Origin: a virus
Virus record (IMG/VR): IMGVR_UViG_3300046460_000196
Coordinates: 1 to 21,799 of that record
Direction: 5' to 3' (one strand)
Length of the DNA stretch: 21,799 bases
Below, in pieces: positions 1 through 21,799 of this stretch. The notes below the pieces were generated by a model. That model was not told the origin of the DNA. It ran no database searches and saw nothing but the letters and a program-made list of their open reading frames with translations. The translations under genes were made by a program, and so were the position numbers. Numbering within the stretch: position 1 is the first letter of the stretch; each line of letters opens with the position of its first letter.

Positions 1-1167
1 GGTCATGTTCATCGGGGTGAGGTAGATGTCGCCACCGTCACGGGGGTTTTCGTCTTCGAGTTCGCGACAGTCGTTGGGGCTCAAGATCCCCCACTGAATG
101 CCCTTGCCGTAGGACTCATACCGCCCCTTCAGATCGCCACGCATCAAGGCGCCGGCGTTGAATTTGGCGTAGTGGGTCAGGCGGTCTTTCTCGCTGAGCA
201 GGCCGACCTGAATGCGGTGCTCGATGCGGGTCATGATCGGCACCAGCGAGTAGTTCACGAAGCTCATGCCCATGTGCTCGATGTTGTTGAGCGTCATCTT
301 TTCCATGCTGGCCACCAAGTGCGGCGGCACGCGGAACAAACCGCAAATCTGCGCCTCGGTCAGCTTTTTCGATTCGATGAACTGGGTATCTTGGGCGTTG
401 AGGCTGATGGGCTTCCAGTCGAGTCCCATCTCCAGAATCATGGGTTTATAGGCGTTGGCCACCCCCATGTGCTCGCCTTGGAACTCCGTCTTAAGCCGAC
501 CGAATGCTTCGTCGGTGAGCTGTTGCTCGGTGCGCAAAACGCCACTGGTTACGGCGCCGTTGGTGAATAGCTTCGCGGCATGTGCATCCATCGCCTGGCC
601 AAGGCCAAGCGCCTGACGGGCATAAGCAATCGGATTCAGCCCGTTGAGCCCGTCCAGGGTGAACAGCCGGACATGCCAGATCTCATCTTGTGTCAGCGTC
701 TGCACGCCGGACTCGAAATTGACCTTGTACTCAACGGACCAGTCATCCTTGAGTTTTGGCGTGACGATGTCCGGGCTGAGCGGAAGAAGCTCGACCACGT
801 TTCCCAGCGCCATCACCTTGTATGCGTAGAAGTTGCCACGCAGACACAGACACGCGACCAGCATTTCCCAGAACTCTTGGGCCGTCATGTAGCTGTTTGG
901 CGCCATGGTTATCAGCGGATACAGCCGGTGATCCGTAGCAGGCAATCGAACCCGGCCTGTCTGCTTCAACAGCCGGCAGGGAAGCATCCCCATCGACTCG
1001 GCCAGCACCCGCACACAGTTGAAGACAACCAATTGCTGCATGGCACTGGTGGTGGTCACGCGCTGACCGGCATTAGTTTCATATCCAGTACCCAGCGCCT
1101 GTGCGAGCTTTTCGGGCGTATCAATGACCTGAACACCGGCTTTCCTTCCGAGGAGTGCGCGAAGCAT
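1..1167 (-). CDS. HK97-family phage portal protein (C-terminus cut by window edge)
   Basis: The frame stays open for 389 codons from an ATG at 1167 to base 1, so the C-terminus is missing. The portal is the dodecameric ring at the capsid vertex through which DNA is packaged and to which the tail attaches. The translation has features of the Phage_portal (HK97-type) family: VFNCVRVLAESMGMLPCRL near residues 55-75, then EFWEMLVACLCLRGNFYAY, EIWHVR, and near the break ELEDENPRDGGDIYLTP, close to the EDxNPRDGGDxY(L)TP signature common in siphovirus portals. The start overlaps the TAA stop of the upstream small membrane gene (TAATG), so translation is probably coupled. It follows TerL, the normal HK97 late-gene order; protease and capsid are expected beyond base 1. 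Confidence 0.93.
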   Translation of the reverse strand, partial: MLRALLGRKAGVQVIDTPEKLAQALGTGYETNAGQRVTTTSAMQQLVVFNCVRVLAESMGMLPCRLLKQTGRVRLPATDHRLYPLITMAPNSYMTAQEFWEMLVACLCLRGNFYAYKVMALGNVVELLPLSPDIVTPKLKDDWSVEYKVNFESGVQTLTQDEIWHVRLFTLDGLNGLNPIAYARQALGLGQAMDAHAAKLFTNGAVTSGVLRTEQQLTDEAFGRLKTEFQGEHMGVANAYKPMILEMGLDWKPISLNAQDTQFIESKKLTEAQICGLFRVPPHLVASMEKMTLNNIEHMGMSFVNYSLVPIMTRIEHRIQVGLLSEKDRLTHYAKFNAGALMRGDLKGRYESYGKGIQWGILSPNDCRELEDENPRDGGDIYLTPMNMT

Positions 1168-1376
1168 TAGCGACCACCTCGGAATATAGAGACAACGGAC
1201 AAGGTCATGAGGATCAAACCGCAGACTGACAGGGCCACGGCCTCTCCCATTCCGACCCACAGGCCACGGGCAAGCAGCCCATAGCCCAACAGGCCGACAG
1301 CATCCGGCAACGCTTCACGCAGGCATGCGAAGCCCGGTGCCTCAGTCGAACTGGGCACCTCATCTTCAGGGGTCAT
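1167..1376 (-). CDS. Small two-helix membrane protein between terminase and portal
   Basis: A 69-residue protein (MTPEDEVPSS...SIFRGGR). The ATG at 1374-1376 overlaps the terminase TGA (ATGA) and its own TAA overlaps the portal ATG, so it is locked into the late operon by coupling on both sides. A longer in-frame start to 1460 would run deep into terL and is not needed. The N-terminal 20 residues are acidic and soluble; about residues 27-42 and 45-65 are hydrophobic and look like two membrane helices. I do not recognise a named family. Small membrane proteins at this position occur in related siphovirus-like prophages, but no function follows from the sequence. Confidence 0.75.
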   Translation of the reverse strand: MTPEDEVPSSTEAPGFACLREALPDAVGLLGYGLLARGLWVGMGEAVALSVCGLILMTLSVVSIFRGGR

Positions 1377-3052
1377 AAAGTTCTGATTCCGTATTTTGAG
1401 ATGTGATCCGAGAGCGTCTTCACGACCTGAGGATTCGCTGCCATCAGCGACACAGCGCAAAACAGCGCCATCAGTGGGTCGATCTTTGCGGAACCGCTGG
1501 CCTGTTTGGTTATCAGGATTGAGTTGCCGCGGGGTTCAACCCGGGCATTGCCACAGCACCAGTTCATCAGCGGCTGATCTGCATGGACCAGCCCTCCTTC
1601 CGCAAGCTTGCGCTCCGTCGTCTTGATTGCTCCACCGAGTCGCCAGCCCTGGCTGACACCCACGATTTTTTCTTGATCAACTCCACGCGCGTTGATCGCT
1701 TCGAGGATGGCGCCGATACCAGCCGGGTCGAGCCCCACCTGGTGCAGAAGACCTGACGCATCTACCTCTTCGACGATGTCAGCAACTTCCTCTACGTCAT
1801 CGCCAATTCGGTTGACCAGCACGAGGTCGCCGCTGCGTGCGTAGTCATGCAGGTTTGCTGCGATATCCTTTCGGCGTTCCAGTACAGACGGATGAGCCCA
1901 TGCTCGACACCAGGCCAACCACTCCCGGGTCTCGCGATCACGACCTACAACGGCCAGCCCCAACAGGTCGTCAAGTCCGCCGCCGTCGACACCAATGGTC
2001 ACCACTTCACTGCGTTTGAGGATGTGCTTCAGCGAAACGACCTTGCGAGCCTGAGCCTCCCAAAACTCGGCACCGGCCCAGCGATTCGAAAGCAGTGCCA
2101 GTCCGATTTCGACGTTGAGGAACTTCGACAGAAATCCGCGCAGCGACTCTTCACCCGACTCCTCGGCTTTGGCCAGCTCGCGCTCCAGGTACTCCCTGTC
2201 CACCGAGTAGCCCAGGTTCGGGTTCACGACGTGGAAGTTTTCAGGCTTGCGATGCTCACCGGCCTCAATCATCGAGCGTGGAAACTCGTAGATAACAGCC
2301 AAGAACCGTGGATCGATGATCCTTCCGTCGCGCACGCCGCGGGCGTACTGCAGCTTCTGCAAGAACAAGCCGGCTGGTGGCTTATCGGACTGTGTCGTGA
2401 GATAGATGATGCAGCCTTCAGGGCGTGACGCCAGGCCTCCAGTTGCCTCGCGGAGCATGTTCTCGGCATTGTGATTACTGCCGAATAGGTGGATCTCGTC
2501 CACCAGAATGAAGCTCGCCTTCTTGCCACCAACCGTGTTCGAGTCGGCAGCCACAACCTTCAAGGTCGCGCCGGTCTCACGATGGGTAATCGTCCTGATG
2601 TGCTCTTGCACATGGAGCAGATCAGCCAGGTCCTCATCGTGCTTAACCATGTCTCGCGCCGGGGCGAAGGCGTTTTGCGCTACCTCGATCGTTGGCGCCA
2701 GAATGATCAGCTCGGCCGATTGCCGCCAGTTGCGGATCAGCAGTGTCAGCATGATCGCTGCGGCGATTGTGGACTTCGAGTTCTTCTTAGGGATGACCAG
2801 AGCGAACTCTTTGATCTCACGCCGACCAGTGTCTGGGTTGTATGACCCGAATACTGATCCTGCGAAATCGGATACCCAGGGCGCACAGGCCTCGCCAATA
2901 GTCGGACTGCCCGGGGCATCCACGATGCGCAGCTGCTGCATCACTTCAAGACCGGCTGCCGACTCCTCAGGAAACAGCGGCGGCATCGGGATCAGCGATT
3001 TGCCGGCAACGATCCTCTCTTCCCAGTCAAGGCAAGCAGTGGACCATTCCAT
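1373..3052 (-). CDS. Phage terminase large subunit (TerL), HK97 type
   Basis: 559 residues, normal length for the family. The motor ATPase and nuclease that cuts concatemeric DNA and pumps it into the prohead through the portal. The N-terminal ATPase half has a deviant Walker A, VIPKKNSKS, at about 86-94, Walker B FILVDE at 181-186 with the catalytic Glu, and a coupling motif LTTQS near 218-222. The C-terminal RNase H-like nuclease half shows acidic residues in the expected places: IGVDGGG (D356), VGLDPAG (D442) and KIDPLMA (D525). The start lies 5 nt after the terS stop codon. All key residues are present, so the protein looks functional. Confidence 0.96.
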   Translation of the reverse strand: MEWSTACLDWEERIVAGKSLIPMPPLFPEESAAGLEVMQQLRIVDAPGSPTIGEACAPWVSDFAGSVFGSYNPDTGRREIKEFALVIPKKNSKSTIAAAIMLTLLIRNWRQSAELIILAPTIEVAQNAFAPARDMVKHDEDLADLLHVQEHIRTITHRETGATLKVVAADSNTVGGKKASFILVDEIHLFGSNHNAENMLREATGGLASRPEGCIIYLTTQSDKPPAGLFLQKLQYARGVRDGRIIDPRFLAVIYEFPRSMIEAGEHRKPENFHVVNPNLGYSVDREYLERELAKAEESGEESLRGFLSKFLNVEIGLALLSNRWAGAEFWEAQARKVVSLKHILKRSEVVTIGVDGGGLDDLLGLAVVGRDRETREWLAWCRAWAHPSVLERRKDIAANLHDYARSGDLVLVNRIGDDVEEVADIVEEVDASGLLHQVGLDPAGIGAILEAINARGVDQEKIVGVSQGWRLGGAIKTTERKLAEGGLVHADQPLMNWCCGNARVEPRGNSILITKQASGSAKIDPLMALFCAVSLMAANPQVVKTLSDHISKYGIRTL

Positions 3053-3057
3053 TCAAA

Positions 3058-3540
3058 TCACCGTGTGTTATCGACTGCCAACCTTGGCGGTGCGCCCTGG
3101 CCAAAGCGGCCGGTTGACGCCTTCTTCGCAGCATCAGCCTTCTGCCCCTTCTTGCCTTGCTCCGCAACTTTGCCGTGCACATAGGGCATGAGTGTCTTGG
3201 CAGCCTCGACCCGCAGTCGCGGTTCTGCCACTTGCTCATTCATGACCGCCAACAGGAAGTCTCTGGGGTCGTCAAATTCGGCAAGCAGGAACTCTGCGTC
3301 CTCGTCAGCAGCCAACGGTGAAGAGTTAACTTTTAACTCGGGTTTAACTTTTGCCTTAGCGGCATCCCTGCGCCTGATTTGGCGTCCCATGGCAGCAAGC
3401 ACGTCAGGGTCCTTAGCAAGCTTGGAGCCCGCCTGCGACGCGGTCTTTTCGGAATAGCCGGCAGCAATTGCCGCCTCTCGGTTTGACGCCCCCGACAGCA
3501 AAGCGTCAGCAAACCGTCGCTTCTTATCGGTTAACGCCAT
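3058..3540 (-). CDS. Phage terminase small subunit (TerS)
   Basis: 160 residues. It recognises the packaging site on phage DNA and delivers it to TerL. The N-terminal 55 residues (MALTDKKRRFADALLSGASN, then REAAIAAGYSEKTA) are a typical Terminase_2-family helix-turn-helix: 'K..F...L..G.N...AA..AGYS..TA'. The middle is acidic and helical and the C-terminal 30 residues are Lys/Ala/Gly-rich, probably the TerL-contacting tail. It lies directly upstream of TerL on the same strand. The upstream region has only a modest ribosome site (GGAAAAG). A GTTTAACTTTT repeat covers the start codon upstream bases and recurs inside the gene (separate entry). Confidence 0.92.
   Translation of the reverse strand: MALTDKKRRFADALLSGASNREAAIAAGYSEKTASQAGSKLAKDPDVLAAMGRQIRRRDAAKAKVKPELKVNSSPLAADEDAEFLLAEFDDPRDFLLAVMNEQVAEPRLRVEAAKTLMPYVHGKVAEQGKKGQKADAAKKASTGRFGQGAPPRLAVDNTR
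3325..3352. repeat. Repeats of GTTTAACTTTT inside terS, with a third copy at its start (3541-3551)
   Basis: GTTAACTTTT at 3325-3334, GTTTAACTTTT at 3342-3352 and an identical GTTTAACTTTT at 3541-3551 just upstream of the terS ATG. In the protein the inner copies give a Lys/Val pattern (KAKVKPELKVNS). TerS proteins commonly bind repeats near or in their own gene next to cos or pac, so these could be cosB-type binding sites. The repeats are seen; the role is inferred. Confidence 0.4.
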
Positions 3541-3694
3541 GTTTAACTTTTCCGTAAAAGGGGAAAAAATCTACGAATGGGAGGGGACGAGGTTTCCGAG
3601 CTTGGAAGGTCTGATCTTTTGACCCTCCCCCTCCCCTTGAACCACGCCAAAGCCCCGATAACCGCACCATTTCAGTGCTTCTGACTTGATCAGC
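3541..3694. other. Candidate cos (cohesive-end) region
   Basis: A 154-bp gap between the HNH nuclease and terS, the place where HK97-like phages keep cos. It holds GGGAGGGG at 3579-3586 and the inverse CCCCTCCC at 3628-3635, with a near-palindrome (TTTCCGAGCTTGGAA) at 3593-3607 between them. No open frame or terminator is visible. The assignment rests on gene order and the inverted repeats. The nick positions cannot be read from one prophage. Confidence 0.4.
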
Positions 3695-4024
3695 TCAAGG
3701 GCATTCGTCCGCGGTCTTAGTCACATGGCACCCAACCTTCACCCGCTGACCACCGACCAACTCAAAGCGCACACAGAGCACCTGGCAGTTGGCTTCTATG
3801 TCTTCGCCACCCATAAAGAGCGGGACCTTGTGGTCAAGCTCAAAGCCTCGTGGGTAGTCGACCACTCGGCCGCATACTGCACAGGTTGGTTCTCGCTTCC
3901 ACACTGCCAGGCGTCGAGCCTGGAGCCGTCGACCAGTGATGCGCCTGTCTGCGACTACTGGAACCTTCACGACCTGACTTGCCGCCATCTTGAGTGGTGA
4001 CTTGACCATCTTCAGCCTGGCCAT
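3695..4024 (-). CDS. HNH homing-type endonuclease next to terminase
   Basis: 109 residues. The HNH (beta-beta-alpha metal) core is visible: Cys pair CAVCG near residues 48-52, ELDHKVPL (the first catalytic His) near 62-69, ANCQVLC near 78-84 and CHVTKTADE near 99-107. In HK97-like phages the HNH protein works with the terminase in cos cleavage and is needed for head morphogenesis; that role is inferred from family and position. About 14 residues (VRFELVGGQRVKVG) separate the second cysteine from the CH pair, where compact HNH proteins usually have two or three, and the protein ends soon after. The ATG overlaps the holin TGA (ATGA). Arg/Lys-rich N-terminus fits DNA binding. Confidence 0.85.
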   Translation of the reverse strand: MARLKMVKSPLKMAASQVVKVPVVADRRITGRRLQARRLAVWKREPTCAVCGRVVDYPRGFELDHKVPLFMGGEDIEANCQVLCVRFELVGGQRVKVGCHVTKTADECP

Positions 4025-4353
4025 CAGTTGGACCGCCGCGGCAACTTGAAGTCAGCGAACCGATCAGCCAGATCAGCGATCTTCTTCACTCCGAGGAAGC
4101 CGATGAACACACCGGCGGCGGTGGCGAAGTTCTGCGGTAAACCGAAGTACTCGAGCAGCGGGATCAAGCCGATAGTGATCAGCGTGCAGAGCGAGGCTTC
4201 AAGAAGTGCCTGTCGTCGTGTGCCGCCACCGTAGATGATCCGCAATGCACCCACCACGAATGACAGTGCACCAGCATAGATCGTTGGCGCATGCTGGCTC
4301 AGCCACGCGAAAACGAGCAGCCAGGTGTCTGGTTTGTCGGGCATGTTTGGCAT
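4024..4353 (-). CDS. Phage holin, lambda/pyocin-type family
   Basis: 109 residues from ATG 4351-4353, chosen because GGGAGGA lies 8 nt upstream; the longer in-frame extension to 4581 has no ribosome site. Holins form membrane lesions that time lysis and let endolysin reach the wall. Sequence features of the Phage_holin_3 type family are clear: TWLLVFAWLSQHAPTIYAGA, then RIIYGGGTRRQALLEAS, then GFLGVKKIADLADRF near the C-terminus. About three hydrophobic segments (roughly 22-40, 53-70, 76-90) and a charged Lys/Arg tail (FKLPRRSN). It is the first gene before HNH and terminase, as in many Pseudomonas prophages where holin and endolysin are separated. Confidence 0.9.
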   Translation of the reverse strand: MPNMPDKPDTWLLVFAWLSQHAPTIYAGALSFVVGALRIIYGGGTRRQALLEASLCTLITIGLIPLLEYFGLPQNFATAAGVFIGFLGVKKIADLADRFADFKLPRRSN

Positions 4354-4442
4354 CTCGGTATCCTCCCAGCATGGGAGTGGATGAAGGGAGTCAGCGTAAG
4401 CGGTGCAGCACATCACAAGGATGTAGTTCGGCGCGGTGGACT

Positions 4443-4574
4443 TCACACACCTGGAAGACAATCGTCTACAGTCAGACCTGAAACTCGAGTTAGACCATTG
4501 ACCTCGAGTTCTCCATTCTTGTGGAGCTTCCACCCATACACACTTGGAACATAGTTGTGGCTCTGCATTGCCAT
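4443..4574 (-). CDS. Possible 43-residue small protein upstream of the holin
   Basis: The 284-bp gap between the holin start and the next gene contains one minus-strand frame from ATG 4574 (second in-frame ATG at 4568, which has GGGG 7 nt upstream) reading MAMQSHNYVPSVYG, then a Lys/Leu/Glu-rich stretch, to a TGA at 4443-4445. It begins about 17 nt after the terminator of the GvpU-like gene. I know no family. It may be a real late leader peptide, or chance; late-operon promoter or leader sequences are also expected in this gap. Confidence 0.25.
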   Translation of the reverse strand: MAMQSHNYVPSVYGWKLHKNGELEVNGLTRVSGLTVDDCLPGV

Positions 4575-4587
4575 ACCCCATTAATTA

Positions 4588-4611
4588 AAAAGCCCGCACA
4601 TGGCGGGCTAG
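4588..4611 (-). terminator. Intrinsic terminator after the GvpU-like gene
   Basis: AGCCCGC at 4591-4597 pairs with GCGGGCT at 4603-4609 around a 5-nt loop. On the minus strand the stem is followed by TTTTTAATTAA, a good U-tract 27 nt after the GvpU-like stop codon. A-tract on the other side (GAAAAAAA) could make it work both ways. Confidence 0.8.
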
Positions 4612-4637
4612 AAAAAAACTGAAACGTGAATTGTTTA

Positions 4638-5111
4638 TCAAGTATTGGTAGCTTGGCCGAAGATAATTCCATCAACCGAACTAATCTTGCCCCGCCAAAG
4701 CGCACCAACGGAGGAGATAGGGCCGCCGCTGCTGGTGAATACACGGGATTCGCGCAAATGGAGATATTGAGGGGAGGGCTCTTCTTCTCCCGCATGCTCA
4801 GTCGGGACAAATGATGTGAAGAGGTCCTTAATTGCCTTTGCTGAATCGCTACCTACAGCCTCAAAAGCTTTAGATAAGTCTTCTGACAAGACTTCAAAAT
4901 ACTTTTTGTGAGAGATAAGGCGCCCTGAAACCAAATTTCCACCAATAGTGAGCGTGATCCCGATTTCAAGGTCGGTACGACTTACAAAATCGACAACCCA
5001 CTGTAAAAGCCAATCAGTGGAGCGTCCTTGCCACTGGGTCTTATCAAAGACCGAATCTGCCAAGTCTTCTTTTAGCAGCTCCAATGGACTTACATTTTCA
5101 TTTTTAGACAT
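4638..5111 (-). CDS. GvpU-like protein (gas-vesicle accessory family), isolated prophage cargo gene
   Basis: 157 residues from ATG 5109-5111 (MSKNENVSPLELL), chosen because GGAG lies 7 nt upstream; a longer frame to 5213 lacks a ribosome site. The middle and C-terminal parts resemble GvpU of Bacillus megaterium: LEIGITLTIGGNLVSGRLIS (about 48-67), KYFEVLSEDL (70-79), then YLHLRESRVF (116-125) and ALWRGKISSVDGIIFGQ (137-153), matching the GvpU pattern 'F-I-H-L-K-x-x-K-I-Y ... F-W-R-G-K-I-A-E-V-D-G-F-F-L-G'. GvpU is a gas-vesicle accessory protein reported to drive clustering of vesicles. No GvpA shell or other gvp gene is present, so its role here must differ or act on another partner. AT-richer than its neighbours, with its own terminators on both sides: a typical moron. 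Confidence 0.7.
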   Translation of the reverse strand: MSKNENVSPLELLKEDLADSVFDKTQWQGRSTDWLLQWVVDFVSRTDLEIGITLTIGGNLVSGRLISHKKYFEVLSEDLSKAFEAVGSDSAKAIKDLFTSFVPTEHAGEEEPSPQYLHLRESRVFTSSGGPISSVGALWRGKISSVDGIIFGQATNT

Positions 5112-5208
5112 ATGATGGCTCCATGCTATCGAATAGGAAGCCAACGTATACCTCAGACACTTTTTAAAAAAAAGCTTTTCGCTCGGTTCGCACTTGCTCC
5201 GACATAGA

Positions 5209-5238
5209 ATCATATGCGCACTAAAAAGCCCGACTCAA
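5209..5238 (-). promoter_or_regulatory. Candidate promoter of the GvpU-like gene
   Basis: On the minus strand TTGAGT (complement of 5233-5238) and TATGAT (complement of 5209-5214) are spaced 18 bp, giving a leader of about 95 nt before the start at 5111. The -35 box lies inside the loop of the preceding terminator. A sigma-70-like match by eye only. Confidence 0.35.
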
Positions 5239-5250
5239 TGGCCGGGCTTT
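5225..5250 (-). terminator. Intrinsic terminator at the end of the early rightward-type operon
   Basis: AAAGCCCG at 5225-5232 pairs with CGGGCTTT at 5243-5250. Read on the minus strand the stem runs into TTTTTAG. It lies about 70 nt downstream of the putative late regulator at 5319-5882, where a lambda-like phage would need antitermination to reach the lysis and packaging genes. Confidence 0.75.
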
Positions 5251-5318
5251 ATTGTTCGAATCTCATAACGCGCAAGATCGACATGATGGGCATAAATTAC
5301 GATCATTCCGCCACTGCG

Positions 5319-5882
5319 TCAAGCAGCATCAATAAAGATCTCTTCCCGGTCGAATATCTCAGTTGCATGGATGACCGCAGCCTCTTCCAACGACTCAAGA
5401 CGTTTTGCGATGCCGGTCTTCCAACGTCGGCGTGTCGACTCTGGCTTGCCCTCCACGTCCCAGGTGTTCATGTCGTAGAACTCGGCCGGTAGGACGATCA
5501 TGTCGGTGGAGCGCTTGCCGGATTGGAGCCCCTTTAGCTTAGGTATGGCCCAAGCAGTAAGCGCCTTGTAGATGAACAGTTGCGGTGCTGGGGAAACCAT
5601 GCGGGCCACAAGGCGGCCGATGGCGGCAACCTTGTTGGCCTTGTGTGTCGAGTACTTGGCGACCAGCACATCCCACTGGGCAGGCTCAAGCTGACGATGC
5701 AGCAGCGCGTAAAGGCAGCAGTCATAGTCGAACTTGTCGCGCACTGACAACGAACTACCGGTACCGCCTTGGCGAAGGTCAGCATCGATCAGCCTCTGCC
5801 AGCTTTGCTTGGTGCTGTTGTCGATGCTGTCGGCGGCCAGTACCCGAACCAGCGTGCCCATCACGTCTTTATAAATGCCCAT
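5319..5882 (-). CDS. Possible late-gene regulator (antitermination Q-like) by position
   Basis: 187 residues, start ATG 5882 with GAGGG six nt upstream. The protein is mostly helical with a Cys-Cys pair (YDCCLYALL near residue 54) and a basic helix near the C-terminus (ESTRRRWKTGIAKRLE, about 150-165). I do not recognise a catalytic motif. It is the last gene of the PR operon, followed by a terminator and then, after a cargo gene, by the lysis/packaging genes: the place of Q in lambda. Related Pseudomonas prophages carry similar proteins at this point. Q function is therefore an inference from order; it could also be a conserved hypothetical of the recombination region. Confidence 0.5.
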   Translation of the reverse strand: MGIYKDVMGTLVRVLAADSIDNSTKQSWQRLIDADLRQGGTGSSLSVRDKFDYDCCLYALLHRQLEPAQWDVLVAKYSTHKANKVAAIGRLVARMVSPAPQLFIYKALTAWAIPKLKGLQSGKRSTDMIVLPAEFYDMNTWDVEGKPESTRRRWKTGIAKRLESLEEAAVIHATEIFDREEIFIDAA

Positions 5883-5891
5883 GGCGTTCCC

Positions 5892-6212
5892 TCAATCCCC
5901 GGTGAAGTTGGTGCCGCCGGCGCCGCGGCGGTTGTTTCGTTCGTACTGCGCAGCCGGACCAGACGTCAGCGGCTCGCGCTTCAATAGCTCGACCTGGTGT
6001 TCGGTGGCCTGAAGCCGGATGCTCAACTGGGTCACCAGCACGTCCAGCGGAAGCGCCTCGCCAGTGTCAGCCGACACCCAACCGGAAGCATTGCACTGGA
6101 CGCAGGCCAATTCATGAAAAACGCCCTTCACAACCGCCTTTCCCCTGCAGATTGAGCACTGAGCCAGGTCGAGCTGATCAGCTTTGAAGGCGGGGCCATG
6201 CTGCTTTCTCAT
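5892..6212 (-). CDS. Small zinc-ribbon protein of the phage early region
   Basis: 106 residues. Two CxxC pairs, CSIC at 19-22 and CVQC at about 37-40, followed by NASGW, form a zinc ribbon like the DnaJ cysteine-rich repeat. The second half contains a helix (LDVLVTQLSIRLQATEHQVE) that may be a short coiled coil, and the C-terminus is Asn/Arg/Gly-rich. It starts 5 nt after the recombinase stop codon (GAGG about 10 nt upstream) and ends 9 nt before the next start, so it belongs to the same operon. Probably a nucleic-acid or protein adaptor; function not known to me. Confidence 0.7.
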   Translation of the reverse strand: MRKQHGPAFKADQLDLAQCSICRGKAVVKGVFHELACVQCNASGWVSADTGEALPLDVLVTQLSIRLQATEHQVELLKREPLTSGPAAQYERNNRRGAGGTNFTGD

Positions 6213-6217
6213 CGTTT

Positions 6218-7504
6218 TTAAACCTCGCCTATGGTTGATTCTTGAATGGCCTTGCAGGCCTTGTTTTCTGTGGCTTCCAGCGAATTACCCGAATTTTCGT
6301 TTCTACCGTCCTTCAACCCGTGAATCAGGGAAAAACCCTTGGCGTCTAAATGGGCGTGCCACAGTTCGAGGGCAGCACGCTTGCGCTCTTCCACGGTGGT
6401 GTGGATGTAGGCCTGCACGTTGTGGCCCATGGCGTGGTTGATCAGCATCTCGCCGATCAGGAAGTCGATACCGAGATCGGCCCATCCAGTCCGGGCCAAC
6501 TTGCGCAGGTCGTGACTGCTCCACTCGCCCTTCCCCAACCCGGTGAACACGGCGCTGGCCTGCCCTTCGCTCATGCCCTTTCCGCCGCGGGAGCGAAACA
6601 GGCAATCGCCGTCGTAATGGCTCGCCTGTTGCGCCGCGCGATACCGGATTAAAAGGGAGCAGACTTGATCGGTCAGCGGGAGCGAATGCTCAACGCGCGT
6701 CTTGGTATTGCCCACCGGCAGATACCACGTGCGCTCGGCCAGGCTGATGTGCGACCACTGGGCTTTGCGGGTTTCGCCGATCCGGGTGCCGTGACACAGC
6801 ATCATCAGCGCGAGCATGGCCGGTTGTGCATCGAACTCGAACAGCTCATGCAGCTGGCCCAGCACCCCCTCGATCTGCACACCACGAAGGCGCGCCGGCT
6901 TGGCCTTGATCTTGGTCTTGGAGAAGTCGCTGAACTTGATGCCCGCCATCGGGTTGACCGGGATCAAACCCAGGGTGTGCGCCTGACGGCAAGCGACCAC
7001 CAACAGGCCGAAGATCAGCCGGACAAACTCCAGCGACAGCGTCTCCTGCAGTGGCCACATCAACTGGGTGTCAAGGGTGCCGTGGCGCACATCGGCAAGC
7101 GCCAAGTCACCCACGCGCGGGATCAGGTGACAGGCGATGGCTGACTTGCCGGTGGCCTTGCGCTTGTCGGAGAGGTTGCGGTCACGGCTCATCCGGTCGG
7201 CGTACCAGTTCAGCAGTTCACCCAGCGTTGCCCACGGCGACACGGCGGCACCTGCTTCCGGGTCGGTGCTCAGGCGCATGCGCAGGTCAGGCAATGCGGC
7301 CAGCACCGCCTTCGCCGACAGATCCGGATAGGCGCCAATCCGGTTCCACTTCTTGCGCACTACCAGGCTCCAGGTCCCCCGAGGCCGCGCCTCGGTGAAC
7401 CGGAAATACAGTCCCGGGTGACGCGGGTCACGCATCAGCACCGTGGCCGGATCATCAGCACGCCGACGAATCTCGGCATCGGAAAAGGCCACGGTCATTG
7501 TCAT
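6218..7504 (-). CDS. Second tyrosine recombinase, inside the replication/recombination region
   Basis: 428 residues from ATG 7502-7504, which overlaps the TGA of the VRR-NUC gene (ATGA); a 24-residue extension is possible but lacks support. All catalytic residues of the tyrosine recombinase family are present: R241 (CHGTRIGE), K268 (NTKTR), H331 and R334 (SSHDLRKLA), H357 (INHAMGH) and Y366 (AYIHTT), followed by the ERKRAALELW helix typical of P4-type integrases. An SAM-like core-binding region precedes it (about 90-190). It is far from the attachment site, where a different integrase sits, and is cotranscribed with replication genes, so it probably acts on replicating DNA (dimer or concatemer resolution) rather than integration. 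Confidence 0.9.
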   Translation of the reverse strand: MTMTVAFSDAEIRRRADDPATVLMRDPRHPGLYFRFTEARPRGTWSLVVRKKWNRIGAYPDLSAKAVLAALPDLRMRLSTDPEAGAAVSPWATLGELLNWYADRMSRDRNLSDKRKATGKSAIACHLIPRVGDLALADVRHGTLDTQLMWPLQETLSLEFVRLIFGLLVVACRQAHTLGLIPVNPMAGIKFSDFSKTKIKAKPARLRGVQIEGVLGQLHELFEFDAQPAMLALMMLCHGTRIGETRKAQWSHISLAERTWYLPVGNTKTRVEHSLPLTDQVCSLLIRYRAAQQASHYDGDCLFRSRGGKGMSEGQASAVFTGLGKGEWSSHDLRKLARTGWADLGIDFLIGEMLINHAMGHNVQAYIHTTVEERKRAALELWHAHLDAKGFSLIHGLKDGRNENSGNSLEATENKACKAIQESTIGEV

Positions 7505-7932
7505 GCGGCCACCACTGTGGGAGCGAGTCGCAGGTAAGCGCGGATCTGCTCCACCGTATCGAAGTGCCCACGGCACACCACCGCTAAATACCCCTGTTCA
7601 TTGAGCTTGCGGATGCGTTCATGCTGGCTTGGCGAGATAGCAGCGTCGTTCGGCGGTGTCGCCTTGAATTCGATGTACAACCCAAAGAATCCGCCGCGCG
7701 CCATGGTCAGCACCAGGTCGGGAATACCGGCTTTCACACCCTGGGCCTTCAGCTTGCCAGCGACCGCCTTGACGCGGTGCCCGCCGTTGGGAACGTGGTA
7801 CATCAACTCGAACACTGCCGGGTAGCGCAGCTCAAGCTCGCGCATCAACGCGGTCTGTTCCTGCCCTTCCCGGTCGATTGGTTTGGCGCGGGACGGTTTC
7901 TGCTTGAACAGCCTGGGTTTGGCGGGTGTCAT
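7501..7932 (-). CDS. VRR-NUC domain nuclease
   Basis: 143 residues with the PD-(D/E)XK-like VRR-NUC core: E25-Q26 in REGQEQTALM, GIPDLVLT (D72) and YIEFKA (E88, K90), then Q103 in SPSQHERI. Such stand-alone VRR-NUC proteins in phages are structure-specific nucleases, thought to process branched DNA or act as Holliday-junction resolvases in place of RusA. N-terminus is Lys/Arg/Pro-rich. GGAGAG lies 5 nt upstream of the ATG; the start overlaps the preceding stop and the stop overlaps the recombinase start, so these three genes are translationally coupled. Confidence 0.9.
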   Translation of the reverse strand: MTPAKPRLFKQKPSRAKPIDREGQEQTALMRELELRYPAVFELMYHVPNGGHRVKAVAGKLKAQGVKAGIPDLVLTMARGGFFGLYIEFKATPPNDAAISPSQHERIRKLNEQGYLAVVCRGHFDTVEQIRAYLRLAPTVVAA

Positions 7933-8132
7933 ACAGACTCTCCAGTTAATCGGTCGATGACTTCAAAGGTCGTGGGCCACATCCGCGCACCGTAGGTTTT
8001 GGCCATCTCGACACACCTAAAAATGGCCGCCGCGTGGTCCTGCTCAAAGGTGAGATCCCACTTGTAGCCGCAGCAGTGCACGGCGTAGCGGTACTCGGCG
8101 GGATCAACAAGGACCAGGTGTGGATTAGGCAC
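7929..8132 (-). CDS. Conserved small phage protein of unknown function
   Basis: 67 residues with a GTG start at 8130-8132 that overlaps the end of the P-like gene by 8 nt and has a G-rich upstream sequence. Its TGA overlaps the VRR-NUC ATG (ATGA). It contains a Cys-Cys pair (VHCCGYKW) and ends in an aromatic-rich stretch (MWPTTFEVIDRLTGESV). No family recognised. Coupling on both sides supports a real gene. Confidence 0.65.
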   Translation of the reverse strand: MPNPHLVLVDPAEYRYAVHCCGYKWDLTFEQDHAAAIFRCVEMAKTYGARMWPTTFEVIDRLTGESV

Positions 8133-8820
8133 GGGCCGCCCCCCGCGAACGCATGGCCCGCAAATCGGCCAGCGCCTGATTACCGATTACCGGATTGCGC
8201 ACGGCAGCCGGCGCTGGCAACTCCGCAACCGGTACCGCTGGTAGCTGCTCGCCCATCCAGACCTTACGCACCTGCTCCATGTATCGCTTCTCGAAGCTGA
8301 GCAAACCCAGCTCGCGGCTGAGCAGCGGTAAGCTGTGAAATCCGGCAGCCGCCGTGGCGTGGTACACCGCCGGGTGAAACCACTTTGCAACGCTGCGCAT
8401 CGCCGGATGGCAATTGCGCATAGCCTGATTGAACGCCGAATCGACGCTCGGCAAGCCGATCATGTCCGGGGTTGGCACGCAGCCCTGAATGAACTTGCCC
8501 ACGCTAGGGATGAAATCTGACGGTTCGGCGCGGCAACGGATAAGGCCGATGTCGATCTGCTCCTGGGTGCAGATGCCGTTCTCGATGAACGCCTGTAGCC
8601 AGGTGGCTTTCGATTCCATGTAGGCCTTCTTGTCCGGCCACGCCTGGCGCCAAGCAGTGCGAATCGAGCGCAACTGGCGGAACAGTTGGTTGATCACCTT
8701 GCCGGTTTCGCGAGCCCGATCCTGTTGAGCCTGAACTGATACGTCGGTGGTCGCTTCGATGGACTCGCCCTGGCTGACCTTGGTGATCGCCTTGGCCGCG
8801 AGCGTGGAAACTGATCTCAT
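8125..8820 (-). CDS. Phage replication protein P-like (helicase loader)
   Basis: 231 residues from ATG 8818-8820, chosen because AAGGGG lies 6 nt upstream and the ATG overlaps the O-gene TGA; an ATG at 8841 has no ribosome site. Features fit lambda P family proteins: VINQLFRQLRSIRTAWRQAW near the N-terminus, ENGICTQEQIDIGLIRCR and the 'F.PSVGKFI..C' motif (DFIPSVGKFIQGC) in the middle. P proteins recruit the host DnaB helicase to the O-bound origin. C-terminal third is Ala/Pro-rich linker followed by a basic tail. It lies directly after the O-like origin-binding gene, the lambda order. Confidence 0.87.
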   Translation of the reverse strand: MRSVSTLAAKAITKVSQGESIEATTDVSVQAQQDRARETGKVINQLFRQLRSIRTAWRQAWPDKKAYMESKATWLQAFIENGICTQEQIDIGLIRCRAEPSDFIPSVGKFIQGCVPTPDMIGLPSVDSAFNQAMRNCHPAMRSVAKWFHPAVYHATAAAGFHSLPLLSRELGLLSFEKRYMEQVRKVWMGEQLPAVPVAELPAPAAVRNPVIGNQALADLRAMRSRGAARA

Positions 8821-9617
8821 ATCGAACCCCTTTTCATCCATTCGGTGTTGTCGTCGTCGAACTCGTCCGAATCGGCGGACGATGCATTTCCAGCAGCCTT
8901 TACTCGCTCACGCCTTACCCAGGTCGCCAATCGGAAGCACCATCCGGCAGCGCTGTCGACTGTCGCTGCCTTGGCAACGAAGAAGCCCTTGAACCCGACG
9001 AGCAGATCGACGGTCACCGAGTCATCGGGCAAACCAGCAATGGCGAGCTGATCAGCCATGGCCTTTGCTGCTGGCTGCCAAGTGGCGAACATGGAGAAGC
9101 GTTGGCGTTCATCCACCGACTCGATCGCTACCTGATCCTGCTCGGCAATCACATCGGCGATTTCGCGCTGCAGCTGCTCTTCGGTTCCTTGATGGTTAAT
9201 TGATGTATTGGGTGCAGCCGCTGCACCCCGTACTGTTCCAGGCTGCACCCCGTTCTGTTGTGAATTGCACCCCGTGGCGTCATCTGCACCCCGCTTTGCA
9301 CGGGGTGCAGGATTTGCACCCCGCGTTAGTTGTAGGTCGTAAACAACTGGGCGGCGGTCATGGCGATCGATGTGTACAGCGGCAATGGCCTGATTGCCCT
9401 TCTGGATGAGCCCGACCTTCTCCAAATCATCCAGCTTGTAGCGCACGGTGCGCTCGGACAGACCGGTGTCCTGAGCCAAGGTCGAGGCAGAAGGAAAGGC
9501 GCCAGCACCGTTCGAACCGGCGTAGTTGGCCAGACACAACAGCACGTGACGCGCACTGGAGTCTTTCAGGGATTCAGTGGGCAAAGAGAGCGCCCAAGAC
9601 ATTGCTTGGACACTCAC
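8817..9617 (-). CDS. Phage replication initiator, O-like, winged-helix N-terminus
   Basis: 266 residues with a GTG start at 9615-9617 (reads MSVQAMSWALSLPTES), which overlaps the TGA of a 42-residue frame (GTGA); GGAA is 7 nt upstream. An internal ATG at 9602 is the alternative. Residues 22-95 form a winged helix: ARHVLLCLANYAGSNG, FPSASTLAQDTGLSERTVRY, LEKVGLIQKG. Residues 98-140 are a Gly/Ala-rich linker encoded by the origin iterons. Residues 172-240 (RFSMFATWQPAA, AGLPDD, FKGFF, GWCFRLATWVRRER) look like the DnaT/DnaB-contact domain of phage primosome proteins. It should bind the iterons and, with P, load DnaB. C-terminus is acidic (SDEFDDDNTEW). Confidence 0.88.
   Translation of the reverse strand: MSVQAMSWALSLPTESLKDSSARHVLLCLANYAGSNGAGAFPSASTLAQDTGLSERTVRYKLDDLEKVGLIQKGNQAIAAVHIDRHDRRPVVYDLQLTRGANPAPRAKRGADDATGCNSQQNGVQPGTVRGAAAAPNTSINHQGTEEQLQREIADVIAEQDQVAIESVDERQRFSMFATWQPAAKAMADQLAIAGLPDDSVTVDLLVGFKGFFVAKAATVDSAAGWCFRLATWVRRERVKAAGNASSADSDEFDDDNTEWMKRGSI
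9210..9323. repeat. Phage replication origin: iterons of (C/T)TGCACCCCG inside the O gene
   Basis: Direct copies at 9221-9230, 9243-9252, 9265-9274, 9284-9293 and 9314-9323, one inverted copy at 9301-9310 and a partial inverted copy (GGGTGCAG) at 9210-9217. The first three are spaced exactly 22 bp, about two helical turns. They fall in the protein linker and are translated in more than one frame, so they are conserved as DNA, not as peptide. This is the lambda arrangement, in which O protein binds iterons in its own gene. Confidence 0.85.
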
Positions 9618-9742
9618 AGCGAGGTTCCAACATTGAGTGCGGTAGCCTCGCGTGAGGACATGGTGTGACACGACACCTTTTGCGATTGCCCCAAAAGTGT
9701 CGCGACATGGTGGGTATTGCCGAGAGTAACGATGCTGTTCAT
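9614..9742 (-). CDS. Small coupled gene upstream of O (42 residues), possibly an antirepressor remnant
   Basis: An ATG at 9740-9742 with GAGGGG 5 nt upstream opens a 42-residue frame whose TGA overlaps the GTG of the O gene. The start MNSIVTLGN and the later HTMSSRE recall the N-terminus of Rha/antirepressor-type phage proteins, which often begin MNS(L/I)VTLG and continue TMSSREIAEL. Here the DNA-binding part is missing, so this may be a remnant now used as a translational leader, or an independent small protein. The ribosome site and coupling are good; the family link is tentative. Confidence 0.45.
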   Translation of the reverse strand: MNSIVTLGNTHHVATLLGQSQKVSCHTMSSREATALNVGTSL

Positions 9743-9772
9743 AATGGCCCCTCAGTGTTTTACGTTGTAAAG

Positions 9773-9799
9773 AAGCCGGTCTAGCCACCGGCTTTTTTG
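9773..9799 (+). terminator. Terminator-like hairpin upstream of O
   Basis: AAGCCGGT at 9773-9780 pairs with ACCGGCTT at 9787-9794, followed by TTTTG on the plus strand. No plus-strand gene ends here. On the minus strand the stem is followed by only CTTTAC, so it would be a leaky stop in the PR operon, comparable in place to lambda tR1 (after cro/cII region). Confidence 0.55.
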
Positions 9800-9828
9800 T
9801 GTCTGCGATTCAGGCGATTACTTTTTCA

Positions 9829-9909
9829 TCAGGCGCGACCAATCCCGCCGATTGAGCTGCCGCTCTCAGCGTTCAATGTCCCCACACGTCCTGATGTCTT
9901 GCCGTCCAT
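9829..9909 (-). CDS. Possible 26-residue peptide between CII and O
   Basis: ATG 9907-9909 with GGGGA about 6 nt upstream, reading MDGKTSGRVGTLNAESG and on to a double stop (TGATGA). Gly/Ser-rich, no family. Listed because the ribosome site is good and because the 230-bp stretch between the CII-type gene and the O leader holds no other frame. Confidence 0.25.
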   Translation of the reverse strand: MDGKTSGRVGTLNAESGSSIGGIGRA

Positions 9910-10019
9910 TTCCTTTCCCCTAATGGCCTTCCTGGTGCGATCGGCTTAAGTGCCAACTACGCATTCATTGCTCACCGGCCCCCGCCGATGCAGTTTCGTT
10001 TTCGTCGTGGCCCAACTTC

Positions 10020-10442
10020 TCAAGCGACCTTCACCGACTGCTCCATCACGTCCAGCTCGTTCCGGACATGCTCGATTTCTTTGCGGATACCCTGCTTCTC
10101 GATCTGGCTGACGTGCCCGTCGTCGAGAGCCGAGTGCACCGCGATAGTCAGGTCAGCGATTTCTTTGCCGACGTTCATCATCGAAGCAGTGAGCGTCTTC
10201 GGGGCCGGGGCTTCCTTTTTCACCAGGTCGAAACCGAACTGACCAGCCAAGGCAGCGAGCGGGCGCATATCGCCGGTATGCAGCAGAATCCCGAACAGAT
10301 GCTCGATGGTGAGGTGGTGGGCGTCGTTATCCGGGTTCGCACGCTGCAGCAGGCTCACGTGCGGAACACCCATTTGGCCGGCAAGCACCTTCGCCTCGTT
10401 GTCCAGGACTGCGCTTTGGCAAGCCCGCAGGAATTCGTCCAT
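10020..10442 (-). CDS. Phage regulatory protein, CII/CP76 family
   Basis: 140 residues, ATG at 10442 with GAGGG 7 nt upstream. The N-terminal half matches the Phage_CP76 (CII-type) pattern: EAKVLAGQMGVPHVSLLQRA (helix-turn-helix, about 16-35), NPDNDAHHLTIEHLFGILLH, then PLAALAGQFGFDLV. The C-terminal half is a likely coiled coil. It is the second gene of the PR operon, after cro and before O, the position of lambda cII. CII activates the repressor-establishment promoter in lambda; in this family the target is not shown by sequence. Confidence 0.87.
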   Translation of the reverse strand: MDEFLRACQSAVLDNEAKVLAGQMGVPHVSLLQRANPDNDAHHLTIEHLFGILLHTGDMRPLAALAGQFGFDLVKKEAPAPKTLTASMMNVGKEIADLTIAVHSALDDGHVSQIEKQGIRKEIEHVRNELDVMEQSVKVA

Positions 10443-10518
10443 TCGTAAACCCTCGTTTTTGTTTCAGTGGTAGCGCGCCATCACGCATTGCAAAATGTTT
10501 CCAGTCACGGCAAATGAG

Positions 10519-10713
10519 TTACGCAGCCGTGCTTTGAGACGGAAACGGGCGGATTTCCTCCGCGGTAAAGGTTCCATCCGCATGCTCAATTACTTGGATG
10601 TCTCGCTCCGCTTTCAAAGCTTTAGAGATCGCCGGAGAGCTGACGCCAAGAGCCTTGGCGACGGCGGTCTGCCCCATCCTCTCGACCAACAATGGCAATG
10701 GCGTCTTCTTCAT
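10519..10713 (-). CDS. cro: Cro-type repressor
   Basis: 64 residues. The core MGQTAVAKALGVSSPAISKA (about 13-32) is a helix-turn-helix of the Cro family, and the C-terminal segment IEHADGTFTAEEIRPF resembles the dimerising strand of Cro proteins. It is the first gene from PR and divergent from cI, with the shared operators between them. Cro shuts off early transcription and favours lytic growth. No strong ribosome site is visible upstream of the ATG. Confidence 0.9.
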   Translation of the reverse strand: MKKTPLPLLVERMGQTAVAKALGVSSPAISKALKAERDIQVIEHADGTFTAEEIRPFPSQSTAA

Positions 10714-10747
10714 TTCTGTGCTCGACCAAGCTTGATGTGTGGAACCA

Positions 10748-10776
10748 ATATTAACCGCCGGTTAGTTTTCAGGCAA
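10748..10776 (-). promoter_or_regulatory. PR-like promoter of cro
   Basis: On the minus strand TTGCCT (complement of 10771-10776), 17-bp spacer, TATA box TAATAT (complement of 10748-10753). Operators 10751-10765 and 10775-10789 cover the -10 and -35 boxes, so CI or Cro binding would block it. Start of transcription expected near 10741. Confidence 0.8.
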
Positions 10777-10814
10777 TACCGCCGGTTAGCGCAAATAACT
10801 TAACCAACGGTTAA
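10751..10814. promoter_or_regulatory. Right operator region: three copies of a TTAACCG-C-CGGTTAA-like operator
   Basis: TTAACCGCCGGTTAG at 10751-10765, AATACCGCCGGTTAG at 10775-10789 and TTAACCAACGGTTAA at 10800-10814. Start-to-start spacing is 24 and 25 bp. The third, most divergent copy lies 9 bp before the cI start codon and probably sets cI autoregulation, like lambda OR3. I could not assign the cI maintenance promoter boxes with confidence; cI also has no good ribosome site, so its maintenance mRNA may have a very short leader. Confidence 0.88.
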
Positions 10815-10823
10815 ATTTCACGG

Positions 10824-11696
10824 ATGAGCAAAAAGAAAGAGTTATCCCCCGAGCTGAAAGCTGAGTGCGACGCTGCCAAGGCGCTTTTCGTATCGAAAAA
10901 GAACGCGCTCGGCCTCACACAAGCGAGTCTTGCTGAGGCTGCGGACATTTCGGCGGCTGCCGTCGCGATGTACCTGAACGGCACAAATCCGCTGAATGCG
11001 AAATTCGCCGCAGTGCTCTCGCGCCTACTTGGCGTGCCGGTTGAGAAATTCAGCAAACGGCTCGCCAAAGAGATCAGCGGCCTGACAACCACTGCAGATC
11101 AGGCTACCGAGCTCGGATCGAATGCTTCGGCCGCCGACCTGGTCAGACAGATGCTAGCGAGACAAGGGAAAAGTCTTTCTGAGGACGCGAGAAGACGCCT
11201 GCTCGCTGCGGCCGAATCAGACGATGGCGGTGGAGTGCTCGACGTTGACTATTACCGACCAGGCGTCGTCGGTGACGAGGTATGGATTGCGCATTACGAC
11301 GTCCGAGCAGCTATGGGTGGCGGGCAAATACCACACGACTATCCAGAGTTACTTCAGGACGTGAGGGTAAGTCCTCAACACCTGCGCGAGATGGGCGTCG
11401 AGTTCAAAGAGCACTTTCACCTCAAGATGGTCACAGGCTGGGGTCAATCGATGGCGCCCACAATCAAGCACCGCGACCCGCTCCTAGTCGACATCAGCAT
11501 TCGCGAGTTCGTGGGGGATGGGATTTACATGTTCTCTTGGGAAGGCCACCTGTACATCAAACGTCTTCAGTGGATCGGTGATGATCATATCAAGATGATT
11601 TCCGATAACACGAGACATCCGCCGCAAACCATCAGGGCCGATGAGACGTTCATCCAGGCGCGGGTGCTACTGGTTTGGAACGCGCACTTGGTCTGA
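10824..11696 (+). CDS. cI: CI-type prophage repressor (XRE helix-turn-helix plus S24 domain)
   Basis: 290 residues. N-terminal XRE helix-turn-helix about 15-75 (KNALGLTQASLAEAADISAA, then YLNGTNPLNAKFAAVLSRLL). A linker follows, then a LexA-like S24 domain with S209 (GWGQSMAPTI) and K246 (LYIKRLQ), the Ser-Lys dyad. The region where the cleavage site should lie reads VRAAMGGGQIP (about 161-170): neither Ala-Gly nor Cys-Gly. RecA-driven self-cleavage is therefore doubtful. It keeps the prophage silent through the operators at 10751-10814 and 13624-13662. It is followed by three small genes and a terminator at 12577, likely one lysogenic operon. Confidence 0.93.
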   Translation: MSKKKELSPELKAECDAAKALFVSKKNALGLTQASLAEAADISAAAVAMYLNGTNPLNAKFAAVLSRLLGVPVEKFSKRLAKEISGLTTTADQATELGSNASAADLVRQMLARQGKSLSEDARRRLLAAAESDDGGGVLDVDYYRPGVVGDEVWIAHYDVRAAMGGGQIPHDYPELLQDVRVSPQHLREMGVEFKEHFHLKMVTGWGQSMAPTIKHRDPLLVDISIREFVGDGIYMFSWEGHLYIKRLQWIGDDHIKMISDNTRHPPQTIRADETFIQARVLLVWNAHLV

Positions 11697-11744
11697 TCTG
11701 GCGCCGCGGGGATCTGTAACCGATCGGGAATTAGGGATGAAGGC

Positions 11745-11933
11745 ATGGCGCACTCACTTCAATACCAGATAAGAGACTCCATCAATGCCATTGAGGTAGA
11801 GGTAGAGAGGTTACTCGATGTGGCGGACGCTCTCACTGAAGCAGGAAATGATGAATTGGCTGAAACTGTTTTGACTCAGGTCCAAAAGATTCTTGAGGCG
11901 TCGCTTGCGTTGAGAATCGCTGCGGAGCACTGA
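11745..11933 (+). CDS. Small helical protein in the cI operon
   Basis: 62 residues (MAHSLQYQIRDSINAIEVEV...). AGGGA lies 7 nt before the ATG. Almost wholly helical with heptad-like Leu/Ile/Val spacing and a repeated acidic pattern (EVEVERLLDVADALTEAGND), so a short coiled coil or helical bundle. It follows cI by 48 nt on the same strand and would be expressed in the lysogen. No family recognised. Its IEVEVERLLDVADALTEAGN resembles VELVRIAERLSHAGN in the protein from 12332, suggesting that the two share an ancestor. Confidence 0.6.
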   Translation: MAHSLQYQIRDSINAIEVEVERLLDVADALTEAGNDELAETVLTQVQKILEASLALRIAAEH

Positions 11934-11957
11934 GCCCCACAGGGGCGGTTGCGGGGT

Positions 11958-12008
11958 TATCTGGCGTGGCGGGAAAATATAGACATGTATGGTTCAAGCC
12001 GCCAGATA
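11958..12008. repeat. 9-bp inverted repeat between small genes of the cI operon
   Basis: TATCTGGCG at 11958-11966 and CGCCAGATA at 12000-12008 are perfect complements 33 nt apart. In RNA they could form a long-loop hairpin in the 108-nt gap. No U-tract follows, so it is not a standard terminator; it may be an mRNA stability element or an operator pair. Confidence 0.45.
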
Positions 12009-12041
12009 GCGTGAGCCAAGAGCCAACTGAGTGGACTCTGG

Positions 12042-12299
12042 ATGAAAAATGCAATCAAGGAAATCACCGAAGCTCTAGACCAGCAGATGGAGCTGAATTT
12101 TTTCATGGCTCGCAAGCTGATAGAGCTGTCCCCGCCCGACGAACGAAAGCACCTGAAAAAAGAGCTGCATACCCGACTCAGCACGCTAAGGGAGCGGACC
12201 TTAAAAGCTACTTCCGCACTTGATAGCTTGGTGGGAGATCACAAGCAGCCCCGATCCTCGGTACTGCTGACGATCAAGAATTGGTTTTCCCGCAGCTGA
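12042..12299 (+). CDS. Small helical protein in the cI operon
   Basis: 85 residues starting MKNAIKEITEALDQQMELNF. Helical and highly charged (ERKHLKKELHTRLSTLRERT), with a hydrophobic, aromatic C-terminus (VLLTIKNWFSRS) that could form an amphipathic membrane-contacting helix. Ribosome site is weak (GAGTGGA about 6 nt upstream). The overlapping plus-strand frame at 11966-12223 has atypical composition and is taken as a shadow. Lysogenically expressed by position; function unknown. Confidence 0.6.
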   Translation: MKNAIKEITEALDQQMELNFFMARKLIELSPPDERKHLKKELHTRLSTLRERTLKATSALDSLVGDHKQPRSSVLLTIKNWFSRS

Positions 12300-12331
12300 T
12301 ATCCGACACACCGAAGTTTTCAGGAGCCCCT

Positions 12332-12574
12332 ATGCCCCTCACAAAACCCAACCAAGACCTAAAGCGCGACCTCCAGGGTGTCGCCTCTGACCTGAAGTGG
12401 TCAGCCGTGGAGCTAGTTCGGATTGCAGAACGGCTAAGCCACGCAGGCAATGGACCAGACGCTGAGGCGCTTCGACGAATGATCTCAGTCTTCCAGCAAG
12501 ATGAGAAACGGCTGAATGGCTGGATTGAAGAAGTCAACGCAGGCCAGATCGGATGGGCACAAGAATTCGCATGA
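12332..12574 (+). CDS. Small helical protein, last gene of the cI operon
   Basis: 80 residues from ATG 12332 (MPLTKPNQDLKRDLQ), selected because AGGAG lies 5 nt upstream; the frame is open back to 12281 without a ribosome site. Helical; SAVELVRIAERLSHAGNGPD is like part of the 62-residue protein at 11745-11933. An intrinsic terminator begins 3 nt after the stop. Possibly an immunity or superinfection-exclusion function by analogy with rex genes, but only position supports this. Confidence 0.65.
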   Translation: MPLTKPNQDLKRDLQGVASDLKWSAVELVRIAERLSHAGNGPDAEALRRMISVFQQDEKRLNGWIEEVNAGQIGWAQEFA

Positions 12575-12576
12575 GG

Positions 12577-12601
12577 GCCCGGCCATTGCGCCGGGCTTTT
12601 T
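12577..12601 (+). terminator. Intrinsic terminator of the cI operon
   Basis: GCCCGGC at 12577-12583 pairs with GCCGGGC at 12590-12596 around a 6-nt loop, followed by TTTTT. Plus-strand only. Confidence 0.88.
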
Positions 12602-12740
12602 ACATCTATCCTTCGCTGATAACCGATAACCTGAGCGGCTCTGCACAATACAAAGTGAGCATACGAATGGTGTACTCCATCTGACTTGGTGCAATGAGCA
12701 AGTAAGATCGGAGCCGCCCCACCCACCTGAAATTAGTCAT

Positions 12741-13010
12741 TCAATCTCTGCGCCTTTCAAGGCATTCACGGCGCAGCGTAAGGCTATTGATATCCCGGCA
12801 GTCGACCGCGTGATCATCATCATAGTCTTTGGCCTTGTCCTTAGCCTTGTCACAATTGCCATTTTCGTTGCAATTGCCTTTCCCTTTTTGATTGCCGTTG
12901 TTTTTTAAACAGTTTTTGTCTGACTTGTCGCAATTTGAACCGGCATAGGACAGGGATGGCAGAGCCAAGGAGAACAAGAAAGTGCACACAAGGGCCACTA
13001 CGATTCGCAT
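12741..13010 (-). CDS. Small secreted Cys/Asn/Lys-rich protein
   Basis: 89 residues, ATG at 13010 with AGGA 9 nt upstream. Residues 1-23 are a clear Sec signal peptide (MRIVVALVCTFLFSLALPSL then SYAG; cleavage expected after Ala23). The mature 66 residues contain six cysteines (27, 34, 47, 53, 71, 83) in a repeated NC(D/N)..(N)C pattern with many Asn, Lys and Gly, then a Lys/Asp block (KAKDKAKDYDDD) and a basic C-terminus (ECLERRRD). Six cysteines suggest periplasmic disulfides. It is on the strand opposite to the cI operon and has no matched terminator that I see. Likely a lysogenic-conversion or superinfection-exclusion type cargo gene; family not known. Confidence 0.7.
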   Translation of the reverse strand: MRIVVALVCTFLFSLALPSLSYAGSNCDKSDKNCLKNNGNQKGKGNCNENGNCDKAKDKAKDYDDDHAVDCRDINSLTLRRECLERRRD

Positions 13011-13206
13011 AGCTAATATCCTGAGTAGATTGCTTTACAGAAAAAGCTGCCTTCACTCGCGCTATCTGACTATAGCAGACCAAAATCTCCCCTATCCTGC
13101 TTGGCCACGCCACCTATTCGCCTTTCGAACCTGCGACCTGCTTTTCACGAAGCATTGACAAGATCGGGCGCAGACTACTCGCACTCCTTATGAAGTATCC
13201 CTGTTA

Positions 13207-13237
13207 GGCCCGCCACCCCATGCGGGCCATTTTTTTG
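13207..13237 (+). terminator. Plus-strand intrinsic terminator without a plus-strand gene
   Basis: GGCCCGC at 13207-13213 pairs with GCGGGCC at 13222-13228, followed by ATTTTTTT. The preceding 600 nt of plus strand has no convincing gene after the cI-operon terminator at 12577. It may back up that terminator, shield the DUF1654 gene from antisense transcription, or end an unannotated small RNA. The 231-bp gap 13011-13241 otherwise holds no gene; a TTGACA occurs at 13157 but no -10 box stands at a proper distance. Confidence 0.75.
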
Positions 13238-13241
13238 GCTT

Positions 13242-13553
13242 TCAGAAAGGAGCGACCTCCTCCACCGGCTCTAGCACTTCAACCGGCCGATCTTCCTCGG
13301 CGCTCGCCTCCCACTTCAGCGTCACTGACTCGTCGTCGTTGAACGTCATGTCTATGCCGTCGGTCTCGGATAGCAAGCACATAACCTCCTCCCACTCGCG
13401 ATCGCCGTCCGTGTCTAGGCGATGAATCGTTACCCAGCGCTGAATCTGCGCAACCGGGTGATTGATCATTGATGAGACGCGCAGCCCAAGCCTCTCTATC
13501 CCGCTGACTTCCCGTCGCGCTACTGGTTTTTCCTGCTTATTTGGCTTCGCCAT
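13242..13553 (-). CDS. DUF1654-family protein under a LexA box; candidate SOS-controlled antirepressor
   Basis: 103 residues from ATG 13551-13553 (MAKPNKQEKPVARREVSGIE), selected because GGAGG lies 5 nt upstream. The core (SGIERLGLRVSSMINHPVAQ, then VTIHRLD, EWEEVMCLLSETDGIDMTFN, ESVTLKW) matches the DUF1654 pattern known almost only from Pseudomonas and its phages; its biochemical role is not established. The C-terminus is acidic (EPVEEVAPF). The gene faces away from PL, and a LexA box sits 16-31 nt upstream of the start. Position between cI operon and left operators, plus DNA-damage control, suggests a role in prophage induction. Confidence 0.85.
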   Translation of the reverse strand: MAKPNKQEKPVARREVSGIERLGLRVSSMINHPVAQIQRWVTIHRLDTDGDREWEEVMCLLSETDGIDMTFNDDESVTLKWEASAEEDRPVEVLEPVEEVAPF

Positions 13554-13568
13554 CACTGCCTCCAATCA

Positions 13569-13584
13569 CTGTATATGCATCCAG
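13569..13584. promoter_or_regulatory. LexA (SOS) box upstream of the DUF1654 gene
   Basis: CTGTATATGCATCCAG: exact CTG-N10-CAG with an AT-rich 5' half, close to the Pseudomonas consensus CTGTATAAATATACAG. On the minus strand it overlaps a TATACA that could be the -10 box of the DUF1654 promoter (no strong -35 box), so bound LexA would block transcription and DNA damage would release it. Confidence 0.75.
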
Positions 13585-13623
13585 CTGTCGCCAAAGCATA
13601 CGCCATCCCCTGCGAGAAATAAA

Positions 13624-13662
13624 TTAACCGGCGGTATTGACTATAAATATACCGCCGGTTAA
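13624..13662. promoter_or_regulatory. Left operator pair (same 15-mer as at cI/cro)
   Basis: TTAACCGGCGGTATT at 13624-13638 is the inverse of AATACCGCCGGTTAA; TATACCGCCGGTTAA lies at 13648-13662. Both match the operator 15-mer of the cI-cro region and are spaced 24 bp as there. They cover the -35 and -10 boxes of the PL-like promoter. CI bound here and at 10751-10814 could also loop the 2.8 kb between, as in lambda. Confidence 0.88.
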
Positions 13663-13665
13663 TTT
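13637..13665 (+). promoter_or_regulatory. PL-like promoter
   Basis: TTGACT at 13637-13642, 17-bp spacer, TAATTT at 13660-13665 on the plus strand. Same construction as PR, with operators over both boxes. It would drive the leader and all plus-strand early genes towards int. Transcription should start near 13672. Confidence 0.85.
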
Positions 13666-13946
13666 AATCCTATCGCAGCGACACACAGCCACTGCGAAGG
13701 GCCTCAAAGGGCCTGACCGCTCTTTAACAATCAGCGCAATACGAACAAAGACGGCACTGCCTCTACGGCGACCGGAGATCAGATAGCCCCGAAAGGCTAC
13801 CAACGCGAGGACCACCTCGACGGTTGACTAGAGCGAAACGCTCGAACCGCGTGAATGACCCGATAAGCAGAGCCAGCAGGAACGGAACATTTCACTGATG
13901 CACCTGGTTACCCGGGTGCATTGGGAAACCAACCGAGGGCAAGACG
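13666..13946 (+). promoter_or_regulatory. PL leader with BoxA (nut-like site) and hairpins
   Basis: 281 nt without a gene. CGCTCTTTAACAA at 13718-13730 is almost identical to the rRNA/lambdoid BoxA consensus (TGCTCTTTAACA), the binding site of NusB/S10. Downstream, TAGCC-CCGAAA-GGCTA at about 13784-13799 and GAGC-GAAAC-GCTC at 13831-13843 are small hairpins; the second has a GNRA-type pentaloop as in boxB elements. A further hairpin (ATGCACC 13898-13904 with GGTGCAT 13915-13921) precedes the first gene by 25 nt. The set suggests an antitermination leader. Confidence 0.65.
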
Positions 13947-14165
13947 ATGTTCAACATGGCAACCATGGCGGCTGATGAGTGCCGCGAAGATGCGCAAGTT
14001 CTGAGTTTCCGCAAATGGGCCGACAGGGCAGGAAGGCTGCTCGGCCATTACGTTGCTGACGGCTCGGACGATGAAAGCGATTTGTTCGACTTGTACGCTG
14101 ATGGCTGCACGCCATCTGAGGCGGTGATTGAACTTCGTGCACAGCAAGCGACGCTCTCAGCTTGA
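13947..14165 (+). CDS. First gene of the PL operon, unknown function
   Basis: 72 residues (MFNMATMAADECREDAQVLS, then FRKWADRAGRLLGHYVADGS). GAGGG lies about 8 nt upstream. Acidic overall with DDESDLFDLYADG in the middle. In lambda this is the place of N, but this protein is not Arg-rich at its N-terminus and I see no N-like arginine motif. It could be an early host-takeover or kil-type peptide; nothing in the sequence decides this. Confidence 0.65.
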   Translation: MFNMATMAADECREDAQVLSFRKWADRAGRLLGHYVADGSDDESDLFDLYADGCTPSEAVIELRAQQATLSA

Positions 14166-14231
14166 CGATTTCACTGGCTGGCCTTGGCGACAGGGCCAGA
14201 CGGGAAATCAACGGGCAATAAGGAATCGACA

Positions 14232-14906
14232 ATGACTGTGGATATCAGCAACTTCACCATCGCCACCCCGCTTCCAATTTCAGACACGAACCCTATCTCC
14301 CTCGACCTGATCGGTTGGCGAGCGCTGATCGAGTGCCCCAGCGTCATCTCGATGCTTCCCGACGGTTCGCTGCAGATGACAGCGCCCACCCTTGGAGCTT
14401 CCAGTAAAAGCGTCCATCGAACTCGCTGCGAATGGAAAGAACCTGGTTACTGGCCATTTTCTAGTGCTGCAGACCATTGGTGCCGTCAAGAAATGCGGCT
14501 GACGAAGATCAATTCGTTGCAGAAGGTCGTGATCGGCCAAATTCACGTGCAGGGATCCGAGCGCCCTCCGGTGAAGGTGTTTTGGAACAAGGGCAAAATC
14601 ACCATGGGGTTCCGGTCGAGCTACCTCCAAGACGACCCAGTTAACTCGACGGTGCTGGAAAACGTGCCGCTGGGTGCTCTCTTCAAAATCAATATCCACG
14701 CGAATTCAAACGGCGCCGTCTCAGTATCGGCGAGCTGCAACGGCGTCAAATCTACTTCAGCAATCATGCGTCTCGACAGTACATGGGACACGAAAACGCT
14801 CGCCTTCCACGGCGGCGTTTACAACCAGATTGATTACTCCGAAACGACCGATCCTGAAGACGCCTCGATCTGCATCATCAGCGATCTATCGATTACTCAC
14901 ATCTGA
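14232..14906 (+). CDS. Polysaccharide lyase family 7 (alginate lyase-like) protein
   Basis: 224 residues from ATG 14232, selected for AAGGAA 6 nt upstream; the longer frame from 14184 has no ribosome site. The start VDISNFTIATPLP resembles the 'IDLSxWxLxxP' start of PL7 (alginate_lyase2) enzymes. The three family motifs are present in order: RCEWKE (65-70) for R(S/T)ELRE, VVIGQIH (99-105) for Q(I/V)H with Q103 and H105, and FHGGVYNQ (192-199) for YFKAG(V/I)YNQ with Y197. The jelly-roll length fits a single-domain enzyme. PL7 lyases cleave alginate by beta-elimination. No signal peptide is seen, so release would need lysis. Several motif positions are unusual (S to C, L to W, R to K, K to H), so altered substrate or lost activity is possible. 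Confidence 0.82.
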   Translation: MTVDISNFTIATPLPISDTNPISLDLIGWRALIECPSVISMLPDGSLQMTAPTLGASSKSVHRTRCEWKEPGYWPFSSAADHWCRQEMRLTKINSLQKVVIGQIHVQGSERPPVKVFWNKGKITMGFRSSYLQDDPVNSTVLENVPLGALFKINIHANSNGAVSVSASCNGVKSTSAIMRLDSTWDTKTLAFHGGVYNQIDYSETTDPEDASICIISDLSITHI

Positions 14907-15204
14907 TGCCCCTCAAGCTTCAATGGTCAATGCGGACGTAATCTCCGGCTTATACCGGCCACCTGCATTGTTCGGCCCACCCAGCACGGAGGATTGGCAG
15001 CCATGTAACCGACAGATATCGAAGCCCGCCCAATGGCGGCACCTGCGACACGTAGGGAGGTCTTCGTGACGCAAACAAAAGCCCGGTTCCGATCGGGCTT
15101 TTTTACGCCTGCCTTTATCCGTCAGCACTCTCCCCTGCGCCCAACGGCAACCAGCAGGCGGCCAGAGTGCTGACGAATACACGCAACCCCATCGAGGAAT
15201 CGCC
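14907..15204 (+). terminator. 298-bp gap with an intrinsic terminator at 15078-15104
   Basis: AAAGCCCG at 15078-15085 pairs with CGGGCTTT at 15094-15101, followed by three more T. It stands inside the PL operon, after the lyase gene, so genes to the right need read-through (BoxA antitermination) or another promoter. The rest of the gap shows only a 45-codon frame from 14922 without a ribosome site; I do not call it a gene. Confidence 0.85.
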
Positions 15205-15477
15205 ATGCATCCATCCATTCAACAGCGAGTCGACGGGGTTGCCGCCCTGCGTGCTCGTGCAAGCATCGCCACCGCCGCGTTCTACGCCTTGATCGGCCAG
15301 GCATCACCCGCGCAGAAGATTCGCTTCCAGGTGAAGACTGTCGGGCCGAAGGCGTACCACATCGTTGACCTGGTCACCGGCAAGACCTGCGGCTTTCGCT
15401 TCGAACACGCGGCCGCCGTCGACTACGCCATTCAGCTCGAGGAAAAGGCCAACCGCCTGCCGAGAGGTGCGAAATGA
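15205..15477 (+). CDS. Conserved small phage protein, unknown function
   Basis: 90 residues; GAGGAA 5 nt before the ATG. The N-terminal half is helical and Ala-rich (RVDGVAALRARASIATAAFY), the C-terminal half predicts strands (VKTVGPKAYHIVDLVTGKTC, GFRFEHAAAVDYAIQLEE). The pattern 'Y.I.D..TGK..GF...H..A..YA..LE' is a typical small early protein of Pseudomonas prophages. It overlaps the next start (ATGA). Confidence 0.72.
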   Translation: MHPSIQQRVDGVAALRARASIATAAFYALIGQASPAQKIRFQVKTVGPKAYHIVDLVTGKTCGFRFEHAAAVDYAIQLEEKANRLPRGAK

Positions 15478-15788
15478 TCGGAGCACCAATGCCCCACCCG
15501 CGCGACTCGATCATCGCGAACCTGAACCAGCAGTTGGATCACTACTTCGGCGCCGGCAAGAAGGTGCAGGAAATTGCCCCGGGCGTCAGCGGTGAACGGG
15601 AAGCCATGTTCGGCACCTCCCACAGCAACAAGCTGCGGATCGAGCGCAACAAGCAAGCGCCACGGCTGAAGGAACTGGCCGACGCCGGCAAGACCGTCAT
15701 CGAAGCAGCAAAAGAGATGGGCATGGAAGCCAAGCGCGCTAGGCTCATCGCCCGCGAGAACAACATCAAGTTCCCGGGGCCGCCGTGA
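15474..15788 (+). CDS. Small helix-turn-helix-like phage protein
   Basis: 104 residues, ATG overlapping the previous stop (ATGA). C-terminal residues about 66-100 (LKELADAGKTVIEAAKEMGM, EAKRARLIARENNIKF) read as a resolvase-type helix-turn-helix; the rest is basic (SNKLRIERNKQAPR). Probably DNA-binding; target unknown. Confidence 0.7.
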   Translation: MIGAPMPHPRDSIIANLNQQLDHYFGAGKKVQEIAPGVSGEREAMFGTSHSNKLRIERNKQAPRLKELADAGKTVIEAAKEMGMEAKRARLIARENNIKFPGPP

Positions 15789-15869
15789 GACGAATCAGCA
15801 ACCAGGTGCGCCAGCGCCGACGACAGACATGGCTGGATGTACCGGCCCACGGAATTGAAGAGGCAGGCC

Positions 15870-16172
15870 ATGGCCAAAGACAATGCGCAGATTCAGCGAG
15901 ACAAGCGCGCCAAGGGGAAAGCCTTGCTGGAGCGGATCGGCGCCGAGAAGCGGTCGCTGATTGTGTCGAAAGCGCTCGATGATGCGCTTCAGGTGCTCGG
16001 CGAGCGCCACGACTTCGAGGAATGGCAAGAGACGGTGTCGACGTTCCTGATCAACCTGGCCGCCGCGCCCGTCGAAGAGTCCGCCCGCTTCGCCAGCATG
16101 TCGCGACCTGAAATCGTAATTACCGAAAAGCAGTCGCGACAGCTTGAAGAGTTCGCAAAAAACTGCGGCTAA
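15870..16172 (+). CDS. Small helical phage protein, unknown function
   Basis: 100 residues from ATG 15870 (MAKDNAQIQRDKRAKGKALL), with GAGG about 6 nt upstream. The pattern 'NAQIQRDKRAK...L...GA...S..VSKALDDALQVLGERHDFEEW' looks like a short ribbon- or helix-type DNA-binding protein, with a C-terminal TEKQSRQLEEF helix. Same strand as the preceding genes, followed by the convergent 314-residue gene. The overlapping frame starting with GTG at 15785 has shadow composition and is not called. Confidence 0.68.
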   Translation: MAKDNAQIQRDKRAKGKALLERIGAEKRSLIVSKALDDALQVLGERHDFEEWQETVSTFLINLAAAPVEESARFASMSRPEIVITEKQSRQLEEFAKNCG

Positions 16173-16187
16173 CAATCACGCACCAAA

Positions 16188-16215
16188 GGAAAGCTCAAAT
16201 AGGTGCAAGCTTTCC
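16188..16215. terminator. Hairpin between convergent genes
   Basis: GGAAAGCT at 16188-16195 and AGCTTTCC at 16208-16215 form an 8-bp stem with a 12-nt loop that includes the stop codon of the minus-strand gene. U-tracts are short (TTTGG on minus), so termination is likely weak but may work both ways. Confidence 0.45.
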
Positions 16216-17139
16216 ATCAATCATTTGCAGTGGCCGTTCGAACTCAAGCCTGCGCCCGGTGACATTATGATCTTCGGGATGATTTTCTGCCTTGAACATT
16301 CGTTCATGACAAGAGTTTGAAGCTTTCAACTCAGTATCAAACAACGAATAAATCATTTTAAATGGCTGCCCCCCGGTGACATATTCAACTTCTCCGTAGA
16401 CACTGAGCATCCCGAACCCGTCATCAGAGGGTGAGATCCCATCTGCCACCCATTGGAAGTCACTATTAAATAAACATGTAACATATGTTCCATCACCCAG
16501 CTTGAATTTAGTCATATGTAGAAGCAGCCCGATCGACAGAATAATTTTCGGCCTTTGCAATTCCAAGGAACTCTGGCAAAAAACAATCCCCACAGATTTT
16601 AGCACCTTGAAAAATTCAAGCATAAATTCATGAGGCGTAAATACAGGCCTAACTTTTATAAAACCAAGCAGATGTTGCAACACCAAAAATTCTGATCTGG
16701 TTATTTTATCATTCGCCAAAACGCAAGTTTTACTACATTCATCCTCTATAAATACGCTCTTTAAAATATCACCCACCTGCTTCCGAGACATATTCAGATG
16801 TTCTCTTAGGCTTGCATTCGAACAACTGCGTAGCTGATGCACCAAGAGATACATCACATAAGAGGGAAATCTCTTCGTGATATCTAATTTTTTTTCAGAA
16901 CCAATATAATCCATACCGTACTTGAAGGCCAGATAAAAAGCATCAAGAGACTTGTTAGTTATTCCCTGATCACGCACATCATTATGCGCAACGAAGTTGG
17001 CAACCTCCCTAAACACTTGGAAAGAACGTGAGTACTCTCGAAGTCGCAGTATAACAACCTCAACATCCTCATCATTAAAGTCGCCGCGCTGTATACGATC
17101 AATGGTTCTTTGAGTTTTAAGTTTTTCAATTGGCTTCAT
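16195..17139 (-). CDS. AT-rich cargo gene, unknown function (314 residues)
   Basis: ATG at 17139 with GAGGG 5 nt upstream. Opposite in strand to the surrounding early genes and clearly AT-richer, with A/T-ending codons; signs of late acquisition. The N-terminal 60 residues are helical and charged (REYSRSFQVFREVANFVAHN, then DVRDQGITNKSLD). Residues about 95-130 contain LREHLNMSRKQVGDILKSVF, a possible winged or plain helix-turn-helix. The second half alternates strands and short helices with five or more cysteines and no obvious nuclease, NTPase or membrane motif. I do not recognise a family. By position and composition it is a moron; phage defence or lysogenic conversion are reasonable but untested roles. 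Confidence 0.8.
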   Translation of the reverse strand: MKPIEKLKTQRTIDRIQRGDFNDEDVEVVILRLREYSRSFQVFREVANFVAHNDVRDQGITNKSLDAFYLAFKYGMDYIGSEKKLDITKRFPSYVMYLLVHQLRSCSNASLREHLNMSRKQVGDILKSVFIEDECSKTCVLANDKITRSEFLVLQHLLGFIKVRPVFTPHEFMLEFFKVLKSVGIVFCQSSLELQRPKIILSIGLLLHMTKFKLGDGTYVTCLFNSDFQWVADGISPSDDGFGMLSVYGEVEYVTGGQPFKMIYSLFDTELKASNSCHERMFKAENHPEDHNVTGRRLEFERPLQMIDGKLAPI

Positions 17140-17182
17140 AAAAACCCTCGTTGCGGACAGTTTTTCAACAATAGAACGCGTC

Positions 17183-17210
17183 TATTTAATACCAAAAGCT
17201 CAAGCACCAA
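17183..17210 (-). promoter_or_regulatory. Candidate promoter of the 314-residue gene
   Basis: Minus strand TTGGTG (complement of 17205-17210), 16-bp spacer, TAAATA (complement of 17183-17188), in the AT-rich 113-bp gap between this gene and the divergent methyltransferase. Weak match, by eye. Confidence 0.35.
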
Positions 17211-17252
17211 TATCCCATTTCAACGAATCACGCCAGCCGGCGAGGATCAACA

Positions 17253-18176
17253 ATGCCTACAGCAATCGATTTGTTCGCCGGGCTCGGCGGATGGTCAACC
17301 GGTGCCCGCAATGCAGGTATCGACGTTCTTTGGGCCGCTAATCACTGGCCGGTCGCGGTTGAGTGGCACAGCGCCAACCACCCGAACACACAACACGTCT
17401 GCCAAGATCTGCACCAGGCGCAATGGGATAAAGTGCCAGCCCACGATCTACTGCTGGCCTCCCCATGCTGCCAGGGGCACTCGAAAGCTCGTGGTAAGAA
17501 GTCGGGAAACCCGCAGCACGATTCCTCGCGCTCGACAGCGTGGGCAGTAGTGTCGGCGTTGGAGTTTCACCGGCCTGAAGCAGGACTGGTAGAAAACGTC
17601 GAAGAGTTCACCGACTGGGCGCTGTACCCGGCCTGGGTCGCGGCAGTGCAGGCGCTGGGCTACCAAGTCGCGCCCCACGTCGTGGACTGCGCTGACTTGG
17701 GCGTGCCGCAACACCGCGTCCGACTATTCTTGGTCCTGACCCGCAGCAAGGCGCCGCTGATGCTCGAACTGCACCGGCGCCAGCACGTCCCTGCTGCCAG
17801 CTTCCTCAACTTCGACGCCGGGCGCTGGTCCCCCATCGAGAAGCCGGGGCGGGCTCAGGCCACGCTGGAACGTGTGCGCAATGGCCGCGAGCGCTTCGGC
17901 GAGCGCTTCATCATGCCTTACTATGGCAAGGGCTCTGGGCTGACTGGCCGTGACATCAACCGGCCCATTGGCACTATCACCACCTTGGACCGCTGGGCGC
18001 TGGTGAACGGCGACCGCATGCGGATGCTCAGCGCTGACGAAGCTCTGACTGCTCAGTCATTCCCGGCTGATATCCTGCGCCCGGATAACCACCGCATGAC
18101 CATGCACCTAGCCGGCAATGCGGTACCACCCTTGGCCGGGCAACGGATTATAGAAGCTCTAATAGTTGCTGCATGA
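17253..18176 (+). CDS. DNA cytosine-C5 methyltransferase (orphan)
   Basis: 307 residues. All main C5-MTase motifs are visible: motif I DLFAGLGGWSTGA (6-18, AdoMet binding), motif IV SPCCQGHS (P71-C72, catalytic Cys), motif VI ENVEE (114-118), motif VIII QHRVRLF (153-159) and motif X GNAVPP (288-293). The target-recognition region between about 165 and 255 is short, fitting a compact phage enzyme. CGAGG is 7 nt before the ATG. It uses GC-rich codons like the phage core, unlike its two AT-rich neighbours. No restriction enzyme is recognisable nearby, so it is probably an orphan that protects phage DNA from host restriction or alters expression. Confidence 0.93.
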   Translation: MPTAIDLFAGLGGWSTGARNAGIDVLWAANHWPVAVEWHSANHPNTQHVCQDLHQAQWDKVPAHDLLLASPCCQGHSKARGKKSGNPQHDSSRSTAWAVVSALEFHRPEAGLVENVEEFTDWALYPAWVAAVQALGYQVAPHVVDCADLGVPQHRVRLFLVLTRSKAPLMLELHRRQHVPAASFLNFDAGRWSPIEKPGRAQATLERVRNGRERFGERFIMPYYGKGSGLTGRDINRPIGTITTLDRWALVNGDRMRMLSADEALTAQSFPADILRPDNHRMTMHLAGNAVPPLAGQRIIEALIVAA

Positions 18177-18183
18177 CCTGCCC

Positions 18184-18891
18184 TCAGCGAATAAACTTTC
18201 CTTTCAAATATTGCTCAGAAAGTGCTAAGCGGCGGTTGAAATCTTGAGTGAACTCATCACCGTCCTCACTCAAATCGTCATGGAGAACATCCCTACGTTT
18301 TTTTTGGAGTTCTGAATGTGCTGCACGCATGTCATCTGCCTCCAAAGGATTCATTATCATAAAATAGGAGCGAACATACACACCAAGCTCAAGCTCCAAC
18401 GTTACGAGCTGCGCAACTATAGTTCGCAGTTTATCACCCCAAACAACATCAGCCTCAAGAAGATCGGATAATAATATAATCCGAATATCCTCGGCCGCCT
18501 TGAAACGACGGCTATAGGCCTTACTTAGCCCTTGAAATCTTTCAACTTCAGGGTCGATCGAGCGCTTTTCATTGTCGTCAGCAGATGTTTCGGAAGTCAT
18601 GACTACAGGGTGACGAATGCGCTTTATTGCCTCTCTATACTTATAAATACTGATTAAGAGTTTTCGTGCAAGGTCGTGATCAGATGTCGCCCTTAACTGC
18701 CAACGCCATGCGTTAATTCCTGCAGCTGCTACGCATACGGCAATGATCGTTGCTAGTGCCCCAAGGATCTCGAAGAGGTCGTGCACATTATTAATTGTGA
18801 AAAAATTACTTTTAATTGGAATCTCAGCCCAGACTGCGCCACATCCAAATAGCAAAAAACAAATCAGCCATACAGCCCAATCACGTCTCAT
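18184..18891 (-). CDS. Membrane-anchored cargo protein, unknown function
   Basis: 235 residues, ATG at 18891 with GGAGGG 5 nt upstream. Two hydrophobic helices (about 5-22 and 38-60) form a hairpin with a short outside loop, followed by a long cytosolic helical, charged domain (HDLARKLLISIYKYREAIKR, later VERFQGLSKAYSRRFKAAED and DFNRRLALSEQYLKGKFIR). AT-richer than the phage core and opposite in strand. It ends 7 nt from the convergent methyltransferase stop, with no terminator between. Not recognised; two-helix anchors with a cytosolic helical sensor are common in superinfection-exclusion and abortive-infection proteins. Confidence 0.78.
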   Translation of the reverse strand: MRRDWAVWLICFLLFGCGAVWAEIPIKSNFFTINNVHDLFEILGALATIIAVCVAAAGINAWRWQLRATSDHDLARKLLISIYKYREAIKRIRHPVVMTSETSADDNEKRSIDPEVERFQGLSKAYSRRFKAAEDIRIILLSDLLEADVVWGDKLRTIVAQLVTLELELGVYVRSYFMIMNPLEADDMRAAHSELQKKRRDVLHDDLSEDGDEFTQDFNRRLALSEQYLKGKFIR

Positions 18892-18908
18892 ACGAACCCT
18901 CCAGACAT

Positions 18909-18924
18909 TGGCATTACTATGCCA
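18909..18924. promoter_or_regulatory. Palindrome in the 46-bp divergent gap
   Basis: TGGCAT-TACT-ATGCCA at 18909-18924, between the membrane cargo gene (minus) and the 18938 gene (plus). The gap must hold both start regions, so the palindrome may be an operator. No regulator can be named. Confidence 0.35.
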
Positions 18925-18937
18925 TTAAGGTATCCCC

Positions 18938-19543
18938 ATGCCCAAAGAAAACCAATCGGCCGAGCCTGCCTTTGACTTGAAAACCTCAGCAGGTGGCCGC
19001 GGCTACATCGCCCACCTGTTCAAGACCCGCCTCAAACGCCACGACTACACCCGCTACATTGGCGAGCGCCTGGCCGCAGACTTCGCCTGCACGCTGTCAG
19101 CATGGCTCGCCCCACTGCTGCGAGAGTTTGACCACCTCAAAAGCCATGAGGGCACGCCTCATTATCGACTGAATGTTGAGCTATACGCCGTCACGCTGGA
19201 GCGGGATGTCTTGATTGTCCAAGTGGCCGAGCGCGAGGCGCTGCTTGAACAGGTGCTCACCAATGCCGAGCGAGGCCTGCCGCCCGATCTGCATCGAGCG
19301 CTGCGAGAGTTGATCCCTGCTCCGTCCGCCACCAACCCCGCAAACGAAGCCGAGCGCGAACCATTCGAAGCTTGGCACCGTCGCCGGTTTGCGACCAAGC
19401 ACATGAGTGGTGAGCCGACACGCGACATGCACAACGGGGTGCGAGACCCGAACTACGGGCCGCCCAACCAGCAGCAAATGTGGGAAGCCTGGCAAGCCCG
19501 GGCTGCGCTAAAACCAGTAGAGGATGTAAGCGATGACGCATAA
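18938..19543 (+). CDS. Phage early protein with C-terminal FEAW...WEAWQAR domain
   Basis: 201 residues; AAGG 6-9 nt upstream. Middle part is helical (LNVELYAVTLERDVLIVQVA, EREALLEQVL). Residues 141-190 (EPFEAWHRRRFATKH ... PNQQQMWEAWQARAAL) form the small domain seen at the C-terminus of many Ea22/Eaa-like early proteins of lambdoid prophages, where FEAW and W..W.AR aromatic residues are the signature. No biochemical function is known for that domain. It overlaps the next gene by 11 nt. Confidence 0.75.
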   Translation: MPKENQSAEPAFDLKTSAGGRGYIAHLFKTRLKRHDYTRYIGERLAADFACTLSAWLAPLLREFDHLKSHEGTPHYRLNVELYAVTLERDVLIVQVAEREALLEQVLTNAERGLPPDLHRALRELIPAPSATNPANEAEREPFEAWHRRRFATKHMSGEPTRDMHNGVRDPNYGPPNQQQMWEAWQARAALKPVEDVSDDA

Positions 19544-19829
19544 GTGCTACCGGCGCGACCCGGCCGTGAACGCTGTCACCGACCTCGTTACCGACGAGCA
19601 AATGCAGAGCGTCTTCCAAGGCACCAACTTCGGTCACACCGATCACCGGGGACTGCTCGCCCAAGGCTGCATCAAAGCGCTGGCCGCCTGGCACCAGGGC
19701 CACACGCTCACCACCATCCTGCAAGAGCTTCGCCTGATCAGCTGGAACAAACAGACCGGCAAGATCAAGGTTACCGCAAAAGGTCGCCACTACATTTGGC
19801 TCGCCTTCAAAGGCCGCCCGGGAGTTTGA
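19533..19829 (+). CDS. Small conserved phage protein, unknown function
   Basis: 98 residues (MTHKCYRRDPAVNAVTDLVT...), GAGG 9 nt upstream inside the end of the previous gene. C-terminal part (LQELRLISWNKQTGKIKVTA, KGRHYIWLAF) looks like a winged-helix end: helix, strand, turn with K, strand. Perhaps a DNA-binding early regulator. Operon partner of 18938. Confidence 0.68.
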   Translation: MTHKCYRRDPAVNAVTDLVTDEQMQSVFQGTNFGHTDHRGLLAQGCIKALAAWHQGHTLTTILQELRLISWNKQTGKIKVTAKGRHYIWLAFKGRPGV

Positions 19830-19838
19830 CCCCGACAA

Positions 19839-19876
19839 GAGTACATCTGTACTCCATCTCTACATCCCCCCCCCCC
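19839..19876. repeat. GTAC palindrome followed by an 11-bp C homopolymer
   Basis: GAGTAC-ATCT-GTACTC at 19839-19854 is a perfect 6+6 inverted repeat, and C(11) runs from 19866 to 19876, all in the 83-bp gap upstream of the 19913 gene. Long poly-C tracts are prone to slippage. The palindrome resembles the AGTAC-N4-GTGCT type of LexA2 site described in P. putida, but with GTACT. Confidence 0.6.
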
Positions 19877-19912
19877 TTAAAAGTCATCCGCTATTGCGGC
19901 AAGGACGAAGTC

Positions 19913-20161
19913 ATGCCTGAAGAAATTGCCGCGACCTTGCGAGAGCGGATCACCCAGTACATGCGAAAGAATGAGAAAAGTGTTCGCGGCTGGTTTCCCA
20001 CCTGGTGGTTCAAGTTTCATGTCTCCGGCGCCCGCGACACACCCGAGATTCGCCGGGAACTGGAGCGGATGAAGCGTGACGGGGTGGTCGAGGCTGATCA
20101 CAGCCAGAGTAACAACACCAAATGGAAGCTGACCGAAATGCCCAGCGAGGTGACTCCATGA
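19913..20161 (+). CDS. Small winged-helix-like phage protein
   Basis: 82 residues from ATG 19913 (MPEEIAATLRERITQYMRKN), with AAGGA 7 nt upstream; the frame is open further upstream only as a shadow of the previous gene. The order helix (EIAATLRERITQYMR) - helix with Trp/Phe (GWFPTWWFKFHV) - recognition helix (TPEIRRELERMKRDGVVEAD) - wing (HSQSNNTKWKLTE) reads as a winged helix-turn-helix. Its stop overlaps the next possible start (ATGA). Confidence 0.7.
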   Translation: MPEEIAATLRERITQYMRKNEKSVRGWFPTWWFKFHVSGARDTPEIRRELERMKRDGVVEADHSQSNNTKWKLTEMPSEVTP

Positions 20162-20397
20162 TCTTCGCCCCGCTCTACATGCTCTGGCTCATCTACAGGG
20201 ACCGCGTCGGTGAAGGTTCACCCCGCCAGTCACCTCAGGGGAGAAAGCGTGTACGAAACTGGCGAGATGAACCAATAAACCGTAGCTCACCTTCAAAGCG
20301 TGCCTCACGCCCTCCATCTGAAATTTACGTAACCACCCACTGCCGCCCCGGGCGGCTTGGAGCAACCAATGAGAAAAGAACTGATCAAGATCAGTGA
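20158..20397 (+). CDS. Possible small basic protein before xis
   Basis: 79 residues from an ATG that overlaps the preceding TGA. Starts hydrophobic and aromatic (MIFAPLYMLWLIYRDRVG), then turns strongly basic and Ser/Pro-rich, which looks less like a folded protein. The end overlaps the xis-like gene by 29 nt. The coupling and the N-terminal half look genuine; the C-terminal half may be fortuitous. Confidence 0.4.
   Translation: MIFAPLYMLWLIYRDRVGEGSPRQSPQGRKRVRNWRDEPINRSSPSKRASRPPSEIYVTTHCRPGRLGATNEKRTDQDQ
20342..20356. repeat. GC-rich palindrome just upstream of xis
   Basis: GCCGCCC-C-GGGCGGC, a 15-nt perfect palindrome ending directly before the TTGGAG ribosome site of the xis-like gene. 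In mRNA it may form a hairpin beside the ribosome site. No U-tract, so not a terminator. Confidence 0.5.
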
Positions 20398-20581
20398 GTT
20401 TCAGCGCCGGCGCTGGGGCGAGAACGGTACACCGCAATGCCCTCAGGCCATTCGCAACCACATCCGTAACGGCGTTGTACCCGGCGAGCAGATCGGAAAA
20501 CTCTGGTACGTTGATTGGACCGCATTCACCCGCTCGGACGGCAACGACCTGGTGGCGATGGTATTGAAAGGAGCTGCATGA
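20369..20581 (+). CDS. xis: Excisionase-like protein (Xis)
   Basis: 70 residues from ATG 20369 (MRKELIKISEFQRRRWGENG), with GGAG 6 nt upstream. The fold pattern is that of small excisionases: KISEF...RWG helix, TPQCPQAIRNHIRNG recognition part, PGEQIGKLWYVDWTAF strand pair, typical of MerR-like or Xis winged helices. The stop overlaps the int start (ATGA). Xis bends attachment-site DNA and turns Int towards excision. Confidence 0.75.
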   Translation: MRKELIKISEFQRRRWGENGTPQCPQAIRNHIRNGVVPGEQIGKLWYVDWTAFTRSDGNDLVAMVLKGAA

Positions 20582-21693
20582 TGGTCCCAAGGCCGCGCAA
20601 CAAGGCGAACAAGAGCCTCCCGCAGAACCTGTACTTCGATTCGCGGCGCTCGACCTATCGCTACCGCCGGCCTACCGACGGTAAGTGGTTTCAGTTCGGC
20701 GCCGACCGGATCAAGGCCATCGACGCGGCAAAACAGTTGAATCTGGAGTTCATGCGCGGTGCTGATCTGATCGGCACCGTGATGGGCAGCACATCCGAAT
20801 CATTCATCGGCTTCCTGGACACTTACGAGCGCGACGTGCTGCCTCCGCGCGAACTGGCTAAAGGAACTCTTGGCCTATACGCCGTGCACTTCCGTCGCTT
20901 CCGGAAGCAGTTCGAAGGAAAAGCAGTCGACCAGATCACAATCCGCATGATTGCGGAGATGCTCGACGTACTCACCCCGCGAACCGCCAACCAATGCCGC
21001 GCCTTGCTGATCGATATATTCAACCACGCAGCGGCCAAAGGTCTGTGCCCGGACAACCCGGCAGCCAGCACGATCAACCGTATCGAGAAGAAGCAGCGCA
21101 AGCGGCACACGATTGAAGGCCTGAAGGCCATCCGGGAGAAGTCGCCGCCCTGGCTGCAGAACGCGATCGACCTCGCGCTGATCACCGCGCAACGTCGTAC
21201 CGACATTTTGAACATGCGGTTCGATGGTGTTCGGGAAGGTTATTTGTATGTGGTGCAGCAGAAGACGGCCAAGGCCAGTGACGCGGCGTGGATCCGGTTC
21301 AAAGTGACCGAAGAACTCCAGGCCGTGATCAGCCGGTGCCGGGATGACATCGTTTCACCTTACCTGGTCCACCGCCGGCCTGATCGCAAGATACAGAAAC
21401 AGGCGCAAACGAAAGACCACTGGACGCAGGTAGAAGAACGGTATTTGACGCGAGCCTTTAAAGAGGCCCGGGAAGCGGCGGATTGTTACAAGGGATGGAA
21501 AGAAGAAGAAATGCCGGGCTTCCACGAAGTGCGAGCACTGTCGCTGCACCTGTATCAGAAAGCTGGAAAGAACGGGCAGAAAATCGCGGGTCACGCCAGC
21601 GAGAGCATGACCAAAAACTACCAGAAGGACCACGCCGAAATCGTCTGGTCGGAGGCGGTTCCAGACCTGAACATCAGCGAAATCACCGGGTAG
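20578..21693 (+). CDS. int: Prophage integrase (lambda-type tyrosine recombinase)
   Basis: 371 residues from ATG 20578, which overlaps the xis TGA; GGAG is 4 nt upstream. N-terminal arm-binding domain about 1-60 (RPRNKANKSLPQNLYFDSRR, YRYRRPTDGKWFQFG), core-binding domain about 75-165, catalytic domain from 175. Active-site residues: R206 or R207 (TAQRRTDI), K229 (QQKTAK), H316 and R319 (FHEVRALS), H339 (AGHAS) and Y348 (KNYQKDH). All are present, so the enzyme looks active. Its 3' end runs into arm-type repeats and then the tRNA end, the normal attachment side. Confidence 0.95.
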   Translation: MMVPRPRNKANKSLPQNLYFDSRRSTYRYRRPTDGKWFQFGADRIKAIDAAKQLNLEFMRGADLIGTVMGSTSESFIGFLDTYERDVLPPRELAKGTLGLYAVHFRRFRKQFEGKAVDQITIRMIAEMLDVLTPRTANQCRALLIDIFNHAAAKGLCPDNPAASTINRIEKKQRKRHTIEGLKAIREKSPPWLQNAIDLALITAQRRTDILNMRFDGVREGYLYVVQQKTAKASDAAWIRFKVTEELQAVISRCRDDIVSPYLVHRRPDRKIQKQAQTKDHWTQVEERYLTRAFKEAREAADCYKGWKEEEMPGFHEVRALSLHLYQKAGKNGQKIAGHASESMTKNYQKDHAEIVWSEAVPDLNISEITG

Positions 21694-21723
21694 TTTTGCG
21701 CCAGTTTTGCGCGGGTTTTGCGC
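21693..21723. repeat. Three tandem 11-bp repeats, candidate integrase arm-type sites
   Basis: GTTTTGCGC at 21693-21701, 21704-21712 and 21715-21723, each start exactly 11 bp from the last (about one helical turn). They lie between int and the tRNA end, where the Int N-terminal domain should bind the P' arm of the attachment site. Confidence 0.65.
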
Positions 21724-21729
21724 AGACAC

Positions 21730-21756
21730 AAAAAAGCCGATCTAGATGATCGGCTT
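21730..21756 (-). terminator. Intrinsic terminator facing away from the tRNA
   Basis: AAGCCGATC at 21734-21742 pairs with GATCGGCTT at 21748-21756 around TAGAT. On the minus strand it is followed by TTTTTTGTG, so it ends transcripts coming from the tRNA; the AAA on the other side gives no clear stop for int. Confidence 0.8.
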
Positions 21757-21782
21757 AAGTGTCTGATTTTACTCAGGAATAA

Positions 21783-21799
21783 TGGTCGGGACGGAGTGA
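21783..21799 (-). tRNA. 3' end of a tRNA gene (cut by window edge), probable attachment site
   Basis: The complement reads TCACTCCGTCCCGACCA: T-stem 3' half (CACTC), acceptor 3' strand CGTCCCG, discriminator A and encoded CCA. The 5' acceptor strand would be CGGGACG; a C1-G72 pair with A73 fits tRNA-Pro best, but the anticodon is outside the window. Integration into a tRNA 3' end is usual for such phages. Confidence 0.6.

Follow-up and report, generated by a model that had tools for sequence, protein, structure and literature searches.

The GvpU protein belongs to the gas-vesicle cluster of Priestia (Bacillus) megaterium. According to published work, it clusters gas vesicles through a phase transition (Li et al. 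2024, as cited in PMC11445434); a second group disputes this role, since its own work did not bear out the effect (PMC11223475). In Shiga-toxin phages, stx occupies the interval between the late regulator gene Q and the lysis genes (PMC6266700). At the alpB promoter of Pseudomonas aeruginosa, the antiterminator AlpA bypasses a terminator that begins 54 nt after the start site (PMC7969949).

The stretch of DNA analysed in this study, referred to as the window, is 21,799 nt in length and harbours a gene that is very probably a GvpU-family member with the status of phage cargo. Its likeness to GvpU of P. megaterium was found via the NCBIfam profile NF041667. In contrast to the P. megaterium protein, it is encoded by a stand-alone gene carried as cargo by a phage and has an extra N-terminal segment with a helix, and no gas-vesicle genes accompany it in the window element or were found in any carrier genome tested. 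The slot that contains the gene would be the counterpart of the Q-to-lysis interval carrying stx in Shiga-toxin phages. In that interval (the pR' region) of lambdoid and Shiga-toxin phages, cargo likewise follows a late regulator and a promoter-terminator leader, precedes a lysis gene and varies between related phages. In the window, however, the regulator is unrelated in sequence to known Q proteins, and the cargo is unrelated as well and lies between two terminators. The promoter-plus-terminator leader of the slot also resembles the arrangement of the alpB promoter and AlpA. As is typical for phage morons, the window gene is an AT-rich single gene with flanking terminators that is absent from close relatives; it differs from morons in that the terminators probably belong to the slot and a private promoter is only suggested.

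Taken together, we consider it on balance probable that the gene is an exchanged cargo gene of a lambdoid Pseudomonas prophage, which would serve the lysogen in a role other than gas vesicles through a self-assembling protein of Sm/LSm-like fold.

The GvpU-family gene and its neighbours

The open reading frame spans positions 4638–5213 (−), with the ATG at 5111 as the likeliest start codon and a GGAG Shine-Dalgarno sequence 7 nt upstream of it. This start is supported by the N-terminal pattern SP..E...DLAD.VF...W.GR.TDW.LQ, which is common to the window protein and phage U5. Positions of the gene and of the features around it are listed in Table 1.

Table 1. Features of the cargo slot and its borders (positions within the window)
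Feature	Position	Strand	Remarks
Holin gene (PF05106)	4024..4353	−	estimated start; next gene downstream of the slot
Intrinsic terminator 3' of the cargo gene	4591..4609	−	7-bp stem, T tail
GvpU-family stand-alone gene	4638..5111	−	157 aa; coordinates include the stop codon
TATACG, candidate private −10 element	5145..5150	−	39 nt upstream of the start codon
Candidate promoter of the sequence-only reading, weak	5209..5238	−	TTGAGT-18-TATGAT
Intrinsic terminator 5' of the cargo gene, tR'-like late-leader position	5225..5250	−	10-bp stem AAAGCCCG..CGGGCTTT
pR'-like late promoter	5294..5322	−	TTGACG (5322–5317), 17-nt spacer, TAATTT (5299–5294)
Gene of the phrog_3412 protein, putative Q-type late antiterminator	5319..5882	−	PHROG match E 8e-79; function from position only

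The window protein matches NF041667 (GvpU) over all 117 profile positions with 79.6 bits (E 2e-22), which is above the curated cut-off of 70 bits, and all 55 aligned homologues match the same profile. Searches of the protein against Pfam and PADLOC yielded no match. Its PHROG matches, phrog_14356 and phrog_15933, are both annotated as function unknown; they represent the same protein family as the window protein, and the link to GvpU is absent from the PHROG annotation. No gene for gas vesicles was recognised elsewhere in the window. The GC content of the gene is 0.47, compared to 0.60 and 0.57 in the flanks, and a GC content below that of the flanks was also observed for the GvpU-family genes of L034, L067, L085, L091, L094 and L095. 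These results agree with the sequence-only reading, which had described an AT-rich, stand-alone gene of the GvpU family in a moron-type position ahead of a lysis gene, here the holin gene.

On one side, the gene is accompanied by genes for CI, Cro, CII, a P-like helicase loader, an internal integrase-like protein, phrog_5085 and phrog_3412. The other side comprises genes for the holin, an HNH nuclease and the two terminase subunits as well as a portal-region ORF. This is the gene set of a lambdoid temperate phage. The phrog_5085 protein (5892–6212, −) contains a CxxC zinc-finger pattern and has a weak similarity to anti-TRAP below the cut-off (E 0.0035).

Further genes were noted elsewhere in the window. 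An alginate lyase family 2 gene (14184–14906, +; PF08787, E 8e-40) is located in the prophage early region. A DNA cytosine-5 methyltransferase (17253–18176, +) matches TIGR00675 over the cut-off, and no restriction partner was recognised. Two ORFs of 314 and 235 aa (16195–17139, − and 18184–18891, −) between the immunity genes and the right-hand integrase are possible cargo; neither has a significant match in Pfam, NCBIfam or PADLOC.

The slot between late regulator and holin

The phrog_3412 protein has no relative in Pfam, NCBIfam or PDB and no sequence link to any antiterminator, so that an identification as a known Q protein was rejected. Its position suggests that it is probably a Q-type antiterminator. 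With this protein as the query, 274 loci were found in IMG/VR, and 80 of them were retained as relatives. A promoter-like element, CTTGAC-N-TAAATT or close to it, lies over the phrog_3412 stop codon in all 76 relatives with enough sequence, and a terminator-like hairpin follows it in 69 of these 76. The pR'-like promoter of the window also overlaps the stop codon. The upstream terminator of the window begins 68 nt past the stop codon, and in most holin-bearing loci the first terminator of the slot begins 64–70 nt after it.

A holin was recognised in 41 of the phrog_3412 loci. Cargo between two terminators was found in 22 of them, while seven have an empty slot with tandem terminators 12–18 bp apart, eleven have a single terminator and one has none. 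The cargo is thus an insertion between genes that are adjacent in relatives. Its size varies, and the GvpU-family gene is missing from most relatives; another GvpU-family gene occupies the same slot in L121. The tandem pairs of empty slots and the many other cargos suggest that the two terminators are those of the slot and not the gene's own. The sequence-only reading had interpreted the gene as a prophage moron with a terminator at each end: this was right in kind, and both terminators are present, but their assignment shifts from the gene to the slot.

In the slots of L104–L183, at least ten different proteins without Pfam and PADLOC matches were observed between phrog_3412 and holin. None of the ten non-GvpU cargo proteins examined had a match in either database. 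Nine of these ten were also compared with NCBIfam, again without a match, and with PHROGs, where three matched unknown families. A tRNA-like sequence suggested by eye in the slot of L175 (approximately 4740–4830, after the first terminator) was not called by ARAGORN and was rejected.

The private promoter proposed by the sequence-only reading exists, but has a score of only 9/12, is one of three such sites (chance expectation 1.3 ± 1.2) and has its −35 element within the loop of the terminator hairpin. It is therefore regarded as weak. Late transcription through the slot appears likelier than transcription from this promoter. The TATACG element closer to the gene has no recognisable −35 partner. 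However, TATA is found 36–39 nt upstream of the start codon in five copies in the Q slot (the window, L121, L067, L095 and L085), whose leaders are otherwise 25–42% identical; multiplying the individual probabilities obtained from shuffled leaders gives about 1e-9 for the shared TATA, a motif noticed before the test. The conserved TATA is missing in L034 and L091.

Two routes of expression, late read-through and a private promoter, are plausible for the window gene. After induction, antitermination of the late leader would lead to strong transcription. In the lysogen, transcription would be lower and may start from a private promoter in the region of the conserved TATA.

Distribution and genomic contexts of the family

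When the window protein alone was used for back-translation searches, neither viral nor genome contigs yielded a relative. Relatives were recovered with a six-member alignment, whereas broader alignments were short of conserved stretches. Among 400 Pseudomonas genomes, 29 have a match to NF041667, which exceeds the cut-off in 25 of them; there was no match in the 398 genomes of other Pseudomonadota sampled. In the phylum of a Desulfopila genome, the profile was matched in two of 247 genomes, one of which is the Desulfopila genome itself.

Prophage relatives occupy the Q slot in L034, L067, L085, L095 and L121. In L006 and L012, the gene follows the lysis genes, and in L094 and L016 it lies beside the tape measure gene. 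The related proviruses L035 and L036 (approximately 7030–10160) carry it between the apparent genes for the small and the large terminase subunit. In Gordonia phage Schnabeltier, a family member is located between tail genes and integrase. Across these phage contexts, several genes were identified by reading their sequences. Family members also occur in chromosomes and on plasmids, including a small mobilizable plasmid. Fifteen chromosomal loci of Pseudomonas share the same two neighbour families, but a conserved partner gene common to all contexts inspected was not found. The survey of stand-alone homologues showed that standing alone is the rule in every carrier examined and no peculiarity of the window phage.

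In an unrooted tree, which was obtained with a quick method and is weakly supported at its deep nodes, prophage copies are interspersed with chromosomal ones, with eight changes of the prophage label. A 19-member chromosomal group from Pseudomonas forms one supported set next to the window gene, L121 and L067. The two halves of the copy in L095 (9070–9351) match in separate pieces; it is therefore taken as broken, and an interpretation as a short GvpU variant was rejected. In L068 (8519–13079), the neighbours of a chromosomal GvpU-family gene, as identified by eye, are a histidine kinase gene, a KaiC-like ORF and two KaiB-like ORFs.

Since the family recurs at cargo positions of temperate phages (after the lysis genes, around the terminase genes, within the tail module and at the Schnabeltier position) and has a member on a small mobilizable plasmid, an anti-phage function in the lysogen, by superinfection exclusion or abortive infection, has to be considered. 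Such functions are frequent among prophage accessory loci (PMC7067206). We regard this explanation as possible but doubtful: PADLOC gave no match for the window protein or for ten other cargos of the slot, by which membership in a known defence family was rejected, and inspection of the chromosomal copies revealed no defence gene consistently beside them.

Predicted fold, function and relation to gas vesicles

An AlphaFold2 model of the window protein was built as a single chain from 41 sequences. Its mean pLDDT is 84.8, with values of 90–97 in the core and low confidence for the N-terminal 30 residues. The model comprises a helix (residues 34–45), two strands (48–56 and 59–66), two helices (68–84 and 90–99) and three further strands (116–125, 137–142 and 148–156). 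Comparison with the PDB using Foldseek yielded a U1 snRNP chain as the best match (probability 1.00, TM 0.64 on the target). Further matches were Sm, LSm and archaeal SmAP chains, amid unconvincing proteasome matches of low probability. The distant relative in L036 (28% identical) has the same order of helices and strands in its model (core pLDDT 83–96), and Sm, LSm or Gemin chains account for nearly all of its best 50 matches in the PDB. Both models thus contain a helix followed by a small barrel of five strands, with Sm/LSm proteins as the best PDB matches (probability 1.00, E 0.02–0.04, TM values of about 0.6 on the target).

With the Sm/LSm/Hfq superfamily, the protein shares the predicted N-terminal helix, the five-strand barrel and an RG after strand 4; it differs in a two-helix insert between strands 2 and 3 and in having no sequence-profile match. 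None of the 55 family members matched the Pfam LSM profile, and a profile comparison with one archaeal Sm sequence gave an E-value of 0.35, so that no link to Sm was found at the sequence level. In the Foldseek search against the PDB, no E-value was below 0.001 for either model. Based on the models, an Sm/LSm-like barrel with a helical insert is probable; with these E-values and with sequence profiles blind to the link, the fold is not proven. No earlier report of such a fold for GvpU was found in the literature searched, whose reach did not include Li et al. 2024.

The matches of both models to Sm/LSm proteins raise the question of whether the protein forms an RNA-binding, Hfq-like ring that alters host or phage transcripts, with WRG.I..V.G in the role of the Sm2 RG motif. 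By eye, LWRGKISSVDG is similar to the Sm2 motif, R140 is invariant in the family and G141 at least nearly so, and the order strand-RG-strand is like that of Sm2. However, the failed profile comparisons speak against this explanation, the helical insert that separates strands 2 and 3 sets the protein apart from canonical Sm proteins, and GvpU was reported in protein clustering and not in RNA binding. We consider it unlikely.

According to the preferred explanation, the gene would be accessory cargo exchanged into the slot between the phrog_3412 late regulator and the holin. Its product, as predicted, would combine the Sm/LSm-like barrel and the helical insert with a disordered N-terminus. Like P. 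megaterium GvpU, for which self-assembly is reported, it may form rings or condensates, and it may cluster or sequester a cytoplasmic target that is not a gas vesicle, either some other assembly or nucleic acid, to the benefit of the lysogen. Going by the models, a self-assembling protein with a target other than gas vesicles has slightly less than an even chance of being correct. Action on another assembly, for which phage particles, inclusions or a defence complex had been proposed from the sequence, is the most reasonable inference.

The protein might instead serve the phage's own late programme, in packaging, assembly or the timing of lysis. The window gene lies on the late-gene strand downstream of the late promoter, and relatives are found between terminase genes (L035, L036) and beside the tape measure gene (L094, L016). 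Yet the gene is missing from most relatives with the same slot, the family occupies several unrelated positions and it is retained in chromosomes that show no recognisable phage genes in its vicinity, which makes a late-programme function quite improbable.

GvpA (PF00741) was found in none of 37 distinct genomes carrying relatives of the window gene (sets of 10 and 29, two shared) and in none of six carrier plasmids, while the positive control plasmid gave three matches. With a simple counting method and several dS values near saturation, the median dN/dS was 0.075 over 107 pairs of stand-alone chromosomal copies, indicating purifying selection; one prophage pair gave 0.20. Purifying selection on stand-alone copies and the absence of GvpA from carriers support the conclusion that the family has a function without gas vesicles. 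The GvpU family is not tied to gas vesicles. That the window protein is a genuine accessory protein acting on gas vesicles of the host is hardly credible with these GvpA results, even though NF041667 is an 'equivalog' model for gas vesicle accessory protein GvpU.

Two stand-alone plasmid proteins (L004, 2187–2627; L008, 5712–6146) bear the RefSeq label 'gas vesicle accessory protein GvpU', which is likely an over-annotation, since no GvpA is encoded on those plasmids. As every carrier tested has a family member without gas vesicles, this automatic label, for example on an Enterobacter plasmid, is misleading.

A more far-reaching idea, which we put forward tentatively and consider rather improbable as a whole, is that GvpU represents a single branch within a broad family of assembly proteins with an Sm fold, a family with its main role outside gas vesicles. 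Stand-alone members carried as cargo by temperate phages and plasmids would form condensates or rings in the lysogen, for instance trapping components of incoming phages or RNA, and one member would later have been recruited by gas-vesicle clusters.

For lambdoid Pseudomonas phages, the two-terminator slot in the late leader is a recognisable hunting ground for cargo genes without known function. For the GvpU family, the predicted Sm/LSm-like fold provides a concrete hypothesis for self-assembly and points to residues to mutate.

Follow-up and report, generated by a model that had tools for sequence, protein, structure and literature searches.

The repressors of the Gifsy prophages, which are 136 residues long and carry no cleavage motif, are described in PMC3121763 as remaining uncleaved and as being inactivated by small, LexA-controlled antirepressors, the gene for which lies outside the immunity region. 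By the same account, Tum of coliphage 186 is also controlled by LexA and binds its repressor, being a protein of 146 residues with a DinI-like second half, and AntC of the phage-plasmid N15 is cited both there and in PMC10432266 as a LexA-controlled antirepressor. In the TF-smORF modules of vibriophages, as presented in PMC10432266, a small protein inactivates CI without proteolysis and independently of the SOS response.

Here we analyzed a 21.8-kb virus record with a lambda-like immunity region (21,799 nucleotides; the whole stretch is hereafter designated the window). An earlier note on this DNA had put forward a DUF1654 gene of the immunity region as the source of a LexA-released protein inactivating the CI repressor. 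Because its LexA switch is nearly constant and its position is opposite the CI gene, DUF1654 appears from sequence comparisons to be the leading candidate for the protein by which a large group of Pseudomonas viruses is roused from dormancy.

Results

The DUF1654 gene and its product

The DUF1654 gene occupies positions 13,242–13,553 on the minus strand (ATG at 13,553, stop at 13,242) and encodes an acidic protein of 103 residues (pI about 4.5), the proposed LexA-released inactivator of CI. The protein matched the DUF1654 profile PF07867 with an E-value of 2.5e-24 and a score of 85.2 bits (cut-off, 27), and also matched phrog_2707 (E 1.1e-35). This match, together with the ribosome-binding site GGAGG read from the minus strand at 13,559–13,563, confirms the gene with a strong ribosome site that had been reported from the letters of the sequence. 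DUF1654 was the sole Pfam family found, DinI being absent from the matches at E-values up to 0.1, and a sequence search of the PDB gave no relative at E-values up to 1. The AlphaFold2 model had a mean pLDDT of 76, rising to about 90 for residues 21–80, with a core of alpha-alpha-beta-alpha-beta-beta topology. Foldseek returned nothing below 0.001 for this model in either the PDB or BFVD, and the top VIA score, a Z of 6.5 to Smr and R3H-like domains, is of a size common among unrelated folds. DUF1654 is named in PMC13028781, where its function is given as unknown; in the literature on LexA, antirepressors, prophages, and Pseudomonas, searched mostly at the title level, no title on DUF1654 was found. 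Elsewhere in the window, the ORF at 17,253–18,176 reads like a cytosine DNA methyltransferase gene (DLFAGLGG and SPCCQGHS motifs).

Conservation of the LexA-type box upstream of DUF1654

An exact CTG-N10-CAG box, CTGTATATGCATCCAG, is located at 13,569–13,584, between the left operator candidates and the DUF1654 start and 16–31 nt from the latter, as the earlier note had stated. The form of the box by itself carries no meaning, since eight such boxes are found in the window against 8.01 expected. When scored against CTGTATATATATACAG, the DUF1654 box reached 13 of 16, and the runner-up among the eight reached 10. In one Pseudomonas genome, the boxes at the lexA locus scored 13 and 12 and that of recA scored 12; a second lexA-like gene of this genome had no box. 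Across 80 related loci (871 kb), 80 of the 90 boxes scoring at least 12 directly precede DUF1654. Among control ORFs, namely mechanical ORFs of at least 80 residues from the first 80 loci, not all of which are genes, the 100 bp upstream contained any such box in 128 of 2,983 cases and a box scoring at least 12 in 7 of 2,983.

The exact box was found just upstream of DUF1654 in 80/80 viral loci (the best 80 of 451 relatives), in all 19 named phage regions (taken from 51 phage records with a match), in 79/80 bacterial-genome loci (the best 80 of 91), and in all nine additional viral loci (L181–L189). Altogether, 187 of the 188 loci have a box at this position; these loci comprise several, partly overlapping sets and were hence counted also by distinct protein, giving 165/166. 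Excluded from the 188 were L190–L195, which are 33–35% matches (L190 lies inside a much longer, unrelated frame). In the sole exception, L123, the 5' part of DUF1654 is lost together with its start and the box. The LKA5 record, furthermore, carries software-predicted LexA sites ahead of its DUF1654 gene.

A chance origin of the box, considered in view of its chance-level form in the window, is ruled out because the box is conserved across related loci. Such conservation in homologous loci had been named beforehand as a test of the proposal. A box that lies in the promoter and is conserved among orthologues, as is expected of a LexA-regulon member, is therefore present, and LexA control, as it had been proposed, is strongly supported by these sequences. 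DUF1654 is a candidate for a LexA-repressed, damage-induced gene.

Two features of individual loci were observed in addition. In L123 (5,700–6,300), DUF1654 is fused in frame to a stretch that resembles an integrase gene read on its reverse strand. In six loci (L004, L009, L015, L040, L053, and L080), a second high-scoring CTG-N10-CAG box, the identical CTGTAAGTATAACCAG, lies between DUF1654 and CI, roughly 1 kb downstream from the start of DUF1654.

Reciprocal pairing of DUF1654 with CI

Among 160 viral and genome loci, CI was detected in 150, and in all 150 it lies downstream of DUF1654 in convergent orientation, at a distance of 41–4,795 bp. Of the ten loci without CI, six contain 1.6–4.3 kb downstream of DUF1654 and four (L014, L054, L055, and L139) about 6.3 kb; on the contigs of L054 and L055, DUF1654 is 5.8 kb from CI (L205 and L213), which is too close to the edge of the locus for detection. 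The constant convergent order would suit a LexA-controlled transcript that acts as an antisense RNA running into cI, the protein itself being dispensable, but the gap of up to 4.8 kb, the terminators annotated between DUF1654 and CI in the LKA5 record, and the conservation of the DUF1654 protein make such an explanation extremely improbable.

When the search was reversed and started from CI (the best 80 of 474 viral loci), an opposite-strand DUF1654 was found downstream in 70/80, and the ten CI loci without it all contain at most 2.9 kb past CI. In 68 of these 70 loci, a box scoring at least 12 precedes the gene, although in L238 the frame that follows is a shortened DUF1654; the other two are L226, where the contig edge is reached, and L200, where a single base of the box is changed. 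Genes of the cI–OL region are often accessory, and DUF1654, a family with no assigned function, could on that ground be SOS-controlled cargo serving exclusion, defence, or repair. Accessory genes come and go, however, whereas DUF1654 is missing from no viral CI locus that extends more than 2.9 kb past CI, and the genes separating it from CI differ from one named record to another, so that we regard a cargo role as very unlikely.

The pairing was also seen in 119 bacterial genomes, drawn from the genus group to which one Pseudomonas genome, selected for its prophage, belongs. Strong DUF1654 matches in these genomes had CI within 12 kb in 39 of 41 cases, all 39 being convergent; the two without CI are a match at the beginning of a contig (G087:C20) and an incomplete one in G032. 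Conversely, the best 49 CI matches had a strong DUF1654 within 12 kb in 39 cases and none in ten, among which are a 249-residue S24 repressor type and one full-length CI with an altered motif (L322).

Promoter and operator candidates

On the minus strand upstream of the box, the -10-like hexamer TATGCT (13,595–13,600) is a candidate for the DUF1654 promoter, and TATGCT or TATAGT-like hexamers are common in relatives near the same offset from the box. A weak -35-like hexamer, TTTATT (13,618–13,623, minus strand), may go with it at a distance of 17 nt; a strict sigma-70 promoter scan found no promoter for DUF1654. Beyond these hexamers are two left CI/Cro operator candidates, TTAACCGGCGGTA (13,624–13,636) and TACCGCCGGTTAA (13,650–13,662), which share a motif with the three right operator candidates at 10,751, 10,777, and 10,800 (spanning 10,751–10,814) between CI and Cro. 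Cro (10,519–10,713, minus strand; PF09048, E 1.3e-21) is accompanied by a CII-like regulator of the Phage_CP76 type (10,020–10,442, minus strand; PF06892, E 1.3e-26). Judged by this resemblance to the CI–Cro sites, the left operators that had been noted beside DUF1654 appear to be real.

Operator-like palindromes at the DUF1654 promoter matched those between CI and Cro in 80/157 loci, as compared with a mean of 0.65 and a maximum of 3 in 20 shuffles and with 3/147 for a region 1 kb away. We also considered activation of the DUF1654 promoter by CI bound to an operator at about -42, the geometry of lambda OR2–PRM. This arrangement fits the window but is not general, because the position of the operator relative to the DUF1654 promoter differs among the loci.

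Covariation of DUF1654 with parts of CI

CI is encoded on the plus strand at 10,824–11,696 and consists, over 290 residues, of a helix-turn-helix (HTH) domain, a helical linker, and an S24 C-terminal domain with Ser209 and Lys246 (PF01381 and PF00717). Distances between DUF1654 proteins correlated with those between the CI linkers (r 0.52) and C-terminal domains (0.53) and less with those between the N-terminal domains (0.21; n = 137). In a joint regression, the weights were 0.31 for the linker, 0.34 for the C-terminal domain, and 0.01 for the N-terminal domain (n = 137), and pairwise partial correlations were 0.51 for the C-terminal and 0.11 for the N-terminal domain, both exceeding permutation. 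Control genes showed lower correlations with the CI C-terminal domain: 0.22 for CII (n = 54) and 0.06 each for the replication gene at 8,817–9,788 (n = 51) and the gene at 15,205–15,477 (n = 58). Linkage or common ancestry may add to the covariation between DUF1654 and CI. These patterns make the DNA-binding domain the less likely target of DUF1654. The median pairwise identity of CI is 22% for N-terminal and 72% for C-terminal domains; as the association of DUF1654 with the rest of CI persists across such diverse DNA-binding domains, a single adaptor could act in phages of many immunity types.

The C-terminal domain as the sole target, our initial reading, lost support. The linker covaries equally (0.52 versus 0.53), and in phage PotUPM1 (L090, 2,063–2,873) DUF1654 adjoins a 164-residue repressor that keeps the HTH and the linker and has no S24 domain, so that the target in this phage must lie, at least in part, outside the C-terminal domain. 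Judging from these comparisons, the linker may matter as much as the C-terminal domain. A linker motif of the AADxVRxML type was tried as a mark of DUF1654 phages and not adopted; by one strict pattern, it occurred in 85/157 DUF1654-linked CIs and in 0/11 CIs from the loci L276–L281 and L318–L322.

The cleavage-site position of CI

The claim that this S24 repressor contains the motif VRAAMGGGQIP in place of an Ala-Gly or Cys-Gly site was borne out by the CI sequence, which has no A-G or C-G anywhere. In an alignment of 145 CIs, restricted to those of 240–310 residues, the Ala-Gly position of cleavable S24 repressors corresponds to Met164-Gly165 (codons at 11,313–11,318, plus strand). The P1 residue is Met in 135, Leu in 5, and Ala in 5 (Met or Leu in 140), and Gly follows in 145/145. 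Thus, among the features of a self-cleaving S24 repressor, the window CI has the HTH and S24 domains and the Ser-Lys dyad and lacks Ala-Gly or Cys-Gly. Ser209, Lys246, and Gly165 are invariant in 65/65 aligned CIs. The unchanging dyad is a hint that cleavage chemistry remains in use, as an inactive protease would hardly be expected to preserve it; on the sequence evidence, it leaves room for cleavage of CI by another trigger. Confidence in the structure model of CI is low near Met-Gly, and no conclusion is drawn from this model.

These observations would be compatible with DUF1654 acting as a co-protease in place of RecA: once bound to CI, it would drive the Met-Gly bond into the Ser-Lys site, whereupon CI would cut itself. 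The invariance of Ser209, Lys246, and Gly165, the near-invariance of the Met, and the pairing and covariation of DUF1654 with the linker and C-terminal domain of CI all fit this scheme. The cleavage site of the S24 family is, on the other hand, given in PMC8565304 as Ala-Gly, or Cys-Gly in UmuD. The repressor of PotUPM1 has no S24 domain to cut itself with, and the dyad could be retained for structure. We know of no S24 protein cleaved with Met at P1, and consider self-cleavage prompted by DUF1654 unlikely.

A CI motif was read in 17 of the 19 named DUF1654 phages, being Met-Gly in 11 and Ala-Ala-Gly in six (F116, H66, LKA5, LESphi3, TC7, and D14E); of the remaining two, PotUPM1 has the repressor without an S24 domain, and YMC11/07/P54 gave no CI by profile. 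Met-Gly CIs without DUF1654 occur in Marin and UFJF_PfDIW6, and Met-Gly repressors without DUF1654 in the examined stretches of L319–L321. In BTP1, PhiR5_1, Mannheimia 587AP2, and Fels-1, whose CIs are more distant, the site is Ala-Gly. LESphi3 is reported to be inducible by norfloxacin (PMC3544612); with an Ala-Gly CI, it is inducible and keeps DUF1654, which is therefore not explained by loss of the site. A strict rule that a Met-Gly CI needs DUF1654 is broken in both directions, and Met-Gly and DUF1654 are associated in most, not all, cases. The argument that CI is uncleavable and so needs an antirepressor is supported in part, by the prevalence of Met at P1 (135/145), and is weakened by the invariant dyad and by the exceptions both ways.

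Further LexA-type boxes were seen in three of the named records. An identical box precedes a conserved gene for 96 residues in those of Marin (4,214–4,229; L282) and LESphi3 (1,970–1,985; L283), the latter gene adjoining integrase and excisionase genes, and in that of F116 a second strong box, CTGTATGAATATACAG (63,576–63,591; L284), lies before orf69, near the integrase.

The wider DUF1654 family in Pseudomonas

DUF1654 was matched in 102 of the 119 genomes, most of the matches listed being of a more distant, core-chromosome type. Matches were found in 17/59 genomes drawn from the family, 4/145 from the order (three over the cut-off), and 0/14 control genomes. Seven core-chromosome loci examined (L285, L287, and L323–L327) have a LexA-type box scoring 11 or 12 at the gene start; in L285 (4,670–5,669), the gene lies between an asparaginase-like gene, so assigned by reading, and endonuclease I (PF04231). 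In further loci, some of which repeat earlier ones, a box scoring at least 11 was found in 54 of 58 DUF1654 entries, that is, in 51 of 55 places, three places having been counted twice. Divergent copies in L286 and L318 had no LexA-type box. In a FastTree tree, read without support values, the CI-linked copies form one clade and the core copies another, and DUF1654 from the Ala-Gly phages is nested within the CI-linked clade. In genome G161 (L342, L343, and L344), a single contig bears seven matches; LexA-type boxes were found at each of the six copies examined, one of which is convergent with a CI.

No CI was found in the examined stretches around the core-chromosome copies, which suggests that the first role of the family may be something else. 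Such LexA-boxed copies without a neighboring CI would be accounted for if RecA cleaved CI normally, even at Met-Gly, and DUF1654 were a separate SOS-early gene modulating RecA, LexA, or another host function in the manner of DinI. The invariant Ser-Lys dyad and the retention of DUF1654 beside Ala-Gly CIs in F116-like and LESphi3-like phages are in line with this account. It leaves unexplained why prophage DUF1654 lies opposite CI, why no viral CI locus extending more than 2.9 kb past CI lacks it, and why it covaries with the linker and C-terminal domain; nor did DUF1654 match DinI in Pfam. We give this account little probability.

Met-Gly S24 repressors (SMGHG or SMGYG) also adjoin PrtN-like pyocin-activator genes (PF11112) in L318–L320, the first of which is the locus with a divergent, box-less DUF1654. 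A general SOS-to-repressor relay of Pseudomonas can be imagined, in which Met-Gly S24 repressors answer to LexA-released DUF1654 and not to RecA directly, the prophage copy acting on the adjacent CI and a LexA-boxed core copy acting in trans on the Met-Gly repressors beside PrtN-like genes. This extension is tentative and, in our estimation, rather doubtful; if true, it would link DNA damage, prophages, and bacteriocins through one adaptor family.

Discussion

The DUF1654 gene is real, is strongly conserved together with its LexA-type box, and is tied to a distinctive class of repressor. We propose, with a probability of roughly 0.6, that DUF1654 is an SOS-released inactivator of the phage repressor CI. 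The proposal starts from what is observed at the sequence level, namely the gene, the box and its conservation, the pairing and orientation with CI, the covariation, the operator-like sites, and the Met-Gly motif. The antirepressor role suggested in the earlier note is thereby supported indirectly, through the reciprocal pairing with CI, the fixed convergent order, and the covariation with the part of CI that does not bind DNA; the binding to CI and the induction are what we infer. A putative antirepressor role is the best explanation of these data.

In a lysogen, host LexA would occupy the box, probably over the transcription start, and silence DUF1654. Upon DNA damage, RecA would trigger the self-cleavage of LexA, and DUF1654 would be made. 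The protein would then bind the linker and the C-terminal domain of CI and break its dimers or oligomers, CI would leave the right and left operators, and lytic transcription would begin. Self-cutting of CI, with Met-Gly and not Ala-Gly at the scissile bond, would be unnecessary in such a sequence of events.

If true, the proposal would provide a function for DUF1654, a domain present in most of the genomes sampled from one Pseudomonas genus group (102/119), and would account for the damage response of those Pseudomonas prophages, a large class, whose cleavage site is altered. It would also mean that repressors with S24 domains can be released by an adaptor rather than by RecA. One adaptor for phages with unrelated operators would predict cross-induction among the prophages within one cell.

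The window CI has the HTH and S24 domains, the Ser-Lys dyad, and the presumed SOS coupling in common with the self-cleaving lambda CI and LexA, and differs from them in having Met-Gly, not Ala-Gly, at the scissile position. DUF1654 is likened to Tum, AntC, and the Gifsy antirepressors by its presumed mode of action, family kinship having been judged by Pfam only. LexA-type control is shared with Tum as portrayed in PMC3121763, DUF1654 being shorter (103 versus 146 residues) and without a DinI match in Pfam. LexA control is likewise common to AntC and DUF1654, although N15 is another type of phage, the repressor of which is described in PMC10432266 as non-proteolytic. The TF-smORF modules, in the description of the same paper, differ in being SOS-independent, whereas LexA-type control is indicated here. 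A parallel is offered by GfoA and GfhA of the Gifsy prophages of Salmonella, as described in PMC3121763; like them, DUF1654 is a small, LexA-controlled phage protein, proposed here to free the prophage through inactivation of its repressor. Unlike the Gifsy prophages, the window encodes a complete S24 repressor that retains the dyad, and its DUF1654 gene lies beside the left operators. According to the same source, the Gifsy antirepressors act on more than one immunity type, and DUF1654 could do likewise.
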